NCBI RefSeq assembly: GCF_900109545.1
Contig: NZ_FOAP01000030.1
Location: 1-64,000, forward strand
Reading direction: 5' to 3'
Origin: Stigmatella aurantiaca
GTDB lineage: Bacteria; Myxococcota; Myxococcia; Myxococcales; Myxococcaceae
Length of the DNA: 64,000 nucleotides
Below, piece after piece: positions 1-64,000 of the stretch. The position numbers and the translations under genes are program-made. The number at the start of each line of letters is the position of its first letter. The first letter of the stretch is position 1. The notes under the pieces are model-generated. The model worked only from the letters and a program-made list of their open reading frames with translations, did no database searches and was not told the origin of the DNA.

Positions 1-471
1 TCGATGCCCCACCTGCCACCACTCCCACTCCGAGCGTTCTGGGCGCAACCCGTTCGGCCTCCCCTTTCACCCTCTGGGACCCTGACTCAGTAGTGCTAAT
101 CCCACCTCGCCTGGTAGCCCCAGCCCCCCTTGCCAGCGCAGTTCCTATAGTAACCAGAGCCCATCAGGCCGTGTTTTTGGGTTTGAACAGCTAACAGCAT
201 GTCGGCGAGTCGCGCCGAAACCGACCGTGTAGCGGCGCTGCCCAGAAGCCAGAGCTAAGCCCCTGACCTCTCGTGGGAGAGGTCAGGGGCTTCAGAACGG
301 GGTTTTGGTGCAGTCGGGGGCGAAGGCGGCTGGGAGGCGCGCCCCGCTCCCGTCGCCGTTCTAAGCGGCCAGAGCCTGCTTCAAGCTCAGAGGCGATGGT
401 GCCCTCCCCGCTTACTCCACCCTGCCCGTTCGCTCCTTCCTGTAGCGCCCCCCCATCGAATCACCACATCA
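1..471. other. Non-coding left edge
   Basis: No convincing coding frame, tRNA or insertion-sequence end is visible here. The stretch is lower in G+C than its surroundings, with stops in all frames. The only structured element is the hairpin at 257-292. The sequence could be a decayed gene whose remainder lies left of the window. Confidence 0.5.
257..292. terminator. Long perfect hairpin, possible terminator
   Basis: Two 16-base arms (257-272 and 277-292) pair perfectly around a 4-base loop. No clear T tract follows on either strand, so this is a terminator-like hairpin rather than a proven intrinsic terminator. It could end the minus-strand methyltransferase transcript (stop at 472) or an upstream gene outside the window. 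Confidence 0.4.
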
Positions 472-1311
472 TCACGGGCGCGTCCCCGTGACGATGTGAA
501 CGCATGCGTCCATCCGGACGGAGCCGTCTTGGTGGTGCCGGGCGAAGCGTGCCGTGAGGGACTGGCGTGCGGCCTGAAGCGCCGCGTCGCCTGCCTTGGC
601 CAGCAGATCACTAAACGAGGAAAAGGATGCGAGCGCGAAATCCGCCGCCTCCGCAGGCGGCAGCCCGCTTCCAATCGGAAGCCTTCCGCGCCAGTCGTGC
701 GCGTCAAGTCCGCCAAAACCCGCCTGGGCGAGCAGGTGGAGCAACGTGTCCACCCGGGCATAGCGGAACGGCCCGGGCGCATCGGGATCGGTGGGCGGGA
801 TGTCGACGGTCTCGGCCACCGCGTCGCGGACGCTCGTCACCCACGCATTGCCTGCCTGAGGGCCCCAGACCGCGAAGGCGAACCGGCCACCCGGCGCAAG
901 CCAGCGGGCCAGGTTGGCGAAGGCAGCGGGAGCGTCCTGGAAGAACATGACGCCGAAGCGCGAGGATAGGCGGTGATAGGGCGCTTCGGGCACCGCCGTC
1001 CCCATGTCCGCCACGTCGAAGGCAATCGCGCGCTCTCCGGAAGGGATGCGAGCGCGAGCCGCTTCGATGAGGCTGGGCGTGATGTCGAAGCCGTGAACGG
1101 CGCTTCCCGCGGGTGCTTGGCGCAGGATCTCCAACGCCGTCTCGCCGCCGCCGCACCCGATATCGGCGATCCTGCAAGGCGCATCGAGCTGCAGCGCGCG
1201 GATCAGCGGTTCATCGACCGGCTTGAGCATCGCCTCCATGCCAGACAGATGGATGCGCCATTTCTCGCCACGCTCAGCGGCCCAACCGGAAGCTCCAGGA
1301 GACTCGTTCAT
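472..1311 (-). CDS. Class I SAM-dependent methyltransferase
   Basis: About 279 aa, with a class I methyltransferase core. Motif I (ADIGCGGGE) is at residues 49-57, an acidic ribose-binding stretch (HGFDITPS) near 73-80, and the post-II segment APGGRFAFAVWG later on. The family transfers a methyl group from SAM to a small molecule; the substrate cannot be read from sequence. ATG at 1311 is preferred over the in-frame start at 1350 because the conserved fold begins shortly after it and a purine-rich stretch lies just upstream. It sits 123 bases downstream of the DUF5953 gene on the same strand and has no evident pathway partner. Confidence 0.8.
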   Translation of the reverse strand: MNESPGASGWAAERGEKWRIHLSGMEAMLKPVDEPLIRALQLDAPCRIADIGCGGGETALEILRQAPAGSAVHGFDITPSLIEAARARIPSGERAIAFDVADMGTAVPEAPYHRLSSRFGVMFFQDAPAAFANLARWLAPGGRFAFAVWGPQAGNAWVTSVRDAVAETVDIPPTDPDAPGPFRYARVDTLLHLLAQAGFGGLDAHDWRGRLPIGSGLPPAEAADFALASFSSFSDLLAKAGDAALQAARQSLTARFARHHQDGSVRMDACVHIVTGTRP

Positions 1312-1434
1312 GGGAGTATCCTGCCCCTTCGCTCGGCGTGTTGCACCCACGGCCGCAGTGCCTCCTTCGTCAATTTCAAGTCCTTGGCCTTCCTCTCCAT
1401 GGACACGCCTCTTTGTGCTTCGGCTTACCGCGGG

Positions 1435-2196
1435 TCAAGGCGCTGAGCGACCGCCGATCTCCGGGAAGCGCTCATAGGCCCGCAGGAGCGCGTCCAGGTG
1501 AACTGAGTTGTCCAGGTCGAGCGGCGCGTCCGTGAGCTGCACGACCCAGCCGCCAGATGCCATGCGCCGCGCTCGCGACAGCAGTTCGGCGTCACGAGCG
1601 GGGTCCGGGAACCCGATGGCACGTGCGGCAGCGGCAGACCAATAGTTCAGCCACCCCAGGCGATGCGGAATCTCGGGCGAGCGCATGGCCCCAGGGGACT
1701 TGATCACCGGCAGCCCCCGGGGAGGGGATTCCAGATCGTCGGGTAGATTCTTCGTCTGACGTGCGATGTCCCAGGCCGCGCTGACCGGAGTCGCGTGCCC
1801 CCAGAACGCGCGCCCGTTCTCCGCCACGGCTTCCAGCAAAACCGCAGCAGCAGCGATGCCGTCAGCGGACAGAGGCAGCGCCACATGAAATTCAAACTGC
1901 GCTCGGCCGTCAGGACAAAGGCCCGCCGGTATTCCCCACCCTGTTACACTCACGCGAAAGCCGTCATCAGTGCTGCGCAGCGGCGGCATTTCTCCACGGC
2001 TGCTTTCCCGGGCAATGAATCCATCGCGATCCGGCAGCGGGAGCAATTGACCTTCATCAGAAATCATCATCCCGATGCGCAAGCCAGGCCGTGCGCGCTC
2101 CATCCCATGAACAACTGCCAGAGTGCGGCCATCGTCCCCCGCCAGCGCAGGCGCGTAGACAATCATGCTGATCTGGCTTCTCTGCGTGGCAGGCAT
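1435..2196 (-). CDS. DUF5953 family protein, possible immunity protein
   Basis: About 253 aa, resembling the myxobacterial DUF5953 family (conserved start IVYAPALAGDDGRTLAVVHG and a late LGWLNYWS motif). No signal peptide is seen, so it is probably cytoplasmic. ATG at 2196 follows the stop of the preceding DUF6310-like frame (2198-2200) after one base, a spacing typical of translational coupling; the longer frame to 2361 runs inside that gene. In the genomes I recall, DUF5953 genes commonly follow DUF6310 genes. Because the DUF6310 segment carries a nuclease-like motif, an immunity role is a reasonable inference, but it is not established. Confidence 0.7.
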   Translation of the reverse strand: MPATQRSQISMIVYAPALAGDDGRTLAVVHGMERARPGLRIGMMISDEGQLLPLPDRDGFIARESSRGEMPPLRSTDDGFRVSVTGWGIPAGLCPDGRAQFEFHVALPLSADGIAAAAVLLEAVAENGRAFWGHATPVSAAWDIARQTKNLPDDLESPPRGLPVIKSPGAMRSPEIPHRLGWLNYWSAAAARAIGFPDPARDAELLSRARRMASGGWVVQLTDAPLDLDNSVHLDALLRAYERFPEIGGRSAP

Positions 2197-2197
2197 T

Positions 2198-2691
2198 TCA
2201 GCACCAATCCATAAGAACGACAACGCCTCGGAGCCGCGGTTCTTGTGTTTCCAACATGGCCTTTTGCGTGGCGCTTCGCACGCCAGCCCGGAAGTCGAAT
2301 CCGCATGCTCTCGCAAGTTCCCGCTCGACCAAGAAATCACGCACATTCTTTCTGAGCACAATGTCTTGAAGTTCCTGCGGGTACGAGTCGAAATTATCTG
2401 TCTTCACTTCCCAAAGCACGCCAGCGACAACTTGCAGAGCGTCGAACGCTTTGCCGTTAACGAGCGCATTAGCGCCACGGAAGGCGTTGAACGGCACATT
2501 GTCGGCACACCTGTTATGCAAGGCGTTTCCACCCTTTGGCGCGACTCGTTTGGGGGCGCACTCAGGGCGGCGCTCTCTTGGCTCGGCCGACCCTGGAGGA
2601 AACCAGTCCTGGCCTAATGGGTTGGACTGGGCGCTGACGTAGCGCACGCCGAGGGAAAGAGCAGAAGCGCGGCACAGGCGCGGAGTCGCAT
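2198..2691 (-). pseudogene. DUF6310-type protein, frameshifted and internally deleted
   Basis: ATG at 2691 opens a 25-residue frame that reads as a lipoprotein signal (MRLRACAALLLFPSAC) and stops at 2614-2616. The adjacent frame then carries the conserved C-terminal part (QDWFPP, ALHNRCADNVPFNAF, WEVKTDNFDSY, final MDWC) to the stop at 2198. Intact family members, as I know them, have a hydrophobic middle region of about 100 residues between signal and tail. Here the signal joins the tail directly and out of frame, so the gene looks broken. FDAL followed by WEVK matches the D...ExK pattern of PD-(D/E)xK nucleases. A TTG start at 2707 could still express the tail without a signal. Confidence 0.65.
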
Positions 2692-2782
2692 GGTCACGTC
2701 CTTGCAATCAAGTGCGGGGGCTCTCGGTCAAGGCTTGCCCGCCCTAGAGTATGCCTGCACATTTACCATCCCTCCGGCCGCC

Positions 2783-3096
2783 ATGATGTTCTGGTTGGCC
2801 GTGGGATGTGGAGAGGCCCCGGTCGAGCAGAAGCCGCTGGCATCACACAGAAGATCCCTTGGGAACAATCCCGCGAACCCTCTGATTGCTGCGGGAGGCG
2901 CCCATTCCCTGGCGGTGCGCCCGGATGGGTCGGTGTGGGCCTCGGGGAGCAACGCCTCTGGACAGCTCGGGGATGGCACCACCACCCACCACTCCGTGCC
3001 GGTGTTTGGGGCTGGGGCCTGAATGCCTACGGCCAGATCGGCGATGGAGGCGCCACCCAATACGCCTTCAGGCCCACGCTCTCCTTGCTGTATTGA
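2783..3096 (+). pseudogene. RCC1-repeat protein remnant
   Basis: From ATG 2783 the frame gives a short hydrophobic, Cys-containing start (MMFWLAVGCGE) and one clear RCC1 blade (AAGGAHSLAVRPDGSVWASG, QLGDGTTTHHSVPV), then stops at 3022. A second blade fragment (WGLNAYGQIGDGG) continues in another frame to 3096. RCC1 propellers need about seven blades, and here fewer than two remain across a frameshift. This is the debris of a secreted RCC1 lipoprotein, a gene type common in myxobacteria. It abuts the 3' end of hflX. Confidence 0.7.
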
Positions 3097-3103
3097 GCCC
3101 GGT

Positions 3104-4492
3104 TTACTTTCCGAACGCGTGGGTCAGCTTGGCGATCGCGGCCGGGAGCGCCCGGATCTTCAGCTTCCGGCCGTGCTCGTCGAACTCCTCCGAGAGAACC
3201 CGGGCATTCTCGTACACCTCGCCGATGCGCCCCTGGCGGGCATAGGGAATCACCAGCTCCGCCTCCGTCATGGAGCCCTCGAAGAACTCCATCACCTTCA
3301 GCCGGAGCGCCGCGACATCCTCCGGCGAGTGCGCCGAGAGGACAATGGCCTCGGGGTGCTGCTGGAGCAGGGCCTCGCGGGCTTCGGGCGAGAGCCGGTC
3401 CGCCTTGTTGAACAGCAGCCGGCTCGGGACGTTCTCGGCGCCGATCTCGCGGAGCACGGAGCGGGTGACTTCGAGCTGGGCCTCCCAGGTCGGGTCCGAG
3501 GCATCCACCACGTAGAGCAACAGGGAGGCCTCCAGCGCTTCATCCAGCGTAGACCGGAACGAGGCCACGAGATCGTGCGGAAGCTTCTGGATGAAGCCCA
3601 CGGTGTCCGACACGAGGATGCGCGGCCGGGTCTCCGGCTGCAGGGCTCTCACCGTGGTGTCGAGGGTGGCGAAGAGCTGGTCGGCGACCAGCACCTCGCT
3701 GCCCGTCATGGCGCGCATGAGCGAGGACTTGCCCGCGTTCGTGTACCCGACCAGGGCCACCCGGAGCTGATCCCGCCGGGCGTAGCGCCGCTGCTCCTGG
3801 TCCTGCTGGATGGCGGCCAGCCCCTCGCGCAGCTCGGCGAGCCGGTCACGGATCTTGCGGCGGTCGAGCTCCATCGCCGAGTCACCGGAGCCACGGCCCT
3901 GTTGCCGCTCGCGGCTTCCCGTGGACTCGCGCATGCGCGGGGCGAGGTAGTTGAGCCGGGCGATCTCGACCTGCATCCGCGCCTCGCGGCTGCGCGCGTG
4001 GCGGTGGAAGATGTCCACGATGACGCCGGTCCGGTCGAGCACCTGGGCGCCCGTGGCCCGCTCGAGGTTGCTCAGCTGGCTGGGCGAGAGCTCATGGTCC
4101 ACCACCACCACCCGGGGCGTGACCGTGGGAGGCACCATGCCCTCCCCTTCCTCGGGCTCCTCTTCGGCCTCCTCCTCGGCCGCCTCTTCGGAAAGCTCCT
4201 CCTCGCCGGCTTCCCAGCGCTCGCGTGCCTTCGACTTGCGCGACGGGGCTCCCGTCGGGACGTTGCCGGAGCCCCCGGTGAGCCGGGCCAGCTCCTGGAG
4301 CTTTCCGGTCCCCAGGACCGTGCCGGCCGCGACCGACTCGCGGCGCTGGGACACGGTCGCGACGACCTCGTACCCCAGGGTGTGTACCAGCCGCCCCAGC
4401 TCCGCGAGGTCGGCGGCGTGTTCGATGTCGGAGACGCCCGGGAGCTGGACGCCCACGAGGACGGCAGGGGGAAACGAAGAAGAGGACGGCAT
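3104..4492 (-). CDS. hflX: GTPase HflX
   Basis: About 462 aa. HflX is a ribosome-associated GTPase that splits stalled or stressed ribosomes. The N-terminal nucleotide-binding-like domain has the VDHELSPSQLSNLE motif (131-145) and DRTGVIVDIFHRHA. A helical linker follows, then the G domain: G1 GYTNAGKSS (249-257), G3 DTVGF (296-300), G4 NKAD (362-365). An acidic low-complexity insert at about residues 93-118, made largely of Glu and Ala, interrupts the N-terminal domain and is not part of the usual family core. It lies 50 bases downstream of the hemerythrin gene on the same strand. Confidence 0.95.
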   Translation of the reverse strand: MPSSSSFPPAVLVGVQLPGVSDIEHAADLAELGRLVHTLGYEVVATVSQRRESVAAGTVLGTGKLQELARLTGGSGNVPTGAPSRKSKARERWEAGEEELSEEAAEEEAEEEPEEGEGMVPPTVTPRVVVVDHELSPSQLSNLERATGAQVLDRTGVIVDIFHRHARSREARMQVEIARLNYLAPRMRESTGSRERQQGRGSGDSAMELDRRKIRDRLAELREGLAAIQQDQEQRRYARRDQLRVALVGYTNAGKSSLMRAMTGSEVLVADQLFATLDTTVRALQPETRPRILVSDTVGFIQKLPHDLVASFRSTLDEALEASLLLYVVDASDPTWEAQLEVTRSVLREIGAENVPSRLLFNKADRLSPEAREALLQQHPEAIVLSAHSPEDVAALRLKVMEFFEGSMTEAELVIPYARQGRIGEVYENARVLSEEFDEHGRKLKIRALPAAIAKLTHAFGK

Positions 4493-4542
4493 CCCCCTCT
4501 CGTATCATGACGGGGCGGAGATGCCCCCAGGAGCCCACCGGC

Positions 4543-5097
4543 TCACTGGGGCGCGTGCCGCCACCGGGCGAAGAGAGCCCGAAGCCGGTCCACGAAGAAG
4601 AGCGGAATGCCTGCCAGGAGATTGCCTGGCGGCCTGCGGGGGATGGCTGGATGGCCGCGGTTGGGCGCCGCCTTCTTGGCCAAGAGCCAGGCCACACCGA
4701 TCCGCCTCAAGGCTTTTTCATCCAGCGCCCTCTCGAGCGCGCCCAGGAGCCGGTCCTCCTCATTCCGGACATCGAGCCGCAGCAGCGGAAAGAGCTCGCT
4801 CACCCGCTGCTCGAAGGCGGTGTCCCCGGGAACGAGCGGCTCCATCTCCTTGAGGAGCTCGTTGATGCGCTGGTGCTCGGATTCAATCTCCGCGGTGATG
4901 TGCTCCCCCACCCCCAGGGCCCGGCGCGCGGCGGGAAAGAGCACCTCCTCCTCGGCGAAGGCGTGCGTGGTGACCAGATTCACGATCTTCCGGAACGTCT
5001 CGCGGCGCCCGGCGGGAGCGTCCGCTTCATAGCGTTCCAGCAGGCGGTCGAGTTCCGCGTGGTCACGCTTCTGCAGTACCACGATGCTTTCACTCAT
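4543..5097 (-). CDS. Hemerythrin HHE domain protein
   Basis: 184 aa. The first 140 residues form a four-helix hemerythrin-like domain with the expected ligand pattern: His in RDHAELD, His and Glu in THAFAEEE, His in ESEHQRI, and Glu in RNEED. Such domains bind a di-iron centre and sense or carry oxygen, NO or iron. The C-terminal 45 residues are basic and end in a hydrophobic patch (NLLAGIPLFFVDRL), possibly a membrane-associating tail. It is in line with cutA upstream and hflX downstream, consistent with a stress-related run. Confidence 0.85.
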   Translation of the reverse strand: MSESIVVLQKRDHAELDRLLERYEADAPAGRRETFRKIVNLVTTHAFAEEEVLFPAARRALGVGEHITAEIESEHQRINELLKEMEPLVPGDTAFEQRVSELFPLLRLDVRNEEDRLLGALERALDEKALRRIGVAWLLAKKAAPNRGHPAIPRRPPGNLLAGIPLFFVDRLRALFARWRHAPQ

Positions 5098-5238
5098 CGC
5101 TCCACTCCTGATGTGCCTGCATCGGCTCCAGAAAATCTGGCCAGCACGGCGTCCGCGTGCAGGTGGATCAAAGGACAGGTGGTGCGAAGCGTGGTTCGCC
5201 GTCAGGCGTTCTCCCGTGCGCCCGGTTGCCTGAGCGGT

Positions 5239-5571
5239 TCAGCCGGGGCTGGGGAGCTTCGTCGAACCGAGGACCCAGTCGAGGTAGGCGCGGTGGCCTG
5301 CGTCCGGCCGGAGCGAGAGGACCTCCGGGACTTCGTACGGATGAAGGGCCAGCACCCGCTGCCGGACGGGCTCGAACAGCTCCGGGCGCGTCTTGAGGAT
5401 CAGCAGGCTCTCCGGCTCATCCTGCACCTCTCCTTGCCACCGGTAGATGGAGCGGACGGTGGGAAGGATGTTGCCGCATGCCACCAGCTCCTCCTCCACG
5501 AGCTGGCGGGCGATGGCGCTGGCCACCTCCGGGTTGGGACAGGTCACGAGCACCAGAATCACTTCGGTCAT
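5239..5571 (-). CDS. cutA: Divalent cation tolerance protein CutA
   Basis: 110 aa, the normal length for CutA1. The ferredoxin-like core has the signature stretches VLVTCPNPEVASAIARQLVE, ELVACGNILP and SIYRWQGEVQDEPE. CutA forms very stable cytoplasmic trimers linked to copper and other divalent-metal tolerance. The ATG lies 9 bases beyond the stop of the trehalose synthase gene upstream on the same strand, so the two are probably co-transcribed. Confidence 0.95.
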   Translation of the reverse strand: MTEVILVLVTCPNPEVASAIARQLVEEELVACGNILPTVRSIYRWQGEVQDEPESLLILKTRPELFEPVRQRVLALHPYEVPEVLSLRPDAGHRAYLDWVLGSTKLPSPG

Positions 5572-5580
5572 GCCAGGCCT

Positions 5581-7233
5581 CTACCGTGAGCGCTTGAGGA
5601 TGTAGTCGAGCCCGCCCACGCGGAACCAGCGGTAGCCATACCCCTCGAGCTCCACCCGGTGCTGGCCCCGCCCATCCGCGTGCGAGTGTTCGCCCGACAG
5701 GATGTTGGCGAGCATCGCCCCCTCGGAGCTCCCGGCCCCGAACGTCACCAGGTGCCCCTTGGGATCGAAGTTGTGCAGGAACACGACGCCGTTGTTGCGC
5801 CAGTCGTAGCGCAGCGCCAGCACGTGCGGGGAGCTGGTCTCCAGCACCCGCCACTCGCCCCAGCCAATCTCCGGGCACTCCTTGCGCGCGCGGATGAGGC
5901 GCTCGGTCCAGTTGAGCAGGGAGTTGGGGTCCCTGCGCTGGTCGGCCACGTTCAGGCGCGGGTAGCCGAAAGGTCCGTCCGAGATGACCGGCAGGACGGT
6001 CTTCTTCGCGGTGGAGAAGCCGGCGTTCGCCTCGGTGGACCACTGCATGGGGGTGCGCACGGCGCTGCGCTCCTTGAGGGACAGGTCCTCGCCCATGCCA
6101 ATCTCGTCGCCGTAGCGCATCACGGGCGTGCCCGGCAGCGTGAACATCAGGCTGTAGGCCAGCTCCTGGCGCCGGCGGTCCCCCTCGAACATGGGGGAGA
6201 GCCGTCGCCGCAGGCCGCGGCCATACACCTGCATGCGGGGCTCGGGGCCGAACTCCTGGAACACGCGCTGGCGCTGCGCCTCGTCGAGCCGGCCCAGGTC
6301 CAGCTCATCGTTGTTGCGCATGAAGTGCGCCCACTGGGACGTCGCGTGGTGGATGCGCGTGCGCTCCAGGGCCCGGGTGAGCGGGCGCACGTCCGAGGTG
6401 GCCAGCGCGTAGAACGCATGCTGGTTGACGAAGAAGTTGAACATCATGTGCATCCGTTCTCCGTCCTTGCCGAAGTACTCGAAGTTCCGCTTCGGCTCCA
6501 CGTTGGCCTCCGCGAGGAGGATGGCGTCACCGGCACGCCACTGGAGAAAGGTCCGCAGGTTCTTGAGCAGGCGGAACTGCTCGGCGTGCAGGTCCCGGAC
6601 GCCATCGCGCTGGATGACGAAGGGGACCGCGTCCATCCGGAAGCCCGACACGCCCAGCTCCAGCCAGAACCCCACGATGCGCTGGATCTCCGTCTGCACG
6701 TCGGGGTTGGAGATGTTGAGGTCGGGCTGGAACTTGTAGAAGCGGTGGAAGTAGTACGCCTGGGCCTTGGGGTGGCGCGTCCAGGTACTCTCCTGCACGC
6801 CGGGGAAGACCATGCCCTGGTGGGCATCCTTCGGCTTCGTCTTCGACCAGAGGTACCAGTCGCGGTACTTCGAGCGCTCGTCCTTCACCGCCGCCTTGAA
6901 CCAGGGGTGCTGATCCGAGGTGTGGTTCACCACCAGGTCCATCAGGACGCGGATGCCGTGCTTCTTCGCCTCGTGGGTGAAGTCCACGAAGTCCCCGAGC
7001 GAGCCCAGGCTGGGGTGAATCCCGTAGAAGTCGGTGATGTCGTAGCCGTTGTCCCGCATGGGCGAGGGGTGGAAGGGCAACAGCCAGATGGCGTCGACGC
7101 CGATGCCCGCCAGATAGCCCAGGCGGCGGGTGAGGCCCTCGAAGTCCCCCACCCCATCCCCGTTGGAGTCCATGAACGTCTTGACGTCCAGACAGTAGAT
7201 GATGGCGTTCTTGTACCAGAGGTCGTCGATCAT
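5581..7233 (-). CDS. treS: Trehalose synthase-type GH13 enzyme
   Basis: 550 aa. A GH13 alpha-amylase barrel with the order and motifs of trehalose synthase, which interconverts maltose and trehalose. Visible features are the start LWYKNAIIYCLDVKTFMDSN, region I DLVVNH (99-104), nucleophile Asp201 in GFRMDAVPF, acid/base Glu242 in LLAEANV, and Asp309 in FMRNNDE. The length matches catalytic-domain-only TreS without a fused maltokinase. A closely related GH13 sucrose or alpha-glucosidase specificity cannot be excluded. glgC lies about 4 kb away, so the region carries both glycogen and trehalose functions. A 15-base gap follows the hypothetical gene upstream. Confidence 0.85.
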   Translation of the reverse strand: MIDDLWYKNAIIYCLDVKTFMDSNGDGVGDFEGLTRRLGYLAGIGVDAIWLLPFHPSPMRDNGYDITDFYGIHPSLGSLGDFVDFTHEAKKHGIRVLMDLVVNHTSDQHPWFKAAVKDERSKYRDWYLWSKTKPKDAHQGMVFPGVQESTWTRHPKAQAYYFHRFYKFQPDLNISNPDVQTEIQRIVGFWLELGVSGFRMDAVPFVIQRDGVRDLHAEQFRLLKNLRTFLQWRAGDAILLAEANVEPKRNFEYFGKDGERMHMMFNFFVNQHAFYALATSDVRPLTRALERTRIHHATSQWAHFMRNNDELDLGRLDEAQRQRVFQEFGPEPRMQVYGRGLRRRLSPMFEGDRRRQELAYSLMFTLPGTPVMRYGDEIGMGEDLSLKERSAVRTPMQWSTEANAGFSTAKKTVLPVISDGPFGYPRLNVADQRRDPNSLLNWTERLIRARKECPEIGWGEWRVLETSSPHVLALRYDWRNNGVVFLHNFDPKGHLVTFGAGSSEGAMLANILSGEHSHADGRGQHRVELEGYGYRWFRVGGLDYILKRSR

Positions 7234-7248
7234 TCCGGAGAAGCCTTT

Positions 7249-7758
7249 TCAAGTGCGGAACAGCGCCAGGTGCTTGAGACGCCCAGTGGGGAGGAACTCC
7301 GGCTCCACGTCCACGCTCCCCGCGCGGAACGTCACCACGGACTCCCCCGGCTCACGGACCGCGTCCACGGGCTCCCCGAAGAGCTCACGGAACACCGGCT
7401 CCTGAAGGCTGGAGAGGCGCTCGGTGCCCCGGGGCAGGCGCACGAGCCCGGAGAAGGGCCGGAACCGGGCCTCGAAGCCCTGGAGCAGCGAGGCCTCCGG
7501 GTGGGCGGCCACGAGCGCCAGGTAGATGAGCTGGCCGTCCTTCGCCTCGAAGGCCAGGCCCAGCTCCGGGTAGAGCCACCATCCGCGCTTGCGCATGAGG
7601 CTGTAGGACGCCGGAGGCCCCAGGCGATCCGCCAGCTCCTGGGCCGGTGAACCCAGGCTGAGTGCCCCGAGGCGCAAGACCGCCAGCTCCAGCGTGAGCG
7701 AGGCGGGCTGCGTGGGGCGCGGCCACTTGCGGAACATCCAGGATTCCAGAAGGCCCAT
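7249..7758 (-). CDS. Hypothetical protein, 169 aa
   Basis: I do not recognise a family. The protein is soluble with no signal peptide, mixed alpha/beta, and rich in Leu, Arg and Pro. Conserved-looking stretches are LAVLRLGALSLGSPAQELADRLG and WWLYPELGLAFEAKDGQLIYL, which recall small immunity- or barrel-like proteins that describe a threshold surface, but nothing can be assigned. Its 15-base spacing to treS suggests co-transcription with the trehalose gene. Confidence 0.65.
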   Translation of the reverse strand: MGLLESWMFRKWPRPTQPASLTLELAVLRLGALSLGSPAQELADRLGPPASYSLMRKRGWWLYPELGLAFEAKDGQLIYLALVAAHPEASLLQGFEARFRPFSGLVRLPRGTERLSSLQEPVFRELFGEPVDAVREPGESVVTFRAGSVDVEPEFLPTGRLKHLALFRT

Positions 7759-7804
7759 GGGGGCGGAATCCTGCCCCAGAAGCGCGTCCGGGGCACCCGC
7801 GGAA

Positions 7805-8908
7805 TCAGGCGCCGCGGGCCGGCGCGGCCGTGAGCTTCACCTTCGACATGACGTGATCGATGACCGCCAGCTGCATCAGCACGTTGGACAGCCGCTCCTG
7901 GACGTCCGGATCGTTCTCCAGGACACGCTGGAGTTGCTCGCGCGGAATCCTCGCGGGCCCTGTCAGAAACCCCTCGATGGACTCCAGCGTCTCGCGCTGA
8001 GGCTGGATCTGATCGCGCCGGGCGATGGCGGCCAGCACCAGGGCGATCTTCAGGCGCCGCGCGGCGTCGGCCCGCGTGAGCGAATCCTGCTGCCAGGCCT
8101 CCAGCGCCTGCTGCAGCTCATCGGGCCCGAAGTCCTTGCGCTGGAGGATGGGACGCTCGGCCTCGGCCCAGCGGCGGCGGATCTCCTCGTCCACCAGCGC
8201 CTCAGGCACCTCCACCTGCGTGCGTTCCACCAGCACGTCGAGCACGTGCTCACGGGCCTCGCGCGTGGCCTCATCCGTGCGCTCGTTGGCGAGATCCTCG
8301 CCGAGCTGGCGCATGACGTCCACCAGGGTGGCCCCCTTCCCCATCGATGCGATGAAGGCGGGGGACTCGGCGTCCGGCAGCGACAGCTCGCGCGCCGCCT
8401 TCACGTCCACCAGGAAGCGCGCGGAGGCGCCCCGCAGGGACTCCACCGGATAGTCCGGCGGCAGCGTCAGCGCGATGTCCACCGAGAGCCCCACCTGCCG
8501 GCCCACGAGCGCCTCGAAGAAGCCCGGCAGCAAGGGATCCGGATTCACCAGGGCCCAGCGGTTCTCCCGGATGGAGAAGGGCAGGATCCGGCCCTTCGCA
8601 TAGCCGAGGGTGTCGAGCAGCACCTCGTCGCCCAAGGCGACGGTCTCCGTCTGCGCACGCTCCCGCCGCTGCGCGTGCTCACGCACGAGCTCGGTCAGCC
8701 GGTCGAGGAGATCGTCTTGCGTGAGGGGCCGGGGGGTCAGCTCCGCGGTGAGCCCCTCCAAGGAGGGAGCCTCCACCTCCGGCAACATCACGGGCGCGTT
8801 ATCCAGCGCCAGCGCCGCGGGAATCTTGTTCAGGATCCCATTGATCTGCACATCCCCGCTGAACGCCGCGGACGTGCTGCTTCCCGAACGGTCCTTCTTG
8901 TTGGCCAT
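7805..8908 (-). CDS. Trigger factor-like peptidyl-prolyl isomerase
   Basis: About 367 aa. Residues about 85-175 match the FKBP-type PPIase domain of trigger factor (LLPGFFEALVGRQVGLSVDI, TLPPDYP). Residues about 175-350 match its helical chaperone arm (AREHVLDVLVERTQVEVPEALVDEEI). The N-terminal 80 residues do not show the ribosome-docking signature of true trigger factor, so this looks like a paralogue acting off the ribosome or on special clients. ATG 8908 (MANKKDRSG) is chosen; the longer frame to 9298 is Pro/Arg-rich antisense to the neighbouring gene. Confidence 0.75.
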   Translation of the reverse strand: MANKKDRSGSSTSAAFSGDVQINGILNKIPAALALDNAPVMLPEVEAPSLEGLTAELTPRPLTQDDLLDRLTELVREHAQRRERAQTETVALGDEVLLDTLGYAKGRILPFSIRENRWALVNPDPLLPGFFEALVGRQVGLSVDIALTLPPDYPVESLRGASARFLVDVKAARELSLPDAESPAFIASMGKGATLVDVMRQLGEDLANERTDEATREAREHVLDVLVERTQVEVPEALVDEEIRRRWAEAERPILQRKDFGPDELQQALEAWQQDSLTRADAARRLKIALVLAAIARRDQIQPQRETLESIEGFLTGPARIPREQLQRVLENDPDVQERLSNVLMQLAVIDHVMSKVKLTAAPARGA

Positions 8909-8978
8909 GGTGCCTCGCTCCGGACCTTCGATACCACACCTCGCGCGGAGGCCGAAGGTCCGGAAGAGGCGCGGCAGG

Positions 8979-9977
8979 CTAGAAGAACGAGCCGACGAAG
9001 CTGGAGACCGTCGAGACGGCCGCTCCCACCTGGCTGACGACGGGGATGTTCGTCGCGGCGGCGACGGAGCCCAGCGCGGTGACGCCGCTGGTGGCGAGCT
9101 TGCCCCAGTTCGCATCGCCGCTGCGCACGGCGTTGGCCACCTCCGCCCCGAAGGCGGCGGTGTCCGCGGCGGCGATGGCCACGTTGAGGCCCGGCACGAA
9201 CCGGGAAGCGGCCCGGCCCGCGGTCTCCGCGAGCACGTGGGGCGCCGCGGCGCGCGCGGCGGAGGCACCGGCCCGGGCCGCGGCCTCCAGCCCCTCACCG
9301 GCGGCGCGGGCCGCCACGTTGCGCGTCACCTGGCGCGAGGCACCATCGAGCACCTGCTGCGCGGTCTCGCCCGCCACGCGGTTCACCACCGCGCGGGCCG
9401 CGTCCGGCGCATTCTCGGCCATGGTCCGGGCGGCCGCATCGCGGACCCCGCGGAAGTTGGAGACGAGGTTGCCCGTCTCGATGATGCCCTTGGCAGCGTT
9501 GGCGGCCGTCGAGACGGCGCTCGCCCCGGAGCCGGCCGCGGTGATGCCGTTCTCCACGGTGGCGTTCTGGGCGAAGGCCCGGGCATCCCGGATGGCGGTG
9601 TAGGCGGCGCCCGGAAGCTGGGCGACGCTGGCGGCCGTGCCCGCGATGCCCGCGGCGCGGCTGGCGCGCGTGTTCATCGGCTCGACGGTGGAGCGGGGCT
9701 GGCTGCCGAGGTTCCAGGGGCCGAACGTCTGCTGCCCGCTGACGTTGCGCGTCTGCGTGCCGAGCACCGCGTCCGTGACGCTCTTGACGCCGTTGGCCGC
9801 CCGGTTGACGCCGTTGACCAGGCCGTCGAACCGGTCCTGCGGCTGCGCGGCCGGAGCCGGCGCGGCCCCAGCGGCCGGCGGGACGGGCGGGGTCGTGGCC
9901 GTGCAACGGTCCGGGGCGGCAGGAGTGGGCTGGGACTGCCGGGGAACGCGCGGCTCATCACCAATGCGGGGCGACAT
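8979..9977 (-). CDS. Ala-rich hypothetical protein
   Basis: 332 aa, not recognised. A Pro-rich N-terminus (about 1-50) is followed by a long Ala/Gly/Thr/Val-rich region of predicted small-residue helices (for example AARAGASAARAAAPHVLAETAGRAA), with a C-terminal hydrophobic segment ending in SSFVGSFF. The composition recalls glycine-zipper or pore-forming tails, or a surface filler protein, but that is a guess. No signal peptide is seen. Codon use is GC-rich like its neighbours, so it is probably native. It is transcribed toward the trigger factor-like gene 70 bases away. Confidence 0.6.
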   Translation of the reverse strand: MSPRIGDEPRVPRQSQPTPAAPDRCTATTPPVPPAAGAAPAPAAQPQDRFDGLVNGVNRAANGVKSVTDAVLGTQTRNVSGQQTFGPWNLGSQPRSTVEPMNTRASRAAGIAGTAASVAQLPGAAYTAIRDARAFAQNATVENGITAAGSGASAVSTAANAAKGIIETGNLVSNFRGVRDAAARTMAENAPDAARAVVNRVAGETAQQVLDGASRQVTRNVAARAAGEGLEAAARAGASAARAAAPHVLAETAGRAASRFVPGLNVAIAAADTAAFGAEVANAVRSGDANWGKLATSGVTALGSVAAATNIPVVSQVGAAVSTVSSFVGSFF

Positions 9978-10097
9978 GAATGACTCCAGGAGGTTCGGAG
10001 AGAACGTCTTCGCTGGAGATTATCGGGGTTGGCAGAACAAAGTTGCAGACCCCAGCTTCCCCTACATGTGCCCACACGTGCACGCCTGCATCGCCGC

Positions 10098-10886
10098 TCA
10101 GTGAGCGGCCAGCAGCAGCAACACGTCGATCGGCAAGGAGTTGATGCCGATGCCGAGCGAGGCGTGGAGGGGGCTGGCGACCGAGGAGCCCACGCCCATG
10201 CGCAGGTGTCCCCAGGACCCCCAGCACCACTTCATGCCGAGCTCCCCTCCCACGTTGAAGGTGTGCTTCTGAAACGCCCCTCCAAGGAGCACGGTGGTGT
10301 ACGGCACGAACTGGGACGACAGGTAGTGCTGGTAGCCGAAGGCGGCGTTGAACTCCTCGGCCTTGGGCCCCTTCCAGGCGAAGTGCAGGCCGAGGCTCAA
10401 GCGGCGCGCCTCGAGTGCCATCGGCTGGAACATGTACGCCAGGGCATAGGAGGCCTCCCCCGAGGGCGCGGGCCGCCACTCCCAGAAGACCTCGCGATCC
10501 GGCTTGTTGATGGCGGGCGCCTCCCAGCGGAGCCGCTCGGCCTGGTCGAGATCCGCGGGCGTGCCCCGGGCCTGGTAGAGGTCCGCCAGGGCCCAGGTGG
10601 CCTCTTCGTTCTCCAGCTCGTAGGCGCTGAGCAGCGGGGTCTCGGCGCTCGACAGCTCTCCCCGCTCCATCATGAGCCGCCCCGCGGAGACGCAGTCCTC
10701 GGTGTAGCCCCCTTCGCAGGAGCGGGCAAAGGCATTCTCGGCCTGTTGCCGCTCCCCCTGCCGCAGGAGTTCGGGCGCCCATTCGCTGCAGGCCCACGCG
10801 CGTCCGTTCTCACACGCCGAGGACACATTGCCGGGGGTGGCGCACGCCACGGCCATCAAGGGGAGCACCATCCCGAGGAGCTTCAT
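10098..10886 (-). CDS. Sel1/TPR-like lipoprotein
   Basis: 262 aa. A lipoprotein signal (MAVACATPG, lipobox Cys at residue 15) is followed by Cys-containing helical repeats of Sel1 type, such as AFARSCEGGYTEDCVSAGRLM, to about residue 115. The C-terminal half is aromatic and Gly-rich with alternating strands (LSLGLHFAWKGPK, LGGAFQKHTFNVGGELGMKW) and could pack as a beta-sandwich or small barrel. The location is probably the outer membrane or periplasm. It is a singleton reading away from glgC, and its function is unknown. Confidence 0.7.
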   Translation of the reverse strand: MKLLGMVLPLMAVACATPGNVSSACENGRAWACSEWAPELLRQGERQQAENAFARSCEGGYTEDCVSAGRLMMERGELSSAETPLLSAYELENEEATWALADLYQARGTPADLDQAERLRWEAPAINKPDREVFWEWRPAPSGEASYALAYMFQPMALEARRLSLGLHFAWKGPKAEEFNAAFGYQHYLSSQFVPYTTVLLGGAFQKHTFNVGGELGMKWCWGSWGHLRMGVGSSVASPLHASLGIGINSLPIDVLLLLAAH

Positions 10887-11060
10887 CAGGCGCCCAGCAT
10901 GACACGCGGCGCGGTCTTGCGTTTACTTCGGACTCCAAGAATGGCGCCGCGCGGCGAGGGCCGGCTTGACGCTCTGCGTCTGCTATTGCGCGTGGCACTT
11001 CGGACACTCCGGGTCCGCGGCCTGCTGATATGACGGGCCCAGGAGAGGGACCCCCGACAT

Positions 11061-12308
11061 ATGGCGAAGCACATCCTCGGCATGATCCTGGCCGGCGGCC
11101 AGGGAACGCGTCTGGCACCGCTCACCGCGAAGCGCTCGAAGCCCGCCGTCCCATTCGGCTCCAAGTTCCGCATCATCGACTTCGCGCTCAACAACTTCAT
11201 CAACTCCGGCATCTACTCCATCTACGTCCTGACGCAGTTCAAGGCGCAGTCGCTCACCGAGCACATCCAGCGCGGCTGGCGCTTCGGCTCGTTCCTGTCG
11301 GACTACTTCATCACGCTGGTGCCCGCGCAGATGTACCGCTTCGAGGAGCTGGGGCCCGTGTGGTACCGGGGCACGGCGGACGCCATCTACCAGAACCTTC
11401 ACCTGGTGGAGAACCACGGCGCCGAGCACGTGGCCATCTTCTCCGGCGACCACATCTACAAGATGAACGTGGCGCACATGCTGGAGATGCACGAGGCCCA
11501 GCGCGCGGACATCACCATCGCCGCGTACCCGACGCCGCTCGCGGACGCGCACCGCTTCGGCATCATGCAGGTGGATGAGCGCGGCCGCGTCACCGAGTTC
11601 CAGGAGAAGCCCAAGGACGCCAAGCCCATGCCGGACCGGCCCACCATGGCCCTGGCCAGCATGGGCAACTACATCTTCCGCCGCCAGGTGCTCCAGGACC
11701 TCTTGGAGATGGATGCGCGCGAGGAGGGCTCCCAGCACGACTTCGGCAAGAACATCCTCCCCAAGGCGCTGAAGGACGGCTACCACATCCAGTACTACGA
11801 CTTCACCCGCAACCCCATCCCGGGGCGCGAGGGGGGACCCAACACGTACTGGCGGGACGTGGGCACGCTCGAGGCCTACCACGAGGCCTCCATGGACCTG
11901 GTCTCGGTCAACCCGGAGTTCGACCTGTACAACCCCGAGTGGGCCCTGCGCACGGCGAATGAGTACAGCCCACCGGCGAAGTTCGTCCACGAGTCCGGGG
12001 ACCGGATGGGCCGGGCGCTCAACTCCCTGGTGGCCGGTGGCTGCATCGTCTCCGGCGGCACGGTGCGCGAGAGCATCCTCTTCCGCTGGGCGCGGGTGAA
12101 CTCGTACGCGGAGGTGGAGCGCTCGGTGCTCTTCGACGGGGTGGACATCGGCCGCCACGCCAAGGTGAAGAACGCCATCATCGACAAGGGCGTGCGCGTG
12201 CCGCCCAACGCGCGCGTCGGCTATGATGTGGCGCAGGACAAGGCGCGCGGCTTCACCGTGACCGACACGGGCATCGTCGTCGTTCCGAAGAACTACCGGT
12301 TCGTCTGA
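11061..12308 (+). CDS. glgC: Glucose-1-phosphate adenylyltransferase
   Basis: 415 aa, the usual GlgC length. It converts glucose-1-phosphate and ATP to ADP-glucose for glycogen synthesis. The nucleotidyltransferase N-terminus has [16 protein letters not shown] and [15 protein letters not shown]. The middle has [14 protein letters not shown] and [14 protein letters not shown], and the C-terminus is a left-handed beta-helix with hexapeptide-like repeats ([21 protein letters not shown]). ATG 11061 gives the standard start MAKHILGMI. It is first in a plus-strand group with two hydrolase genes. Myxobacteria store glycogen and trehalose around development. Confidence 0.95.
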
Positions 12309-12339
12309 GGCCTGGACGAGCCTTCGAGGCGGAACACGT

Positions 12340-13494
12340 GTGAGGCGGAGACTCCGGTTTGCCCTCCTGGCGGTGCTGGCCCTGAGCCTGCTGGGGCTCC
12401 TCCTCGCCGCGCCGGATTACGTGCGCGGCCTCTCGCTGGTGCTCCGGGCCACCGGCAGGCACGGCGGCTGGGCAGGCACCCTCACCTCCTGGAGGACGCA
12501 GCCTGTCGAAGTCACCGAGCTCCAGGTGCCCTCCCGGCACGGCCCCCTGCGCGCCCGTTTCTACCGGCCCCGGGAGCACCGGGGCCACACGGTGGTGCTG
12601 ACCTCGGGCGTCCACGCGGACGGCATCGACGAGCCCCGGCTGGTGATGCTGGCCCGGGCGCTGGCCACCGAGGGGGTGCCCGTGCTCACCCCCGAGCCGG
12701 TGGATCTGCTCCGGTATGAAATCACCCCACGCCTCACGGACATGGTCGAGGACGCGGCCACCTGGACCGCCTCGCAGCCCAACCTCGCCCCCGATGGCAA
12801 GGTGAGCCTCTTCGGGATCAGCTTCTCGGGCGGGCTCTCCGTGGTGGCCGCCGGAAGGCCGGGGCTGAAGGACAAGGTGGCGGCCACGCTGTCTTTCGGG
12901 GGCCATGGCGACCTGTCGCGCGTGCTGGCCTTCCTGTGCACCGGCGTGAAGCCCGATGGCCAGCGCCTGAAGCCCCATGACTACGGCGTGGTGGTCATCC
13001 TGCTCAACGTGGCCGGACAGCTTGTTCCTCCAGAGCAGGTGGAGCCCCTGCGCGAGGCCATCCGCACCTTCCTGCGGGCCTCGCACCTCACCTTGACGGA
13101 TCCCCAGCGGGCCGAGGAGACCTTCGCGGAAGCCCGGCGGATGCAGGCCCGCCTGCCCGAGCCCGCCGCGCGCTTGATGGGCTCCGTCAACACGCGCGAT
13201 GTGGCCGCGCTCGGGCCGCTGCTCCTGCCCTACGTCCAGTCGTTCGCGGCGGACGCCTCACTCTCCCCGGAGCGCTCGCCTCCGCCGGTGGCGCCCGTCT
13301 ACCTGCTACACGGCGCGGACGACACGGTCATCCCCGCGATCGAGTCGGCCCTCCTGCGCCAGGCGCTGGAGCCGCACACCGAGGTCCACCGCCTCGCCAC
13401 CCCACTCATCACCCATGCCGAGTTCGACCCGAAAACAGGCATCGTGGACATTCTCAAACTGATTGCCTTGTGGTCCGGGTTGCTCTCGGAATAG
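12340..13494 (+). CDS. Membrane-anchored alpha/beta hydrolase
   Basis: 384 aa, starting at GTG 12340, 31 bases after glgC. An N-terminal hydrophobic helix (FALLAVLALSLLGLLLA) is a signal anchor. The hydrolase core has the nucleophile elbow GISFSGG, an acidic residue in the HGADDTVIP segment, and a late His in THAEFDP. The substrate is unknown. The next gene is also an alpha/beta hydrolase, 9 bases away, so the two probably form one transcript, perhaps with glgC. Confidence 0.75.
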   Translation: MRRRLRFALLAVLALSLLGLLLAAPDYVRGLSLVLRATGRHGGWAGTLTSWRTQPVEVTELQVPSRHGPLRARFYRPREHRGHTVVLTSGVHADGIDEPRLVMLARALATEGVPVLTPEPVDLLRYEITPRLTDMVEDAATWTASQPNLAPDGKVSLFGISFSGGLSVVAAGRPGLKDKVAATLSFGGHGDLSRVLAFLCTGVKPDGQRLKPHDYGVVVILLNVAGQLVPPEQVEPLREAIRTFLRASHLTLTDPQRAEETFAEARRMQARLPEPAARLMGSVNTRDVAALGPLLLPYVQSFAADASLSPERSPPPVAPVYLLHGADDTVIPAIESALLRQALEPHTEVHRLATPLITHAEFDPKTGIVDILKLIALWSGLLSE

Positions 13495-13503
13495 AGGGTA
13501 ATC

Positions 13504-14220
13504 ATGTTTTTTCACACGTCGCGGCTCTCCCTGGCGGGGGTGCCCGCGCTGACCGTTCATGCAGGCCCGCGCGAGGACGCGCTGCAGCGGGGCGTGGTGC
13601 TCTTCTTTCACGGCCTGGGCGGTTCCAAGGAAGTCCACGAGCGTGAGCTGCAGCGGTTCGCCGAGCGCGGCCTCTTCGCGGTGGGCGTGGATGCCGTGGG
13701 TCATGGGGAGCGGCGCTTCCCGGACTTCGACGAGCGCCTGAACCAGGGCCATCCCCACTTCCACGGGGAGTTCCTGAACGTGATTCACGGCAGCGCGCAC
13801 GAGGTGCCCGCGCTGCTCGACACGCTGGTCACCCACCACGGAGCAAACCCGGCGCGGCTGAGCGTGGGCGGTGTCTCGCTGGGCGGGTTCATCACCTACG
13901 GGGCGCTGCTCGCGGAGCGGAGGCTCCACGCCGCCGTGCCCCTGCTGGGCTCGCCCCTCTGGGACGACGCCCTCCCCCACAGCCCCCATCGCCACCCGGA
14001 GCGCCTCTTCCCCGTGGCGCTCTTCAGCCAGACGGCGGGGCTGGACGAGGTGGTGTCCCCGCAGGGTGCCCGGGAGTTCCACGCGCGGCTGGAGCCACTC
14101 TATGCCTCATCGCCGGGGAGGCTGCGCTACCGGGAGTTTCCCCAGTCCGCCCACATGATGCGGCCCGAGGACTGGGAAGAGGCCATCGGCGATGCGGCGG
14201 ACTGGCTCGTCCGCCCCTGA
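13504..14220 (+). CDS. Cytoplasmic alpha/beta hydrolase (esterase/peptidase S9-like)
   Basis: 238 aa without a signal peptide. The oxyanion-loop motif VLFFHGLGGSKE is at about residues 32-43. The nucleophile motif is GGVSLGG, and a C-terminal His lies in QSAHMM. The architecture matches small prolyl-oligopeptidase-like or dienelactone hydrolase-type esterases; specificity is not readable. It follows the preceding hydrolase gene by 9 bases and precedes a secreted beta-helix gene that has its own AGGAG ribosome site. Confidence 0.8.
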   Translation: MFFHTSRLSLAGVPALTVHAGPREDALQRGVVLFFHGLGGSKEVHERELQRFAERGLFAVGVDAVGHGERRFPDFDERLNQGHPHFHGEFLNVIHGSAHEVPALLDTLVTHHGANPARLSVGGVSLGGFITYGALLAERRLHAAVPLLGSPLWDDALPHSPHRHPERLFPVALFSQTAGLDEVVSPQGAREFHARLEPLYASSPGRLRYREFPQSAHMMRPEDWEEAIGDAADWLVRP

Positions 14221-14248
14221 CTTGCGTTCACCCCCACAGGAGCCCTCC

Positions 14249-16072
14249 ATGTCCCCCACCTTGAACCGATCTTCCTCCTGGCTTCTCGCCCTGTGCCTGG
14301 GCCTCCCAGGGCTCGCGGGCGCCGCGGAGCCCCAGACGCCCTATGGCTCCAACACCTTTCCCGGCGCCATCCGGGCCTATGACTTCGACCAGGGCGGAGA
14401 GGGCGTCGCCTACCACGACCTGGATCCCGCCACGGGCACCCAGACGTACCGGCCCACCGAGGGCGTGGACATCGGGGTTCGCGGCTCGGGAGACCTCGAG
14501 GTCCGGGGCGCTCCAGGCGAGTGGCTCGAATACACGGTCACCGTCCCCCAGACGGGGCGCTACGCGCTGAGCCTCTCCTACTCCATGGCGAGCGGAGGTG
14601 GCAGCGTCAGCCTCTCGGTGGATGGCGCGGCCGCGGTGCCAGTGGCCCTCGTGGGCACCGGAGGCCATGGGACCTTCAAGAGCCACACGGTTCCCACGGC
14701 CTTCGATGTCACGGCGGGCACCCACGTCATCCGCCTGACGTTCACCGGCAGCACCACGTACCTGCGGCAGATCGCCTCCACGCAGTTGCCCGGCCGCGCC
14801 CTCTATCTGAGCCGCTCGGGCGCGGGCACCCTGGATGGCTCCAACTGGAGCAATGCCTTGCCGGTGAGCCAGCTCTCCACCGTGCTCAATCAGACGATGG
14901 TGCCCGGGGACACGCTGTACGTGGCCGGTGGCCTCTATGACAGCTCGACGCCGTTCTCCTTCTCCCTCTCGACGAGCGGCACGGAGACGCTGCCCAAGAA
15001 GGTGGTGGGCGTGGACCTGGGCCAGGGCCTGCCCGTCTTCAAGGGCCGGTGGAGCCCCACGGACCCGGGCAACTCCAACAAGAGCTACGCGTTCCTCCGG
15101 TTCACGAACGCACACCACTGGGACATCTCGAACCTCCAGGCGGAGAGCTACTACTACGGCGTGCGGGCCGACACGTCCTCCCACCTCGTGCTGAGCCAGC
15201 TCCAGCTCCACCGTGTCCGGGAAGGCCTCGCCGCCAGCAACCTGGCGAACACGAAGTTCCTCCGGTCGCAGGCGCTCCGGTACACCAAGCGGGGCATCCG
15301 CCTGATCGAAAACGTGTCGGACCTGCTCGTGGAGGACTTCACCGCGGACGCCACGATGGGGGACACGGCCTGGGCCACGGAGGCCTACCCCTTCGGCGTC
15401 TCCGTGGAGAACCCGGCGGACGCCACCCTGGGCTCGCATGACGTGGTGTTCAACCGCGTCACCGCCCGCAACAACACGTACACCTCCGCGGACACGGGCG
15501 CCTACCAGAACGGCGACGGCTTCTCCCTGGAGCGCACCGCCTACCGCATCTCCTTCCTGAACTCCGCCGCGTACGACAACACCGACGGCGGCTGGGACGA
15601 CAAGTCCCAGGCGCCCTACTACGAGAACTGCGTGGCGCTGCGGAACAAGCGGAACTTCCGCCTCTGGAACGACAGCGCGCAGCCGGCGACGCTGAACAAC
15701 GTCCTCGGTGCCTATGCGCGCAAGGTCGACTCCTACTCGACCGCGGGCCTGTGGTCCCAGGGCTACGTGGAGGTGTACGGCTCCACGTTCTACGCGAACG
15801 CCCAGAGCGAGATCGTCCTCGAGAACAACAGCACCCCCGCGGCGCGCGTGAAGCTCGTGAACACGATCGTCTCGGACGCGGGACCGTGTGGTGCCGCGGC
15901 CTCCAAGGAGGGCGGGACGACGCTGGAGCTGGTCAACTCCGTGGTCTGCGATGGTGCGAGTGGAACGCCCGTGCCACTCCAGGCGCCCAGCAGCACCTGG
16001 ACGGGTGCCCCCGCCAACGCCTTCACGCCCGTGAATCCGGCTGTCACACAGGGATACCGGCCCAGCCCCTGA
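14249..16072 (+). CDS. Secreted CBM-like plus parallel beta-helix protein
   Basis: About 607 aa. A classical signal peptide (WLLALCLGLPGLAGAAE) is followed by a beta-sandwich module of CBM6/carbohydrate-binding type (about 25-190; YDFDQGGEGVAYHD, VDIGVRGSGDLEV, GEWLEYTVTV). A right-handed parallel beta-helix (about 195-600) has repeated polar-turn strands (HWDISNLQAESYYYGV, FLRSQALRYTKRGIRL). The fold is that of pectate lyases and other polysaccharide lyases or hydrolases, so an extracellular polysaccharide substrate is likely. ATG 14249 has AGGAG just upstream; the in-frame start at 14192 lies inside the hydrolase gene. Confidence 0.8.
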   Translation: MSPTLNRSSSWLLALCLGLPGLAGAAEPQTPYGSNTFPGAIRAYDFDQGGEGVAYHDLDPATGTQTYRPTEGVDIGVRGSGDLEVRGAPGEWLEYTVTVPQTGRYALSLSYSMASGGGSVSLSVDGAAAVPVALVGTGGHGTFKSHTVPTAFDVTAGTHVIRLTFTGSTTYLRQIASTQLPGRALYLSRSGAGTLDGSNWSNALPVSQLSTVLNQTMVPGDTLYVAGGLYDSSTPFSFSLSTSGTETLPKKVVGVDLGQGLPVFKGRWSPTDPGNSNKSYAFLRFTNAHHWDISNLQAESYYYGVRADTSSHLVLSQLQLHRVREGLAASNLANTKFLRSQALRYTKRGIRLIENVSDLLVEDFTADATMGDTAWATEAYPFGVSVENPADATLGSHDVVFNRVTARNNTYTSADTGAYQNGDGFSLERTAYRISFLNSAAYDNTDGGWDDKSQAPYYENCVALRNKRNFRLWNDSAQPATLNNVLGAYARKVDSYSTAGLWSQGYVEVYGSTFYANAQSEIVLENNSTPAARVKLVNTIVSDAGPCGAAASKEGGTTLELVNSVVCDGASGTPVPLQAPSSTWTGAPANAFTPVNPAVTQGYRPSP

Positions 16073-16224
16073 TGTGGGCGCGCGAGCGCCACAGGTGCGG
16101 AGAGACCACCGCGCGCCCCCCGTTGCATCACCGTCCACTGGGATGAGTCCCCTTGTGGCGCTCTTCCCCCATGGAGAACTTCGGTTCCGCGACAGGGTCA
16201 TGTGGGCAACGCGGAGGGAAAAGG

Positions 16225-17673
16225 ATGACACGGGGCAAGGGTCTTCAACGGGTCTTCACCGGCGCAACCAGCGTGGTCTCCTGTCTCTTTGTGTTGGCAT
16301 GTGGGTCCGAGGGCGAGTGGGTCTCCACCGGCTCCACCTACTTCGACCAGGTGGAGCAGCTCCAGGCGAAGGATCCCGGCCCCTCGGAGCCCACGGGGAA
16401 GAGCTGGTTCGTCAGCCCCCAGGGCTCGGATGAGGGCCGCGGCACGCGCGAGTCCCCGCTGCGCACCCTCACCCGGGCCGCGTCGCTCGCCAAGGCGGGC
16501 GATGCCATCCGGGTGCTCCCGGGCGTGTACGCCGAGAACCTCGTCCTGGAATCCAAGGGCACCGAGGCGCCCGTGTTCCTCCGCGGGGAGGGCTCACCTC
16601 GCCCTACCCTGGTGCCGGGCCCGCGGGCGCGCGGCGCGCTCATCCACGTGAAGGGACGCTGGCGGCTGGAGAACCTCCACGTGGATGTGGGTGGCGCGCC
16701 GATGATCGCCGTCGCCTTCGACCCGGGCGCCCACCACTCCGTGCTGTCCAACAGTGAGCTTCACCACGGAACCGCGGGCACGGGTGTGCTCGTGGAGGGC
16801 GCGGACCACGTCACCCTCCAGCACAACACCCTTCACCACTTCGTCAAGCCGGGGGATGACTCCCACGGGGTGACGGTGGTGGGCCCGTCGCGCAACACGG
16901 TCATCTGGGACAACGACATCCACCACAACTCCGGTGACTCCATCCAGTGCCAGGAGGGCAACGGCCCCGCAGAGGCCGTGCTCATCGACGGCAACACGCT
17001 GCACGCGGATGGGGAGAACGCGGTGGACATCAAGCGGTGCCACCAGGTGCTCGTGCGCAACAACCGCATGTTCGGCTTTCCCAACCTGGAGCTGCGCAAC
17101 GCGGGCACCTCGGCCGGCGAGGCCATCGTCATCCACGAGGCCGCCGTGGGCGTCAAGCTGCAGAACAACGACATCTCGGACGCGGGCCGCGGCATCTCCG
17201 TGGTGGGCGGCAGCGCGGTGCCCGAAGGCATCTGGATGGAGGGCAACTCCATCCGGGACATCCACAGCCGCACGAAGGGCAACGGCCATGGCATCCGCGT
17301 CGAGACGGCCAAGAACGTGAGGGTGCAGGACAACGCCCTGGCGAACACGGCCAGCTACGGGATGATGCTGGCCGCGGACGGCAAGGAAGTCACCGGCCTC
17401 GTCATCCGCAACAACGCCCTGCGGGGCGGCGCGCAGTCCCTCCTGCTGCGCCTGGGGCACGAGCGGTTCCGCCCCGGCCTCATCCTGGAGGGCAACCACT
17501 ACGCCCGCGGCGGCATCCTCCAGGCCGACGGCGTGAACGAGAAGCTGGGCGGCGCGTACGCCCACCTCGAGCAGGAGTTCTCCGGCGAGCGGCTGACCCT
17601 GTCCTCCCAGGCGAGCCTCGATGCGTGGCGGCAGGTGCTCGAGGCGGATGTGGGCGCGGGGCTGCTGGAGTAA
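16225..17673 (+). CDS. Beta-helix lipoprotein (DUF1565/NosD-like)
   Basis: About 482 aa. The signal sequence ends in a lipobox (SCLFVLACGSE), so it is probably outer-membrane bound. The first helix coils carry the DUF1565-type start WFVSPQGSDEGRGTRESPLRTL, followed by right-handed beta-helix repeats with stacked Asn and His (VLSNSELHHGTAGTGVLVEG, VIWDNDIHHNSGDSI, VLVRNNRMFGFPNLELRN). Such lipoproteins in myxobacteria are generally presumed to bind or cut polysaccharides. ATG 16225 is chosen for its signal peptide and the upstream GAGGGAAAAGG. It is separate from the beta-helix gene upstream by 152 bases. Confidence 0.8.
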   Translation: MTRGKGLQRVFTGATSVVSCLFVLACGSEGEWVSTGSTYFDQVEQLQAKDPGPSEPTGKSWFVSPQGSDEGRGTRESPLRTLTRAASLAKAGDAIRVLPGVYAENLVLESKGTEAPVFLRGEGSPRPTLVPGPRARGALIHVKGRWRLENLHVDVGGAPMIAVAFDPGAHHSVLSNSELHHGTAGTGVLVEGADHVTLQHNTLHHFVKPGDDSHGVTVVGPSRNTVIWDNDIHHNSGDSIQCQEGNGPAEAVLIDGNTLHADGENAVDIKRCHQVLVRNNRMFGFPNLELRNAGTSAGEAIVIHEAAVGVKLQNNDISDAGRGISVVGGSAVPEGIWMEGNSIRDIHSRTKGNGHGIRVETAKNVRVQDNALANTASYGMMLAADGKEVTGLVIRNNALRGGAQSLLLRLGHERFRPGLILEGNHYARGGILQADGVNEKLGGAYAHLEQEFSGERLTLSSQASLDAWRQVLEADVGAGLLE

Positions 17674-17688
17674 GGCCCCTGGCCGGGC

Positions 17689-18684
17689 TCACTTCGGCCC
17701 GGGAAGGGGGAACTTGAGCAGTCCCAGCCGTGGAGTCCCTCCCCGGCTGGCCGTGATGAACCCGAAGTTGGTGACGTACATCCAGCGGCGGCCGTCCTCC
17801 TCGACGATAGCCAGGCTGGCGGGACCGTCGAACACGCCTTCGGCCTCCACCGCGTGGATGCGCTGGTCCGGGGTGATGCGCAGGACGCGGTTCGTCCGGT
17901 TCATCGCCACCCACAGGCTGCCATCCTTCGGGTCCCTCACCAGGCCGTCTCCGCCGTAGAAGGCCGCGCAGTCCGGGCCCACCACCCGCTGGGGGACGCC
18001 CGCGCTGCCGTCCTTCTGGATGGGGATGCGCACGATCGAGGCCTGGTCACCGCTGACGGCCACCACGCTGTCCCCGTCCACCGCCACGCCGTTAGCGCCC
18101 ATCGGGAAGGGCAGCACCGCCGGGCCACAGTAGGTGGGGTTTCCCTGGAGCGAGGCGTCCGTGACCCACGGACCGCCCTGCCCCTCCGGGCCGAACGCGA
18201 ACACCGTGCCGGTGGACGAGTCCGTGACGAACAGACGCCCCTGGGCGTCGAAGTCCAGGCCGTTGGGGAACGCCAGCTCCGGGTGGCTGGCGAAGAGGGT
18301 GGCCTCCTCCGCCCCGGCCGGCAGCCGGTAGATGCCCGTGCGGAGCGGCGGCGAGAACGAGACCAGGCCCGCGTAGAGCGCACCCCGCGCATCGAAGGCG
18401 AGGCCCGTGAGGTACCCTCCGTCCTTGGGAATCGCGGGCCAGCGGCCATAGGGCGCCACCGCGCCCGAGGAGGAGACCTTCAGCACCTGCCCAGTGGGGG
18501 CCATGCCGACGTAGGCCTCGCCGCCGCGCACGGCGATCCCCTCGGGGAACTGGCCTTGCGCCGCATCGAATGCGAGCACCTGGGTGACCGGCGGAGACGC
18601 TTCACTCGAACCCTCTCGAGGCGCCTGACGGGCGGCACACCCCATCACGAGAACGCTCAACACGGCGGCATGGCGCAACTTCAT
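17689..18684 (-). CDS. SMP-30/NHL-like beta-propeller lipoprotein
   Basis: About 331 aa with a lipoprotein signal (VLVMGCAARQ). Six-bladed propeller repeats of SMP-30/gluconolactonase type follow, with recurring segments FPEGIAVRGGEAYVG, TGLAFDARGALYAG, FPNGLDFDAQGRLFV and MGANGVAVDGDSVVAV. The family binds a divalent metal and hydrolyses lactones in its enzymatic members; catalytic residues cannot be confirmed by eye. ATG 18684 begins the signal peptide. It is convergent with the preceding beta-helix gene, 15 bases apart. Confidence 0.75.
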   Translation of the reverse strand: MKLRHAAVLSVLVMGCAARQAPREGSSEASPPVTQVLAFDAAQGQFPEGIAVRGGEAYVGMAPTGQVLKVSSSGAVAPYGRWPAIPKDGGYLTGLAFDARGALYAGLVSFSPPLRTGIYRLPAGAEEATLFASHPELAFPNGLDFDAQGRLFVTDSSTGTVFAFGPEGQGGPWVTDASLQGNPTYCGPAVLPFPMGANGVAVDGDSVVAVSGDQASIVRIPIQKDGSAGVPQRVVGPDCAAFYGGDGLVRDPKDGSLWVAMNRTNRVLRITPDQRIHAVEAEGVFDGPASLAIVEEDGRRWMYVTNFGFITASRGGTPRLGLLKFPLPGPK

Positions 18685-18837
18685 GGTGTTCCCTCCACAG
18701 CGTGTCCACCACTCTAGTGGATCAGCCCCGGTGCCCGGAGCAGGACTTCTGGGAAGAGCACGCCGTGCCGGGACCGGGCCCGCCAGCGGTGTCTCCACCG
18801 TGGCGGGCACGCGTCCGTGGTACTGGGAACCCGCCGC

Positions 18838-19527
18838 TTACAGATCCGGCGGCGGACGCACGCCCAGATGGCAGGCGCGCAGCGCGAGCTGGGTGCGGTT
18901 CTCGGCGCCCAGCTTGCGGTACAGCTGCGTCACGTGGGACTTCACCGTGCGCTCGGCGATCTGCAAGTGCGCGGCGATCTTCAGGTTGTCGGCGCCGCCG
19001 GCCACGTAGCCGAGCACCTCGCGCTCGCGCTGCGTGAGCGCATTCAGCACGCTGGCCGGCTGCGTGGCCGCCGGCGGGTGCTCGAAGTCATTGCGCAGCA
19101 GCTGCACGGGGAAGAGCCGCTCGCCGCGGATCAACCCGTGGATGGCGGTGGCCACCGCGCCCACGCCCAGCCCCGCGCGGAAGAGGTACCCGGAGGCCCC
19201 TTCATCGAAGCACTGGGAGATGATGTCCGGCGCGCTGACCGCCGACAGCATCAGCATGCGGACCTCCAGGCGGCGCTTGCGGGCCTCGCGCAAGAGGTTG
19301 AGCCCCTCGGTGACCGAGCACCCCACCGTGGCCTCGTGATCCGGCTCCACATCCAGAATGGTGACCTGCGGCGGATCCGTTCCGAGGCTGTCCAAGAGGG
19401 TACGCACGTCACGCGTGACAGACATGACGTTCAATCCCTCACTGCGCAATCCGTCGGCAAGACCCTGCCACGCGGACCACGGACCTTCGAGAACGGAGAT
19501 ACGAACGGATAGCTGATTTTGTGCCAT
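18838..19527 (-). CDS. LuxR/NarL-family response regulator, atypical receiver
   Basis: About 229 aa. The receiver domain (about 1-125) has a candidate phospho-acceptor Asp59 in VTILDVEPD. The usual acidic pocket pair near the N-terminus is reduced to one Glu, and the conserved Lys of GYLxK reads Arg (GYLFRAG). The C-terminal HTH is canonical: LTQREREVLGYVAGGADNLKIA and RTVKSHVTQLYRKL. Altered receivers of this kind can work without phosphorylation. No kinase gene is adjacent. ATG 19527 is preferred over 19548. Confidence 0.85.
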   Translation of the reverse strand: MAQNQLSVRISVLEGPWSAWQGLADGLRSEGLNVMSVTRDVRTLLDSLGTDPPQVTILDVEPDHEATVGCSVTEGLNLLREARKRRLEVRMLMLSAVSAPDIISQCFDEGASGYLFRAGLGVGAVATAIHGLIRGERLFPVQLLRNDFEHPPAATQPASVLNALTQREREVLGYVAGGADNLKIAAHLQIAERTVKSHVTQLYRKLGAENRTQLALRACHLGVRPPPDL

Positions 19528-19969
19528 GCTAAGCCCCCCAGCTGCCATGGCGTACGTCTGGCTTTTTGATACTACCGGCTTCTCGGTCTGCTTCGACGGG
19601 ATGTTTCAACCCGGTGCAAGTGCATGTCCGGCGAATGTCCTGAAGCCAACCCTGTTCCGAGCAATTGACAGCGGTACTGCTGAAATCCAGTCCTCTCCGA
19701 GTCCCACCTCCCTGTCGTCCACGGACCCAGTGGGCTCAACCCCCAAACCCACTCTACCACTGAATCCTGGCTTTGAGCGACTCAAGTTGCGGCGGACTGT
19801 CAAGTGCTCATGCATCGGCCTGAAGTCTAGAGAGTCCATACCCCGGGGCAGGTCTTCATCCGGTGCCGGACAGGCAGGGCCCCCCTCCGGGCAATGCCCA
19901 CGGGCGAAGCGCGCCCCTTGCTTGCCCGCCCCCGCGATGGAGCGCAGGCAGCATATGCTGGGGGCCCGC
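19528..19969. other. Divergent intergenic region
   Basis: This 442-base region between the LuxR-type regulator and the RDD gene is lower in G+C than the flanks. No gene is supported. A perfect TTGACA is present at 19665-19670, but no acceptable -10 follows at 16-18 bases. The regulators for both flanking genes should act here, but I see no clear operator. Confidence 0.5.
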
Positions 19970-20746
19970 ATGGCCTTCTCCCCTTCCCCCAGTCTCGACG
20001 TGGCCACGCCCGAGCGCGTGGCCCTGCGCTTGCCCGTGGCGGGCATCGGCTACCGGTGCCTGGCGTGGCTCATCGATGCGGCGATCCTCTTCTTCTTCTG
20101 GGTCATCGCCTACTTCGTCTTCTCGCTGCTCGTCTCGGACGTGCTCGGCGCCTTCCGGGCCCTGTCCGGGCTCGGGCAGACCCTGCTGGCGGTGGGTGTC
20201 TTCGCTACCCAGTGGCTGTACTGGACGGCGGCCGAGGTGCTCCTGGGGGGGCAGACCCCAGGCAAGCGGCTGACCGGAATCCGGGTCGTCCGCTCGGACG
20301 GCTCGCCCGTGGGCGTGTACGAGAGCGCCGTGCGCAACCTGCTTCGGGCGGTGGACTTCCTGCCCCTGTTCTACGCCACCGGCTGCATCACCATGCTCTT
20401 CACGCCCCAGCACCGCCGGCTGGGGGATTTGCTCGCGGGCACCCTCCTGGTGCGCGAGGAGCGCTTCGACCTGGACCGGTACACCGCGCCCGCCGCCACC
20501 ACGTCCGCCGCCGTCCCCCGCGAGGCCGTGGCCCCCGGCGCCGGGGCCCTGGCCCCCCACGAGGTGGACCTCATCCTCGACTTCCTGGAGCGCACCCCGT
20601 GGCTGGAGCCCGAGGCGCGGCTGCGGCTGGGGGCGCGACTGGTAGAGCGCTTCGGCGGGCTGGACGAGGCCGGGCGGGCCCAGGTGCTCGCCTCGCCCCA
20701 AGCGCTCGAGGGCTTTCTCCGGGCGCGGGCCCAGGCGGTGAGCTGA
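19970..20746 (+). CDS. RDD family membrane protein
   Basis: About 258 aa. The RDD domain (about 20-150) begins RLPVAGIGYRCLAWLIDAAI, with the defining Arg and Asp. Two long hydrophobic helices follow, then GGQTPGKRLTGIRVVRSDG and HRRLGDLLAGTLLVRE. The C-terminal 80 residues are soluble (DLILDFLERTPWLEPEARLR). RDD proteins are membrane proteins, some of them Na+/H+ exchangers. It is followed after one base by a SpoIIM-type gene. RDD and SpoIIM genes sit together in many bacteria, beside MoxR/DUF58 genes that are not seen in this window. Confidence 0.85.
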   Translation: MAFSPSPSLDVATPERVALRLPVAGIGYRCLAWLIDAAILFFFWVIAYFVFSLLVSDVLGAFRALSGLGQTLLAVGVFATQWLYWTAAEVLLGGQTPGKRLTGIRVVRSDGSPVGVYESAVRNLLRAVDFLPLFYATGCITMLFTPQHRRLGDLLAGTLLVREERFDLDRYTAPAATTSAAVPREAVAPGAGALAPHEVDLILDFLERTPWLEPEARLRLGARLVERFGGLDEAGRAQVLASPQALEGFLRARAQAVS

Positions 20747-20747
20747 C

Positions 20748-21731
20748 GTGGCCGTGCCCCTGCCCACCTTCGTGGCGCGCCGGAGGCCGGACTGGGAGGC
20801 CCTGCGGGCCCTGCTCGCCCGGCAACGCGCGGGCACCCTGCGCCTGGACGAGCTGCGCACGCTCGACACCCTCTACCGCCGGGCCGCCTCGGACCTGGCG
20901 CACGCGCAGACCTTCTACCCGGCCACGGACGCGTACCGCTTCCTCAACCAGCTCTGTGGCCAGGCCTACGCCGCCATCTACCAGCCCCCCCGGGAGCGCT
21001 GGGCGGCCGTGCGCGGCTTCTTCGCGCGCGAGTTCCCCGCCACCCTCCGGGCCGAGGGGCGCTTCGTGGCCGCGAGCGGGGGGCTCTTCGTGCTGGGGCT
21101 GCTCCTGGGGGCGCTGGTGGTGCTGCTGGAGCCCCGGGGCGCGGAGCTGCTCGTGCCCGAGGGGGTGCGCTCCTACGTGGCCCAGGGGCGGATGTGGACG
21201 GATGACCTGCTCTCCGTGGCGCCGCCCAACGCGGTGGCCTCCGGCATCGCCACCAACAACCTCACCGTCATCATCTTCACCTTCGCCTCGGGCATCCTCT
21301 TCGGCCTGGGCACGGTGTTCACCCTGGTGAACAATGGGGTGCAGATTGGCGCCATCAGCGCCCTGTGCGCCCGCGAGGGGCTGGGCGAACGGATGCTGGA
21401 CTTCGTGGCCGCGCACGGCCCGGTGGAGCTGTCCATCATCGTCATCGCGGGCGGCGCGGGGCTGATGGTGGGCCAGGCGCTCATCGACCCGGGGGAGCTG
21501 CCCCGGGGACAGGCGCTGGCGCTGCGGGGCCGGACGGCCGTGAAGCTGGTGCTGGGCTGTGCCCCGTTCCTGGCCGCCATTGGCGCCGTCGAGGGCTTCA
21601 TCTCCCCGGGCAGCCTGTTTCCCCCCTGGCTCAAGGGGGCGCTCGGGCTGACGCTGGGGGCGCTCTTCTGGGGCTACCTGCTGCGGGCGGGCAGGGGCGA
21701 GGCCGCGCTCTCGTCCACGAGGCTGCGCTGA
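20748..21731 (+). CDS. Stage II sporulation protein M-like membrane protein
   Basis: 327 aa from GTG 20748, one base after the RDD stop, so almost certainly co-translated. A soluble N-terminus (about 1-95; YRRAASDLAHAQTFYP) is followed by hydrophobic helices, including GGLFVLGLLLGALVVLL, FTFASGILFGLGTVFTLVNNG and IVIAGGAGLMVGQALI. The ATNNLTVIIFTF and AAHGPVELSIIVIAGG stretches are typical of the SpoIIM/DUF95 family. In Bacillus SpoIIM takes part in engulfment; in Gram-negatives the role is open. Its last 58 bases overlap the 3' end of the convergent J-domain gene. Confidence 0.9.
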   Translation: MAVPLPTFVARRRPDWEALRALLARQRAGTLRLDELRTLDTLYRRAASDLAHAQTFYPATDAYRFLNQLCGQAYAAIYQPPRERWAAVRGFFAREFPATLRAEGRFVAASGGLFVLGLLLGALVVLLEPRGAELLVPEGVRSYVAQGRMWTDDLLSVAPPNAVASGIATNNLTVIIFTFASGILFGLGTVFTLVNNGVQIGAISALCAREGLGERMLDFVAAHGPVELSIIVIAGGAGLMVGQALIDPGELPRGQALALRGRTAVKLVLGCAPFLAAIGAVEGFISPGSLFPPWLKGALGLTLGALFWGYLLRAGRGEAALSSTRLR

Positions 21732-22192
21732 ACCATGGACTCGGCGCGCTTGCGCTGCCGGTGGCGGAGGATCTTCTCGTAGGCGCCGTTGAGCTCGCGC
21801 ATCTTCTCCACCGAGCCGCCCCGGTCCGGGTGCCGCTCCAGCGCCAGCTCGCGGTAGCGCTTGCGCACCACGTCTTCCGAGTCCAGCGGCGACACACCCA
21901 GCAGGTGGTACGGGTCCTGCTCCTCCAGGGCGTTGAGCCAGCGGTCCAGCCGGTCCTTCACCTCCAGGAAGCGGCTGTCCTCCGCGGACGTGTCCTTCGC
22001 CGGGTAGGTGCGCATCTTCGCATCCGAGCGGAAGATGTCCGTGTAGGTGCTGGAGACCCAGCGGTGGCAGGAGCCGCAGCGGAAGTACTTCACCCGCCGT
22101 CCGCTGCCTTCGTGTAGCGTCATCCGAACGCCGCAGTGCGTGCACTCGACTTCGACGTTCTCCAGGGTCTGCCAGCTCACCGCCGGATTCAT
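21674..22192 (-). CDS. J-domain protein with N-terminal zinc ribbon
   Basis: About 172 aa. Residues about 10-45 hold two CxxC pairs (CTHCG and CGSC) that look like a zinc ribbon. A linker follows, then a C-terminal J domain (about 95-150) with the invariant HPD in LERHPDRGG. A J domain at the C-terminus, without a G/F region, suggests a type III co-chaperone that brings DnaK to a specific client. ATG 22192 (MNPAVSWQ) is preferred to 22243. The 3' end overlaps spoIIM-like by 58 bases on the opposite strand. Confidence 0.85.
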   Translation of the reverse strand: MNPAVSWQTLENVEVECTHCGVRMTLHEGSGRRVKYFRCGSCHRWVSSTYTDIFRSDAKMRTYPAKDTSAEDSRFLEVKDRLDRWLNALEEQDPYHLLGVSPLDSEDVVRKRYRELALERHPDRGGSVEKMRELNGAYEKILRHRQRKRAESMVQRSLVDESAASPLPARSR

Positions 22193-22348
22193 GGCTGCTT
22201 CTCGCTCTCCTGTGTGGGCGCAACACGCCTGTAGCACCCACAAGGTCTCACGAGAAAAGTCTCCGTCAAGAATTTAACCGCCGGGCTGCCGTGACGCGGG
22301 CCCCGGGGGTGGTAGAACGCCCGGGCCTCCTCTGCCCTCGGGCCCGCC

Positions 22349-22882
22349 ATGCGTCCCCTCCCGCTCGCCAGCCTCCTGCTGCTCTCCCTGCCGGTGTTCG
22401 CCCAGGCCACGCCGCCTGCGCCCCCGGGGGTCCAGGCCCGCGAGGAGCCCGCCCCCGCCGCCCGGGGCGGCACGGTGAGCGAGGACACGGCCCTGCTGCG
22501 TGGGCTGCTCTGGGCCACCGAGCCCACGCCCGAGGAAGTGCGCGCCATGGCCATCGAGGACCTGGCGCTCCTGGCGGACCCCCGCGCCCTCAACCCGCTG
22601 GCGGCGCTGCTGTGGGACCCGAGCCCGCGGATTCAAGCCGCCGCCCTGCGCGCCGTGGCCCTCTTCCAGCACCCCCGCGCCGAGGAGATTCTCACCCAGG
22701 TGGTGCGCCACACCCAGCTGCCGGACGCCCTAAAGCTCCAGGCGCTGGACGGGCTGCTCTACCAACGCACGGCTTCCGCGCGCGCCACCGTGGGGGCCGT
22801 CTCGAAGGACCCTCGCCTCCCGGCCGCCCTTCAGTCCGCCGCCCTGAGTGTGCTGGCCCGCTGGGACGTCCCTCGGAAGTAA
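22349..22882 (+). CDS. Secreted HEAT-repeat protein
   Basis: 177 aa with a cleavable signal peptide (LASLLLLSLPVFAQA). A Pro/Ala linker leads to three or four HEAT-like helical pairs (about 60-177), for example EDLALLADPRALNPLAALLWD and RIQAAALRAVALFQHP. It is likely a periplasmic scaffold or protein-binding module. It is convergent with the sulfur carrier gene, 9 bases apart. Confidence 0.75.
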   Translation: MRPLPLASLLLLSLPVFAQATPPAPPGVQAREEPAPAARGGTVSEDTALLRGLLWATEPTPEEVRAMAIEDLALLADPRALNPLAALLWDPSPRIQAAALRAVALFQHPRAEEILTQVVRHTQLPDALKLQALDGLLYQRTASARATVGAVSKDPRLPAALQSAALSVLARWDVPRK

Positions 22883-22891
22883 CCCCTCGTC

Positions 22892-23164
22892 CTACCCTCC
22901 GGCGACGGCAGGAACGATCGTGATGCGATCTCCTTCCGTCACGGGGGTGGCCAGTTGTTGCAAGAAGCGAATGTCTTCGTCGTTGTGGAAGATGTTGATG
23001 TAGCGCCGCACCGCGCCCTGATCGTCCAATACCCGCGCACCGATGCCTGGGAAACGCTTCTCCAGGTTCGCCAGCACTTCGCCCACCGTGTTTCCCGCCG
23101 TGCTCGCCTCGCTCTGCTGCTGAGTCAGGCTGCGAAAAGGGGCCGGAATGCGCACCAGCGCCAT
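22892..23164 (-). CDS. CysO/MoaD-like sulfur carrier protein
   Basis: 90 aa beta-grasp protein ending in the diagnostic Gly-Gly (TIVPAVAGG). The central stretch (RRYINIFHNDEDIRF, LATPVTEGD) resembles CysO of Mycobacterium more than ThiS or canonical MoaD. Such carriers are adenylated by a ThiF/MoeB/MoeZ-type enzyme and converted to a C-terminal thiocarboxylate that donates sulfur. No activating enzyme gene is in the window. ATG 23164 lies 3 bases after the HAD gene stop, with AAGGAGGAG inside the end of that gene. It is third in a tight minus-strand operon with a ThiG-like synthase, which implies it supplies that enzyme. Confidence 0.85.
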   Translation of the reverse strand: MALVRIPAPFRSLTQQQSEASTAGNTVGEVLANLEKRFPGIGARVLDDQGAVRRYINIFHNDEDIRFLQQLATPVTEGDRITIVPAVAGG

Positions 23165-23167
23165 GGA

Positions 23168-23893
23168 TCACTCCTCCTTGCCAATCGTGACCAGCACATT
23201 TCCCTGAAACACCAACTCCAGGCCTCCCGGCTTCGCCCTGCACTCGACGTCCGCGAGATCCTGGACGACATACCGCGCCCCGCGCTCCCGCAAATCCGCG
23301 CCATCCCCCGGGGTGAGGCCCAGGCAAACCGCCCCCGCAGCGGCCCCCGCAGCGATGCCGCTCGGCGCATCCTCCACCACCAGGCACCGGTTCGCGGGCA
23401 CTCCCAACCGCTTCGCCCCCAGCAGGTAGCAGTCCGGTGCGGGCTTGCCATTCTGGATGTCTTCCCAGGTGACGCAGACCCGGAAAGATGAAGCCAGGCC
23501 CAAGGCCGCCAGCACGCGCTGGACACGTGTCTTGGAGCCACTGGTCACCAGCGCCAGTGGCACCCCTGCGGCAGCAAGACGCTCGGCCAGCCTCTGGGTC
23601 CCAGCCATCCCGCGGAAGTCCAACCGGGGCTCCGCCTGCCGGACCTGGTTCAGGAGATGCTCCCGCGAGCCTCCCTCCAGCTCCGCGAACAGCGCCGACA
23701 CGGTGTGCTCGGGTGAGCGCCCCAGAACGTAGCGGCGGATGTCCTCCTCGGTCAGGGTCTTGCCGTGACCGCGCGCGATCTCCTCCCACAGTGCCGCGAC
23801 GGCCTGATGGGTATCGATCAGGACTCCATCCATGTCGAACATCACGGCGGCTAGGATTTCTGACGGCATTGGGCCCTTCCCCAAGGAATCCAT
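23168..23893 (-). CDS. HAD-superfamily sugar-phosphatase/phosphoglucomutase-like enzyme
   Basis: About 241 aa. The HAD motifs are complete: nucleophile DMDGVLID, motif II Ser in VTSGSK, Lys in NGKPAPD, and motif IV VVEDAPSGI. The helical cap sits between motif I and motif II, as in beta-phosphoglucomutase and sugar phosphatases. The likely substrate is a small phosphorylated metabolite. Start ATG 23893 overlaps the stop of the ThiG-like gene as TGATG; an internal ATG at 23869 is the alternative. Its place between a ThiG-like enzyme and a sulfur carrier suggests dephosphorylation of a thio-intermediate. Confidence 0.8.
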   Translation of the reverse strand: MDSLGKGPMPSEILAAVMFDMDGVLIDTHQAVAALWEEIARGHGKTLTEEDIRRYVLGRSPEHTVSALFAELEGGSREHLLNQVRQAEPRLDFRGMAGTQRLAERLAAAGVPLALVTSGSKTRVQRVLAALGLASSFRVCVTWEDIQNGKPAPDCYLLGAKRLGVPANRCLVVEDAPSGIAAGAAAGAVCLGLTPGDGADLRERGARYVVQDLADVECRAKPGGLELVFQGNVLVTIGKEE

Positions 23894-24660
23894 CAACCCG
23901 CGGCGGCCACCGGGGTGTCCCGGCGCTGGGCTGCCCCCAGCCTCCCCGCGATCACCGCGTGCTTCATCGCCTCGGCCATGCGGACGGGATCGGGCGCCTG
24001 CGCAACGGCCGTGTTGACCAGCACGGCATCGGCCCCCATCTCCATGGCCTGCGCGACCTGGGCAGGAGAACCGAGCCCTCCTTCGATAATCACAGGCACC
24101 GAGACCGCGTCGAGCACCTGCTGGAGCGACTTCGGATCGACGATTCCCCGTCCGCTGGCGACGGGCGCGGCCATGATCCGGAGCGCGCAACACCCCATCC
24201 GCTCGAGCGCCAGCGCGTCTTTGAGGTCGGGAAGGATGAAGGGCATGACCGCACAGCCCTCGTCCAGCAACTGCTTGGCGGCCTCCAGCGTCTGGCCATT
24301 GTGCGGCAGGTTGTCCGAGGGCCGGACATCGAGCTTGAACACCTCGATCCCGTGAGCGCGGCGAAGGGACCTCACCGTCCGGAGCGCGTCCTCCTTGGAG
24401 TGAGCGAACGACGTCGTGCCGATCCAGTTGAACCGATCCAGCGGCACGAACTGGTCAATATCCGAGAGCAGCAGGCTCGTCCGGGTCTGCTCCAGGTCCA
24501 GGGTCGTGATGAACACGTCACAGCCGCTGGCCGTGAGCACCTTCGCCACCAGCTCGGCCGACACGTACTGTTCGATCCCCAGGATCAGCCGAGAGTGGAA
24601 CTTCATCGGACCGGCCACGAGCCATGGCTCTGAACCTGACTGCTCACCGTCACGAAGCAT
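23893..24660 (-). CDS. Divergent ThiG-like thiazole/thiosugar synthase
   Basis: About 255 aa TIM barrel of the ThiG family. Family landmarks are SRLILGIEQY (23-32), the Schiff-base lysine candidate Lys109 in FKLDV (ThiG has KLEV/KLEI), IEGGLGSPAQVAQAMEMGADAVLVNTA near 192-218, and VRMAEAMKHAV. The phosphate-site loop differs: canonical ThiG reads PLGAPIGSNxG, here IMAAPVASGRG (162-172). The paralogous BexX uses this chemistry on a sugar phosphate. Start ATG 24660 has AAAGG upstream; longer (24699) and shorter (24606) starts exist. First gene of a three-gene operon; no other thiamine genes are nearby. Confidence 0.75.
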   Translation of the reverse strand: MLRDGEQSGSEPWLVAGPMKFHSRLILGIEQYVSAELVAKVLTASGCDVFITTLDLEQTRTSLLLSDIDQFVPLDRFNWIGTTSFAHSKEDALRTVRSLRRAHGIEVFKLDVRPSDNLPHNGQTLEAAKQLLDEGCAVMPFILPDLKDALALERMGCCALRIMAAPVASGRGIVDPKSLQQVLDAVSVPVIIEGGLGSPAQVAQAMEMGADAVLVNTAVAQAPDPVRMAEAMKHAVIAGRLGAAQRRDTPVAAAG

Positions 24661-24737
24661 TGCTGCACCTTTCAGAGAAGAGGTGATGGGGGCGATCACC
24701 TCTGGAGAGGGGGGTGTTCCGCCCCTCTCCCAGAGGC
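24661..24737 (-). promoter_or_regulatory. Structured 5' leader with competing hairpins
   Basis: Downstream of the predicted promoter the leader can form a large hairpin (24699-24736, about 14 pairs with one bulge). Alternatively it forms a 9-base-pair hairpin, AGAGGTGAT pairing with ATCACCTCT, at about 24679-24703. The two share bases of the same AGAGG arm, so they exclude one another, and the ribosome site follows a few bases later. This is the geometry of a leader that switches translation or elongation. It does not contain the TPP riboswitch core. No U tract is present. Confidence 0.45.
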
Positions 24738-24743
24738 CGGGAG

Positions 24744-24772
24744 ATTACACGTCTTTCGCCCCTATCGGGCAA
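24744..24772 (-). promoter_or_regulatory. Sigma70-type promoter for the ThiG-like operon
   Basis: Read on the minus strand: -35 TTGCCC (4 of 6 consensus), a 17-base spacer, and -10 TGTAAT (5 of 6). Transcription would start near 24737, immediately before the large hairpin, leaving a leader of about 76 bases. This separates the operon from the GST gene, which ends at 24819. Confidence 0.5.
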
Positions 24773-24818
24773 TCCAGCTTAGAGGACCCGTCGGCAGGAA
24801 GCCAAGTCCCAAGACCCG

Positions 24819-25448
24819 TCAGGCCTTGTCCGCGGGCAGACGGCCGTCCGCGATGGAGCACTTCTTGAAGGCAGGACGCTCGGTGATGCGCGCCACGTAG
24901 TCCGTGAAGATCGGCTCCTGGAGGCCCGGCGCCTTGAACGAGAGGGCCCAGGCGATCTGAGCGCCCACGTAGACATCCGCCGCGCTGAACTGCTCGCCGA
25001 GGATGTACGGCCCCGGGGTGAGCATCTTCTTGAACGCGCCGAGCGTGTCCTCGTAGCTGCCATAGCCGACGGTGCCCTTGTTGTCGGCCAGCGGGCGCTT
25101 GAGCATCACGTCGAGCAGAGCAGGCTCGAAGCAGCCCGCGCCGAAGAACAGCCAGCGCAGGTAGGTGCCGCGACGCACGTCGCCCGGCGGCGGCGCGAGC
25201 CCCGCCTGCGGGAAGGCATCGGCCAGGTAGGTGATGATGGCCGCCGTCTCGGTGATGACGGTGCCGTCATGGACGAGCGTCGGCAGCTTGCCCATCGGGT
25301 TGAGGGCGAGGAACTCCGGAGACTTCTGCTCGCCTTTCTGCAGGTCGATGCGCACGACCCGGAAGGGCACTCCCACCTCGTGCAGCATCCAGTGGACCAT
25401 CTGCGCCCGCGACTGGGGGTTGTGATAGAAAACGAGTTCTCCGCTCAT
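24819..25448 (-). CDS. gst: Glutathione S-transferase family protein
   Basis: 209 aa. The N-terminal thioredoxin-like domain has the G-site pattern FYHNPQSRAQMVHW, NPMGKLPTLVHDG and ITETAAIITYLAD (the ES/ET glutathione contact). The C-terminal half is the all-helical domain (FSAADVYVGAQIAWAL). It conjugates or reduces small electrophiles with glutathione. ATG 25448 has AAGGAG just upstream; the longer frame to 25634 runs into the neighbouring gene. It reads toward the ThiG-like operon but is separated from it by a predicted promoter, so joint function is not implied. Confidence 0.9.
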   Translation of the reverse strand: MSGELVFYHNPQSRAQMVHWMLHEVGVPFRVVRIDLQKGEQKSPEFLALNPMGKLPTLVHDGTVITETAAIITYLADAFPQAGLAPPPGDVRRGTYLRWLFFGAGCFEPALLDVMLKRPLADNKGTVGYGSYEDTLGAFKKMLTPGPYILGEQFSAADVYVGAQIAWALSFKAPGLQEPIFTDYVARITERPAFKKCSIADGRLPADKA

Positions 25449-25557
25449 GGGTTGCTCCTTGCTGGGAAGGCGCGGAGCATGCCCGGTTTCGCGCCGGGCG
25501 GAGAACAATCCTTCACGGCGTGCGGCTCCTGGACCGAAGCCGCACGCCCAGCACGCC

Positions 25558-27552
25558 TCACTGCACGACGGTGACGGCTCCCGTGGAGGTGTTGTGCACG
25601 AGCGCGCCGCGCTCGAAGTCCACACGCCGGCCACCGCTCACCGCGTAGGCCTCCGACTTCGGGAACCCCAGCGTCTGCGCGACCCCGGCCTCCAGGAACT
25701 TCTGGAGAATGGCGCCCTCCAGCCACCGGGCCCCCGTCGCGGACGACCAGTAGATGTGGCCGCCCTGGAAGCGGCCGACCTTGCCGGGGGCGAAGGACGT
25801 GTTCTCCTCATCCGACACCGGGTAGCCCAGCGCGCTTCGCTCCCAGCCGAGCGCCTCCCAGCGGGCCCGGATCTGGCCATGCACCTCGTGCGCGCCCGTC
25901 GCGGGCGTCCAGTAGATGCTGCCCAGCACAGCGCCCTTCTTGAAGTGGTTGTAACGGCCCACCCCATCCGGCGTCTTCATCTCCCCCGTGGTGGGGTAGC
26001 CCAGCTCGCTGCGCTCCCAGTCCAGGGCCTCCCACTTCTGGCGGATGAAGCCGTGGACCTCCCAGGCGCCCGTCTCGGGCGTCCAGTAGATGCTGCCCTT
26101 CTGGAAGTGGTTGTAGCGGCCCACCCCATCCGGCGTCTTCATCTCGTCGGTGATGGGGTAGCCCAGCGGGCCTTGCTCCCAGTTCACCGCCGCCCACCGG
26201 TCCCGGATGAGCCCGTGCACCACGTGCGCTCCGGTCGCAGGCGTCCAGTAGATGCTCCCACGCTCGAAGGCGTTGTAGCGCCCCACCCCGTCCGGCGTGG
26301 TGTTCTCTCCCGTCTGGCACTTGCCCAGCAGCACCGCGCCATTCACCGCGTCGTACTTCGCCTTGATGTCCCCCTGCAGCACGCAGCCGGTGCCACAGGC
26401 GGCGTTGGCGCGGTTGAGGTAGTCCGTCCAGGGCCAGTTCGCGCCGGGATCCGTGCGGTTGTAAGGCTGCAGCTGGCCGTGCCCCACCACGTGGTAGCGG
26501 TCCCGGGGAACGCCGTGGTCCCGCGTGATGTCGCACAGCAGCCGGGCCGAGGCGTCGAGCTGTCCCGCGGGCCACACGGTCTGCGCGGCATACCCGCCGT
26601 GCTCGATGCCGATGGTGAAGTCATTGGAACTCTTACCGTTCAGCCCGCACTCCACGCCGCCATTGTTCTTGCAGTCAAAGGTGGCCCCGATGTGCCAGCC
26701 GCGGCTGCCGTCCCGCACGAGCTGGCTGATCTCCTGGCCGTCCTCCCGCACCACATAGTGCGCGCTCACCCCCGAGGTGGAGTTGGTCAACCAGCTCCAG
26801 CACCCCGCATAGCTGCTCTCGCAGGTGTGGATGATCACCATGCGCACCCCCATGGGCCGGGCGTTGTAGTTGGGTGAGGGCCGCCACACCGCCGGGGCGT
26901 AGTCAGGGCCCGCGAGCAGTTGGGGAGGCGGTGCCTGCCCCTCCTCCGGTGCCAGACCGCTCGCGGCCCCTTCCTCCGAGAGCGTTCCCAGCCCCAGGCG
27001 AAGCACCCGGAACACCTCATCCTGGGAGAAGCTGCGCCGCCCCTGCGCGTCCGGGATGCCAGAGATGGCTTCCACGGCCGGTGCCCAGTCCGCCGCCCGG
27101 TTCCGGCCCAGCCCCAGCCGCATCGAGTGGTGGGACAGCAGCGCCGCCGCCGCGCGGACGTTGGAGCGGGCATCGGTCCGGGCCTCTGCTGCGGTGACCC
27201 CGGCACGTTTCGCACCTTCCTTCAGGAGGTCCTCCGTGAGCGCCATCATCCCGAAGACGGCCGGGCGCCCCTCGAACTCCTCGGCGCCCTCCACCATCTG
27301 GTAGCGCGTCTGGACGAAGGCGATGGCCTTGAGCAGCGCGGGCGGCACCCCGAACTCCTGCCCCGCATCCCGGAAGAGCGCATCGGAAGCGCTGTCCTCG
27401 CGCGCCAACACCTCCGCCCGTGCCGGGTCCATCTCCTGCACGCCGCGCTCCACGGCGGAGACCGGGAGCTCTTGAGGCGTTTCATTCGAGCCACATGCCT
27501 GCGCCAAAGCCAGCGTGGCGGTGAGCACGGCCATGCCATGTCTGTTTTTCAT
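25558..27552 (-). CDS. LGFP-repeat N-acetylmuramoyl-L-alanine amidase lipoprotein
   Basis: About 664 aa. Lipobox LALAQAC (Cys20). Residues about 60-160 are a helical lysozyme/SLT-like region (FGVPPALLKAIAFVQTRYQM). An Amidase_2 domain lies at about 230-390, with Zn-ligand candidates in IIHTCES and VVGHGQLQP and the acidic TDPG segment. The C-terminus has four or more LGFP units (GRYNHFQKGSIYW, ELGYPTTGE, TLGFPKSE). Amidases cut the muramyl-alanine bond of peptidoglycan. LGFP repeats are best known from mycolata cell-wall proteins, so cell-wall targeting is likely. ATG 27552 has GGAGG upstream. It is divergent from a second LGFP enzyme gene. Confidence 0.88.
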   Translation of the reverse strand: MKNRHGMAVLTATLALAQACGSNETPQELPVSAVERGVQEMDPARAEVLAREDSASDALFRDAGQEFGVPPALLKAIAFVQTRYQMVEGAEEFEGRPAVFGMMALTEDLLKEGAKRAGVTAAEARTDARSNVRAAAALLSHHSMRLGLGRNRAADWAPAVEAISGIPDAQGRRSFSQDEVFRVLRLGLGTLSEEGAASGLAPEEGQAPPPQLLAGPDYAPAVWRPSPNYNARPMGVRMVIIHTCESSYAGCWSWLTNSTSGVSAHYVVREDGQEISQLVRDGSRGWHIGATFDCKNNGGVECGLNGKSSNDFTIGIEHGGYAAQTVWPAGQLDASARLLCDITRDHGVPRDRYHVVGHGQLQPYNRTDPGANWPWTDYLNRANAACGTGCVLQGDIKAKYDAVNGAVLLGKCQTGENTTPDGVGRYNAFERGSIYWTPATGAHVVHGLIRDRWAAVNWEQGPLGYPITDEMKTPDGVGRYNHFQKGSIYWTPETGAWEVHGFIRQKWEALDWERSELGYPTTGEMKTPDGVGRYNHFKKGAVLGSIYWTPATGAHEVHGQIRARWEALGWERSALGYPVSDEENTSFAPGKVGRFQGGHIYWSSATGARWLEGAILQKFLEAGVAQTLGFPKSEAYAVSGGRRVDFERGALVHNTSTGAVTVVQ
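25806..26307 (-). repeat. LGFP repeat array in the amidase gene
   Basis: Tandem units of about 54-57 codons, each reading TPDGVGRYN..FxKG..SIYWTP.TGA..VHG followed by LGYP. The DNA is very similar, in inverted orientation, to the array at 28608-29118 in the divergent gene. Confidence 0.75.
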
Positions 27553-27642
27553 GGGGGATCCTCCTGACATCGTTTTTGAGGGAGAGGCCACATTCCCTAC
27601 CGAATCCCGCCGGACAAGTGAAGCGGGTGATATCCGCCCTCC

Positions 27643-27664
27643 CTGTCTTCCGTGAGACACGGAA
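27643..27664. promoter_or_regulatory. Palindromic operator candidate, MrpC-like
   Basis: Within the 239-base divergent region two overlapping dyads occur. CTGTC, eight bases, then GACAC (27643-27660) matches the reported MrpC consensus GTGTC-N8-GACAC at 9 of 10 positions. TTCCGTG-AGA-CACGGAA (27648-27664) is a perfect 7-base inverted repeat. MrpC is a CRP/Fnr-family developmental regulator of Myxococcus. The site could co-regulate both LGFP enzyme genes. No convincing -35/-10 pair was found for either direction. Confidence 0.4.
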
Positions 27665-27791
27665 TCTCTGAGCCACTGCGTCAAAATCCGGATACCGCTT
27701 TCCCGGCGCAACTCCGTGCAGGATTTGCCGATAACGGAAGTTCCGCCTCTTCCATGCCCCCTTCCGCCGCCACGAATTGGACCCGCTGATC

Positions 27792-29216
27792 ATGGACTCG
27801 AGATTGACGTTCAGAAGCCTTGTCTGGGTGTTGTCCGCGGTACTGCTGACCACATCCTGCGGCCCCGGGGATTTCCCGGAGGATCCTCGCAGCGAGGAGC
27901 TGATCGCCCTGGACTCCGCCCTGGGGTCCGTGGACATGCACAACCTCATGTCCGACACGGACATCGCCGGGTACCAGACGGTGACGCCGGATCAGGTCCA
28001 GAGCTTCCTGGCGTCCAAGGGTTCCTTCCTGGCGGGCTACCGCGACCCGGCGTTTGGCAACAAGACGGCCGCCGCCCTGATCGTGGAGCGAGCCACCGCC
28101 TACCGCATCAACCCGGTGTACATCCTGGCCCGCATCGAGACGGAGTCGGGGCTCATCCGCAGCGGCACGTCGCGCAACCTCTCCAAGGCCACCGGCTGTG
28201 GCTGCCCGGATGGAAGCGGCTGCGACGCGGCCTACACGGGCTTCGGCAAGCAGGTGGAGTGCTCGGCGAAGACGTTCCGCAACTACCTGCGTGACCTGGA
28301 GGCAGGCCACACCACCGTCTCCGGTTGGAAGGCGGGCGTGGCCAAGAACACGCTGGACCCGTGCACGGTGCGGCCCGCCAACAACGCCACCGCCGCCCTC
28401 TACACCTATACCCCCTGGGTGGGCGCCTACGCCGCCCAGTGCGGCACCTCGGCCTGGGGAGGCTCCTCGCTGGTGGCCCTGCTCTACCGGGAGTTCCGCG
28501 ACAGCCGGAGCTGGGGAGGCGCCTGCGGGGTCGGTGGCGCCATCCTCACGCGCTACAACCAACTCGGCGGGGCCGGGGGCGTGCTCGGCGCGTGCACGAC
28601 GAGCGAGCTGACCACTCCCGACGGGGTGGGCCGCTACAACCACTTCCAGAAGGGCAGCATCTACTGGACGCCCGAGACGGGCGCCTGGGAAGTCCACGGC
28701 CTCATTCGCGCTCGCTGGGAGTCGCTGGGCTGGGAAACCGGCGTGCTGGGCTACCCCACCACGGGGGAGCTGAAGACGCCAGATGGGGTGGGCCGCTTCA
28801 ACCACTTCAAGAAGGGCGCCATGCTGGGCAGCATCTACTGGACGCCTGAGACGGGCGCTTGGGAAGTCCACGGCCTCATCCACGAGAAGTGGGCGGCGCT
28901 GGACTGGGAGCGCGGCGTGCTGGGCTACCCCATCTCCGGAGAGACGGCGACTCCTGATGGCGTGGGCCGCTTCAACCACTTCAAGAAGGGCACCGTGCTG
29001 GGCAGCATCTACTGGACGCCCACGACGGGCGCCTGGGAGGTCCACGGACGCATCCGCGAGAAGTGGGCGGAGCTGGGCTGGGAGCGCAGCACGCTGGGCT
29101 ACCCCATCTCGGACGAGTACGCCGTGAGCACCGGCCGCGAGAGCGAGTTCCAGAAGGGCTTCCTCACCTTCAATGCCGCCACCGGCACCGTCTCCGTCCG
29201 GATGAAACAGCCATGA
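27792..29216 (+). CDS. LGFP-repeat lysozyme-fold lipoprotein
   Basis: About 474 aa. Lipobox LLTTSC (Cys23). Residues about 50-235 form a lysozyme-like domain. It has DQVQSFLASKGSFLA, a catalytic-Glu candidate in YILARIETESGLI (116 or 118), GCGCPDGSGCD, GFGKQV and PANNATAALYTYTPW, all typical of secreted muramidase/transglycosylase-like proteins. Three full LGFP units and a partial one follow (about 265-465). It likely cuts glycan strands of wall peptidoglycan outside the cell. ATG 27792 is preferred to a TTG at 27777. Its stop overlaps the next start as ATGA, so the DUF4185 protein is translationally coupled to it. Confidence 0.85.
   Translation: MDSRLTFRSLVWVLSAVLLTTSCGPGDFPEDPRSEELIALDSALGSVDMHNLMSDTDIAGYQTVTPDQVQSFLASKGSFLAGYRDPAFGNKTAAALIVERATAYRINPVYILARIETESGLIRSGTSRNLSKATGCGCPDGSGCDAAYTGFGKQVECSAKTFRNYLRDLEAGHTTVSGWKAGVAKNTLDPCTVRPANNATAALYTYTPWVGAYAAQCGTSAWGGSSLVALLYREFRDSRSWGGACGVGGAILTRYNQLGGAGGVLGACTTSELTTPDGVGRYNHFQKGSIYWTPETGAWEVHGLIRARWESLGWETGVLGYPTTGELKTPDGVGRFNHFKKGAMLGSIYWTPETGAWEVHGLIHEKWAALDWERGVLGYPISGETATPDGVGRFNHFKKGTVLGSIYWTPTTGAWEVHGRIREKWAELGWERSTLGYPISDEYAVSTGRESEFQKGFLTFNAATGTVSVRMKQP
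28608..29118 (+). repeat. LGFP repeat array in the lysozyme-fold gene
   Basis: Three and a half tandem units of about 54-57 codons (GRYNHFQKGSIYW, GRFNHFKKGAMLGSIYW, GRFNHFKKGTVLGSIYW, each followed by LGYP). Unit-to-unit nucleotide similarity is high, as is similarity in reverse orientation to 25806-26307. Confidence 0.75.
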
Positions 29217-31186
29217 GCCACTTCGCTCCTTGGAAGCCGTGTGCCGTTGCCGTCTCGCTCGGAGCCCTCCTGTGCGCGGGCGGGGCCTGGGCGCTCACGC
29301 CCACGAACGTGACCCAGGTGGCCCGTGTGACCGGAGCCAGCCTCTCCGGAGAGACCCTGCCTAATCCCAACCAGACCCACGTCAACTACGAGGTGATGGG
29401 CACGGATCTCGGCATCCTCTGGGACAAGGGCGGCGGAGAAGTGTTCGTCCTGTTCGGAGACACCTTCGGCCACGGCTGGTGTGGCAACGGCGGTTGCGGC
29501 GGAGGCTGGCGCAGCAACGTGCTCGCGAAGTCCTCGGACCGGAACCTCGCGGACGGCCTGACCTTCTCCACGATGATTCAGGATGTCTCGCGCCACGCGA
29601 AGGAGATCCTCCCGTCGAAGAAGATCAACTTCGATGAGATGACCGTCATCCCCACCGCGGGCGTCACGGTGGGCTCGCGGCACTACATCCATTACATGTC
29701 CGTCCACCACTGGGGCGACCCGGGCCAGTGGTCCACCAACTACGCGGGCATCGCCTACTCGGACGACAACGGCCAGAACTGGGTGAAGCATGGAAGCGCG
29801 CGGTGGCCGAACAACGCCGCGTACTCCCATCCCTTCCAGATGGCGGCCTTCGTGAAGAACGGCGGCTTCGTCTACATGTACGCGACGCCCAACGGGCGCT
29901 TCGGCAACGTGTACCTGGCGCGGGTGCCCGAGGGCGCACTGCTGAACATCAACGACTACCGCTACTGGGACGGCAATGGCTGGGCGGCCTCCCAGGCGGC
30001 CGCGGTCCCGGTGGTCATGGGCATCGCGGGCGAGCTGTCCGTGGTCTACCACCCCACCTTCGGCCGCTTCCTCATGACGTACCTGAACGAGCACCGCCAG
30101 GCCGTGGTGATACGGGACGCTGCCACGCCCACGGGCCCCTGGAGCGGCGAGAAGCTCCTGGCCACGGGGGCACGCTTCCCGGGCCTGTACAACGCCTTCA
30201 TCCACCCCGGCGCCCTGAACGGACCGGACCTGTACTTCATCTCGTCGCAGTGGACGCCCTACAACACGTTCCTGATGCGCGCGACGCTGACGGCTGACAC
30301 CTTCGGCGACAACCTGCTGTCCGAGCCCGGCTTCGAGACCCAGGCGGCCACGCCCACGATGGCGCCGTGGTGGGTGATGGGCCAGGGCGGCGTGGACCGG
30401 GGCCTGGGCCAGGCCCGCACGGGGGCCAACGCGGGCTTCGTGCGCTCCAACAGCGGCTGGAACGCCCTCAAGCAGAGCGTCGCCGTGCAACCCTACACGG
30501 ACTACACCTTGCGCGGCTGGGTGCGGACCTCCGCCAACAACACGGAGGGATACTTGGGCGCCCGGGGCGTGAACAACGGGCCCATCGTGGGCGAGGTGCC
30601 CTTCGGCTCGCTGACGAACTACTCGCAGCTCTCGGTCACCTTCAACTCCGGCCCCCACTCCCTCATCGAGGTCTACAGCGGCATCTGGGCCAAGAATGGG
30701 GACACGTGGATGCAGCTGGATGACGTCAGCCTGACGCGCGGCCCCAACCTCGTGGCGCAGGGCGGCTTCGAGCAGCAGCCCAGTTCTGCCGCCACGTCCC
30801 CCTGGTACGTGGAGGGCCAGGGCGGCGTGGATCGCGGCCTGGGCTTCGCGCGTTCGGGCGCCCACAACGGCTACGTGCGCAACAACGTGAAGGGCTGGAA
30901 CGCCCTCAAGCAGGAGGTGGCCGTGGTGCCCAACACGAACTACACGCTGAGCGCCTGGCTGCGGACCTCCCACTCCTTCAACGAGGGTTACTTCGGCGCG
31001 CGCGTGCTCCGAGGCGGGCCCGTTCTCAACGAGCTCAAGCTGACTCAGCCCCTGGGGGGCTACACCCAGGTGTCCGTGCGGTTCAACTCGGGCTCCCAGC
31101 ACAGCGTGGAGATCTTCGCGGGTCTCTGGGCCAACGTGGGAGACACGTGGCTGCAAGCCGATGACTTCGTGCTCACGCGCGACTGA
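29213..31186 (+). CDS. DUF4185 (GH183-like) protein with two C-terminal binding modules
   Basis: About 657 aa. Signal peptide ALLCAGGAWA. Residues about 30-360 match the DUF4185 five-bladed propeller (GTDLGILWDKGGGEVFVLFGDTFG, YAGIAYSDDNGQNW, SVVYHPTFGRFLMTYLN). DUF4185 members from actinobacteria and others were shown to be endo-D-arabinanases (GH183). Residues about 367-510 and 512-657 are two related beta-sandwich modules of CBM4/9-like type (WWVMGQGGVDRGLGQARTGA; WYVEGQGGVDRGLGFARSGA). The ATG overlaps the stop of the LGFP gene. Together they suggest joint attack on an arabinan-containing envelope. Substrate is inferred, not shown. Confidence 0.8.
   Translation: MSHFAPWKPCAVAVSLGALLCAGGAWALTPTNVTQVARVTGASLSGETLPNPNQTHVNYEVMGTDLGILWDKGGGEVFVLFGDTFGHGWCGNGGCGGGWRSNVLAKSSDRNLADGLTFSTMIQDVSRHAKEILPSKKINFDEMTVIPTAGVTVGSRHYIHYMSVHHWGDPGQWSTNYAGIAYSDDNGQNWVKHGSARWPNNAAYSHPFQMAAFVKNGGFVYMYATPNGRFGNVYLARVPEGALLNINDYRYWDGNGWAASQAAAVPVVMGIAGELSVVYHPTFGRFLMTYLNEHRQAVVIRDAATPTGPWSGEKLLATGARFPGLYNAFIHPGALNGPDLYFISSQWTPYNTFLMRATLTADTFGDNLLSEPGFETQAATPTMAPWWVMGQGGVDRGLGQARTGANAGFVRSNSGWNALKQSVAVQPYTDYTLRGWVRTSANNTEGYLGARGVNNGPIVGEVPFGSLTNYSQLSVTFNSGPHSLIEVYSGIWAKNGDTWMQLDDVSLTRGPNLVAQGGFEQQPSSAATSPWYVEGQGGVDRGLGFARSGAHNGYVRNNVKGWNALKQEVAVVPNTNYTLSAWLRTSHSFNEGYFGARVLRGGPVLNELKLTQPLGGYTQVSVRFNSGSQHSVEIFAGLWANVGDTWLQADDFVLTRD
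30311..31183 (+). repeat. Tandem duplicated carbohydrate-binding module
   Basis: Two in-frame modules of about 145 codons start at 30311 and 30746. Both carry QGGVDRGLG, GWNALKQ-VAV, EGY-GAR and GDTW-Q-DD, so the second arose by internal duplication. Confidence 0.75.
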
Positions 31187-31289
31187 AGAAGGCGTCATCA
31201 AAGACGCGGAATCCAGAAAAAAGCAGCCAACTGTGCTATACGCAAGATGCCTGCTTTGGATTTCATTTCAGCGATCAGGAGCCTTGCGC

Positions 31290-32006
31290 ATGTTGAGACA
31301 ACCGCTCTCGCTGCCGTACCGCGTATTGCTGCCCAGCGTGGTGTTGCTGGCCTGTGGGGGAACACCGGAGGAATCGGCCTCGCACGGGGATGCCACCGTG
31401 GGGACCAAGACCTCGGCCCTGTGCAGCGGACAGAGCGTCGAGACCTTGAGTGTGAGCGGAATGAGTTCCTACGCAGGCCTGCTGGCGGGAAACGGCACCT
31501 GGTCCGTGGGCGGCAGTGCGAACGCTGTGCGGCTGGAGCACTTCATTGATGGCGTTCTCCGAAGCACCGAGGAGCGCCCGGGACGTACCGGCACCTGGTA
31601 CGTCAGCGCGGACGGCATGTCCTGCGGCGCGCACGCTTTCGTGGTGAAGGCCTACCCGATGATCATCGACAGCGCCGGCAACCAGACCACGTGCTGGGAC
31701 GCTCCCCGGCAGACCTCGCAGAGCGTGGACCAGCCCTGCCCCACGGTGTCCATGTCGTGCATGCCGGAGTCACGGATCAACAGCATCTGCACCGGCACCG
31801 CGAGCGGCGGCACAGGTCCCTATACCCCGTTCTGGAAGGTCAACTACACCTCCGAGGGAAACTGGTTCCAAGGCCAGATGACCTTCAACCTCTTCTGCCC
31901 CCCAGAGCCCTACCCCAAACCTGCCCGGATTGAGGTCCTGTTCAAGGTGCGCGACAGCACGGGCATGGACTCTCCCGCCAGGACCACGACGATCCTCTGC
32001 AAGTAA
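31290..32006 (+). CDS. Lipoprotein, twin copy 1
   Basis: 238 aa. Lipobox VVLLACGG. A beta-rich domain (about 45-165) has AGNGTWSVGGSANAVRLEHF, EERPGRTGTWYVS and VKAYPMIIDSAGNQTTCW, with several Cys that could form disulfides. A second Cys-containing segment (about 170-238) is absent from the neighbouring copy. The next gene is a clear paralogue 14 bases later with a near-identical ribosome-site leader (AGGAGCCTTG). No known domain is recognised; an adhesive or binding sandwich is plausible. Confidence 0.7.
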   Translation: MLRQPLSLPYRVLLPSVVLLACGGTPEESASHGDATVGTKTSALCSGQSVETLSVSGMSSYAGLLAGNGTWSVGGSANAVRLEHFIDGVLRSTEERPGRTGTWYVSADGMSCGAHAFVVKAYPMIIDSAGNQTTCWDAPRQTSQSVDQPCPTVSMSCMPESRINSICTGTASGGTGPYTPFWKVNYTSEGNWFQGQMTFNLFCPPEPYPKPARIEVLFKVRDSTGMDSPARTTTILCK

Positions 32007-32020
32007 AAGGAGCCTTGACG

Positions 32021-32617
32021 ATGCGCTGGTACCAGATGAAGTCCTTGCTGAGTCCTTTGTTCGCCGGGTTTCTCGGGATGGCTTGTGGCGGTACCGGGGA
32101 TGATTCCCCCGCCCCAGCCTCACCGGAGCTGGGAGTCCAGGAATCGGAGCTGTGCTCCGCCGTCAGCGTCACCTCGTTGACCCTGACGGGAGCGAGCACG
32201 TACATGGGCGAACTGGCCGGCAACGGCACCTGGGCGGTATCAACGTTCTCCAACGCGGTCCGGCTGGAGTACTACCTGGACGGGGCCCTGTTTGCCTACG
32301 AGGAGCGGCCTGGACACTCCGGCCTCTTCTATTTCAGCCGGAACGGTGTCTCCTGCGACGTCTGGCACTCTCTCCAGGTGAAAGCGTTCCCGATGATCAT
32401 CGACAGCAACGGCAACCGCACCACGTGCGTGTCGGGCTCCAGGACCGTGCTGAAGGACGATCTGGGCGAGTCGTGCTCCGGCAACATGCCGTGTGATCAG
32501 TGCCACATCACGGGTTCCTTCACGGGACACTCCCGGCGGGAGGCCGCGGGCCAGTGCCCTCAGAGCGCCCTGGACGGCCCCAACATGATGAGGCTGCTGG
32601 AGCGCGTCAAACACTGA
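32021..32617 (+). CDS. Lipoprotein, twin copy 2
   Basis: 198 aa. Lipobox GFLGMACGG. It shares the core of the previous gene (LAGNGTWAVSTFSNAVRLEYYLDG, EERPGHSGLFYFS, VKAFPMIIDSNGNRTTC) but ends in a different tail with CDQCHITGSF. ATG 32021 is preferred over an in-frame TTG at 32015. The duplicated gene plus leader points to a recent tandem duplication followed by divergence of the tails. Confidence 0.7.
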   Translation: MRWYQMKSLLSPLFAGFLGMACGGTGDDSPAPASPELGVQESELCSAVSVTSLTLTGASTYMGELAGNGTWAVSTFSNAVRLEYYLDGALFAYEERPGHSGLFYFSRNGVSCDVWHSLQVKAFPMIIDSNGNRTTCVSGSRTVLKDDLGESCSGNMPCDQCHITGSFTGHSRREAAGQCPQSALDGPNMMRLLERVKH

Positions 32618-32630
32618 CCCGGCACGGCTC

Positions 32631-32649
32631 CGAGGGCCAGAAGCCCTCG
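32631..32649. terminator. Hairpin between convergent genes
   Basis: CGAGGGC and GCCCTCG pair around a 5-base loop between the stops at 32617 and 32667. Without a T tract it is a weak bidirectional terminator candidate. Confidence 0.35.
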
Positions 32650-32666
32650 AAGCCCCCGCGGCTGGG

Positions 32667-35393
32667 CTAGTACGCCAGCACCTCGACGTTATCCAGACCC
32701 CACGTCTCCCCCTTCAGCCCGCGAGCGAAGAAGCTCAGCTTCAGCTCCGGGCTTATGTGCGAGAGCGTGAATTTCAGCCGGTAGAGCGAGTCCCCCTTGC
32801 TGTAGCCCAGCGTGCCGAGGGCATCCGCGCCCGTTCCCGCCAAGCTGCCCCGGACGGGATACGACTGCTTGCTGTCCGTGTTCGAGAACGTGGTGTCCAG
32901 CAGGAGCCTGCCATCGGCCGCCACACCCCAGCCGTGCGGTCCGGCCGGACCGTCGCCATCCCACGTCCCGGCCAGCACCAGGTCGAAGCTCACGATAACG
33001 GTGCTGTGCCTGGGCAGCTTGGTCAAGGCCAGGTCGACGGAGCCGCTGCCAAACTCTCCGAGGAAGAACTTGCCGCCCTCGGGAGACTTGCCCCAGCGCC
33101 ACTCGCTCCACTCCTGCCGCGGCGCTTCGCTCTGGAAGTTGGCGAAGTACACCCGGTTCCCGCCCAGCTCCTGGGACGGAAGCTCACCGCCCCGCTGGGT
33201 GAGGACTTGCCCTTCGAGCTGCGCGGCCGTCGCGGCGAACCCCTTCTCCCCGGTCAGCCCAACGTCGAGGACGCACCGATCGAGGAAGGCGGCGGTCCTG
33301 ATCTTGCGCTCACGGCACGCGGCCAGCCCCAGCTCCAGCTGGGCCGGGGTCAGATCGGCGACCGCGATGGGAGACCACGGAAAGTTCACGTCCGTGAACG
33401 TTCCGGTGTCCTCTTTCTCCCCGTAGTCGAACAGGGACTCCTCCTTCGTGATGCGCCAGCTCGACGCGAAGCTCGAGGGGCTGGTGTAGAGCTGCGCGAA
33501 GGTCGGCGGCTGCGGCAGAACCACGCCGGTGCGCAGGGCGAGATCATCGTCGGTCTTTCCGCTGTAGTTGCCGAGCAGACCGCGAAGGGCCCCCTGGCGG
33601 GAAGTGGGCAGCGCGAAGTTGACGTCGATGTACCCACTGTTCAGCGTGACAATCAGCCGGTCGTGGCCCGGGTAGTAGACGACATAGGACGCCGCATCCT
33701 TGCGGCGCAGGCGCCCTCCTCCCGGCAGCGGGGCGGTATTGCCCACGGCCAAGGAGACGGCGGCCCCGTTGACCTTCACCTGCGGGGTGGCGTCCAGATA
33801 GAAGCCCACACGGCTTGTCCCCACCTGGGTCGCCAGCGCCGTCATCACGCTGACCACATTGCTCCCGTTCCAGGGGCGCATCCGCGCCTGGACCGTGAGG
33901 GGGGCCCCCCGCGTACTCTCGACGAGGATGAACTCGCCGACGCCCTGGAAGTCGTACGCAAGCCCGTCAAAGGTCCCCAGGTGCGGGTCGCCCCAGCCGT
34001 ACGAGATGCCGCACTCGCCCGGGGTGTTCACCTGGCAACCATCCCTGTACTGGAGCACCAGGACGTCCTTCTCCCCGGCGTTCATCGTCGCCGGGGTGGT
34101 GAACTCCCCTTCCGTGAAGCCCGCGATGTAGACCCGGTCGTTGATGTCGGCGGCGATGCCGTTGCCGCTCTCCATCACCTTGGTGGGATCCAACGCGTTG
34201 ACCGAGCCGATCTGCCGCGTCACGAGCTTCGTGCCCGCAGCGTCGTATTTCACCATGAAGATGTTGTCGCTGTCGGCCGAGGTATTGGTCTCGAGATCGA
34301 AGTTGGTGCGGCCCGTGATGTAGACGTTGGCTCCACCGTCGGAGGCAATGGCCTGCGCCATGTCATTGCCCGCGCTGCCCATCTGCCGCGACCACACCCG
34401 GGTGCCGTCCGCGTTGAACTTCACCACGATGGCATCGAGCAATCCCATGTGGGGTTGCCCGTCGAAGGAAGCCCCCGTGTACCCCACGACATAGACGTCG
34501 ACGGTTCCGTCGAGCCGGCGCGAGGTGGCCACCCCATAGATGGAGTCCGCTTGGTTCGTGCCCATCTGCTTGACCCACTGGAACGTCCCCGCGGCGTTGT
34601 ACTTGGCCAGGAACAGATCCGTCATCCCCGCGTTGGCTCCGTTCAGGTTCCCATCGGTGTGCCCCGCGACGTAGACGTTGTCGTTGGCATCCGTGGCCAC
34701 CCCTCGCACCTGCTCCATGTTGGCCGTGCCCAGCTGCCGGGTCCACAGCCAGGTCCCCGCCGCGCTGTACTTGGTCAAGAACATGTCGAAGCCGCCGGCA
34801 TTCGGCTGGCCGTTGATCGAGCCCATCGTGTGGCCCGTGACGTAAATGGCGCCGGTCTTGTCGGTGGTCACCGCCATGACCATCTCGGTGGCCGTGGAGC
34901 CGAACTGGCGCGCCCAGACGGTGTTACCGGTCGCCGGATCCACCCGCAACAGGACCGCGTCCATCACCCCCTGGTTCGCGCCTCCGAAGGAACCGGCGGT
35001 GTAGCCCGCCAGGTAGACCTGATGCGGCGTGGCCCCCGTGTACGTGGCAACGCCCATCGCAAAGTCCTGGGCAGGGGTACCGTACTGCTTCGACCAGAGC
35101 TTGTTTCCCGCAGCGTTGTGCTTGATCAGGATGAAGTCGTTCTGGCCGATCGGGGTATTGCCGTCGAAGCTGCTGTTGGACTGGCCCACCGTGTAGGCGC
35201 CCTCGTCCGTGGCCGCGACGGCCTGGCCCTGATCCTGGGCGACGGCGCCGACGTGCTGGATCCAGTTCAGCGTATCCCCAATGCCCGTGGGCACCATCTG
35301 GGTCGAGACGCCGGAGGACGGGGCCGGCGAAGCGGCGCCCGCGGGCGCTCCCACCGACACACAAACACACAACAGCCAGTTCCATGCACGCAT
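32667..35393 (-). CDS. Secreted SBBP propeller protein with VWD domain
   Basis: 908 aa with signal peptide (CVCVSVGAPAGAA). Residues about 45-445 are SBBP-type propeller repeats (for example DNVYVAGHTDGNLNG, TDLFLAKYNAAGTFQWVKQMGT). A VWD domain follows at about 465-600 (YGWGDPHLGTFDGLAYDFQG, LRGLLGNYSGKTDDDL). A C-terminal jelly-roll-like module runs from about 750 to 908. VWD domains mediate multimerisation or adhesion in animal proteins and occur in large bacterial surface proteins. It is a singleton, convergent with the twin lipoproteins. An extracellular matrix or adhesion role is inferred. Confidence 0.8.
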   Translation of the reverse strand: MRAWNWLLCVCVSVGAPAGAASPAPSSGVSTQMVPTGIGDTLNWIQHVGAVAQDQGQAVAATDEGAYTVGQSNSSFDGNTPIGQNDFILIKHNAAGNKLWSKQYGTPAQDFAMGVATYTGATPHQVYLAGYTAGSFGGANQGVMDAVLLRVDPATGNTVWARQFGSTATEMVMAVTTDKTGAIYVTGHTMGSINGQPNAGGFDMFLTKYSAAGTWLWTRQLGTANMEQVRGVATDANDNVYVAGHTDGNLNGANAGMTDLFLAKYNAAGTFQWVKQMGTNQADSIYGVATSRRLDGTVDVYVVGYTGASFDGQPHMGLLDAIVVKFNADGTRVWSRQMGSAGNDMAQAIASDGGANVYITGRTNFDLETNTSADSDNIFMVKYDAAGTKLVTRQIGSVNALDPTKVMESGNGIAADINDRVYIAGFTEGEFTTPATMNAGEKDVLVLQYRDGCQVNTPGECGISYGWGDPHLGTFDGLAYDFQGVGEFILVESTRGAPLTVQARMRPWNGSNVVSVMTALATQVGTSRVGFYLDATPQVKVNGAAVSLAVGNTAPLPGGGRLRRKDAASYVVYYPGHDRLIVTLNSGYIDVNFALPTSRQGALRGLLGNYSGKTDDDLALRTGVVLPQPPTFAQLYTSPSSFASSWRITKEESLFDYGEKEDTGTFTDVNFPWSPIAVADLTPAQLELGLAACRERKIRTAAFLDRCVLDVGLTGEKGFAATAAQLEGQVLTQRGGELPSQELGGNRVYFANFQSEAPRQEWSEWRWGKSPEGGKFFLGEFGSGSVDLALTKLPRHSTVIVSFDLVLAGTWDGDGPAGPHGWGVAADGRLLLDTTFSNTDSKQSYPVRGSLAGTGADALGTLGYSKGDSLYRLKFTLSHISPELKLSFFARGLKGETWGLDNVEVLAY

Positions 35394-35427
35394 CTTCAGG
35401 CCCTCCAGCTCCAGGTCCAGCAGTGTG

Positions 35428-35469
35428 AAAAATGAAGCGGGGGCCGCAGCGTCAGGCCACGGCCCCCGC
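35428..35469 (-). terminator. Intrinsic terminator of the subtilase gene
   Basis: A 10-base stem (35437-35446 with 35460-35469) is followed on the minus strand by a T-rich run. It lies just downstream of the stop at 35491. Confidence 0.65.
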
Positions 35470-35490
35470 GGGATTCAACCTCGCTACGGC

Positions 35491-36660
<1,170 letters not shown>

Positions 36661-36703
36661 GGGTTTTCCTTTCAAAAGCTTCTGGGTGGGGGATGCAGGC
36701 GAA

Positions 36704-36732
36704 CATATACGGAAACCAACATTTTCACACAA
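36704..36732 (-). promoter_or_regulatory. Possible promoter of the subtilase gene
   Basis: Minus strand: TTGTGT, 17-base spacer, TATATG, about 44 bases before the start codon. Match to the sigma70 consensus is moderate (3 and 4 of 6), supported by the AT-rich setting. Confidence 0.3.
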
Positions 36733-36935
36733 GGATGATTAGCCGGCCTACACACACTAAGTGGCGAAACCTGAAGCCCCCGTTGTCTCCAACCCAGTCC
36801 AAAACAGGAGCTAAAATTCACCAGGTGTGAAAATATATCCTAAAGAGGAATTCAGGAACAGGGCGCCAGCCCCTCGCAACTGACTCTCGTCGTTTTCCTT
36901 GCTTCGTTTGAGCAAAGAGGCGTATCCGGAAGGCC

Positions 36936-38897
36936 ATGCACGGGACGATCGCGCGAAAGGCATGGGGGCCTCTGGCTGTCGTCCTGCTGGGATTGAGCGC
37001 TGGGTGGTACCTCGTAGGCCAAGGACCGCCTGGAGCGCGCACCGCACCGGAGGCTCCGGCCCCACAAGCCTTGCCCTCGCCACAAGGCCAGACGCCCACC
37101 GCGTCCCCCTCCTCCCTCCAAGCCTCCCGCGCGTGGCGTCCCGGCAGCCTCTACCGCTACGAGGTGAGCAGCGAGCAGGATGTCACTCTGCGTCAACCCC
37201 AGACAGCGGCCCCTGCCATGCCAGGGATGCGGTTCCGGCTGAAGGGCGAGTGGCAGGTGGGCCTCGTCTCCGCGCAGGACAACCGCATCGAGGCCCGTGT
37301 CCTGCTGCGTCCGGCCTCTTTCTCCGCGAGCGTGGACGGACAGGACCAGCTGGACCCCGATGCCGAGCGCATCCTCTTGGCGGGCCTGGCGACGCCCTTC
37401 TTCCTCACGCTGGACAGAAGTGGCGCGGTGAAGCTTGTCCACTTCGAGCGGGACATCGATGGCCTGGCCCAAGGGCTGCTGCGCTCCCTCGTGGCCTCTA
37501 CCCAGTTCGTCACGGCGGGTGCGCTGGGCGCCACCTGGCAGACGGAAGAGTCCGACTCCACGGGCCAATACCAGGCCGCCTACCGCCGCCTGGCCCCCCA
37601 CCGCTTCGAGAAGACCAAGCGCCACTACTCCCACCTGGCCTCGGAACAAGGACTGGTGCCCATCGAGCCCGGCATCCGCCTCCAGGTGCGCTCGGCCACC
37701 ACCGTCGAGTTGGCGGAGGATCTCTGGGTCCGCTCGTTGCAGGGAAACGAGTGGCTGGAGGCCGAGCTGGGCACCGGAATGCCCACCGCCACCACCACCC
37801 TCACCGTGGCGCTGCGCCTGCTGGAGCGCCGCGAGGACCTCTCCCTCCTGGGAGCGCTGGCCGCGCGGCAGGCCTCGCTCGTCTCCCAGCCGCTGGGCAG
37901 CCTCCCGGGGCAGGCCCAGGACCCCATGGCCCACCACCGGCAGATCCTGGGCAACAGGCGCTTCGAGGACATCGTCCAGGACTTGCGCGCACTGCCGCAG
38001 GACGCGAAGGCCCGGGATGACGCGCGCACGGCGGCGCTCGAGCGGATGCGCGCGCTCTTCGTGCTCCAGCCCTCCGAGGCGATGAAGGTCCCCGGCATCC
38101 TGCGCTCGGGCCTCGAGCCGGCCGCGGCCAGCCCCTTGATTGGCGCGCTGTCGGCGGCCAGCACCCCCGAGTCCCTCCAAACCCTGTCGCGCACCATCGA
38201 GGACGCCACCCTGGCCCCGTCCGTCCGGACGGACGCCGTGGCGGCCCTGGGCATGGCCGGCACGCCCACCGAGGAGGCCGTGGACACACTGTGGCGCACC
38301 ACCCGGGACGCCGCGCCAGAGCTGCGCGACACGGCGGCGCTCGCCCTGGGCAACGCGGCCATGAACTTGCAAACCGGAGACCCCCGGCGCGCGGACGCGC
38401 TGGTGGGCGAGCTGATCAGCGCCTATCGCTCGGCCACCACCCCCGAGCAGCAAGCCCTGGTGCTGCAGGCGCTGGGCAATACCCACGCCGCCAGCGCACA
38501 GCCCCTCTTGCTGGAAGGACTGCGCTCTCCCAGCCCGCTGGTCCGCGCAGCGGCCGTCGTCGCGCTGCGCTTCTCATCAGAACCTTCCACCGACCGGCTT
38601 CTGAACGAGGTGCTCAGCACCGATCCCTCCTCCGAGGTGCGCAAGAGCGCGGTCTTTGCTTGCAGTTTCCGTCCCCTCGCGCCCCTGCTCCTGGGATTCC
38701 AGCGCGCGTTGCAAAGCGATCCGGCGGACGCCGTGCGCGTGGAGATTGTCTTCCTGTTGGGGAGAAACCGCGCCGCCCTGCCCCAGGTGGATGCCCTGCT
38801 CACCTGGTCCAGCCAGAACGACCGCAGCACGGACATCCGGCAGGCCGCGATGTCTTTTCTTCGCCCGTCCGCACAGCCGCTCCCCCCTTCCCCCTGA
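36936..38897 (+). CDS. HEAT-repeat protein with vitellogenin-like layout
   Basis: 653 aa. An N-terminal signal anchor (PLAVVLLGLSAGWYLV) and Pro-rich linker lead to a beta-rich domain (about 65-265; GSLYRYEVSSEQD, MRFRLKGEWQVGLVS, NRIEARVLLRP). A long run of HEAT-like helical pairs follows (about 320-645; TDAVAALGMAGTPTEEAVDTL, SPLVRAAAVVALRFS). A beta-barrel followed by an arch of helical repeats is the order of the vitellogenin N / large lipid-transfer module. This is a structural analogy from reading, not a domain hit. It may carry lipid or protein cargo in the periplasm. It leads the plus-strand secretion cluster. Confidence 0.65.
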   Translation: MHGTIARKAWGPLAVVLLGLSAGWYLVGQGPPGARTAPEAPAPQALPSPQGQTPTASPSSLQASRAWRPGSLYRYEVSSEQDVTLRQPQTAAPAMPGMRFRLKGEWQVGLVSAQDNRIEARVLLRPASFSASVDGQDQLDPDAERILLAGLATPFFLTLDRSGAVKLVHFERDIDGLAQGLLRSLVASTQFVTAGALGATWQTEESDSTGQYQAAYRRLAPHRFEKTKRHYSHLASEQGLVPIEPGIRLQVRSATTVELAEDLWVRSLQGNEWLEAELGTGMPTATTTLTVALRLLERREDLSLLGALAARQASLVSQPLGSLPGQAQDPMAHHRQILGNRRFEDIVQDLRALPQDAKARDDARTAALERMRALFVLQPSEAMKVPGILRSGLEPAAASPLIGALSAASTPESLQTLSRTIEDATLAPSVRTDAVAALGMAGTPTEEAVDTLWRTTRDAAPELRDTAALALGNAAMNLQTGDPRRADALVGELISAYRSATTPEQQALVLQALGNTHAASAQPLLLEGLRSPSPLVRAAAVVALRFSSEPSTDRLLNEVLSTDPSSEVRKSAVFACSFRPLAPLLLGFQRALQSDPADAVRVEIVFLLGRNRAALPQVDALLTWSSQNDRSTDIRQAAMSFLRPSAQPLPPSP

Positions 38898-39010
38898 AGG
38901 GACTGCTCCCACCGAGCTCATCCCCTCGGGATGAGAAGTCTTCACGGAGAGTGTGCATTTTCTGTAAACTGATCTACCCTGCGCCCCCCGCTACTCCCGA
39001 AAGGAAGGCC

Positions 39011-40219
39011 ATGACTCGTCCGATGCTCAAGGCAGTATGGATGATGACGTTCGCCGTACCCGGGTTTGCGCTCGCACAAAGCGAGCCTCACTACACGGAC
39101 CCGAACACCTATCAGGTCGAGGTGATGTATCCGCCGGCCGCCTATGCGACCGGCTACGTGATGAACGACCGCCTCCCGTGGGAGTCGTCCTATCCCTTCG
39201 TCGTGGGCGGCTATTACACCTCGACGGACCAAGCGGCGATCATCAGCGAAGAGCTGGATGCGACGGGCGGAATCCTGTCCACCGAAGCGAGCGGCCCGCT
39301 GATCAGCATCAACCAGGGCAACATCCCGGAGGCGGTCCGGCCCAACGTGCCGCCGGTCGTGGAGCACCTCCCGTCCCCGGACTCGGCGCAGGTCCAGACC
39401 CCGGGGTACAACAAGTCGTACTCCCGCACCCAGAGCTTCGGAAACAACATCTTTGGCGGTGGCTACGCCATTGACGCCGCCGTCACGGCCACCGACGGCA
39501 CGCTGGCCGAGGCCAAGAAGGTCGAGGCCTACGCCGATGGTAAGGTTTTCGGCACTGCCTTCAACACGCAGAAGGAGCTGGTGCGCGGCCGTGTGGACAT
39601 CAAGGGCCAGGCCAATGGCCCCAACACCAGCAAGGCGGTGCTCTACGCGATGGGCCAGCAGATCTGGTCCTCGAACCTCTCCGCGAGGTTCGAGCCCACC
39701 CCCATCGACTGGAGCCGCACGTTCTTCTCCGCCTCCAAGACGTTCATGGTCGGCCCCGTGCCCATCACCGTCAAGGCTTCGCTGGCGGGCGGCGTCAAGC
39801 TCAAGGTGCTCGGTGAGATCAACCCCACGCTCGCCAGGCTGACCGCGGAGCCCGGAGGGTTCTCCAACGCCACGGCCTCCGCCTCGGTCAACATCATCGT
39901 CGCCAGCTTTGGCGTCGAGGGCGGCCTCACCCTCATCAATGCCAAGATGCCCACGCTGGGCCAGCTCGACTGGCCGCTGTGCACCATCAACTGGCAGCTC
40001 AGCTCCAAGCTGAACCTCAACACGCTCTCGGGCACCTTGAGCCTCTTCGCCAAGATCAAGTTCCTCTTCTTCAGCAAGAAGTGGTCGGTGACCATCGCCC
40101 GGTGGAATGGGCTCACCTACGACTGGACCTTGCTGGGGGTCAACGGCACCAAGGATCTCGGCATCTGCACCTCCACCGACAACGCCGGGCCGCCCCTGCT
40201 CACGGCCAGCGCGAACTAA
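39011..40219 (+). CDS. Secreted protein of unknown function
   Basis: 402 aa with a signal peptide (MTFAVPGFALAQ). No family recognised. The mature part is beta-rich and Gly/Ser/Thr-rich (FGNNIFGGGYAIDAAVTATDG, VPITVKASLAGGVKLKVLG, NATASASVNIIVASFGVEGGLTL), ending in two Cys. Alternating strands suggest a beta-solenoid or sandwich. Ribosome site GGAAGG precedes ATG 39011. It is followed by a strong terminator, so it is separated from the Hint gene downstream. Confidence 0.65.
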   Translation: MTRPMLKAVWMMTFAVPGFALAQSEPHYTDPNTYQVEVMYPPAAYATGYVMNDRLPWESSYPFVVGGYYTSTDQAAIISEELDATGGILSTEASGPLISINQGNIPEAVRPNVPPVVEHLPSPDSAQVQTPGYNKSYSRTQSFGNNIFGGGYAIDAAVTATDGTLAEAKKVEAYADGKVFGTAFNTQKELVRGRVDIKGQANGPNTSKAVLYAMGQQIWSSNLSARFEPTPIDWSRTFFSASKTFMVGPVPITVKASLAGGVKLKVLGEINPTLARLTAEPGGFSNATASASVNIIVASFGVEGGLTLINAKMPTLGQLDWPLCTINWQLSSKLNLNTLSGTLSLFAKIKFLFFSKKWSVTIARWNGLTYDWTLLGVNGTKDLGICTSTDNAGPPLLTASAN

Positions 40220-40242
40220 GTTCTCGAATCAGCACAGCACTC

Positions 40243-40279
40243 AAGCCTCGCCTCCGGTCCGGGCGAGGCTTCTTTTTTT
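40243..40279 (+). terminator. Intrinsic terminator
   Basis: AAGCCTCGCC pairs with GGCGAGGCTT (10 base pairs, 9-base loop) followed by CTTTTTTT. A textbook terminator for the gene ending at 40219. Confidence 0.9.
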
Positions 40280-40363
40280 GGGAGGAAGGGTCCACGCACA
40301 CAAGCACTCACGGTGTGGCGAAACCCAACCCTCAAGCCGGATCTCCGGCTCTTATTAAAATCC

Positions 40364-40391
40364 ATGACATTTCACATAAAGTCCGTATACC
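40364..40391 (+). promoter_or_regulatory. Predicted promoter of the first Hint gene
   Basis: -35 ATGACA (5 of 6), 16-base spacer, -10 TATACC (4 of 6), in an AT-rich island upstream of 40513. About 40 bases earlier lies GTGGCGAAACC, also present upstream of the HEAT gene. Confidence 0.4.
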
Positions 40392-40512
40392 ATTGAACCC
40401 CTTCAAAATGATGACAGAGGGTTTAGTACGGGGACTCGAGTGCCGCCTCCCGCGGCATTGAGGGCTGTCGTTCGTCTGAAGCACGGGAGTTGCCAACTTC
40501 GAAGGAGTCAGC

Positions 40513-41589
40513 ATGAACAAGATTCAGATTTTGGGAGCCGTGGCCGTCGTCGCCGGCGTATCGCTGGTTTCCACGGAGGCCGAGGCGCAGCCAATCCTTC
40601 TCCAGCGCTGCAGTGCGGACAACCTGAGCCCTGCCGAAGCGCTTGCGCGCATCGAGTGGGCCCGCAAGTGCGCCCTCACGCAGCGCGTGGGCAGCCCGGG
40701 CGCCGGGTTCGACACGGGAATCCCTGCCGCCAACGGTGGCAACCTCATCGATTACGTCGAGGCGGACTCGGCCGCCAACCCCAATGGCCAGAATGCGTTC
40801 TCGGGGCCTTCCTATGGCTTCGAGGTCAACTACGCCAACGTCAACACGGCCTTCCTGAGCGGCTCCACCAGCCAGGGCGTGGATTCGGACGGCTACCAGA
40901 AGTGGACGCGCCCTGCCACCCGCGCCCGCGCCCGGCCGCTGTACCCCACCTTCGGCACCACCGCCAACCTGGCGGATGCCAACAACTTCCAGCTCATTCC
41001 GAGCAGCACCAGCTGCCAGGTCCTGAACGGCGGCGCTCCGGCCGCGACCTTCTACGTGAACGGCTACTGCGAGGCGAGCTGCTACTCGGGTGACCAGAAG
41101 GTCCTGTTCGAGGGCGGCGAGCAGCCCATCCTCGAGGCGCTGAACTCGCGCCGCGAGGATCTGGTGACCCTGTCCTCGGAGTCCACGCTGGACAACGTCC
41201 GGCTGGCGAAGAACAAGACCTACGGCTACACCGTGGAGACGCGCGACACGGCGCACGAGCTCATTGCCATCTCCACCGCGGCCGGCGGCACGCTGAACGT
41301 GACGGATGAGCACCCGGTCATCAACGGCGAGGGCCGCATGGTGCAGGCCAAGACCCTCAAGCCCGGTGACGAGCTGGTGCGCGCGGATGGAAGCCGTGAC
41401 CCCATCGTGGGCATCGAGCGCGTCAAGCACTTCGGCAAGGTGTACAACATCCGTCCGGTGACCGAGGACCTGGTCTCCAACGTCCTGGTGGCCCAGGGCT
41501 TCCTCGTCGGCTCCTCGCGCTTCCAGAACGATGACGTGGGCTACATCAACCGCGTCATCCTCTACAGCGACGTGCCGCACATCCCGTAG
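40513..41589 (+). CDS. Hedgehog-like secreted protein with C-terminal Hint domain, copy 1
   Basis: 358 aa. Signal peptide to about residue 25 (TEAEAQ). The exported N-terminal domain (about 26-189) starts QPILLQRCSADNLSPAEA, contains LYPTFGTTANL, and is unknown. The Hint domain begins at Cys190 (SCYSGDQKV). It includes the block B motif TDEH (264-267), DELVRADGSRDPIVGIERV, and a late VYNIRP and NVLVAQGFLVGS. The N-terminal Cys and TxxH His are those needed for the N-S acyl shift. The C-terminal Asn of inteins is absent, as in Hedgehog autoprocessing. A similar gene lies at 45642. Ribosome site AAGGAG. Confidence 0.8.
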   Translation: MNKIQILGAVAVVAGVSLVSTEAEAQPILLQRCSADNLSPAEALARIEWARKCALTQRVGSPGAGFDTGIPAANGGNLIDYVEADSAANPNGQNAFSGPSYGFEVNYANVNTAFLSGSTSQGVDSDGYQKWTRPATRARARPLYPTFGTTANLADANNFQLIPSSTSCQVLNGGAPAATFYVNGYCEASCYSGDQKVLFEGGEQPILEALNSRREDLVTLSSESTLDNVRLAKNKTYGYTVETRDTAHELIAISTAAGGTLNVTDEHPVINGEGRMVQAKTLKPGDELVRADGSRDPIVGIERVKHFGKVYNIRPVTEDLVSNVLVAQGFLVGSSRFQNDDVGYINRVILYSDVPHIP

Positions 41590-41607
41590 TCCATCCCTCT
41601 GAAGAGG

Positions 41608-41642
41608 GCCAGGAGTCCACCGCGCACGGGCGGACTCCTGGC
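41608..41642 (+). terminator. Hairpin after the first Hint gene
   Basis: An 11-base stem (41608-41618 with 41632-41642), 19 bases after the stop. No T tract, but a second hairpin follows directly. Confidence 0.5.
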
Positions 41643-41647
41643 TGGAA

Positions 41648-41671
41648 CCGCCCACCCTTCCGGGTGGGCGG
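41648..41671 (+). terminator. Second hairpin after the first Hint gene
   Basis: CCGCCCACCC pairs with GGGTGGGCGG around TTCC. Together with the preceding stem it probably ends or attenuates transcription before the gene at 41712. Confidence 0.5.
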
Positions 41672-41711
41672 CATTGCGCCCCTTCTGCTCCGCTGGAGGC
41701 CTGGGATTTCG

Positions 41712-42524
41712 ATGAAGCCCTTCCGACTCACACTCATCGCCGCGGTGCTCATCCTGACCGCCGTTGTCTTGGTCGAGTTTGCCCTGTCCGGGCCTCCCGA
41801 GGTGCCGCCGCAGGCCACGCCCGAAGTGGCCGCCGTCACGCCCCCCGCCCCGCAGGCCTCCGCGCCTTCCCGGCCGCAGCCCAAGCCCGCGGCCCCCGCG
41901 CAGGCCGCCATTCCGCCCCTGCTCGCGTCCCCCGAGACCCCCTCGCTGCCCGAGGATGACGGGGAGCACGGCGAGTTCACCACCTCGACGGACATCCTCA
42001 AGCAGCGCCTCTTCAAGCGCGAGCCCAAGCTGGCGCAGTTCGACTACTTCCGCGAGCACGTCCTGCTCGACTCCGTCAGCCGGGAGAGCTACCGCAAGCT
42101 GCTGCTGGACAAGGAGATGATCGCGCAGACGCGCGATGACCTCCTGCACCCGAAGTACACCAAGGACACGACCGAGACCAACGTCCAGCGCTTGATGCAG
42201 ATCGACTACCTGCGTGAGGGCATGGCCTGGAAGGAGAACCCGGAGAGCGATCACCTGCTCGCCGAGGTGGAGTCCATCATCCTGGAGGACAGCTTCACGG
42301 AAGGGATGGCTCCAGGCGTCAAGCGCTCCATCGCCGCGACCAAGATGGAGCTGTACGAGTTGCTCTCCAACCGCGATCCCGCCCGCGCGCTGGCGCTGGT
42401 GGACAAGGCCCGGGGAACCCGTCTGGAGCAGATGCTCCAGTACTTCGCCGAGCACAACCAGCGCCGCCTGGCCAAGGAGCGCGAGCTGAGCCTCCAGGCG
42501 CAAACCTCTACCCCCAAGCCCTGA
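41712..42524 (+). CDS. Membrane-anchored helical protein
   Basis: 270 aa. A single N-terminal hydrophobic helix (LIAAVLILTAVVLVEFAL) is followed by a long Pro/Ala-rich spacer (about 28-75) and a charged helical domain (about 85-265; FKREPKLAQFDYFREHVLLD, RALALVDKARGTRLEQM). Not recognised. The form is that of a periplasm-spanning anchored partner protein. Its stop overlaps the start of the next gene as TGATG, so it is coupled to the propeller lipoprotein. ATG 41712 is preferred over 41664. Confidence 0.7.
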   Translation: MKPFRLTLIAAVLILTAVVLVEFALSGPPEVPPQATPEVAAVTPPAPQASAPSRPQPKPAAPAQAAIPPLLASPETPSLPEDDGEHGEFTTSTDILKQRLFKREPKLAQFDYFREHVLLDSVSRESYRKLLLDKEMIAQTRDDLLHPKYTKDTTETNVQRLMQIDYLREGMAWKENPESDHLLAEVESIILEDSFTEGMAPGVKRSIAATKMELYELLSNRDPARALALVDKARGTRLEQMLQYFAEHNQRRLAKERELSLQAQTSTPKP

Positions 42525-43936
42525 TGAGAAGAGCGTCCATGTCCGTCTACCTTTCCTTCCGAACCCTCCTGGCGGCCACCGCCGCGGGCACGCTGGCGGC
42601 CGGTTGCAGCCCCGAAGAGCTTCCCGCCGCGCCGACCCATGGTGGCTTCGAGTGGTCCACCCAGGGGTGGAGCCTCGTCGGCACCCACTTCGGCACGTAC
42701 CAGCACGATGAGGCCACGGACCTCTGGGTTCACCCCTACTCGGGCGCCGTCTATGTCTCCGGCTACGAGAACGGCTCGCTGGGACAGTCCGCGGTCGAGC
42801 CCTCGGGCAACGCGGACGGGCTGATCATCTCCCTTCCCTCGAACCTGGACTGGCAACAGGCCAAGGTCCTCAAGTTCGAGAGCTACGATGGGAAGGCGGA
42901 GGTCATCGAGGCGATCAGTGCCAAACCCGTCCAGGGCCAGGAGACGTTCGATCTGTACTTCGCGGGACGCACCGCGGGGACGTTTGGAACGGCCAACGCC
43001 GGCCAGTTCGACACCCTCGTGGGCTGGACCAACCACGGGCTCAGCTCGAAGAGGGTCTTCCAATTTGGCACGGAGCGGCCCCAGCACCCGCGGCGGCTGG
43101 CGCTCGATGGCCGGGGGGGCATTGTCGTCTCCGGATATGACGACATCTACATCCCCTCCAACTACGTGGAGACCTGGGAAGATCCGTTCGTCATGAAGTT
43201 GCAGCGCTCGAACGACACCCTGGCGCATGCCACCGGGTGGCCGCTCCAGTTCTCCACCCCCTTCACGGACACGCTGCCAGGCATGGCCATGAAGACCGAG
43301 GCGAATGCGCCCATCTACATCACGGGCGCCAATGCCGCCGGGAGCGGCCGCGGCATGTTCGTGAAGAAGCTCCGGCCCGATGGCTCCCTCGAGTGGACCG
43401 CCCAGCAGTCTCCCATCTCCCTGGACATGGGGGCGGCGCTGCATGTGCTGCCCGACAACACGGTGCTCTTCGCGGGCTCCAGCTATGCGGACTTCGGGCA
43501 GGGCACCATTGGCGAGCAGGACGTGGTGGTGCGAAGGCTGCGCCCGGACAACAACGGGCAGCCGATCTGGACCAAGACGTACGGCACGACGAGCTCCGAG
43601 TGGGTCACGGACCTGACCGTCGACGCCGACGGCAACATCTACGTGGTCGGCCAGACCCTGGGTTCGTTCGATCCCAACATCCCGCCCAGCCTGGAGGAGA
43701 GCGACATCTTCCTGCTCAAGCTGGCGCCCGATGGAACCTCGCCCCAGTACTTCCAGATCGGCTCGCCAGGGGAGGACTACCCCGCTTCCGTCGCGGTGAA
43801 TGGGAACGGCGACATCTTCGTGGCCGGCTACACCACGGGCACCCTCATCCCGGGCAAACCGTACAAGGCGGGCCGTGATGGCTTCGTGTTCCGCGTGACG
43901 CCTCCCGGCTTCGGAACGGGCTCTACCCGGCAATAA
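42524..43936 (+). CDS. Propeller lipoprotein, paralogue 1
   Basis: 470 aa. Lipobox TLAAGCSPEE. SBBP-like propeller repeats fill the rest (AVYVSGYENGSLGQS, GIVVSGYDDIYIPSNYVE, NIYVVGQTLGSFDPN). The motif SGYDDIYIPSNYVETWEDPF is shared almost word for word with the next gene. Probably at the outer membrane surface. ATG 42524 overlaps the upstream stop; an ATG at 42539 would also leave a good signal peptide. Confidence 0.75.
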   Translation: MRRASMSVYLSFRTLLAATAAGTLAAGCSPEELPAAPTHGGFEWSTQGWSLVGTHFGTYQHDEATDLWVHPYSGAVYVSGYENGSLGQSAVEPSGNADGLIISLPSNLDWQQAKVLKFESYDGKAEVIEAISAKPVQGQETFDLYFAGRTAGTFGTANAGQFDTLVGWTNHGLSSKRVFQFGTERPQHPRRLALDGRGGIVVSGYDDIYIPSNYVETWEDPFVMKLQRSNDTLAHATGWPLQFSTPFTDTLPGMAMKTEANAPIYITGANAAGSGRGMFVKKLRPDGSLEWTAQQSPISLDMGAALHVLPDNTVLFAGSSYADFGQGTIGEQDVVVRRLRPDNNGQPIWTKTYGTTSSEWVTDLTVDADGNIYVVGQTLGSFDPNIPPSLEESDIFLLKLAPDGTSPQYFQIGSPGEDYPASVAVNGNGDIFVAGYTTGTLIPGKPYKAGRDGFVFRVTPPGFGTGSTRQ

Positions 43937-43991
43937 CTGTCCGCAGTTTCCTTCCGCCCCCGCACAGCCCGCGCAGTCCTTCCTTGGAGAA

Positions 43992-45602
43992 ATGCCCTCT
44001 ATGTCCCTGCGCCCGAGCCTGGTGCTCCTGGTGTCTGCCTTGGCGGTGCTGACAGCCTGTGGTGAGGATTCCCCGCCGGACGGCGGGACGCCCGACAGCG
44101 GGATCATCACACCGGATGGCGGGGGAGACGGTGGCCCCCCTGGGGATGGCGGCACGCCCGAGGACGGTGGCCCGCCCGGGGATGGCGGCCCGCCCGGGGA
44201 TGGTGGCACGCCCGGGGACGGTGGCACGCCCGACGGGGGCGGCACGCCCCGCTGCGTCGTCCCGCCCGCCAGTTGGGGCAATGCGGGCGTGATGTGGGGA
44301 ACGGCGCTCAGCGATGAGGTCCTGGACGTCGTCATCGACAGCGAGGCGAATGTCTTTGTCGCCGGCTACGAGAACGGCATCACGGGACAGACCAACGTCG
44401 ATCCCTCGGGAGATGCCCACGCGGTGCTCGTGAAGCTCGCGACAGGCGCCTCCGGGCTGGCGCCCGTCTGGAAGAAGGAGTTCGACACCGCAGGAACGGA
44501 CACCCTCGAGGCGCTCGCCTTCCATCCGGATACCGGCAAATTGCACTTCGCGGGCCGCACCACCGGCGCCTTCCCTGGCTTCACCCACCAGGGCCAGCAG
44601 GATCTCTTCCTGGGCGGCCCGGGCAGCGCCTCGGACTTCGAGGTGCTCTATCAGGGGGGCACGGAGACGCCCCAGCACCCGCGCCGGCTCCACTTCGATG
44701 CCGCGAGGGATCTCATCGTCAGCGGGTTCGACGACATCTACATTCCCAGCAACTACGTCGATAAGTGGGAGGACCCCTTCGTCGCCAAGCTGCGCCGGGC
44801 AGGAGACGCCTTCACGGTGCAGTGGTGGTGGCAGTTCAACACCCCCCATACCGACATGCTGGGGGGGGCCGCGGTCGATGCCCGGAACACCTCATCCATC
44901 TACATCACGGGCGTCAACGCCGCCGGGGCCCAGCGCGGCACCTTCGTGCAGAAGATCGACACGGATGGCAAGAGCCTGTGGTTCCAGCGCCAGACGCCGG
45001 TCGGCATCGACATGATGCAGGCGGCCGAGATGCTCCCGGACGGACACGTGGCCATCGCGGGCTCGACCTTCGCCTTGCTGGGGGATCAGGCCTATGGCCA
45101 GCAGGACATCGTCGTCCGGAAGCTGGACGCGGCGACCGGTGCCCCCCTCTGGACGTTCCAGTTTGGCACCGAGGAGTCCGAGTGGGTCACGGACCTGGCG
45201 GTGGATGCCCAGGGCAACCTCCTCGTGGTGGGCCAGACGACCCTGGCCCTGAAGGATGGCTACGAGCCCCTGGGGGAGATGGATGTGTTCCTCGTGAAGG
45301 TGAGCCCGGAAGGAAGACTGCTCAATGTCTTCCAGTGGGGCAGCGCCGGCGAGGACTATCCCGCCGCGGTGGCCGTGGACGCGTGTGGAGAGGCGGTCAT
45401 CGGTGGCTTCACGACCGGGGATCTCTTTGGCCCCAGCCAAGGGGCCCGGGATGCATTCCTCGTCACCACCGCCCCTTCCATTCCCGCCGCGGGCAGCGTT
45501 CAAGGAATGCCAACCCTTCCACGCGAAGCAGGCTGGTGCGGCGGCGCCATCACTCCCGGTGAAAAACACCCTATGCAAGTGTTTGAGAAATCTTCAAAAT
45601 AA
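43992..45602 (+). CDS. Propeller lipoprotein, paralogue 2, with Gly-Asp repeat linker
   Basis: 536 aa. Lipobox LAVLTACGED, then a flexible linker (about 28-88) made of six-residue units such as GDGGTP. A propeller domain (about 90-500) closely follows the preceding gene (FVAGYENGITGQTN, SGFDDIYIPSNYVDKWEDPF, GTEESEWVTDLAVDAQGN). The long linker would lift the propeller off the outer membrane. Start ATG 43992, or the ATG at 44001. It precedes the second Hint gene by 39 bases. Confidence 0.75.
   Translation: MPSMSLRPSLVLLVSALAVLTACGEDSPPDGGTPDSGIITPDGGGDGGPPGDGGTPEDGGPPGDGGPPGDGGTPGDGGTPDGGGTPRCVVPPASWGNAGVMWGTALSDEVLDVVIDSEANVFVAGYENGITGQTNVDPSGDAHAVLVKLATGASGLAPVWKKEFDTAGTDTLEALAFHPDTGKLHFAGRTTGAFPGFTHQGQQDLFLGGPGSASDFEVLYQGGTETPQHPRRLHFDAARDLIVSGFDDIYIPSNYVDKWEDPFVAKLRRAGDAFTVQWWWQFNTPHTDMLGGAAVDARNTSSIYITGVNAAGAQRGTFVQKIDTDGKSLWFQRQTPVGIDMMQAAEMLPDGHVAIAGSTFALLGDQAYGQQDIVVRKLDAATGAPLWTFQFGTEESEWVTDLAVDAQGNLLVVGQTTLALKDGYEPLGEMDVFLVKVSPEGRLLNVFQWGSAGEDYPAAVAVDACGEAVIGGFTTGDLFGPSQGARDAFLVTTAPSIPAAGSVQGMPTLPREAGWCGGAITPGEKHPMQVFEKSSK
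44124..44249 (+). repeat. Seven 18-bp tandem repeats in a coding linker
   Basis: Seven consecutive 18-base units, for example GGGGATGGCGGCCCGCCC, at 44124, 44142, 44160, 44178, 44196, 44214 and 44232. Each encodes six residues of type GDGGPP or GDGGTP. Unit number could vary by slippage without breaking the frame. Confidence 0.85.
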
Positions 45603-45641
45603 AACCTGCTTCCATTCGCAACCACCAGCAAGGAGTCTGAA

Positions 45642-46763
45642 ATGAAGGGTTTGTTCGGGGCATGCGCCACGTTATTCGCAGCGGGTTTTCTGCTTCCCTC
45701 GCTTGCAGAAGCCCAGCCGATCCTCCAGCAGCGCTGCAACGCGGACAGCCTGGATTCCGCTCAAGCCGAGCGGCGCCTGACCTGGGCCCGCCGCTGCGGC
45801 TTGCTGACCCACGTGGGAAGCACCGGGAACTGGTTCGACACCTATACGCCGTCGGCGAACAACGCGGGCACCTTGAAGGACTACCTCGAGGACGACATCA
45901 CCTACAACGGGGCGGGCCAGAACACCTATACCGGCCAGAATGACATCTTCGAGATCAACTCCTCGTTCGTCTCCAAGCTCTACCAGAGCGGCCCCACGTC
46001 TCAGTTCACGGATGGCGATGGGTTCTTCCGCTGGGAGCGCCCCCTGGCCCGCAAGAAGGCGCGCCCGCTCTACCCGACCTTCGGCAACCAGGGTGACATC
46101 TACAGCCCCAGCAACCAGCAGCTGTTCCCCCACCCCAGCCAGGTGGTCGACGGCAGCCCGCTCAACTGCAATTTCTATCTCAACCAGGCCGGTACGATTC
46201 CGGCGACGGGCCAGAGCTTCTTCGTCAACGGCTACTGCGAGGCGTCGTGCTACACGCCCGACCAGAAGGTCCGCTTCCCCGAGGGGGATGTCACCATCCT
46301 CGAGGCCGTTACCAGCATGAAGAAGGACGTCGTGACGCTGACGCCGGACTCCAGCCTCGACGCCATCAAGCTGCAGACGAACAAGACCTACAGCTACACC
46401 GCGGAGTTCCGTGACACGGCGCACCCGATCGTGCAGCTGGAGATGGCCTCGGGTGGAAAGCTGACCGTGACGACGGAGCACCCCCTCATCAACAGCGAGG
46501 GCCGTCTGGTGGCCGCCCAGACCCTCAAGGTGGGCGATGAGCTGGTCAAGGTGGACGGCTCGTTCGATCAGATCGTGAGGGCCGAGCACAAGACGCACTT
46601 CGGCAAGGTGTACAACCTGCGGCCGGACACCGACGAGCGCCTCTCCAACATCCTGGTGGCGGAGGGCTACCTCGTGGGCTCGTCGCTCTTCCAGAATGAC
46701 GAGGTCGGCTACGTCAACCGCATCATCCTCCACCGGCAGGTGCCGGCGTCGCTGATTCCTTGA
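45642..46763 (+). CDS. Hedgehog-like secreted protein with C-terminal Hint domain, copy 2
   Basis: 373 aa. Signal peptide to about residue 24 (SLAEAQ). The exported domain (about 25-202) is paralogous to copy 1 (QPILQQRCNADSLDSAQAE, ARPLYPTFGNQ, FFVNGYCEA). Hint domain: Cys203 (SCYTPDQKV), block B TTEH (277-280), DELVKVDGSFDQIVRAE, VYNLRPDTDE, NILVAEGYLVGS. No terminal Asn, so Hedgehog-type processing is expected. The ribosome site and following bases (AAGGAGTC) match copy 1. Sequence differs enough that the copies are old paralogues kept under selection. Confidence 0.8.
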   Translation: MKGLFGACATLFAAGFLLPSLAEAQPILQQRCNADSLDSAQAERRLTWARRCGLLTHVGSTGNWFDTYTPSANNAGTLKDYLEDDITYNGAGQNTYTGQNDIFEINSSFVSKLYQSGPTSQFTDGDGFFRWERPLARKKARPLYPTFGNQGDIYSPSNQQLFPHPSQVVDGSPLNCNFYLNQAGTIPATGQSFFVNGYCEASCYTPDQKVRFPEGDVTILEAVTSMKKDVVTLTPDSSLDAIKLQTNKTYSYTAEFRDTAHPIVQLEMASGGKLTVTTEHPLINSEGRLVAAQTLKVGDELVKVDGSFDQIVRAEHKTHFGKVYNLRPDTDERLSNILVAEGYLVGSSLFQNDEVGYVNRIILHRQVPASLIP

Positions 46764-46785
46764 GCGGCAGGTAAGTCCCAGGCCC

Positions 46786-46815
46786 GGGCCGGCAGCGTCC
46801 CTGCGTTGCCGGCCC
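46786..46815 (+). terminator. Hairpin after the second Hint gene
   Basis: GGGCCGGCA pairs with TGCCGGCCC around a 12-base loop, 22 bases after the stop at 46763. No T tract. It separates the cluster from proC. Confidence 0.5.
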
Positions 46816-46895
46816 GCGGCGGCCCCTGCCAAGAAGGCCACCGGAGCGGCCATTTTGCATTACGCTCCCGGCTCCACCCGGAGCCCCCTTCTTCT

Positions 46896-47729
46896 ATGCT
46901 CGAACGCACCATCGCCTTCCTCGGAGCCGGCAACATGGCCGAGGCCCTCATCAAGGGCCTCCTGCGCTCCGGCACCGCCCGTCCCGATGCCGTCCTCGCC
47001 ACGGGCCGCCGCACCGATCGGCTCCAGGTGCTCCAGAGCACCTATGGCGTGCGCACCCTGACGGACAACGTGGCCGCCGCGCGCGAGGCGGACATCATCG
47101 TCCTCTCCGTCAAGCCTCAGGCCATGGACAAGCTGCTCGTCCAGGTCGCCCCCGTGCTGGACCACAGCAAGCTCATCATCTCCGTGGCCGCCGGCGTTCC
47201 CATCGCCGCGCTGGAGCGTCGCCTGGGCGCCGGGGCCCGCATCATCCGCACCATGCCCAACACCCCCTCCCTGGTGGGCGCGGGCGCCTGCGCCCTGTCC
47301 CGCGGTGAGCACGCCAGCGACGAGGATCTCGCCGTGGCCAGCCGCATCTTCCAGGCCGTGGGCATCACCACCGTGGTGGACGAGAACCTCCTGGACGCCG
47401 TGACGGGCCTGTCGGGCAGTGGCCCCGCCTACATCTTCCTCGTCATCGAGGCCCTCTCGGATGCCGGGGTGAAGGTGGGCCTGCCCCGCTACACCGCCCT
47501 CAAGCTCGCCGCGCAGACGGTGCTCGGCAGCGCCCAGCTCCTCATCGAGACCAACGCCCACCCCGGCCAGCTCAAGGACCAGGTGACGAGCCCCGGGGGC
47601 ACCGCGATCGCTGGCTTGCATACCCTGGAAGCAGGCGGGCTTCGTACCACCCTCATCAACGCCGTGGAGGCCGCCACCCGCCGCGCCAAGGAGCTGGGCG
47701 AGCAGTTCCTGGAGAAGTCCGGGGGCTGA
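46896..47729 (+). CDS. proC: Pyrroline-5-carboxylate reductase
   Basis: About 277 aa. NADPH-dependent last step of proline synthesis. Rossmann motif IAFLGAGNMAEALIKGLL at the N-terminus, RTMPNTPSLVGAGA in the middle, and the family signature near 225 (DQVTSPGGTAIAGLHTLEAGGLRTTLINAVEAA). ATG 46896 gives the standard N-terminus. It is followed within 20 bases by a DivIVA-type gene and then yggU, an order common in many bacteria. Confidence 0.95.
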   Translation: MLERTIAFLGAGNMAEALIKGLLRSGTARPDAVLATGRRTDRLQVLQSTYGVRTLTDNVAAAREADIIVLSVKPQAMDKLLVQVAPVLDHSKLIISVAAGVPIAALERRLGAGARIIRTMPNTPSLVGAGACALSRGEHASDEDLAVASRIFQAVGITTVVDENLLDAVTGLSGSGPAYIFLVIEALSDAGVKVGLPRYTALKLAAQTVLGSAQLLIETNAHPGQLKDQVTSPGGTAIAGLHTLEAGGLRTTLINAVEAATRRAKELGEQFLEKSGG

Positions 47730-47745
47730 CCTATAATCGGTGCCC

Positions 47746-48273
47746 ATGAAGATCACCCCGCTCGACATCCGGCAGAAGCGGTTCGACACCGCCATCCGTG
47801 GCTTCTCCCGCCGGGAGGTGGAAGCCTACCTGGAGCTGCTCGCCGGTGAGTTCGAGGAGGTGGTGAAGGAGAACATCTCCCTCAAGGAGGAGCTGCGCCG
47901 GGCCCAGCTGCGCATCGAGCAGTACCAGGAGCGCGAGCGCACCCTCCAGGAGACCATGGTCACCGCCCAGCGCATCAGCGAGGACCTGAAGTCCGCCGCC
48001 AAGAAGGAGGCGGAGATCATCATCGCGGACGCCGAGCACCAGGCGGAGAAGATCGTCCACGGCGCCCACCAGAAGCTCGTGCAGGTGGTGGAGGACATCA
48101 ACGAGCTCAAGCGCCAGCGCACCCAGTTCGAGTCCCAGGTGCGCTCGGTGGTGGAGGCGCACCGCAAGCTGCTGGAGACCTTCAGCGCCCCCAGCTTCGC
48201 CGACCGCGACTACGCGCGCGTCGAGGACAACGTGGCCTACCTCTCCCAGAAGAAGGCCAACCACGGCGAGTAG
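47746..48273 (+). CDS. DivIVA-domain coiled-coil protein
   Basis: About 175 aa. The N-terminal DivIVA motif (MKITPLDIRQKRFDTAIRGFSRREVEAYLE) is followed by a long coiled coil rich in Glu, Lys and Arg (VVKENISLKEELRRAQLRIEQ). DivIVA proteins mark curved membrane and poles and organise growth or division. ATG 47746 is preferred over GTG 47740. It sits between proC and yggU. Confidence 0.9.
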   Translation: MKITPLDIRQKRFDTAIRGFSRREVEAYLELLAGEFEEVVKENISLKEELRRAQLRIEQYQERERTLQETMVTAQRISEDLKSAAKKEAEIIIADAEHQAEKIVHGAHQKLVQVVEDINELKRQRTQFESQVRSVVEAHRKLLETFSAPSFADRDYARVEDNVAYLSQKKANHGE

Positions 48274-48277
48274 GCCC

Positions 48278-48574
48278 GTGCCCGCCTGGCTCAAAGTGCT
48301 ACCGGACGGCGTGGAGCTGGCCCTGCTCATCCAGCCCCGCGCCTCACGCACCCGCGTGGTGGGCGAGCACGATGGGCTGCTGAAGCTCCAGCTCGCCGCC
48401 CCTCCCGTGGATGGCGAGGCCAACGCCGCCCTGGTGGAGTTCCTCGCCAAGCGCCTGGGCATCCCCCGCCGCCAGGTGACGCTCGTGGCCGGTGACGCGG
48501 CGCGGCGCAAGCGGGTGTTTCTGCAGGGAGTTAATGCGGCCCAGGCCGAGGCTGTTATGTCTCAGGCCTCGTGA
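48278..48574 (+). CDS. yggU: DUF167/YggU family protein
   Basis: 98 aa from GTG 48278. The small alpha/beta fold shows IQPRASRTRVVGEHDG, APPVDGEANAALVEFLAKRLG and VTLVAGDAARRKRV, the YggU signature. Function is not known. It overlaps the following GTG start by four bases. Confidence 0.92.
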   Translation: MPAWLKVLPDGVELALLIQPRASRTRVVGEHDGLLKLQLAAPPVDGEANAALVEFLAKRLGIPRRQVTLVAGDAARRKRVFLQGVNAAQAEAVMSQAS

Positions 48575-49755
48575 GTCCGCGCATGCGCCTGCTCCTGCTC
48601 CTCCTGTCCCTGCTGCTCGTGGTCCCCCAGGCCTCCGCCCAGGAGGGCGGCGTGAGCGCGCACGGCGTGGCGGAGCCCGCGCTCGTTCCCACCTCCCGGC
48701 CGGCGCTCGTAGCCGGGGAGGTGGCCACCCCGCGCTTCCGCCTGCTCTACACCCTGGGCTCGGAAGGCACCGCCCGGGCCCTGGCGGAGAACATCGAATC
48801 GGTGCGCGACTCCTTCGTGACGGTGTTCGGCCGGGACTGGCCGGGCATCACCGAGGTCCGCATCGGCCTGGGCCGCGAGGAGTACGAGGCCCTGGCGCTG
48901 CCGGGAGGCGAGCCCCCGGGCTGGGCGGTGGCGCTGGCCTACCCCTCCCACGGCATCATCCTGCTGGAGGCCCGCAGCCTCAGCACCCCCGAGGGCCCGG
49001 TGACGCTGCGCCATGAGCTGGCCCACGTGGCCCTGGGACAGATTGGAGGCCGCTGGCCCCGCTGGTTCCAGGAGGGCATGGCCCAGCACCTCACCGGGGA
49101 GCGCATCGCCCTCACCCACTACGCGGCCATCTTCCGCGCCGTGGCCCAGCAGCGCGTCTTCGAGTTCGAGGATCTCGCGCAGGGCTGGCCCGACATGCGC
49201 TCGGATGTGGAGATCGCCTACGCCCAGAGCGCGGACTTCGTGGCCTACCTCGCCGCGACGCACGGGGCCCCCGCCATGGCCGAGCTGCTCAACGGGGTGG
49301 CGTCGGGAGAGCCCTTCGAGAAGGCCTTCGGCAAGGCCTTCCACTCCTCGCTCACGGTGGAGGAGAACGCCTGGCGCGGAGGACTCGCCACGCGCTTTGG
49401 CTGGCTGCCCCTCACCACCAGCTCGCAGCTGGCCTGGATGGTGGCCCCCGCGCTGTGCGTGGTGGCCTACCTGCGCCGCCGCCAGCAGCAGGCCGCCCGC
49501 CTGGAGCTCATGTCCCAGGAAGAGGCCGCCGAGGACGCCGAGATGGAGCGCCTGGCCCGCGAGATGGCCCTGCAGGAGCCGGTTCCGTCCTCGGAAGCGT
49601 CCCTCATGGCCTGGCCCGCCCCCGCCACCGGCGAACCGCAGGAGCTGCAAGCGCCGCAAGAGCCGCAGGCGCTGCATGAACTGCAGGAGCGGCGCGAGCA
49701 TCGGGACGAGGACGAGGCGCGGGACCCGCACCCGTCCAAGCCCACGCTGCACTGA
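48571..49755 (+). CDS. Peptidase MA-like zinc metallohydrolase, membrane-bound
   Basis: 394 aa from GTG 48571, overlapping yggU as GTGA. Signal peptide LLLLLSLLLVVPQASAQ. Gluzincin motif HELAH (His148, Glu149, His152) with a third ligand candidate Glu168 in WFQEGMAQH. A transmembrane helix near 290-305 (LAWMVAPALCVVAYL) is followed by a charged, Gln/Glu-rich cytoplasmic tail. The catalytic domain faces the periplasm. It is likely a cell-envelope protease; the substrate is unknown. Confidence 0.85.
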   Translation: MSPRMRLLLLLLSLLLVVPQASAQEGGVSAHGVAEPALVPTSRPALVAGEVATPRFRLLYTLGSEGTARALAENIESVRDSFVTVFGRDWPGITEVRIGLGREEYEALALPGGEPPGWAVALAYPSHGIILLEARSLSTPEGPVTLRHELAHVALGQIGGRWPRWFQEGMAQHLTGERIALTHYAAIFRAVAQQRVFEFEDLAQGWPDMRSDVEIAYAQSADFVAYLAATHGAPAMAELLNGVASGEPFEKAFGKAFHSSLTVEENAWRGGLATRFGWLPLTTSSQLAWMVAPALCVVAYLRRRQQQAARLELMSQEEAAEDAEMERLAREMALQEPVPSSEASLMAWPAPATGEPQELQAPQEPQALHELQERREHRDEDEARDPHPSKPTLH

Positions 49756-50014
49756 GCCAGGCCTCCTCCATGGCCGCCCCCTCCAGCGGCCGGCCGGCCC
49801 TGGGCGCGGCGTGGCGCCAGGAGCCGGTGGGCGCCCCGCGCCGCTGAAGCTCCTTTCCCTCCAGGGGCCCCCGGGACCGGAGAAATTACGGCCTGGGGGC
49901 TCCCTCCAGTCGGAGCCATCCGTCCAACGTGCTGATTTTCTTGGGGGTTGGGAGTTCGAAGCCGCTGGCAACGGACTTGCTTTGTCTGGGGACAGAACCC
50001 GGAGGACACCAGAC

Positions 50015-50530
50015 ATGACGGAGCGTGGAAAGCGGGCAGCAGGCGTGGCGCGGGTCTTCACCCAGCAGCCGGACCGTCTCGCCGCCGCTTGGAGGCGGGT
50101 GCGGTGCACGGGAAGCGCGCAGCACATGCCTCCCCAGGGATTGCTGGACGCGCTGGTGGAGCCCTTCATCCGCGAGGTGGGGGTGAGCCTGGCGGGCAAC
50201 GAATCGAGCGCGTGGAGCCGCACCCGGGCGGTGCTCCGGCTGTCCCCGGAGCGGGGTGCGCGCAGCCTGTATGAGGAGTTCGCCGTCCTGCGCCGCTGCA
50301 TGGTGGACGCGGTGGAAGTGCTGGGCGGCGGGGACGCGGAGCGCGCGGTGGTGAACCGCGCCGTGGACGAGGCCGTGGATTCCTCGGTGGCGCTGCTGCA
50401 GCGGCTCATCGACACGTCGGCCGACGGCCCGCGCGTGCCCTTTGGAGGTTTGGTGGTGGAGTGGTTCGAGCGCCCGTCCGAGGCCCGGGTTCAGCCGGCC
50501 TCGAGCGGCGAGCGCGCGGCGCTTCATTAA
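50015..50530 (+). CDS. Helical protein, possibly RsbRD_N-like
   Basis: 171 aa without a signal peptide. Helical pattern throughout, with LLDALVEPFIREVGVSLAG and YEEFAVLRRCMVDAVEVLGGGD, then VDEAVDSSVALLQRL. This spacing recalls the RsbRD_N four-helix sensory domain found ahead of kinases, but no catalytic domain follows. ATG 50015 has GGAGG about ten bases upstream. It is isolated between a peptidase gene and polA. Assignment is weak. Confidence 0.55.
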   Translation: MTERGKRAAGVARVFTQQPDRLAAAWRRVRCTGSAQHMPPQGLLDALVEPFIREVGVSLAGNESSAWSRTRAVLRLSPERGARSLYEEFAVLRRCMVDAVEVLGGGDAERAVVNRAVDEAVDSSVALLQRLIDTSADGPRVPFGGLVVEWFERPSEARVQPASSGERAALH

Positions 50531-50537
50531 AGGAATG

Positions 50538-50737
50538 CCGACCCGTCCGGCTTGACACTCCCGCGAGGGAGCGTCCGAGGGCCGGCGGTTGATGGGGGCG
50601 TGCCGCGGGGCAAGGGGGCTCCAGTGGCGCGAAACGGGGGGCGTGCTCCCGGCATGGGGGCTGGTGAGCGCGCGTAGGAAGGCCGCGCGGGACGTGGGGA
50701 TGGGGATCCCCGCGCCTCGTCGGCCGGACGGGTCGGC
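50538..50737. repeat. 15-base inverted repeat flanking the polA downstream region
   Basis: GCCGACCCGTCCGGC at 50538-50552 recurs as its exact reverse complement at 50723-50737. Just inside or beyond lie GACACTCCC (50554-50562) and the complementary GGGAGTGTC of the terminator. The 270-base gap contains no coding frame I can support. It may encode a structured RNA. Confidence 0.5.
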
Positions 50738-50760
50738 TTTGTTTCTGCAGGGAGGGTGCG

Positions 50761-50803
50761 GGAGGGAGTGTCCTCGGGGGTGGACACTCCCTCCTGTTTT
50801 TTT
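50761..50803 (+). terminator. Strong intrinsic terminator, plus strand
   Basis: A perfect 13-base-pair stem (50761-50773 with 50782-50794) with an 8-base loop, followed by TGTTTTTTT. It lies at the stop of convergent polA but is oriented for plus-strand transcripts, probably from 50015-50530 or an RNA in the gap. Confidence 0.85.
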
Positions 50804-53501
50804 AGTGGGCGTCCGCCCACGTCTTGCCCGCCCCCACCTCCACCTTGAGGGGCACCTTGAGGGTGGCCACCGAGGACATGCACTGGCGCGCCAGCTCCTT
50901 CACCCGGTCCACCTCGGCCTCCGGGGCCTCGAAGAGCAGTTCGTCGTGCACCTGGAGCAGCATCACCGTGGACAGCCGCTCCTTCGCGAGCGCCGTGTCC
51001 ACCGCCAGCATGGCCTTCTTGATGAGGTCCGCCGCGGTGCCCTGGATGGGCATGTTGATGGCGGCCCGCTCGGCGGCCTGGGCCACGGCCCGGTTCTTCG
51101 AGTTCAGGTCCGCCATCAGCCGCCGGCGGCCGAACATCGTCTCCACGTAGCCCGTCTTGCGTGCCCGCTCGACCGTCTCCTCCAGGTAGCGGCGGATGCC
51201 AGCGTAGCGGGTGAAGTAGCGCTCGATGATGTCCCGCGCCTCCTCCACGGAGATGCTCAGGCGGGTGGACAAGCCGTGCGGTGACAGGCCGTAGGCGATG
51301 CCGAAGTTGACCGTCTTGGCCACCCGGCGCTGGTCCCGGTCCACCTGGTCCGGCGGCACGCCGAAGATCTCCGCCGCCGTGCGGCTGTGGATGTCCTCGT
51401 CATGCTGGAAGGCCTCCAGGAGGACGGGATCCTCGGCGATGTGCGCCAGCAGCCGCAGCTCCACCTGGCTGTAGTCCGCGGAGACGAGCTGGTGGCCGGG
51501 CTCGGCCACGAAGGCGCGGCGGATCTCCCGTCCCAGCTCCGTGCGCACGGGGATGTTCTGGAGGTTCGGATCCGACGAGGACAGGCGCCCGGTGGCGGTG
51601 GCCGCCTGGTGGTAGGTGGTGTGAATGCGCCCATCCGGGGCCACCAGCCCCGGCAGCGTGTCCAGGTAGGTGCTCTTGAGCTTGGACAGGGAGCGGTACT
51701 CGAGGATGGCGCCCGGCAGGGGGTGCTGCTCGGCGAGCTTCTCCAGCACCTCCTGGTCCGTGGAGGGGCCCGTCTTGCCCTTCTTGAGGATGGGCAGCTT
51801 GAGCTTGTCGTAGAGCACCTGCGCGAGCTGGGGGTTGGAGCCCACGTTGAACTCCTGCCCCGCGAGCCCGTGGATGTTCTTGAGCTTCGTCTCGCACTCG
51901 GCATCCACCTGGGTGGACAGGGTCTTGAACACGGCCGTGTCCAGCTTCACCCCGCGCTGCTCCATGCGCGCCAGGATGGGCAGCAGCGGCAGCTCCAGAT
52001 CCCTCGCCAGCGCCGCCAGCCCGATGGCCTCCAGCTCCTCCCAGAGCCGGGGGGCCAGCCGCCGGGCCGCGTCCGCGCGGGCGCCATAGGCCGCGGCCAC
52101 CTCCTCCGCGCCGTGCTCCGCCAGGGGCCTGCCCTTCTTCCCCTCGGCCGAGGGCGGCAGCGCGGGCAGCTCCAGGCCCAGCCGCTCGCGGCTCAAGTCC
52201 CCCAAGGCGTGCTCGCGGCGCGAGGGGTTGAGCAGGTAGCTCAAGAGCTCCACGTCGTCATGGGCCCCCTGGAGCGTCAGCTTCAGGCTGCCGAGGAGCA
52301 GCGAGAGCACCTTGAGATCATGCCCGCCCTTCTTCACCGAGGGGTCGGCGAGCAGTCCGCCCATGACGTGGACGAAGCGCGCCTCCGGCACCTGCGCCGA
52401 GCCGAGCACGTCATGGCGAAGGGGCACATAGCCGGTGCGCCCATCCGCCAGGGCCAACCCCAGCCCCACCAGGGGTGCGGAGACGGGCGGCCCCGCGTAG
52501 GCGGGCACGAGGAAGAGGCTGCCTGCCTCGCGGGCCGCGTCCGCCCAGGTCTTCAGCTCCGCCTCGGTGGTGACCACCTGCACGGGGGCCATGGGGGCCG
52601 CAGGCTCGGTGGGCTTCGGCGTGGAGGAGTCCGCGGGCAGGTCATTCACGAGCCGGAAGAACTCCAGCTCCGTGAAGAGCTGCCGGGCGCGCGCATTGTC
52701 GATGGGGCGGCGGGCCAGCTCGGGGATGGTGACCTTCAGGTCCAGGTTCGTGTTGAACGTCACCAGCTGCCGGGCGCGGAGCAGGCTCTCGCGGTGGGAG
52801 GCGATCGCCTCGCGGATCTTCGGCTTCTTCACCTCGTCCAGCCGGGCGAGCATCGTGTCCACATCGCCGAACTGCTGGAGCAGGGCCGCCGCCGTCTTGT
52901 CGCCGATGCCGGGGACCTTGGGCACGTTGTCCACCGCGTCGCCAATGAGCGACAGGTAGTCGCGCATCTGCCGGGGCTCGATGCCCAGCCGCTCCTTCAC
53001 CTCGGCGGGCCCGGTGTGGACGTCCTTCATCGGATCGAAGAGGCGCACGTCCTCGTCGACGATCTGGATGAAGTCCTTGTCCCCCGTCACCACCTGGACG
53101 CAGAAGCCCTCGGCCTTGGCGCGCGCGGCCAGCGTGCCGATGACGTCGTCCGCCTCCCAGCCCGGCACCTCGAGGATGGGCAGGTTGAGCGCCTCCGCCA
53201 CCTTGCGGATGAGCGCGAACTGGGGAACCAGGTCCTCGGGAGGCCCTTCGCGGTGGGCCTTGTAGTTGGGATCGATCTTCTGCCGCTCGGCGCGGCTGTC
53301 CTTGTCGAAGGCGAGCGCGAGGTGGGTGGGCTCCAGGTCCTTCAGCGCCTTGAGCACCATGCGCGTGAAGCCCAGCACGGCGTTGGTGGGCACCCCCTTG
53401 CTCGTGGAGAGCGGGGGCACCGCGTGGTAGGCGCGGAAGATGAAGCTGGAGGCGTCGATCAGCGTCAGGACGGGGGCGGAGCGCGTAGGGCTCGAAACCA
53501 T
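50802..53501 (-). CDS. polA: DNA polymerase I
   Basis: 899 aa. The 5'-3' exonuclease domain (about 1-310) has FDKDSRAERQKIDPNYKAHR and GIGDKTAAALLQQFG. A degenerate 3'-5' exonuclease domain lies at about 320-510. The polymerase domain has motif A SADYSQVELRLLAHIAEDP, the O-helix KTVNFGIAYGLSP and motif C LQVHDELLFEAP. The proofreading residues appear lost: the DxE start reads LFLVPAY, NLKYD reads DLKVL, and the last Asp is Ala. It should still remove RNA primers and fill gaps. The terminator overlaps its stop codon. Confidence 0.95.
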   Translation of the reverse strand: MVSSPTRSAPVLTLIDASSFIFRAYHAVPPLSTSKGVPTNAVLGFTRMVLKALKDLEPTHLALAFDKDSRAERQKIDPNYKAHREGPPEDLVPQFALIRKVAEALNLPILEVPGWEADDVIGTLAARAKAEGFCVQVVTGDKDFIQIVDEDVRLFDPMKDVHTGPAEVKERLGIEPRQMRDYLSLIGDAVDNVPKVPGIGDKTAAALLQQFGDVDTMLARLDEVKKPKIREAIASHRESLLRARQLVTFNTNLDLKVTIPELARRPIDNARARQLFTELEFFRLVNDLPADSSTPKPTEPAAPMAPVQVVTTEAELKTWADAAREAGSLFLVPAYAGPPVSAPLVGLGLALADGRTGYVPLRHDVLGSAQVPEARFVHVMGGLLADPSVKKGGHDLKVLSLLLGSLKLTLQGAHDDVELLSYLLNPSRREHALGDLSRERLGLELPALPPSAEGKKGRPLAEHGAEEVAAAYGARADAARRLAPRLWEELEAIGLAALARDLELPLLPILARMEQRGVKLDTAVFKTLSTQVDAECETKLKNIHGLAGQEFNVGSNPQLAQVLYDKLKLPILKKGKTGPSTDQEVLEKLAEQHPLPGAILEYRSLSKLKSTYLDTLPGLVAPDGRIHTTYHQAATATGRLSSSDPNLQNIPVRTELGREIRRAFVAEPGHQLVSADYSQVELRLLAHIAEDPVLLEAFQHDEDIHSRTAAEIFGVPPDQVDRDQRRVAKTVNFGIAYGLSPHGLSTRLSISVEEARDIIERYFTRYAGIRRYLEETVERARKTGYVETMFGRRRLMADLNSKNRAVAQAAERAAINMPIQGTAADLIKKAMLAVDTALAKERLSTVMLLQVHDELLFEAPEAEVDRVKELARQCMSSVATLKVPLKVEVGAGKTWADAH

Positions 53502-53586
53502 GCCCCGGCCTTAGCGCGGCTCTCCGGCGCTGTCCACGCGGCACATGGCCCGCGGTCCAACGCCCGTCACTCCCCTGCCCCGGAGC

Positions 53587-54231
53587 TCACTTCTTCGGCG
53601 CCTCGTCTCCCCAGAGTGCCTTCAGGTGAGCATCGCGGCCACAACCAACGCGGTAGGACTGGTAGCGCCCGGGATTTTTCCGTGCGTAGTCCTGGTGGTA
53701 CTCCTCGGCCGGATAGAAGGCGGAGGCCGGGGCGATCTGGGTCACGATCGGCTGCTGGAAGCGCCCCGACGCCTCGATCCGCCGCTTGGACGCCTCGGCG
53801 AGCCGCTGCTGCTCCGCGTCCAGGAAGAAGATGGCGGTGCGGTACTCGGTGCCCCGGTCACAGAACTGGGCGTTGGCCGTAAACGGGTCCACGTTGTGCC
53901 AGAAGACCTCCAACAACTGCGCGTAGCTCACCTGGGCCGGGTCGTAGACCACCTGCACGGACTCGGCATGGCCCGTGGTTCCGTCGGACACCAAGTCATA
54001 GGTGGGGTTCGCCACCGTTCCCCCCGAGTAGCCCGAGGTGGCGGACACCACGCCCGGCGTCTTGTCGAAGGCCAGTTCCATGGACCAGAAGCACCCTCCG
54101 GCGAAGAGGGCGGTGGCCCGGGCAGGCGGCTTCACCGCATCCTGGGAGGCAGGCGCGGACGCCAGGGCCCCCGCGCCTCCCCAGGTGACGAACAGCGCAA
54201 GCAGCATGAGGCGTGTGGAGCGAGACGGCAT
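53587..54231 (-). CDS. msrA: Exported peptide methionine sulfoxide reductase MsrA
   Basis: 214 aa. A signal peptide (LMLLALFVTWGGAGALA) makes this a periplasmic form. The catalytic motif FAGGCFWSMELAF is at about 42-54, with VSATSGYSGG, NPTYDLVSDGTTGHAE and YPAEEYHQDY following. The C-terminal GCGRDAH holds a possible resolving Cys. It reduces methionine-S-sulfoxide in oxidised envelope proteins. It is divergent from the RsbQ-like hydrolase. No MsrB gene is adjacent. Confidence 0.92.
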   Translation of the reverse strand: MPSRSTRLMLLALFVTWGGAGALASAPASQDAVKPPARATALFAGGCFWSMELAFDKTPGVVSATSGYSGGTVANPTYDLVSDGTTGHAESVQVVYDPAQVSYAQLLEVFWHNVDPFTANAQFCDRGTEYRTAIFFLDAEQQRLAEASKRRIEASGRFQQPIVTQIAPASAFYPAEEYHQDYARKNPGRYQSYRVGCGRDAHLKALWGDEAPKK

Positions 54232-54385
54232 GACGGTTCTCCCTTTCCCCTCTCCTTACGCAGGGGCCCTCTGCCGCGTTACATACCGGGGGGACTGTCG
54301 CCCACGTGACAGGCATTCAAGCGACGCGCTGGCCCCTGAAACTCCTGCTCCGTCATTCTTTCGCCAGTCTTTCAGGGGGGAAAAC

Positions 54386-55198
54386 ATGAAGCCATCCATT
54401 CAGCAGCGCAATCACGTCCACGTACTGGGCCAGGGCCCGGAAACGCTCATCTTCTCGCACGGGTTCGGCGCCAATCAGCAGGCCTGGCGGCATCAGGTCG
54501 CGGCCTTCCAGGACCGGTATCGCATCGTCCTCTTCGACCACGTGGGCAGTGGCCAGTCCGACGTCCATGCCTACAACCCGCAGCGCCACAACAGCCTCCA
54601 CGGCTATGCGGAGGACGCGCTGGAGCTGTGCGAAGCGCTGAAGCTCTCCCGCTGCACCTGGGTGGGCCACTCCTTTGGCGGCATGGTGGGGGTGCTCGCG
54701 GCCACGAAGGCGCCTCACCGCTTCCAGCGGCTCATCCTGGTGGGCGCCTCCCCCCGTTACCTCAACGACCCGGCCGAGGACTACTTCGGTGGCTTCGAGC
54801 AGCCGCAGCTGGACGCGCTCTACGCCGCCGTGTCATCCCAGTTTCCTGCCTGGGCAAGCGGCTTCGCCAGCGCCTCCATTCCCGGAAGGCCCGAGCTGAT
54901 CGCGGAGCTCCTCCGCTCGCTTCAGGCCATGCGCCCAGACCTCGCCCTGTCCATGCTGCGCACCATCTTCCAGTCGGATCACCGCGCGGATCTACCCCGG
55001 CTGAAGGTGCCTACCCTCGCCGTGCAGACCGCGGAAGATTTCGCCGTGCCGCCAGCCGTGACCCGGTACGTGGCCCACCACATTCCCTATGCGGAACCGG
55101 CCCCCCTGGAGGACGAGGTGGGGCACCATCCCCACCTGTCGGCCCCGGAGAAGCTGAACCGGATCATCGAGACCTATCTCCGGAGAGGCGCCTCTTGA
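54386..55198 (+). CDS. RsbQ/D14-like alpha/beta hydrolase
   Basis: 270 aa, cytoplasmic. The RsbQ/KAI2 branch is suggested by the start IQQRNHVHVLGQGPETLIFSHGFG and YNPQRHNSLHGYAEDALEL. Nucleophile Ser in VGHSFGGMV, Asp in AEDFAVPP, His in VGHHPHLSAP. RsbQ activates the stress phosphatase RsbP in Bacillus; plant relatives bind strigolactone or karrikin. An RsbP-like partner is not visible here. ATG 54386 has AGGGGGG upstream. Confidence 0.85.
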   Translation: MKPSIQQRNHVHVLGQGPETLIFSHGFGANQQAWRHQVAAFQDRYRIVLFDHVGSGQSDVHAYNPQRHNSLHGYAEDALELCEALKLSRCTWVGHSFGGMVGVLAATKAPHRFQRLILVGASPRYLNDPAEDYFGGFEQPQLDALYAAVSSQFPAWASGFASASIPGRPELIAELLRSLQAMRPDLALSMLRTIFQSDHRADLPRLKVPTLAVQTAEDFAVPPAVTRYVAHHIPYAEPAPLEDEVGHHPHLSAPEKLNRIIETYLRRGAS

Positions 55199-55217
55199 AC
55201 AGGCCATCTGCTCTGCA

Positions 55218-56390
55218 TCAAGGCGTGAGGACCACCTTGATGCAGCCGTCTTCCTTGTCGCGGAATTTCTTGTAGAGCGCGGGCGCGTCGGACAGCTTCG
55301 CCCGGTGGGTGACGAGCCGGGTGGGATCAATGGCCCCGGACTGGATCTTCTCCAGCAGCGGACGGGTGTAGCGCTGCACGTGCGTCTGCCCCGTCTTCAT
55401 GGTCAGGCCCTTGTTGACGAAGGAGCCAAAGGGAATCTTGTCCAGGAAGCCGATGTAGACGCCCGGGATGGAGACCGTTCCACCCTTGCGGCAGCAGTGG
55501 ATGGCCTGGCGCAGCGCGTGCGGCCGGTCCGTCGCGAGCTTCACCGCCGCCTTGGCCTTGTCGATGACCGCATCGAAGCTCCCGGTGCCATGGGCCTCGG
55601 CGCCCACCGAGTCGATGCAGCGGTCCGGGCCCCGGCCCTTCGTCATCTCGTTCAGCGTGTCGAAGACATCCTGCTTCGTGAAGTCGATGACCTCCGCCTT
55701 GCCCCAGGTACGCGCCAGTTCGAGCCGCTCGGGCACATGGTCGATGGCGATGACGCGGCCCGCCCCGAACATCCAGGCGCTCTGGATGGCGAACTGGCCC
55801 ACGGGCCCGCAGCCCCACACCGCCACGGTGTCCCCCTTCTCCATCTCGCAGTTCTCCGCCGCCATGTAGCCGGTGGGGAAGATGTCCGTGAGGAAGAGCA
55901 CCTGCTCGTCGGTGAGGCTCTCCGGAATCTTCAGCGGCCCCACGTCCGCGTAGGGCACGCGCACGTACTCCGCCTGGCCTCCGGGGAAGCCGCCCAGCAT
56001 GTGCGAGTACCCGAAGAGGCCCGAGGGCGAATAGCCCATCACCTTGGCGGCAATCTCCGCGTTGCGGTTCGAGCGGTCACACAGCGAGAAGAGCGTCTTC
56101 TGGCAGAAGAAGCACTCGCCGCACGCGATGGCGAAGGGCACGATGACCCGGTCGCCCTTCTTGAGCTTGGTGACGCCCGAGCCGATCTCCACCACCTCGC
56201 CCATGAACTCATGGCCAAGCACGTCCCCGCTCTTCATGGTCGGCATGTAGCCGTCCAGCAGGTGCAGGTCCGAGCCACAGATGGCGGTACGGGTCACCCG
56301 GATGATCGCGTCACGCGGATCTTCAATGGACGGATCCGGGGCGGTTTCATAGCGAACGTCACCGTGACCGTGCCAGCAGATGGCCTTCAT
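55218..56390 (-). CDS. Zinc-dependent alcohol dehydrogenase, formaldehyde dehydrogenase-like
   Basis: 390 aa medium-chain dehydrogenase. Catalytic zinc ligands in [13 protein letters not shown] and GHEFMGEV, a structural zinc Cys cluster [15 protein letters not shown], and the NAD-binding GCGPVGQFA. The [10 protein letters not shown] and long inserts match the glutathione-independent formaldehyde dehydrogenase-like branch. Likely oxidises a small alcohol or aldehyde with NAD. ATG 56390 ([12 protein letters not shown]) is the family start; AAGGAG lies about ten bases upstream. Confidence 0.9.
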
Positions 56391-56613
56391 CGTGAGGGCT
56401 GCTCCTTGTGGGCATCGAAAGTTTCGTGGAATCTGGCGATGGCACCCGGGGACCACCACGGTGGGTGAACGCGGAGTGCTCGCCTGACTGCCACCCGAGG
56501 GAGTGAAGCGGACCCGTGCCCTCTCGCGAGCGTCTGGCCTTGAACGCTTCCCGCACAAGATCCAGGGCGGGCCCGTGTCCAAGGCGAGACCGGGGACCTA
56601 CTCATGCCCTCGC

Positions 56614-58932
56614 ATGAGTTCTCGGCCTTTCTTGCGTTGTGGGTTTTGGCTGGCGGTCGCGCTGGCCCTGCTGGTGAGTCCCTCCGTCCAGGCGTTCTGC
56701 CCGACCAATGGGGTGCGGTGTGGCCTCGGCGGGGCCGGGGTGACGCATCAAGACCTGACCGAGGAGACCCTGGAGGATCTCGCCCAGGAGCTCTTCGCCC
56801 TGTCCCACCCCACCCTGGCGATGAAACAGGCCTCCCAGGAGGTCTCCAAGGCCAACGCCGAGGTCGATGACGACCAGACGAATGGCTTCAAGCACTTCGA
56901 TGGGGAGAGCTTCACGGCGGGCAAACAGCGGCTCGTCACCCTCTTTGAGGGCGTCCGGGAGTCCCTGAGGGCCGAGGATGCCACGGCCGCCCGGCGCCAG
57001 CTCGGACAGGCCCTGCACACCCTGCAGGACTTCTACTCGCACTCGAACTGGATCGAGTCGGGACGCTCCGGGGCCCTTCCCAGCCTGTGGCGTTCCGGAG
57101 AGGCCCTGCCTCCTCCTGCCGCGGCGGACGCGCCCACGTGCAAGGCCTGCGAGTGGGTCCTCCTCTCGGACGGGAGCCTCCTCGTCGATTGTGGGGACAA
57201 CCTGCTGACCCCGCTGCTGACCACGGGCTTCTATGGCGGGGAGAACGAGGTCCCCGCGGTTCCCACCAAGTGCCGCCATGGCGGCCCCTTCGACACGGGG
57301 CCTGGTCCTTTCGGGGGCATCAACAAGGACAGCGCGCTGCAGCTCCTGTCCCCTCATTTCGGCCTGCACGGCGCCGCGGCGGCCTCCGCCCTGGAGGCGA
57401 GCAAGCAATTCATCCGTGACCTCGTGGCCCCGCTCACCGAACACCAGCGCAGGCTCCTGTTCGGCGTGGGGCCGGCGCTGGCCCTGGTCCTCGATACCTC
57501 GGGTGGCTGGGAAGGAGGCCTGCTCTCCCAGCTCGTCCGGGAGGCTTCGCGGATCATCGACGCCCGGATGGGCACGGCGCAGGAGCCCTCGCGGTACATC
57601 CTGGTGCCCTTTCCAAGCACCTCCACGGGTGCCCTGGGCGCGATGGGAGATGCGCGCGAGTTCAAACGCGCGCTCACGTCCCTGAAGACGGGCGGCGGAG
57701 GCGCCTGCTCGGGCCCGTCCATGACGGCGGTGCTCCAGGCGCTCGGGACCGCCGGTCAAGGCGTGGACCTCTTCGTCTTCACCCGCTCCAGCGCCGGGGA
57801 CGAGGCCCTGGCCTCCGCCGTCAGCGGGCTGGCCCGGAAACGGGACGCACGGATTCATGTGTTCCAGGCCGGCGCGTGTGGGGGCGACGCGGTCTACCGG
57901 CGCCTCGCTTCGGAGACCGGAGGGCAGTTCTTCCAGCTCCAGGCCCTGGATGCGCTGGGCCTCTTCCACTTCGTGGATGCCACCGTTCGCGCCAACGCGG
58001 TGGAGCTCCTGTCGGTGGTGGAGCCCCAGGGCGGCAGCAGGACCTTCGCCGTGCCCGTGGACTCCTCCCTGTCCCAGGTGACGTTCTCCGTGAGCGGGGG
58101 CACCTCCCTGCGCCTCACTCAGCCCAATGGGCTGCCCCTGCTGGGGGTGGAGCCCGGAGTCCGGAAGATCCCCCTCTCGACGGGGATGCTGGTGACGGTG
58201 GTGAACCCGCAGCCCGGCACCTGGACGGCCTCGATGACGCCCTCGGGTGGGTTCTCCTTCCGGGTCTCGGGCGAGAGCGCCTTGCGGTTCGAGCGCTTCG
58301 AGCTCGTTGAACCCTTTGGCCGCCCGGGACACCAGGGCTATGCCCCGCTGGTGGGCTTGCCCCTGAGCGCGGGCGCGTTCGCCCAGGCGCGGCTCTCCGG
58401 AGAGCTGGCGTCCACACGGTTCGAGCTGCGCTCCCAGGCAGGCGGGCTCCTTCAGACGCTCGCGCTGGCCCCGGAGCCCGGAGGCGCTCCGCTGGAGTTC
58501 TTCGGGCCCGTGGACCTGCCCTCCTCCCCGTTTGCCATCTACGCCGTGGGGAGCACGCGTGGGGGAGAGCCCTATCAGCGGGCCCTGGTCACGGCGCGGG
58601 GGCCTCAGCCGGTGCGGGTCGTGGGCCCTGCCGCCCAGACGCTCACGCCGGGCACGGCGGCCTCCCTCGTCTTCCAGGTCCACAACTCCGGTGCGGTGAA
58701 CACCTTCCGCCCCGTGCTCCTGGCGGACCCACGCTTCCCCGCGCGGGTCACGCCCAGCTCGCTCGTCCTGGGGCCCGAGGAGACCGGCACCTTCACCGTG
58801 CGCTGGGAGACGCCCCGGAACACGGTGCCCGGAACGGCGACGGCCTTGACGCTGGCGGCCGAGAGCCTCGTGCCCGGCGGGCCTCATAACTTCGCGGTGG
58901 TGGAAGCCCTGGTGGCCTCCCCCCCGCGGTAA
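56614..58932 (+). CDS. Secreted Het-C-like protein with vWA domain (VWA7-like)
   Basis: 772 aa. Signal peptide LAVALALLVSPSVQAFC. The first part (about 40-270) resembles Het-C/VWA7, with THQDLTEETLEDLAQELF, HFDGESFTAGKQRL, ALHTLQDFYSHSNWIE and INKDSALQLLSPHFGLH. A vWA-like domain follows (about 290-470), where the metal site DxSxS reads DTSGG, so metal binding is doubtful. Ig-like beta domains fill 480-772. VWA7-type proteins are known from animals and a few bacteria, without clear function. ATG 56614 begins the signal peptide. Confidence 0.75.
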   Translation: MSSRPFLRCGFWLAVALALLVSPSVQAFCPTNGVRCGLGGAGVTHQDLTEETLEDLAQELFALSHPTLAMKQASQEVSKANAEVDDDQTNGFKHFDGESFTAGKQRLVTLFEGVRESLRAEDATAARRQLGQALHTLQDFYSHSNWIESGRSGALPSLWRSGEALPPPAAADAPTCKACEWVLLSDGSLLVDCGDNLLTPLLTTGFYGGENEVPAVPTKCRHGGPFDTGPGPFGGINKDSALQLLSPHFGLHGAAAASALEASKQFIRDLVAPLTEHQRRLLFGVGPALALVLDTSGGWEGGLLSQLVREASRIIDARMGTAQEPSRYILVPFPSTSTGALGAMGDAREFKRALTSLKTGGGGACSGPSMTAVLQALGTAGQGVDLFVFTRSSAGDEALASAVSGLARKRDARIHVFQAGACGGDAVYRRLASETGGQFFQLQALDALGLFHFVDATVRANAVELLSVVEPQGGSRTFAVPVDSSLSQVTFSVSGGTSLRLTQPNGLPLLGVEPGVRKIPLSTGMLVTVVNPQPGTWTASMTPSGGFSFRVSGESALRFERFELVEPFGRPGHQGYAPLVGLPLSAGAFAQARLSGELASTRFELRSQAGGLLQTLALAPEPGGAPLEFFGPVDLPSSPFAIYAVGSTRGGEPYQRALVTARGPQPVRVVGPAAQTLTPGTAASLVFQVHNSGAVNTFRPVLLADPRFPARVTPSSLVLGPEETGTFTVRWETPRNTVPGTATALTLAAESLVPGGPHNFAVVEALVASPPR

Positions 58933-58950
58933 CCGCCACCGGGGCGTGGC

Positions 58951-59853
58951 TCAGAGCTGACAGTACGCCGGCATCGAGGCAGGCAACCCTCCGGCGTACG
59001 GCGACGGCACCGTGCCATAGGGGTGCGCCTGGAGGAACTGCCAGACCGCCGCGCGCGCGGCCGTGGGGATGGTGTGCCCATTGCCGTGGTTGCAGATCAT
59101 CGAGAACTGCGACTTGGCCTTCAGATCGGCGGCGTAGTTCTGGCTCGCCGTCTGGAAGTTGATGACGACCTGGTCGGACGGGCCGCCATGGAAGATCATC
59201 GCGGCGAACTTGTTCAACGGGTCTTGCGTGGGGATGGTGGAGACCTTTCCGCCTGAGTAGGTCACCACGCTCGCGATGTACCCCGAGCGGCGGTAGCTCA
59301 TCTGCGTCGTGTTCAAGCCGCCCGCGCTCATGCCCATGCTGTGAATCCGGCGCACATCGACGCCCACCTTCTGAATGGCACAGGCCAGGACTTCGTCCGC
59401 CACCCGCAGGTCATCGTCACGGGACGTGGACGTGACGTAGAACCACGGGAACGTGCCCGAAGAAGGGTCACGCGTGGGCGCCGCGACAATCCCACCCTGC
59501 GCCTTGATGGCGGCGATCTGCTCCGCACCGATGCCCGTGCTGGCCTCCGTCGGCTGGCTGCCCGTGCCGTGCCAATAGAAGACGAGCGGACCATCCAGCG
59601 TCTTGGCCGCATCCGACATCCAGATGCGCACGCTGCGCGCCGGAAGGCCCGCGGGCCGGAACGTCAGCGTTCCCTCCTGAAACTCGGGACAGGTGCCCGT
59701 GGGCTTTGGGAGGAAGGCGGGCGAAGGCTGCGCCAGGCTGGCGCTTTCGCCCAAGAGCGTCTGCGGGCTGTCTTCCGCCCCCATCCGCTCAGTGCCCTCT
59801 TCACCACATGCACAAACCAGCATGGCCAGCGTGGCCAGCAGCCCTCTCTTCAT
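58951..59853 (-). CDS. Lipoprotein esterase (PHB depolymerase/feruloyl esterase-like)
   Basis: 300 aa. Lipobox LVCACGEE (Cys16). Alpha/beta hydrolase with oxyanion region VFYWHGTGS, nucleophile SMGMSAGG, and a late His in NHGNGHTIP. The fold and motif order recall the esterase_PHB family, which cuts polyesters or ferulate esters outside the cell. It follows the DNRLRE lipoprotein gene on the same strand. Confidence 0.82.
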   Translation of the reverse strand: MKRGLLATLAMLVCACGEEGTERMGAEDSPQTLLGESASLAQPSPAFLPKPTGTCPEFQEGTLTFRPAGLPARSVRIWMSDAAKTLDGPLVFYWHGTGSQPTEASTGIGAEQIAAIKAQGGIVAAPTRDPSSGTFPWFYVTSTSRDDDLRVADEVLACAIQKVGVDVRRIHSMGMSAGGLNTTQMSYRRSGYIASVVTYSGGKVSTIPTQDPLNKFAAMIFHGGPSDQVVINFQTASQNYAADLKAKSQFSMICNHGNGHTIPTAARAAVWQFLQAHPYGTVPSPYAGGLPASMPAYCQL

Positions 59854-59908
59854 GGCGACGACCCCCTTGTCGAGGCAACAGCTCCCAGAAAAACAGGTAA
59901 ATTATAAC

Positions 59909-61618
59909 TTACCCACTTACTTGGACAACCACGTCGCTGAAAAACTGATCGGCGGCAGGGGCGTCCTTGCAGACCTCTCCGTCGATGAGGTGCGAGCCCA
60001 TGTCGAAGAGGATCCGCACCTCGTTCGTGCCCGGCGTGGGGAGGATGGCCTCCGGGGCCGAATCAGATGGAGCCATCAGCGTCAGCATCTTCTGCGGCAC
60101 GCTGCTCGCATCGCCTCCCCACTTCCAGAGCGCGAACGGTCCGTTGCTCTCATCGTGCGGCCCACTGAGGATGAGCACGGCCTGGTGGGCGTCGGACCAG
60201 GCCATGCCCCGGACGCCCTGGCCGCCCAGGTTCACGAGGAAGGCCTGGCCAAACTGGGCCCTGGCCCCCGTGATGACCGCGGCGGAGTTGGTCAGCGAGA
60301 CGATGATTGCATTCGCGCCCGACTGCGGATTGCGGAACCCCACCAGCAGGGCGCCGGAAGGCACGGCCGCCAGCCCCTCGATGTTGACACCCTGCTCCTT
60401 GGGAGCCAGGTTGGCCACGGTGGCCTTCGACAGCTGCGAGCGCGCCTCCAGCAACGCGATGACCGAAGCGTCCGGCTGGGTCCAGTTGGCCGCGTTCAGC
60501 ATGTCCTTCAGCAGGTTCGAGGAGACTCCCGCGACGTGAAGCGAGGCACTGGGCACCGTGCCTGACACATCCAGGGCGAAGAACTTGTAGCGGGACGTCT
60601 GCAGCTCTCCGTCCTTGTTCCGGGCATGCGAGGTGGTGACATAGATGCGGTTGCCCACGCGCGCGGCATCCTCGAAATCCGCCTCGGCCGATGAGGAGAC
60701 TCCCAGCGCGCTGCTCAGCTCCTTGCTCTGGACGGCGGACGCCTGACTCCCTTGGCGGAAGATGCGCGCGGTCTGCGATTCATCGTTGAAGTTCAAGAAG
60801 TGGTTGGCGTCGATCCAGGCGCCCCCTGAACCATCGCAAGTCCCCGCGTACGTCCCGGGCTGGGGCGCTCCCCCACCCGGCTCCTCCCCGCTGGGCAACT
60901 CCCAGACCACCGTCAGCTGGGGCCGGGCGGACGTGGTGGAGTACTCGCTCGAGCGGATCTCCAGCCGGTTGTCATTGTCCTTGTTGGCGATGAGGAGCCC
61001 ACGGTTGAGCGAGGGGGCTGCCACCCATTTCTGCACCACCTCAAGGCCCGAGGCGTTCAGGGCCACGGTGTAGGTGCCCGTGGAGGAGGCCTTCACGGCG
61101 CCTAGGGACAGCGTGTTCCGGTCCCCACTGCCATCGGCGCCCTTCGAGGCCCAGGCGTGGCTGCTGTCTGCCTTCTCCCACGTCACCTGGCTTTCATTCC
61201 AGGCACGCGTCAGCTCATAGAAGCCATAGGACTGATCCGCCTTGTCCGACACCGTGACGGAGATGGACGCGGACCGGACGATTGCCTGGGCGGGGATGCT
61301 CGACACATCCCACTGCAACAGGATGTAGTTCTCGTTGCCGCTTCCCGCGGGCGTGTCCCCGCTGGCCGAGAGGCGGGTGTCACCGCCATGGTTGGCCCCG
61401 GGGCGCTCCTCTTCGATCATCGCATCGCGCGTTCCCGCGTAACCCGAGGACGGCGAGACACCATCCTGGAACACGGTGCTCTGCACGCCCGTGGCCGCCT
61501 GGGCTTCCTCCGAGAGCCACTCGCGCCCCGCTTCCGCCGGCGCCTCCACTCCGCAGCCCGCCGCGGTCAAGCCGCATGCCACCAGGGCACCGATGACCGG
61601 AACCTTCCATCCACGCAT
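59909..61618 (-). CDS. DNRLRE plus DUF3616-like lipoprotein
   Basis: 569 aa. Lipobox GLTAAGCGVE. A DNRLRE-type beta-sandwich (CBM96-like, about 45-240) with RDAMIEEERPGANHGGD, LLQWDVSSIP and LTRAWNESQVTWEKADSS. A C-terminal propeller-like region (about 265-569) resembles DUF3616 (SSAEADFEDAARVGNRIYVTTSH, NIEGLAAVPSGALLVGFR). An extracellular binding role is likely. It is transcribed in the same direction as the esterase gene, 55 bases away. Confidence 0.75.
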   Translation of the reverse strand: MRGWKVPVIGALVACGLTAAGCGVEAPAEAGREWLSEEAQAATGVQSTVFQDGVSPSSGYAGTRDAMIEEERPGANHGGDTRLSASGDTPAGSGNENYILLQWDVSSIPAQAIVRSASISVTVSDKADQSYGFYELTRAWNESQVTWEKADSSHAWASKGADGSGDRNTLSLGAVKASSTGTYTVALNASGLEVVQKWVAAPSLNRGLLIANKDNDNRLEIRSSEYSTTSARPQLTVVWELPSGEEPGGGAPQPGTYAGTCDGSGGAWIDANHFLNFNDESQTARIFRQGSQASAVQSKELSSALGVSSSAEADFEDAARVGNRIYVTTSHARNKDGELQTSRYKFFALDVSGTVPSASLHVAGVSSNLLKDMLNAANWTQPDASVIALLEARSQLSKATVANLAPKEQGVNIEGLAAVPSGALLVGFRNPQSGANAIIVSLTNSAAVITGARAQFGQAFLVNLGGQGVRGMAWSDAHQAVLILSGPHDESNGPFALWKWGGDASSVPQKMLTLMAPSDSAPEAILPTPGTNEVRILFDMGSHLIDGEVCKDAPAADQFFSDVVVQVSG

Positions 61619-61684
61619 GTGTTCTCCCTTGCACCCCGAGGTGCAGCGCGGAGGACCGTCACCCAGGCGGGGGCATGCGCTTCG

Positions 61685-63592
61685 TCACGATTGGCCGAAT
61701 TTCGGTGTCAGTCCGGTGACACCCACGGCCTCTTCCGGGGCCTCCACCTCACGGCGCCAGCCATGGGCCTCCAGCCAAGCGCGGGCCGCCTCCGCCCGCT
61801 CGGTGTGGAAGGCATAGTCCACGGCGTCGCCTCCCACCGGGACGGCGGCGTTGTCATAGAGCTGTGCCCGGCCCTCGCGCAGCAGCAACACCGGCAGCAG
61901 CAGCTCCTCCAGCGCGCCTTCCGCGCTCGGCGCCGAGGAGCCCACCTGGGGGGCCACGAGCCGCCAGCGCTCCAGGAGGACCTGCCCCTTGTCGGACCAG
62001 GTGGCCCACTGGTCCAGGTTGCGCTCGTCTCCGAAGAGGACACGGCCGTGCTCGCCCGCGTGCTCCTTGCGCACCCCCAGGTGGCCCCGGTGCAAGGCCA
62101 CCACCGGCCGCACCTTGCGGTCGAGCTCCCGCACCTTCTGCGCGAAGAGCAGGTTCACCGCCTCGTTGAGGGTCAGCCCCACGAAGCCCTCGCGCCCCTC
62201 GGGCTGAGCGCGCAGGAGCGTGCGCTCCTCCAGCCCATCCCCAAAGAGCACCTGAAAGCCCTCCTGCTCCGCGCGCCGGCAGGCCTCCGTGCCCACATCC
62301 ACCAGCGTCACCCGCGCCCCCGCGGCCCGCAGCGCCCGCCCCACCAGACGCCCGAGCCCGTTGGCCCCCAGCACCACGTAGCCCCCCGGAGCACTCCGGC
62401 GGACGCCCAGGAGGCCCGCCACCCACCCGCCACTGAGCCCCTGCAACACCACCGTCATCCCGATGACCAGGAACACCAGCGCCCGGAGCGCGGGCCCACC
62501 CTCCACGCCCCCGGCCTCCAGCCGCGTGGCGAACAGGGAGGCCACCGCCGCGGCCACGATGCCCCGGGGCCCCAGCCAGGCGATGAAGCCGCGCTCGCGC
62601 CACGAGAGCTTGGAGCCGCGCGTGGACACCGCCACCGCCAGCGGCCGGACCAGCACCATGAGCAGCCCCACGGTGAGGAGCCCCCGCCAGCCCAGCGCCA
62701 CCACCTCCCGGAGCCGCACGTCCGCGGCGAGCAGGACGAACAGCATGCCAATCAGCAACACCGTGAGCTGCTCCTTGAAGACGAGCAGCTCGCGCCGCAC
62801 GGTGACGCCGGCATTGCCCACCACCAGCCCGGCCATGATGACTGCCACCACGCCGCTGTCCGGGGCCAGCGCCCCGCTGACCTGAAAGAGCCCCAGCACC
62901 AGGGAGAGGCTGAAGACGTTGTTCAGCTCCTCGGGAACCCACCGCTCGGACTTCAGCCCCCGCGCAATGAGCACACCGGCCCCCAGCCCCAGCCCCAGCC
63001 CCACCCCCCAGCGCAGCGCCAGCTCCCGGAGGAACGTGGACAGGGCCTCCGAGGGCGGCCGCAGCGCCACCTCCAGGGCCACCACAGCGGTGATGGCGCC
63101 CACCGCGTCCACGAAGATGCCCTCGGCCTCCAGCACGGTCTCCACCGGCCGGACCACGCGGATGCGGCGCAGCAGCGGGTTGATGACGGTGGGCCCCGTC
63201 ACCATCACCAGCGTTCCGAAGAGCAGCGCGTTGCGCCAGCCCCAGCCCATGATCCAGTGGCCCGCGAGCGCCCCTCCCGCCGCCGTCACCAGGGCCCCCA
63301 CGGTGACGAGCTGGCGGATGACGGTGACCTCCTTCTGCAAACGCCGAAGGTTGAGGCTCAAAGCACCTTCGAAGAGGATGACCGCGACCGAGAAGCTCAC
63401 CAGGACGTGCAGGGCGCCCCCGAGGGACGCGGGCTGCACCAACCCGAGGGCCTCGGGGCCAAGCACCACCCCTGCGGCCAGGAGCAACACGATGCCAGGC
63501 ACACTGAGGTGCCGGGCGAGGATCTGAGCCAGCATCCCCGCGACGAGGGCGAGGGCGACGGAGAGGGCCGGAGAGTGAGCCGTATGTTCCAT
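61685..63592 (-). CDS. CPA1-type cation/proton antiporter with TrkA-N domain
   Basis: 635 aa. About twelve hydrophobic helices (about 10-400) include the ion-site region EAEGIFVDAVGAITAVVALE and the late GPRGIVAAAVAS. A Rossmann RCK/TrkA-N domain follows (about 413-530; YVVLGANGLGRLVGRAL, VTLVDVGTEA), then a C-terminal tail. It exchanges Na+ or K+ for protons across the inner membrane, and the RCK part may sense nucleotides or ions. A 92-base gap follows to the DNRLRE gene. Confidence 0.9.
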   Translation of the reverse strand: MEHTAHSPALSVALALVAGMLAQILARHLSVPGIVLLLAAGVVLGPEALGLVQPASLGGALHVLVSFSVAVILFEGALSLNLRRLQKEVTVIRQLVTVGALVTAAGGALAGHWIMGWGWRNALLFGTLVMVTGPTVINPLLRRIRVVRPVETVLEAEGIFVDAVGAITAVVALEVALRPPSEALSTFLRELALRWGVGLGLGLGAGVLIARGLKSERWVPEELNNVFSLSLVLGLFQVSGALAPDSGVVAVIMAGLVVGNAGVTVRRELLVFKEQLTVLLIGMLFVLLAADVRLREVVALGWRGLLTVGLLMVLVRPLAVAVSTRGSKLSWRERGFIAWLGPRGIVAAAVASLFATRLEAGGVEGGPALRALVFLVIGMTVVLQGLSGGWVAGLLGVRRSAPGGYVVLGANGLGRLVGRALRAAGARVTLVDVGTEACRRAEQEGFQVLFGDGLEERTLLRAQPEGREGFVGLTLNEAVNLLFAQKVRELDRKVRPVVALHRGHLGVRKEHAGEHGRVLFGDERNLDQWATWSDKGQVLLERWRLVAPQVGSSAPSAEGALEELLLPVLLLREGRAQLYDNAAVPVGGDAVDYAFHTERAEAARAWLEAHGWRREVEAPEEAVGVTGLTPKFGQS

Positions 63593-63690
63593 GGAGGCAG
63601 GCGCCGGGGCGCGCCACCGCCAAGCTAGTCACCCACGCGAAAGGCGCTCGCCCCACAGGGCCCAAGGGTTGGCCGCGCAACGAACGGCGA

Positions 63691-63711
63691 AGCCCCCGGG
63701 GCCCGGGGGCT
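63691..63711 (-). terminator. GC-rich hairpin after the right-edge gene
   Basis: AGCCCCCGG pairs with CCGGGGGCT, just downstream of the stop at 63720 on the minus strand. No T tract. Confidence 0.4.
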
Positions 63712-63719
63712 CCGGGGCC

Positions 63720-64000
63720 CTAACGGCACTTCATCTCTTCCCGGCGGGCGGCGATCTTCTCCTCGAGCCCATCGCCGCTGACGGCGTAGTCCGCGGCCGC
63801 CTGCAGGTCGGCGCAGGTTCCTGCGGCCTTGAAGGTCGCCAGCCCTTGCGTGGAGCAGAACCCAACCGCTTTGTTCAGGTCCGTATTGCCCTTGTAGAAC
63901 TTGAAGCCCAGCTTCCAGAGGCGGCAGCCGCGGCGCTGGTCCTCGCGCTGCGTCCACACCTTGCCGCTGGAGTAGGCCCGATCCGCGATGTCCTGCTGGA
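63720..64000 (-). CDS. Partial hypothetical protein, 5' end beyond the window
   Basis: The frame is open to the right edge, so this is the C-terminal part (at least 93 aa) of a larger protein. The visible segment has FYKGNTDLNKAVGFCSTQGL, TCADLQAAADYAV and a final Cys, with three or four cysteines overall. The pattern suggests an exported helical protein with disulfides. A GTG at 63957-63959 is an unlikely internal start. No family recognised. Confidence 0.6.
   Translation of the reverse strand, partial: QQDIADRAYSSGKVWTQREDQRRGCRLWKLGFKFYKGNTDLNKAVGFCSTQGLATFKAAGTCADLQAAADYAVSGDGLEEKIAARREEMKCR

Follow-up and report, generated by a model that had tools for sequence, protein, structure and literature searches.

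A gene for a ThiG-like protein in Stigmatella aurantiaca shares an operon with genes for a HAD-family phosphatase and a small sulfur carrier, and the question is whether this set serves thiamin synthesis, cysteine synthesis or another kind of sulfur insertion. Our analysis of the window, which is the whole stretch of 64,000 nucleotides containing the operon, and of related genomes suggests that the operon is probably a self-contained 2-thiosugar cassette, which would yield a free 2-thiosugar by way of its phosphate.

Operon layout and type of the synthase

The three genes lie on the minus strand between positions 24660 and 22892, in the order ThiG-like synthase, HAD and carrier. The synthase (23893..24660, minus strand, 255 aa; PF05690, E 5.7e-57) is followed by the phosphatase, of HAD subfamily IA and beta-PGM type (23168..23893, minus strand, 241 aa; PF13419, E 1.5e-28), and by a dedicated CysO/SAMP1-like sulfur carrier with a C-terminal Gly-Gly (22892..23164, minus strand, 90 aa; PF02597, NF041918). 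The ThiG-like stop and the HAD start overlap in TGATG and the HAD stop is separated from the carrier start by a 3-base gap, just as the preliminary description of this locus had it. Its readings of a KLDV Schiff-base motif (KLEV/KVEV in canonical ThiG), a changed phosphate loop (AAPVASGRGI versus canonical AAPIGSGxGI), a HAD phosphatase with all catalytic motifs, a CysO-like carrier (SAMP1/CysO type, ending in AVAGG) and surroundings free of thiamine genes were also borne out. The reading frames are unbroken in three species of the genus Stigmatella, i.e., in the S. aurantiaca genome itself (G000), G001 and G005, and the dN/dS values of the cassette genes across the three species are 0.08-0.26. 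Because the frames are intact, dN/dS is in this range and the gene set recurs in Actinomycetota, the cassette is not a product of chance. Sigma-70 promoters and terminators were sought by computation and none above chance was found. The window also holds two divergent secreted-protein genes (25558-29216) with related repeats that are LGFP-like by eye, and one of them (25558-27711) resembles a cell-wall amidase.

The phylogenetic analysis of 50 proteins placed the window's synthase in a 26-member BexX clade (support 100/100) apart from canonical ThiG, where it adjoins Streptomyces proteins (91/86) and is nested among Actinomycetota. Among PDB sequences BexX scored highest (275 bits), followed by ThiG (138 bits). 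The AlphaFold2 model (pLDDT 88, pTM 0.86) has its best fold match in 4n6e, the BexX/CysO complex (TM 0.92, 54% identity), and both 4n6e and 4n6f, which is BexX with G6P, rank ahead of any ThiG. The loop AAPVASGRGI is of the same kind as ASPVASGRGI of BexX. In nearly the whole BexX clade GIEQY, TTSFA, KLDVR, PFILPD, VASGRG and EGG stand for the ThiG forms, and KLDVR, VASGRG and EGG are common to the window's synthase and BexX. The Schiff-base lysine is predicted to be K109, in KLDV; K109, D111 and E193 correspond to the catalytic Lys96, Glu98 and Asp182 of Bacillus subtilis ThiG. By sequence and predicted structure, the protein belongs with BexX and is not a thiazole synthase. The position inside the BexX clade and outside canonical ThiG, together with the best fit of the model to BexX, supports the earlier idea of a BexX-like thiosugar-phosphate synthase with its own carrier and phosphatase, acting on a predicted substrate.

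BexX, a 2-thioglucose-6-phosphate synthase, belongs to the BE-7585A angucycline pathway of Amycolatopsis orientalis (PDB 4n6e, 4n6f). The Stigmatella synthase shares its clade, fold and active-site motifs, and the same reaction with a CysO-type carrier is predicted for it. BexX takes its carriers from primary metabolism (PMC6225789, PMC5321127) and sits in an antibiotic cluster, whereas the Stigmatella cassette stands without such a cluster, has a dedicated carrier and encodes a HAD phosphatase where BexX has a GT20 enzyme. As compared to canonical ThiG with ThiS, the cassette synthase has the same TIM barrel, Schiff-base lysine and thiocarboxylated carrier as sulfur source, but identity is about 35-44%, KLDV/EGG replace KLEV/DAG and the carrier is of the CysO type rather than ThiS. 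Parts of the synthase and HAD genes in the window (23893-24400, compared with L046 of G001) diverge more than the flanks, and G001 and G005 agree; gene conversion is a possible source of this excess divergence between the window and G001.

The phosphatase and the proposed pathway

The synthase has a single consumer enzyme encoded in its neighbourhood, a HAD in 14 of the 24 loci compared and an OtsA-like GT20 glycosyltransferase in the other 10; no locus has both and none has neither. The change of partner needs at least two switches on the tree, and the Fisher p of 5e-7 for the split overstates independence, since few independent events lie behind the 14:10 ratio. Our reading is that the product of the synthase is a phosphate, which the GT20 enzyme would glycosylate or the HAD would dephosphorylate.

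The catalytic motifs DxD, S/T, K and ED of the window's HAD are complete (FDMDG, VTSGS, GKPAPD and VEDA) and conserved in cassette HADs, which also have in common the cap motif PEHTV or a near form of it. The cassette HADs found are 46-53% identical to the window's HAD, with 186-218 bits, and the best non-cassette HADs of those same genomes reach 151 bits against it; the HAD tree is poorly resolved. The best fold match of the HAD model (pLDDT 91) is the alnumycin P phosphatase AlnB (PDB 4ex6, 4ex7), which dephosphorylates a sugar-phosphate intermediate of a natural product (PMC5321127). However, AlnB is 29% identical to the cassette HAD and acts on a C-riboside, and the PEHTV motif is the cassette HAD's own. 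By this likeness the HAD may act on a thiosugar phosphate, although HAD phosphatases are often promiscuous and a similar fold does not set the substrate.

In the proposed pathway, sulfur would first be loaded onto the C-terminal Gly-Gly of the cassette carrier by a rhodanese-E1 fusion whose gene lies at another place in the genome. The synthase would hold its substrate, a sugar phosphate that is most probably glucose 6-phosphate, as a Schiff base on K109 and isomerise it, and the carrier thiocarboxylate would then give its sulfur to form a 2-thiosugar phosphate, a BexX-like step suggested by clade, fold and motifs. The HAD would strip the phosphate and release the free 2-thiosugar, probably 2-thioglucose; in antibiotic clusters an OtsA-like GT20 glycosyltransferase stands where the cassette has the phosphatase. 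Neither a transporter nor a glycosyltransferase gene lies beside the Stigmatella copy.

Glucose 6-phosphate is favoured as the substrate on the basis of about 55% identity to BexX. The window's HAD-partnered clade is separate from the BexX/GT20 clade, and OtsA-type GT20 enzymes take G6P-like acceptors, a constraint that would be gone where a HAD replaces the GT20; the synthase might then use fructose, mannose, ribose, sedoheptulose or aminosugar phosphate, and the HAD would free another thiosugar. But the active-site motifs from GIEQY to EGG listed above are nearly identical in both clades, and such a different substrate seems unlikely.

Carrier, mobility and distribution of the cassette

The carrier belongs to a ubiquitin-like family (NF041918 over cut-off) and its best PDB match is 3dwg, the Mycobacterium CysO deposited as cfp10A. 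The S. aurantiaca genome also encodes its own CysO. In Stigmatella, identity between the cassette carrier and the resident CysO is 62-66%, against no more than 51% to any carrier from actinobacteria, whereas the synthase and HAD resemble those of actinobacterial cassettes. A single clade of all cassette carriers was rejected (p-AU 0.001), and so was co-transfer of carrier and synthase, for which the cassette carriers of Stigmatella and Streptomyces were united in one clade (p-AU 0.006); in both tests the groups were named after the tree had been seen. Since the carrier is closest to resident CysO and the joint clades are rejected, the synthase and phosphatase look transferred and the carrier recruited from the host. 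These trees point to Actinomycetota as the probable source of the synthase and phosphatase and to a resident myxobacterial CysO as the origin of the cassette carrier, and they indicate that dedicated carriers have been recruited independently more than once. Such a descent would also suit a mere second CysO for cysteine synthesis, in an operon of three genes without a common pathway; however, the adjacency of carrier and synthase arose independently several times (as the one-clade test indicates), the genome already has its own CysO and a Klebsiella plasmid cassette carries a carrier too, which leaves this explanation very little probability.

The rhodanese-E1 fusion, of which the S. aurantiaca genome encodes one, could be the loader of the cassette carrier. 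A ThiF-type E1 adjoins cysO in G002, G004 and G005; it was not found in G000, nor beside cysO in G001. The thiocarboxylate siderophore systems of Pseudomonas are not known to have a ThiG-like enzyme, and their acceptor chemistry is other than that of the thiosugar cassette. The pathways of these siderophores, thioquinolobactin and pyridine-2,6-dithiocarboxylic acid, use pathway-specific ThiS paralogues, and like the Stigmatella cassette they have a dedicated sulfur carrier, encoded within the specialised-metabolite cluster (PMC6225789).

A glutathione-transferase-like (GST-like) gene adjacent to the cassette (24819..25448, minus strand), which the preliminary description did not mention, accompanies the cassette in all three species and may be linked to it in function; the unit of cassette and GST-like gene extends over approximately 22886..25520. 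In G000 and G001 this unit comes after a conserved flank; the same flank runs on into other genes in G004 and G005, and in G005 the unit is found at another locus. Some 900 bp away from the moved unit, G005 carries a 94-bp fragment (L047:7693-7785) that repeats the 3' end of the neighbouring HEAT-repeat gene (22790-22883 in the window) and is likely a relic of the move. The cassette is absent from G002-G004 and G006. The idea of the GST as an obligate partner found no support, because G004 has the GST-like gene without the cassette.

Two peptide patterns, searched for in the genomes of 84,980 species, yielded 19 BexX-type loci, every one actinobacterial, and further loci are on Streptomyces plasmids. 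The cassette is present in 3 of 195 Myxococcota genomes, all of one genus; the gene set, for which conservation across myxobacteria had been considered, is kept in actinobacteria but not across myxobacteria. Streptomyces ISL-10, S. sioyaensis and S. kronopolitis have synthase, HAD and carrier as in Stigmatella, followed by an MFS transporter. In Micromonosporaceae (L100, L101, L104, L105) the order is synthase, carrier and HAD, then GlgA-like and MalQ-like genes, and the acceptor of MalQ there could be free 2-thioglucose. Dedicated carriers are found beside synthases in Streptomyces, Nonomuraea, Microtetraspora and Micromonosporaceae. An independent, diverged unit on a Klebsiella oxytoca plasmid (L088:10505-13415) encodes an EIIA-Man-like protein, a carrier that has no Pfam match and ends in GG, a ThiF-type E1, the synthase and a HAD. 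A DeoR-type regulator is also present with this unit, and in NZ_CP069944.1 the Klebsiella cassette synthase is apparently broken by an IS3 element. Klebsiella cassette DNA was sought in E. coli genomes and none was found.

Thiamin supply and meaning of the cassette

The S. aurantiaca genome is 99.99% complete, and the window's protein is its only ThiG-family protein. Neither canonical ThiG nor ThiO over the cut-off was found in G000, G001, G004 and G005. ThiC and the salvage kinase ThiM are present in G000, G001 and G005, and also in the sister genome G004, which has neither ThiG nor the cassette. Canonical ThiG and ThiO are present in G002, G003 and G006, where no ThiM was found over the cut-off. 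As the genome has ThiM but lacks the thiazole branch (ThiG, ThiO), and as G004 does without both ThiG and the cassette, the cassette does not replace ThiG; nor does its presence track the loss of thiazole synthesis, since G004 is without both and G002, G003 and G006 keep ThiG and ThiO. The TPP riboswitch of the S. aurantiaca genome lies at thiC and none was found at the cassette, which, unlike canonical ThiG/ThiS systems, also has no ThiO. Of the 15 BexX-type-bearing actinobacterial genomes checked, 14 have a canonical ThiG as well, at bit scores of 345-364 versus 180-194 for the BexX type. A thiamin role of the cassette was rejected on the basis of the tree, the gene complement (ThiC, ThiG, ThiO and ThiM) and the riboswitch position. 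The preliminary description had named a sole thiG grouping inside canonical ThiG as evidence against its proposal; the protein is indeed the sole ThiG-family member of its genome, but it groups with BexX and does not stand in for ThiG. That the enzyme is the genome's substitute thiazole synthase, using its own carrier, is hardly credible: its being the only ThiG-family protein beside a present ThiC is outweighed by the points given above, and the HAD partner would be left unexplained.

In the literature found, 2-thiosugar synthesis was described for one antibiotic pathway; this type of pathway is so far known from one group of antibiotic clusters but not as a unit by itself. No description of a BexX-HAD-carrier unit was found in the literature search, which is weak evidence as subscription journals were mostly outside the search. 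It is an evenly balanced proposition that bacteria make free 2-thiosugars as a class of metabolites that has gone unrecognised. A small mobile cassette of synthase, phosphatase and dedicated carrier would then produce them outside antibiotic clusters in Actinomycetota, Myxococcota and Enterobacterales, and the host CysO would have been domesticated repeatedly as its carrier. The evidence suggests a portable, stand-alone 2-thiosugar function with two alternative outlets, the phosphatase or the glycosyltransferase, and a tendency for borrowed carriers to turn into dedicated ones. With the three proteins from Stigmatella and their Streptomyces and Micromonospora relatives, the reaction and its product are open to direct testing.
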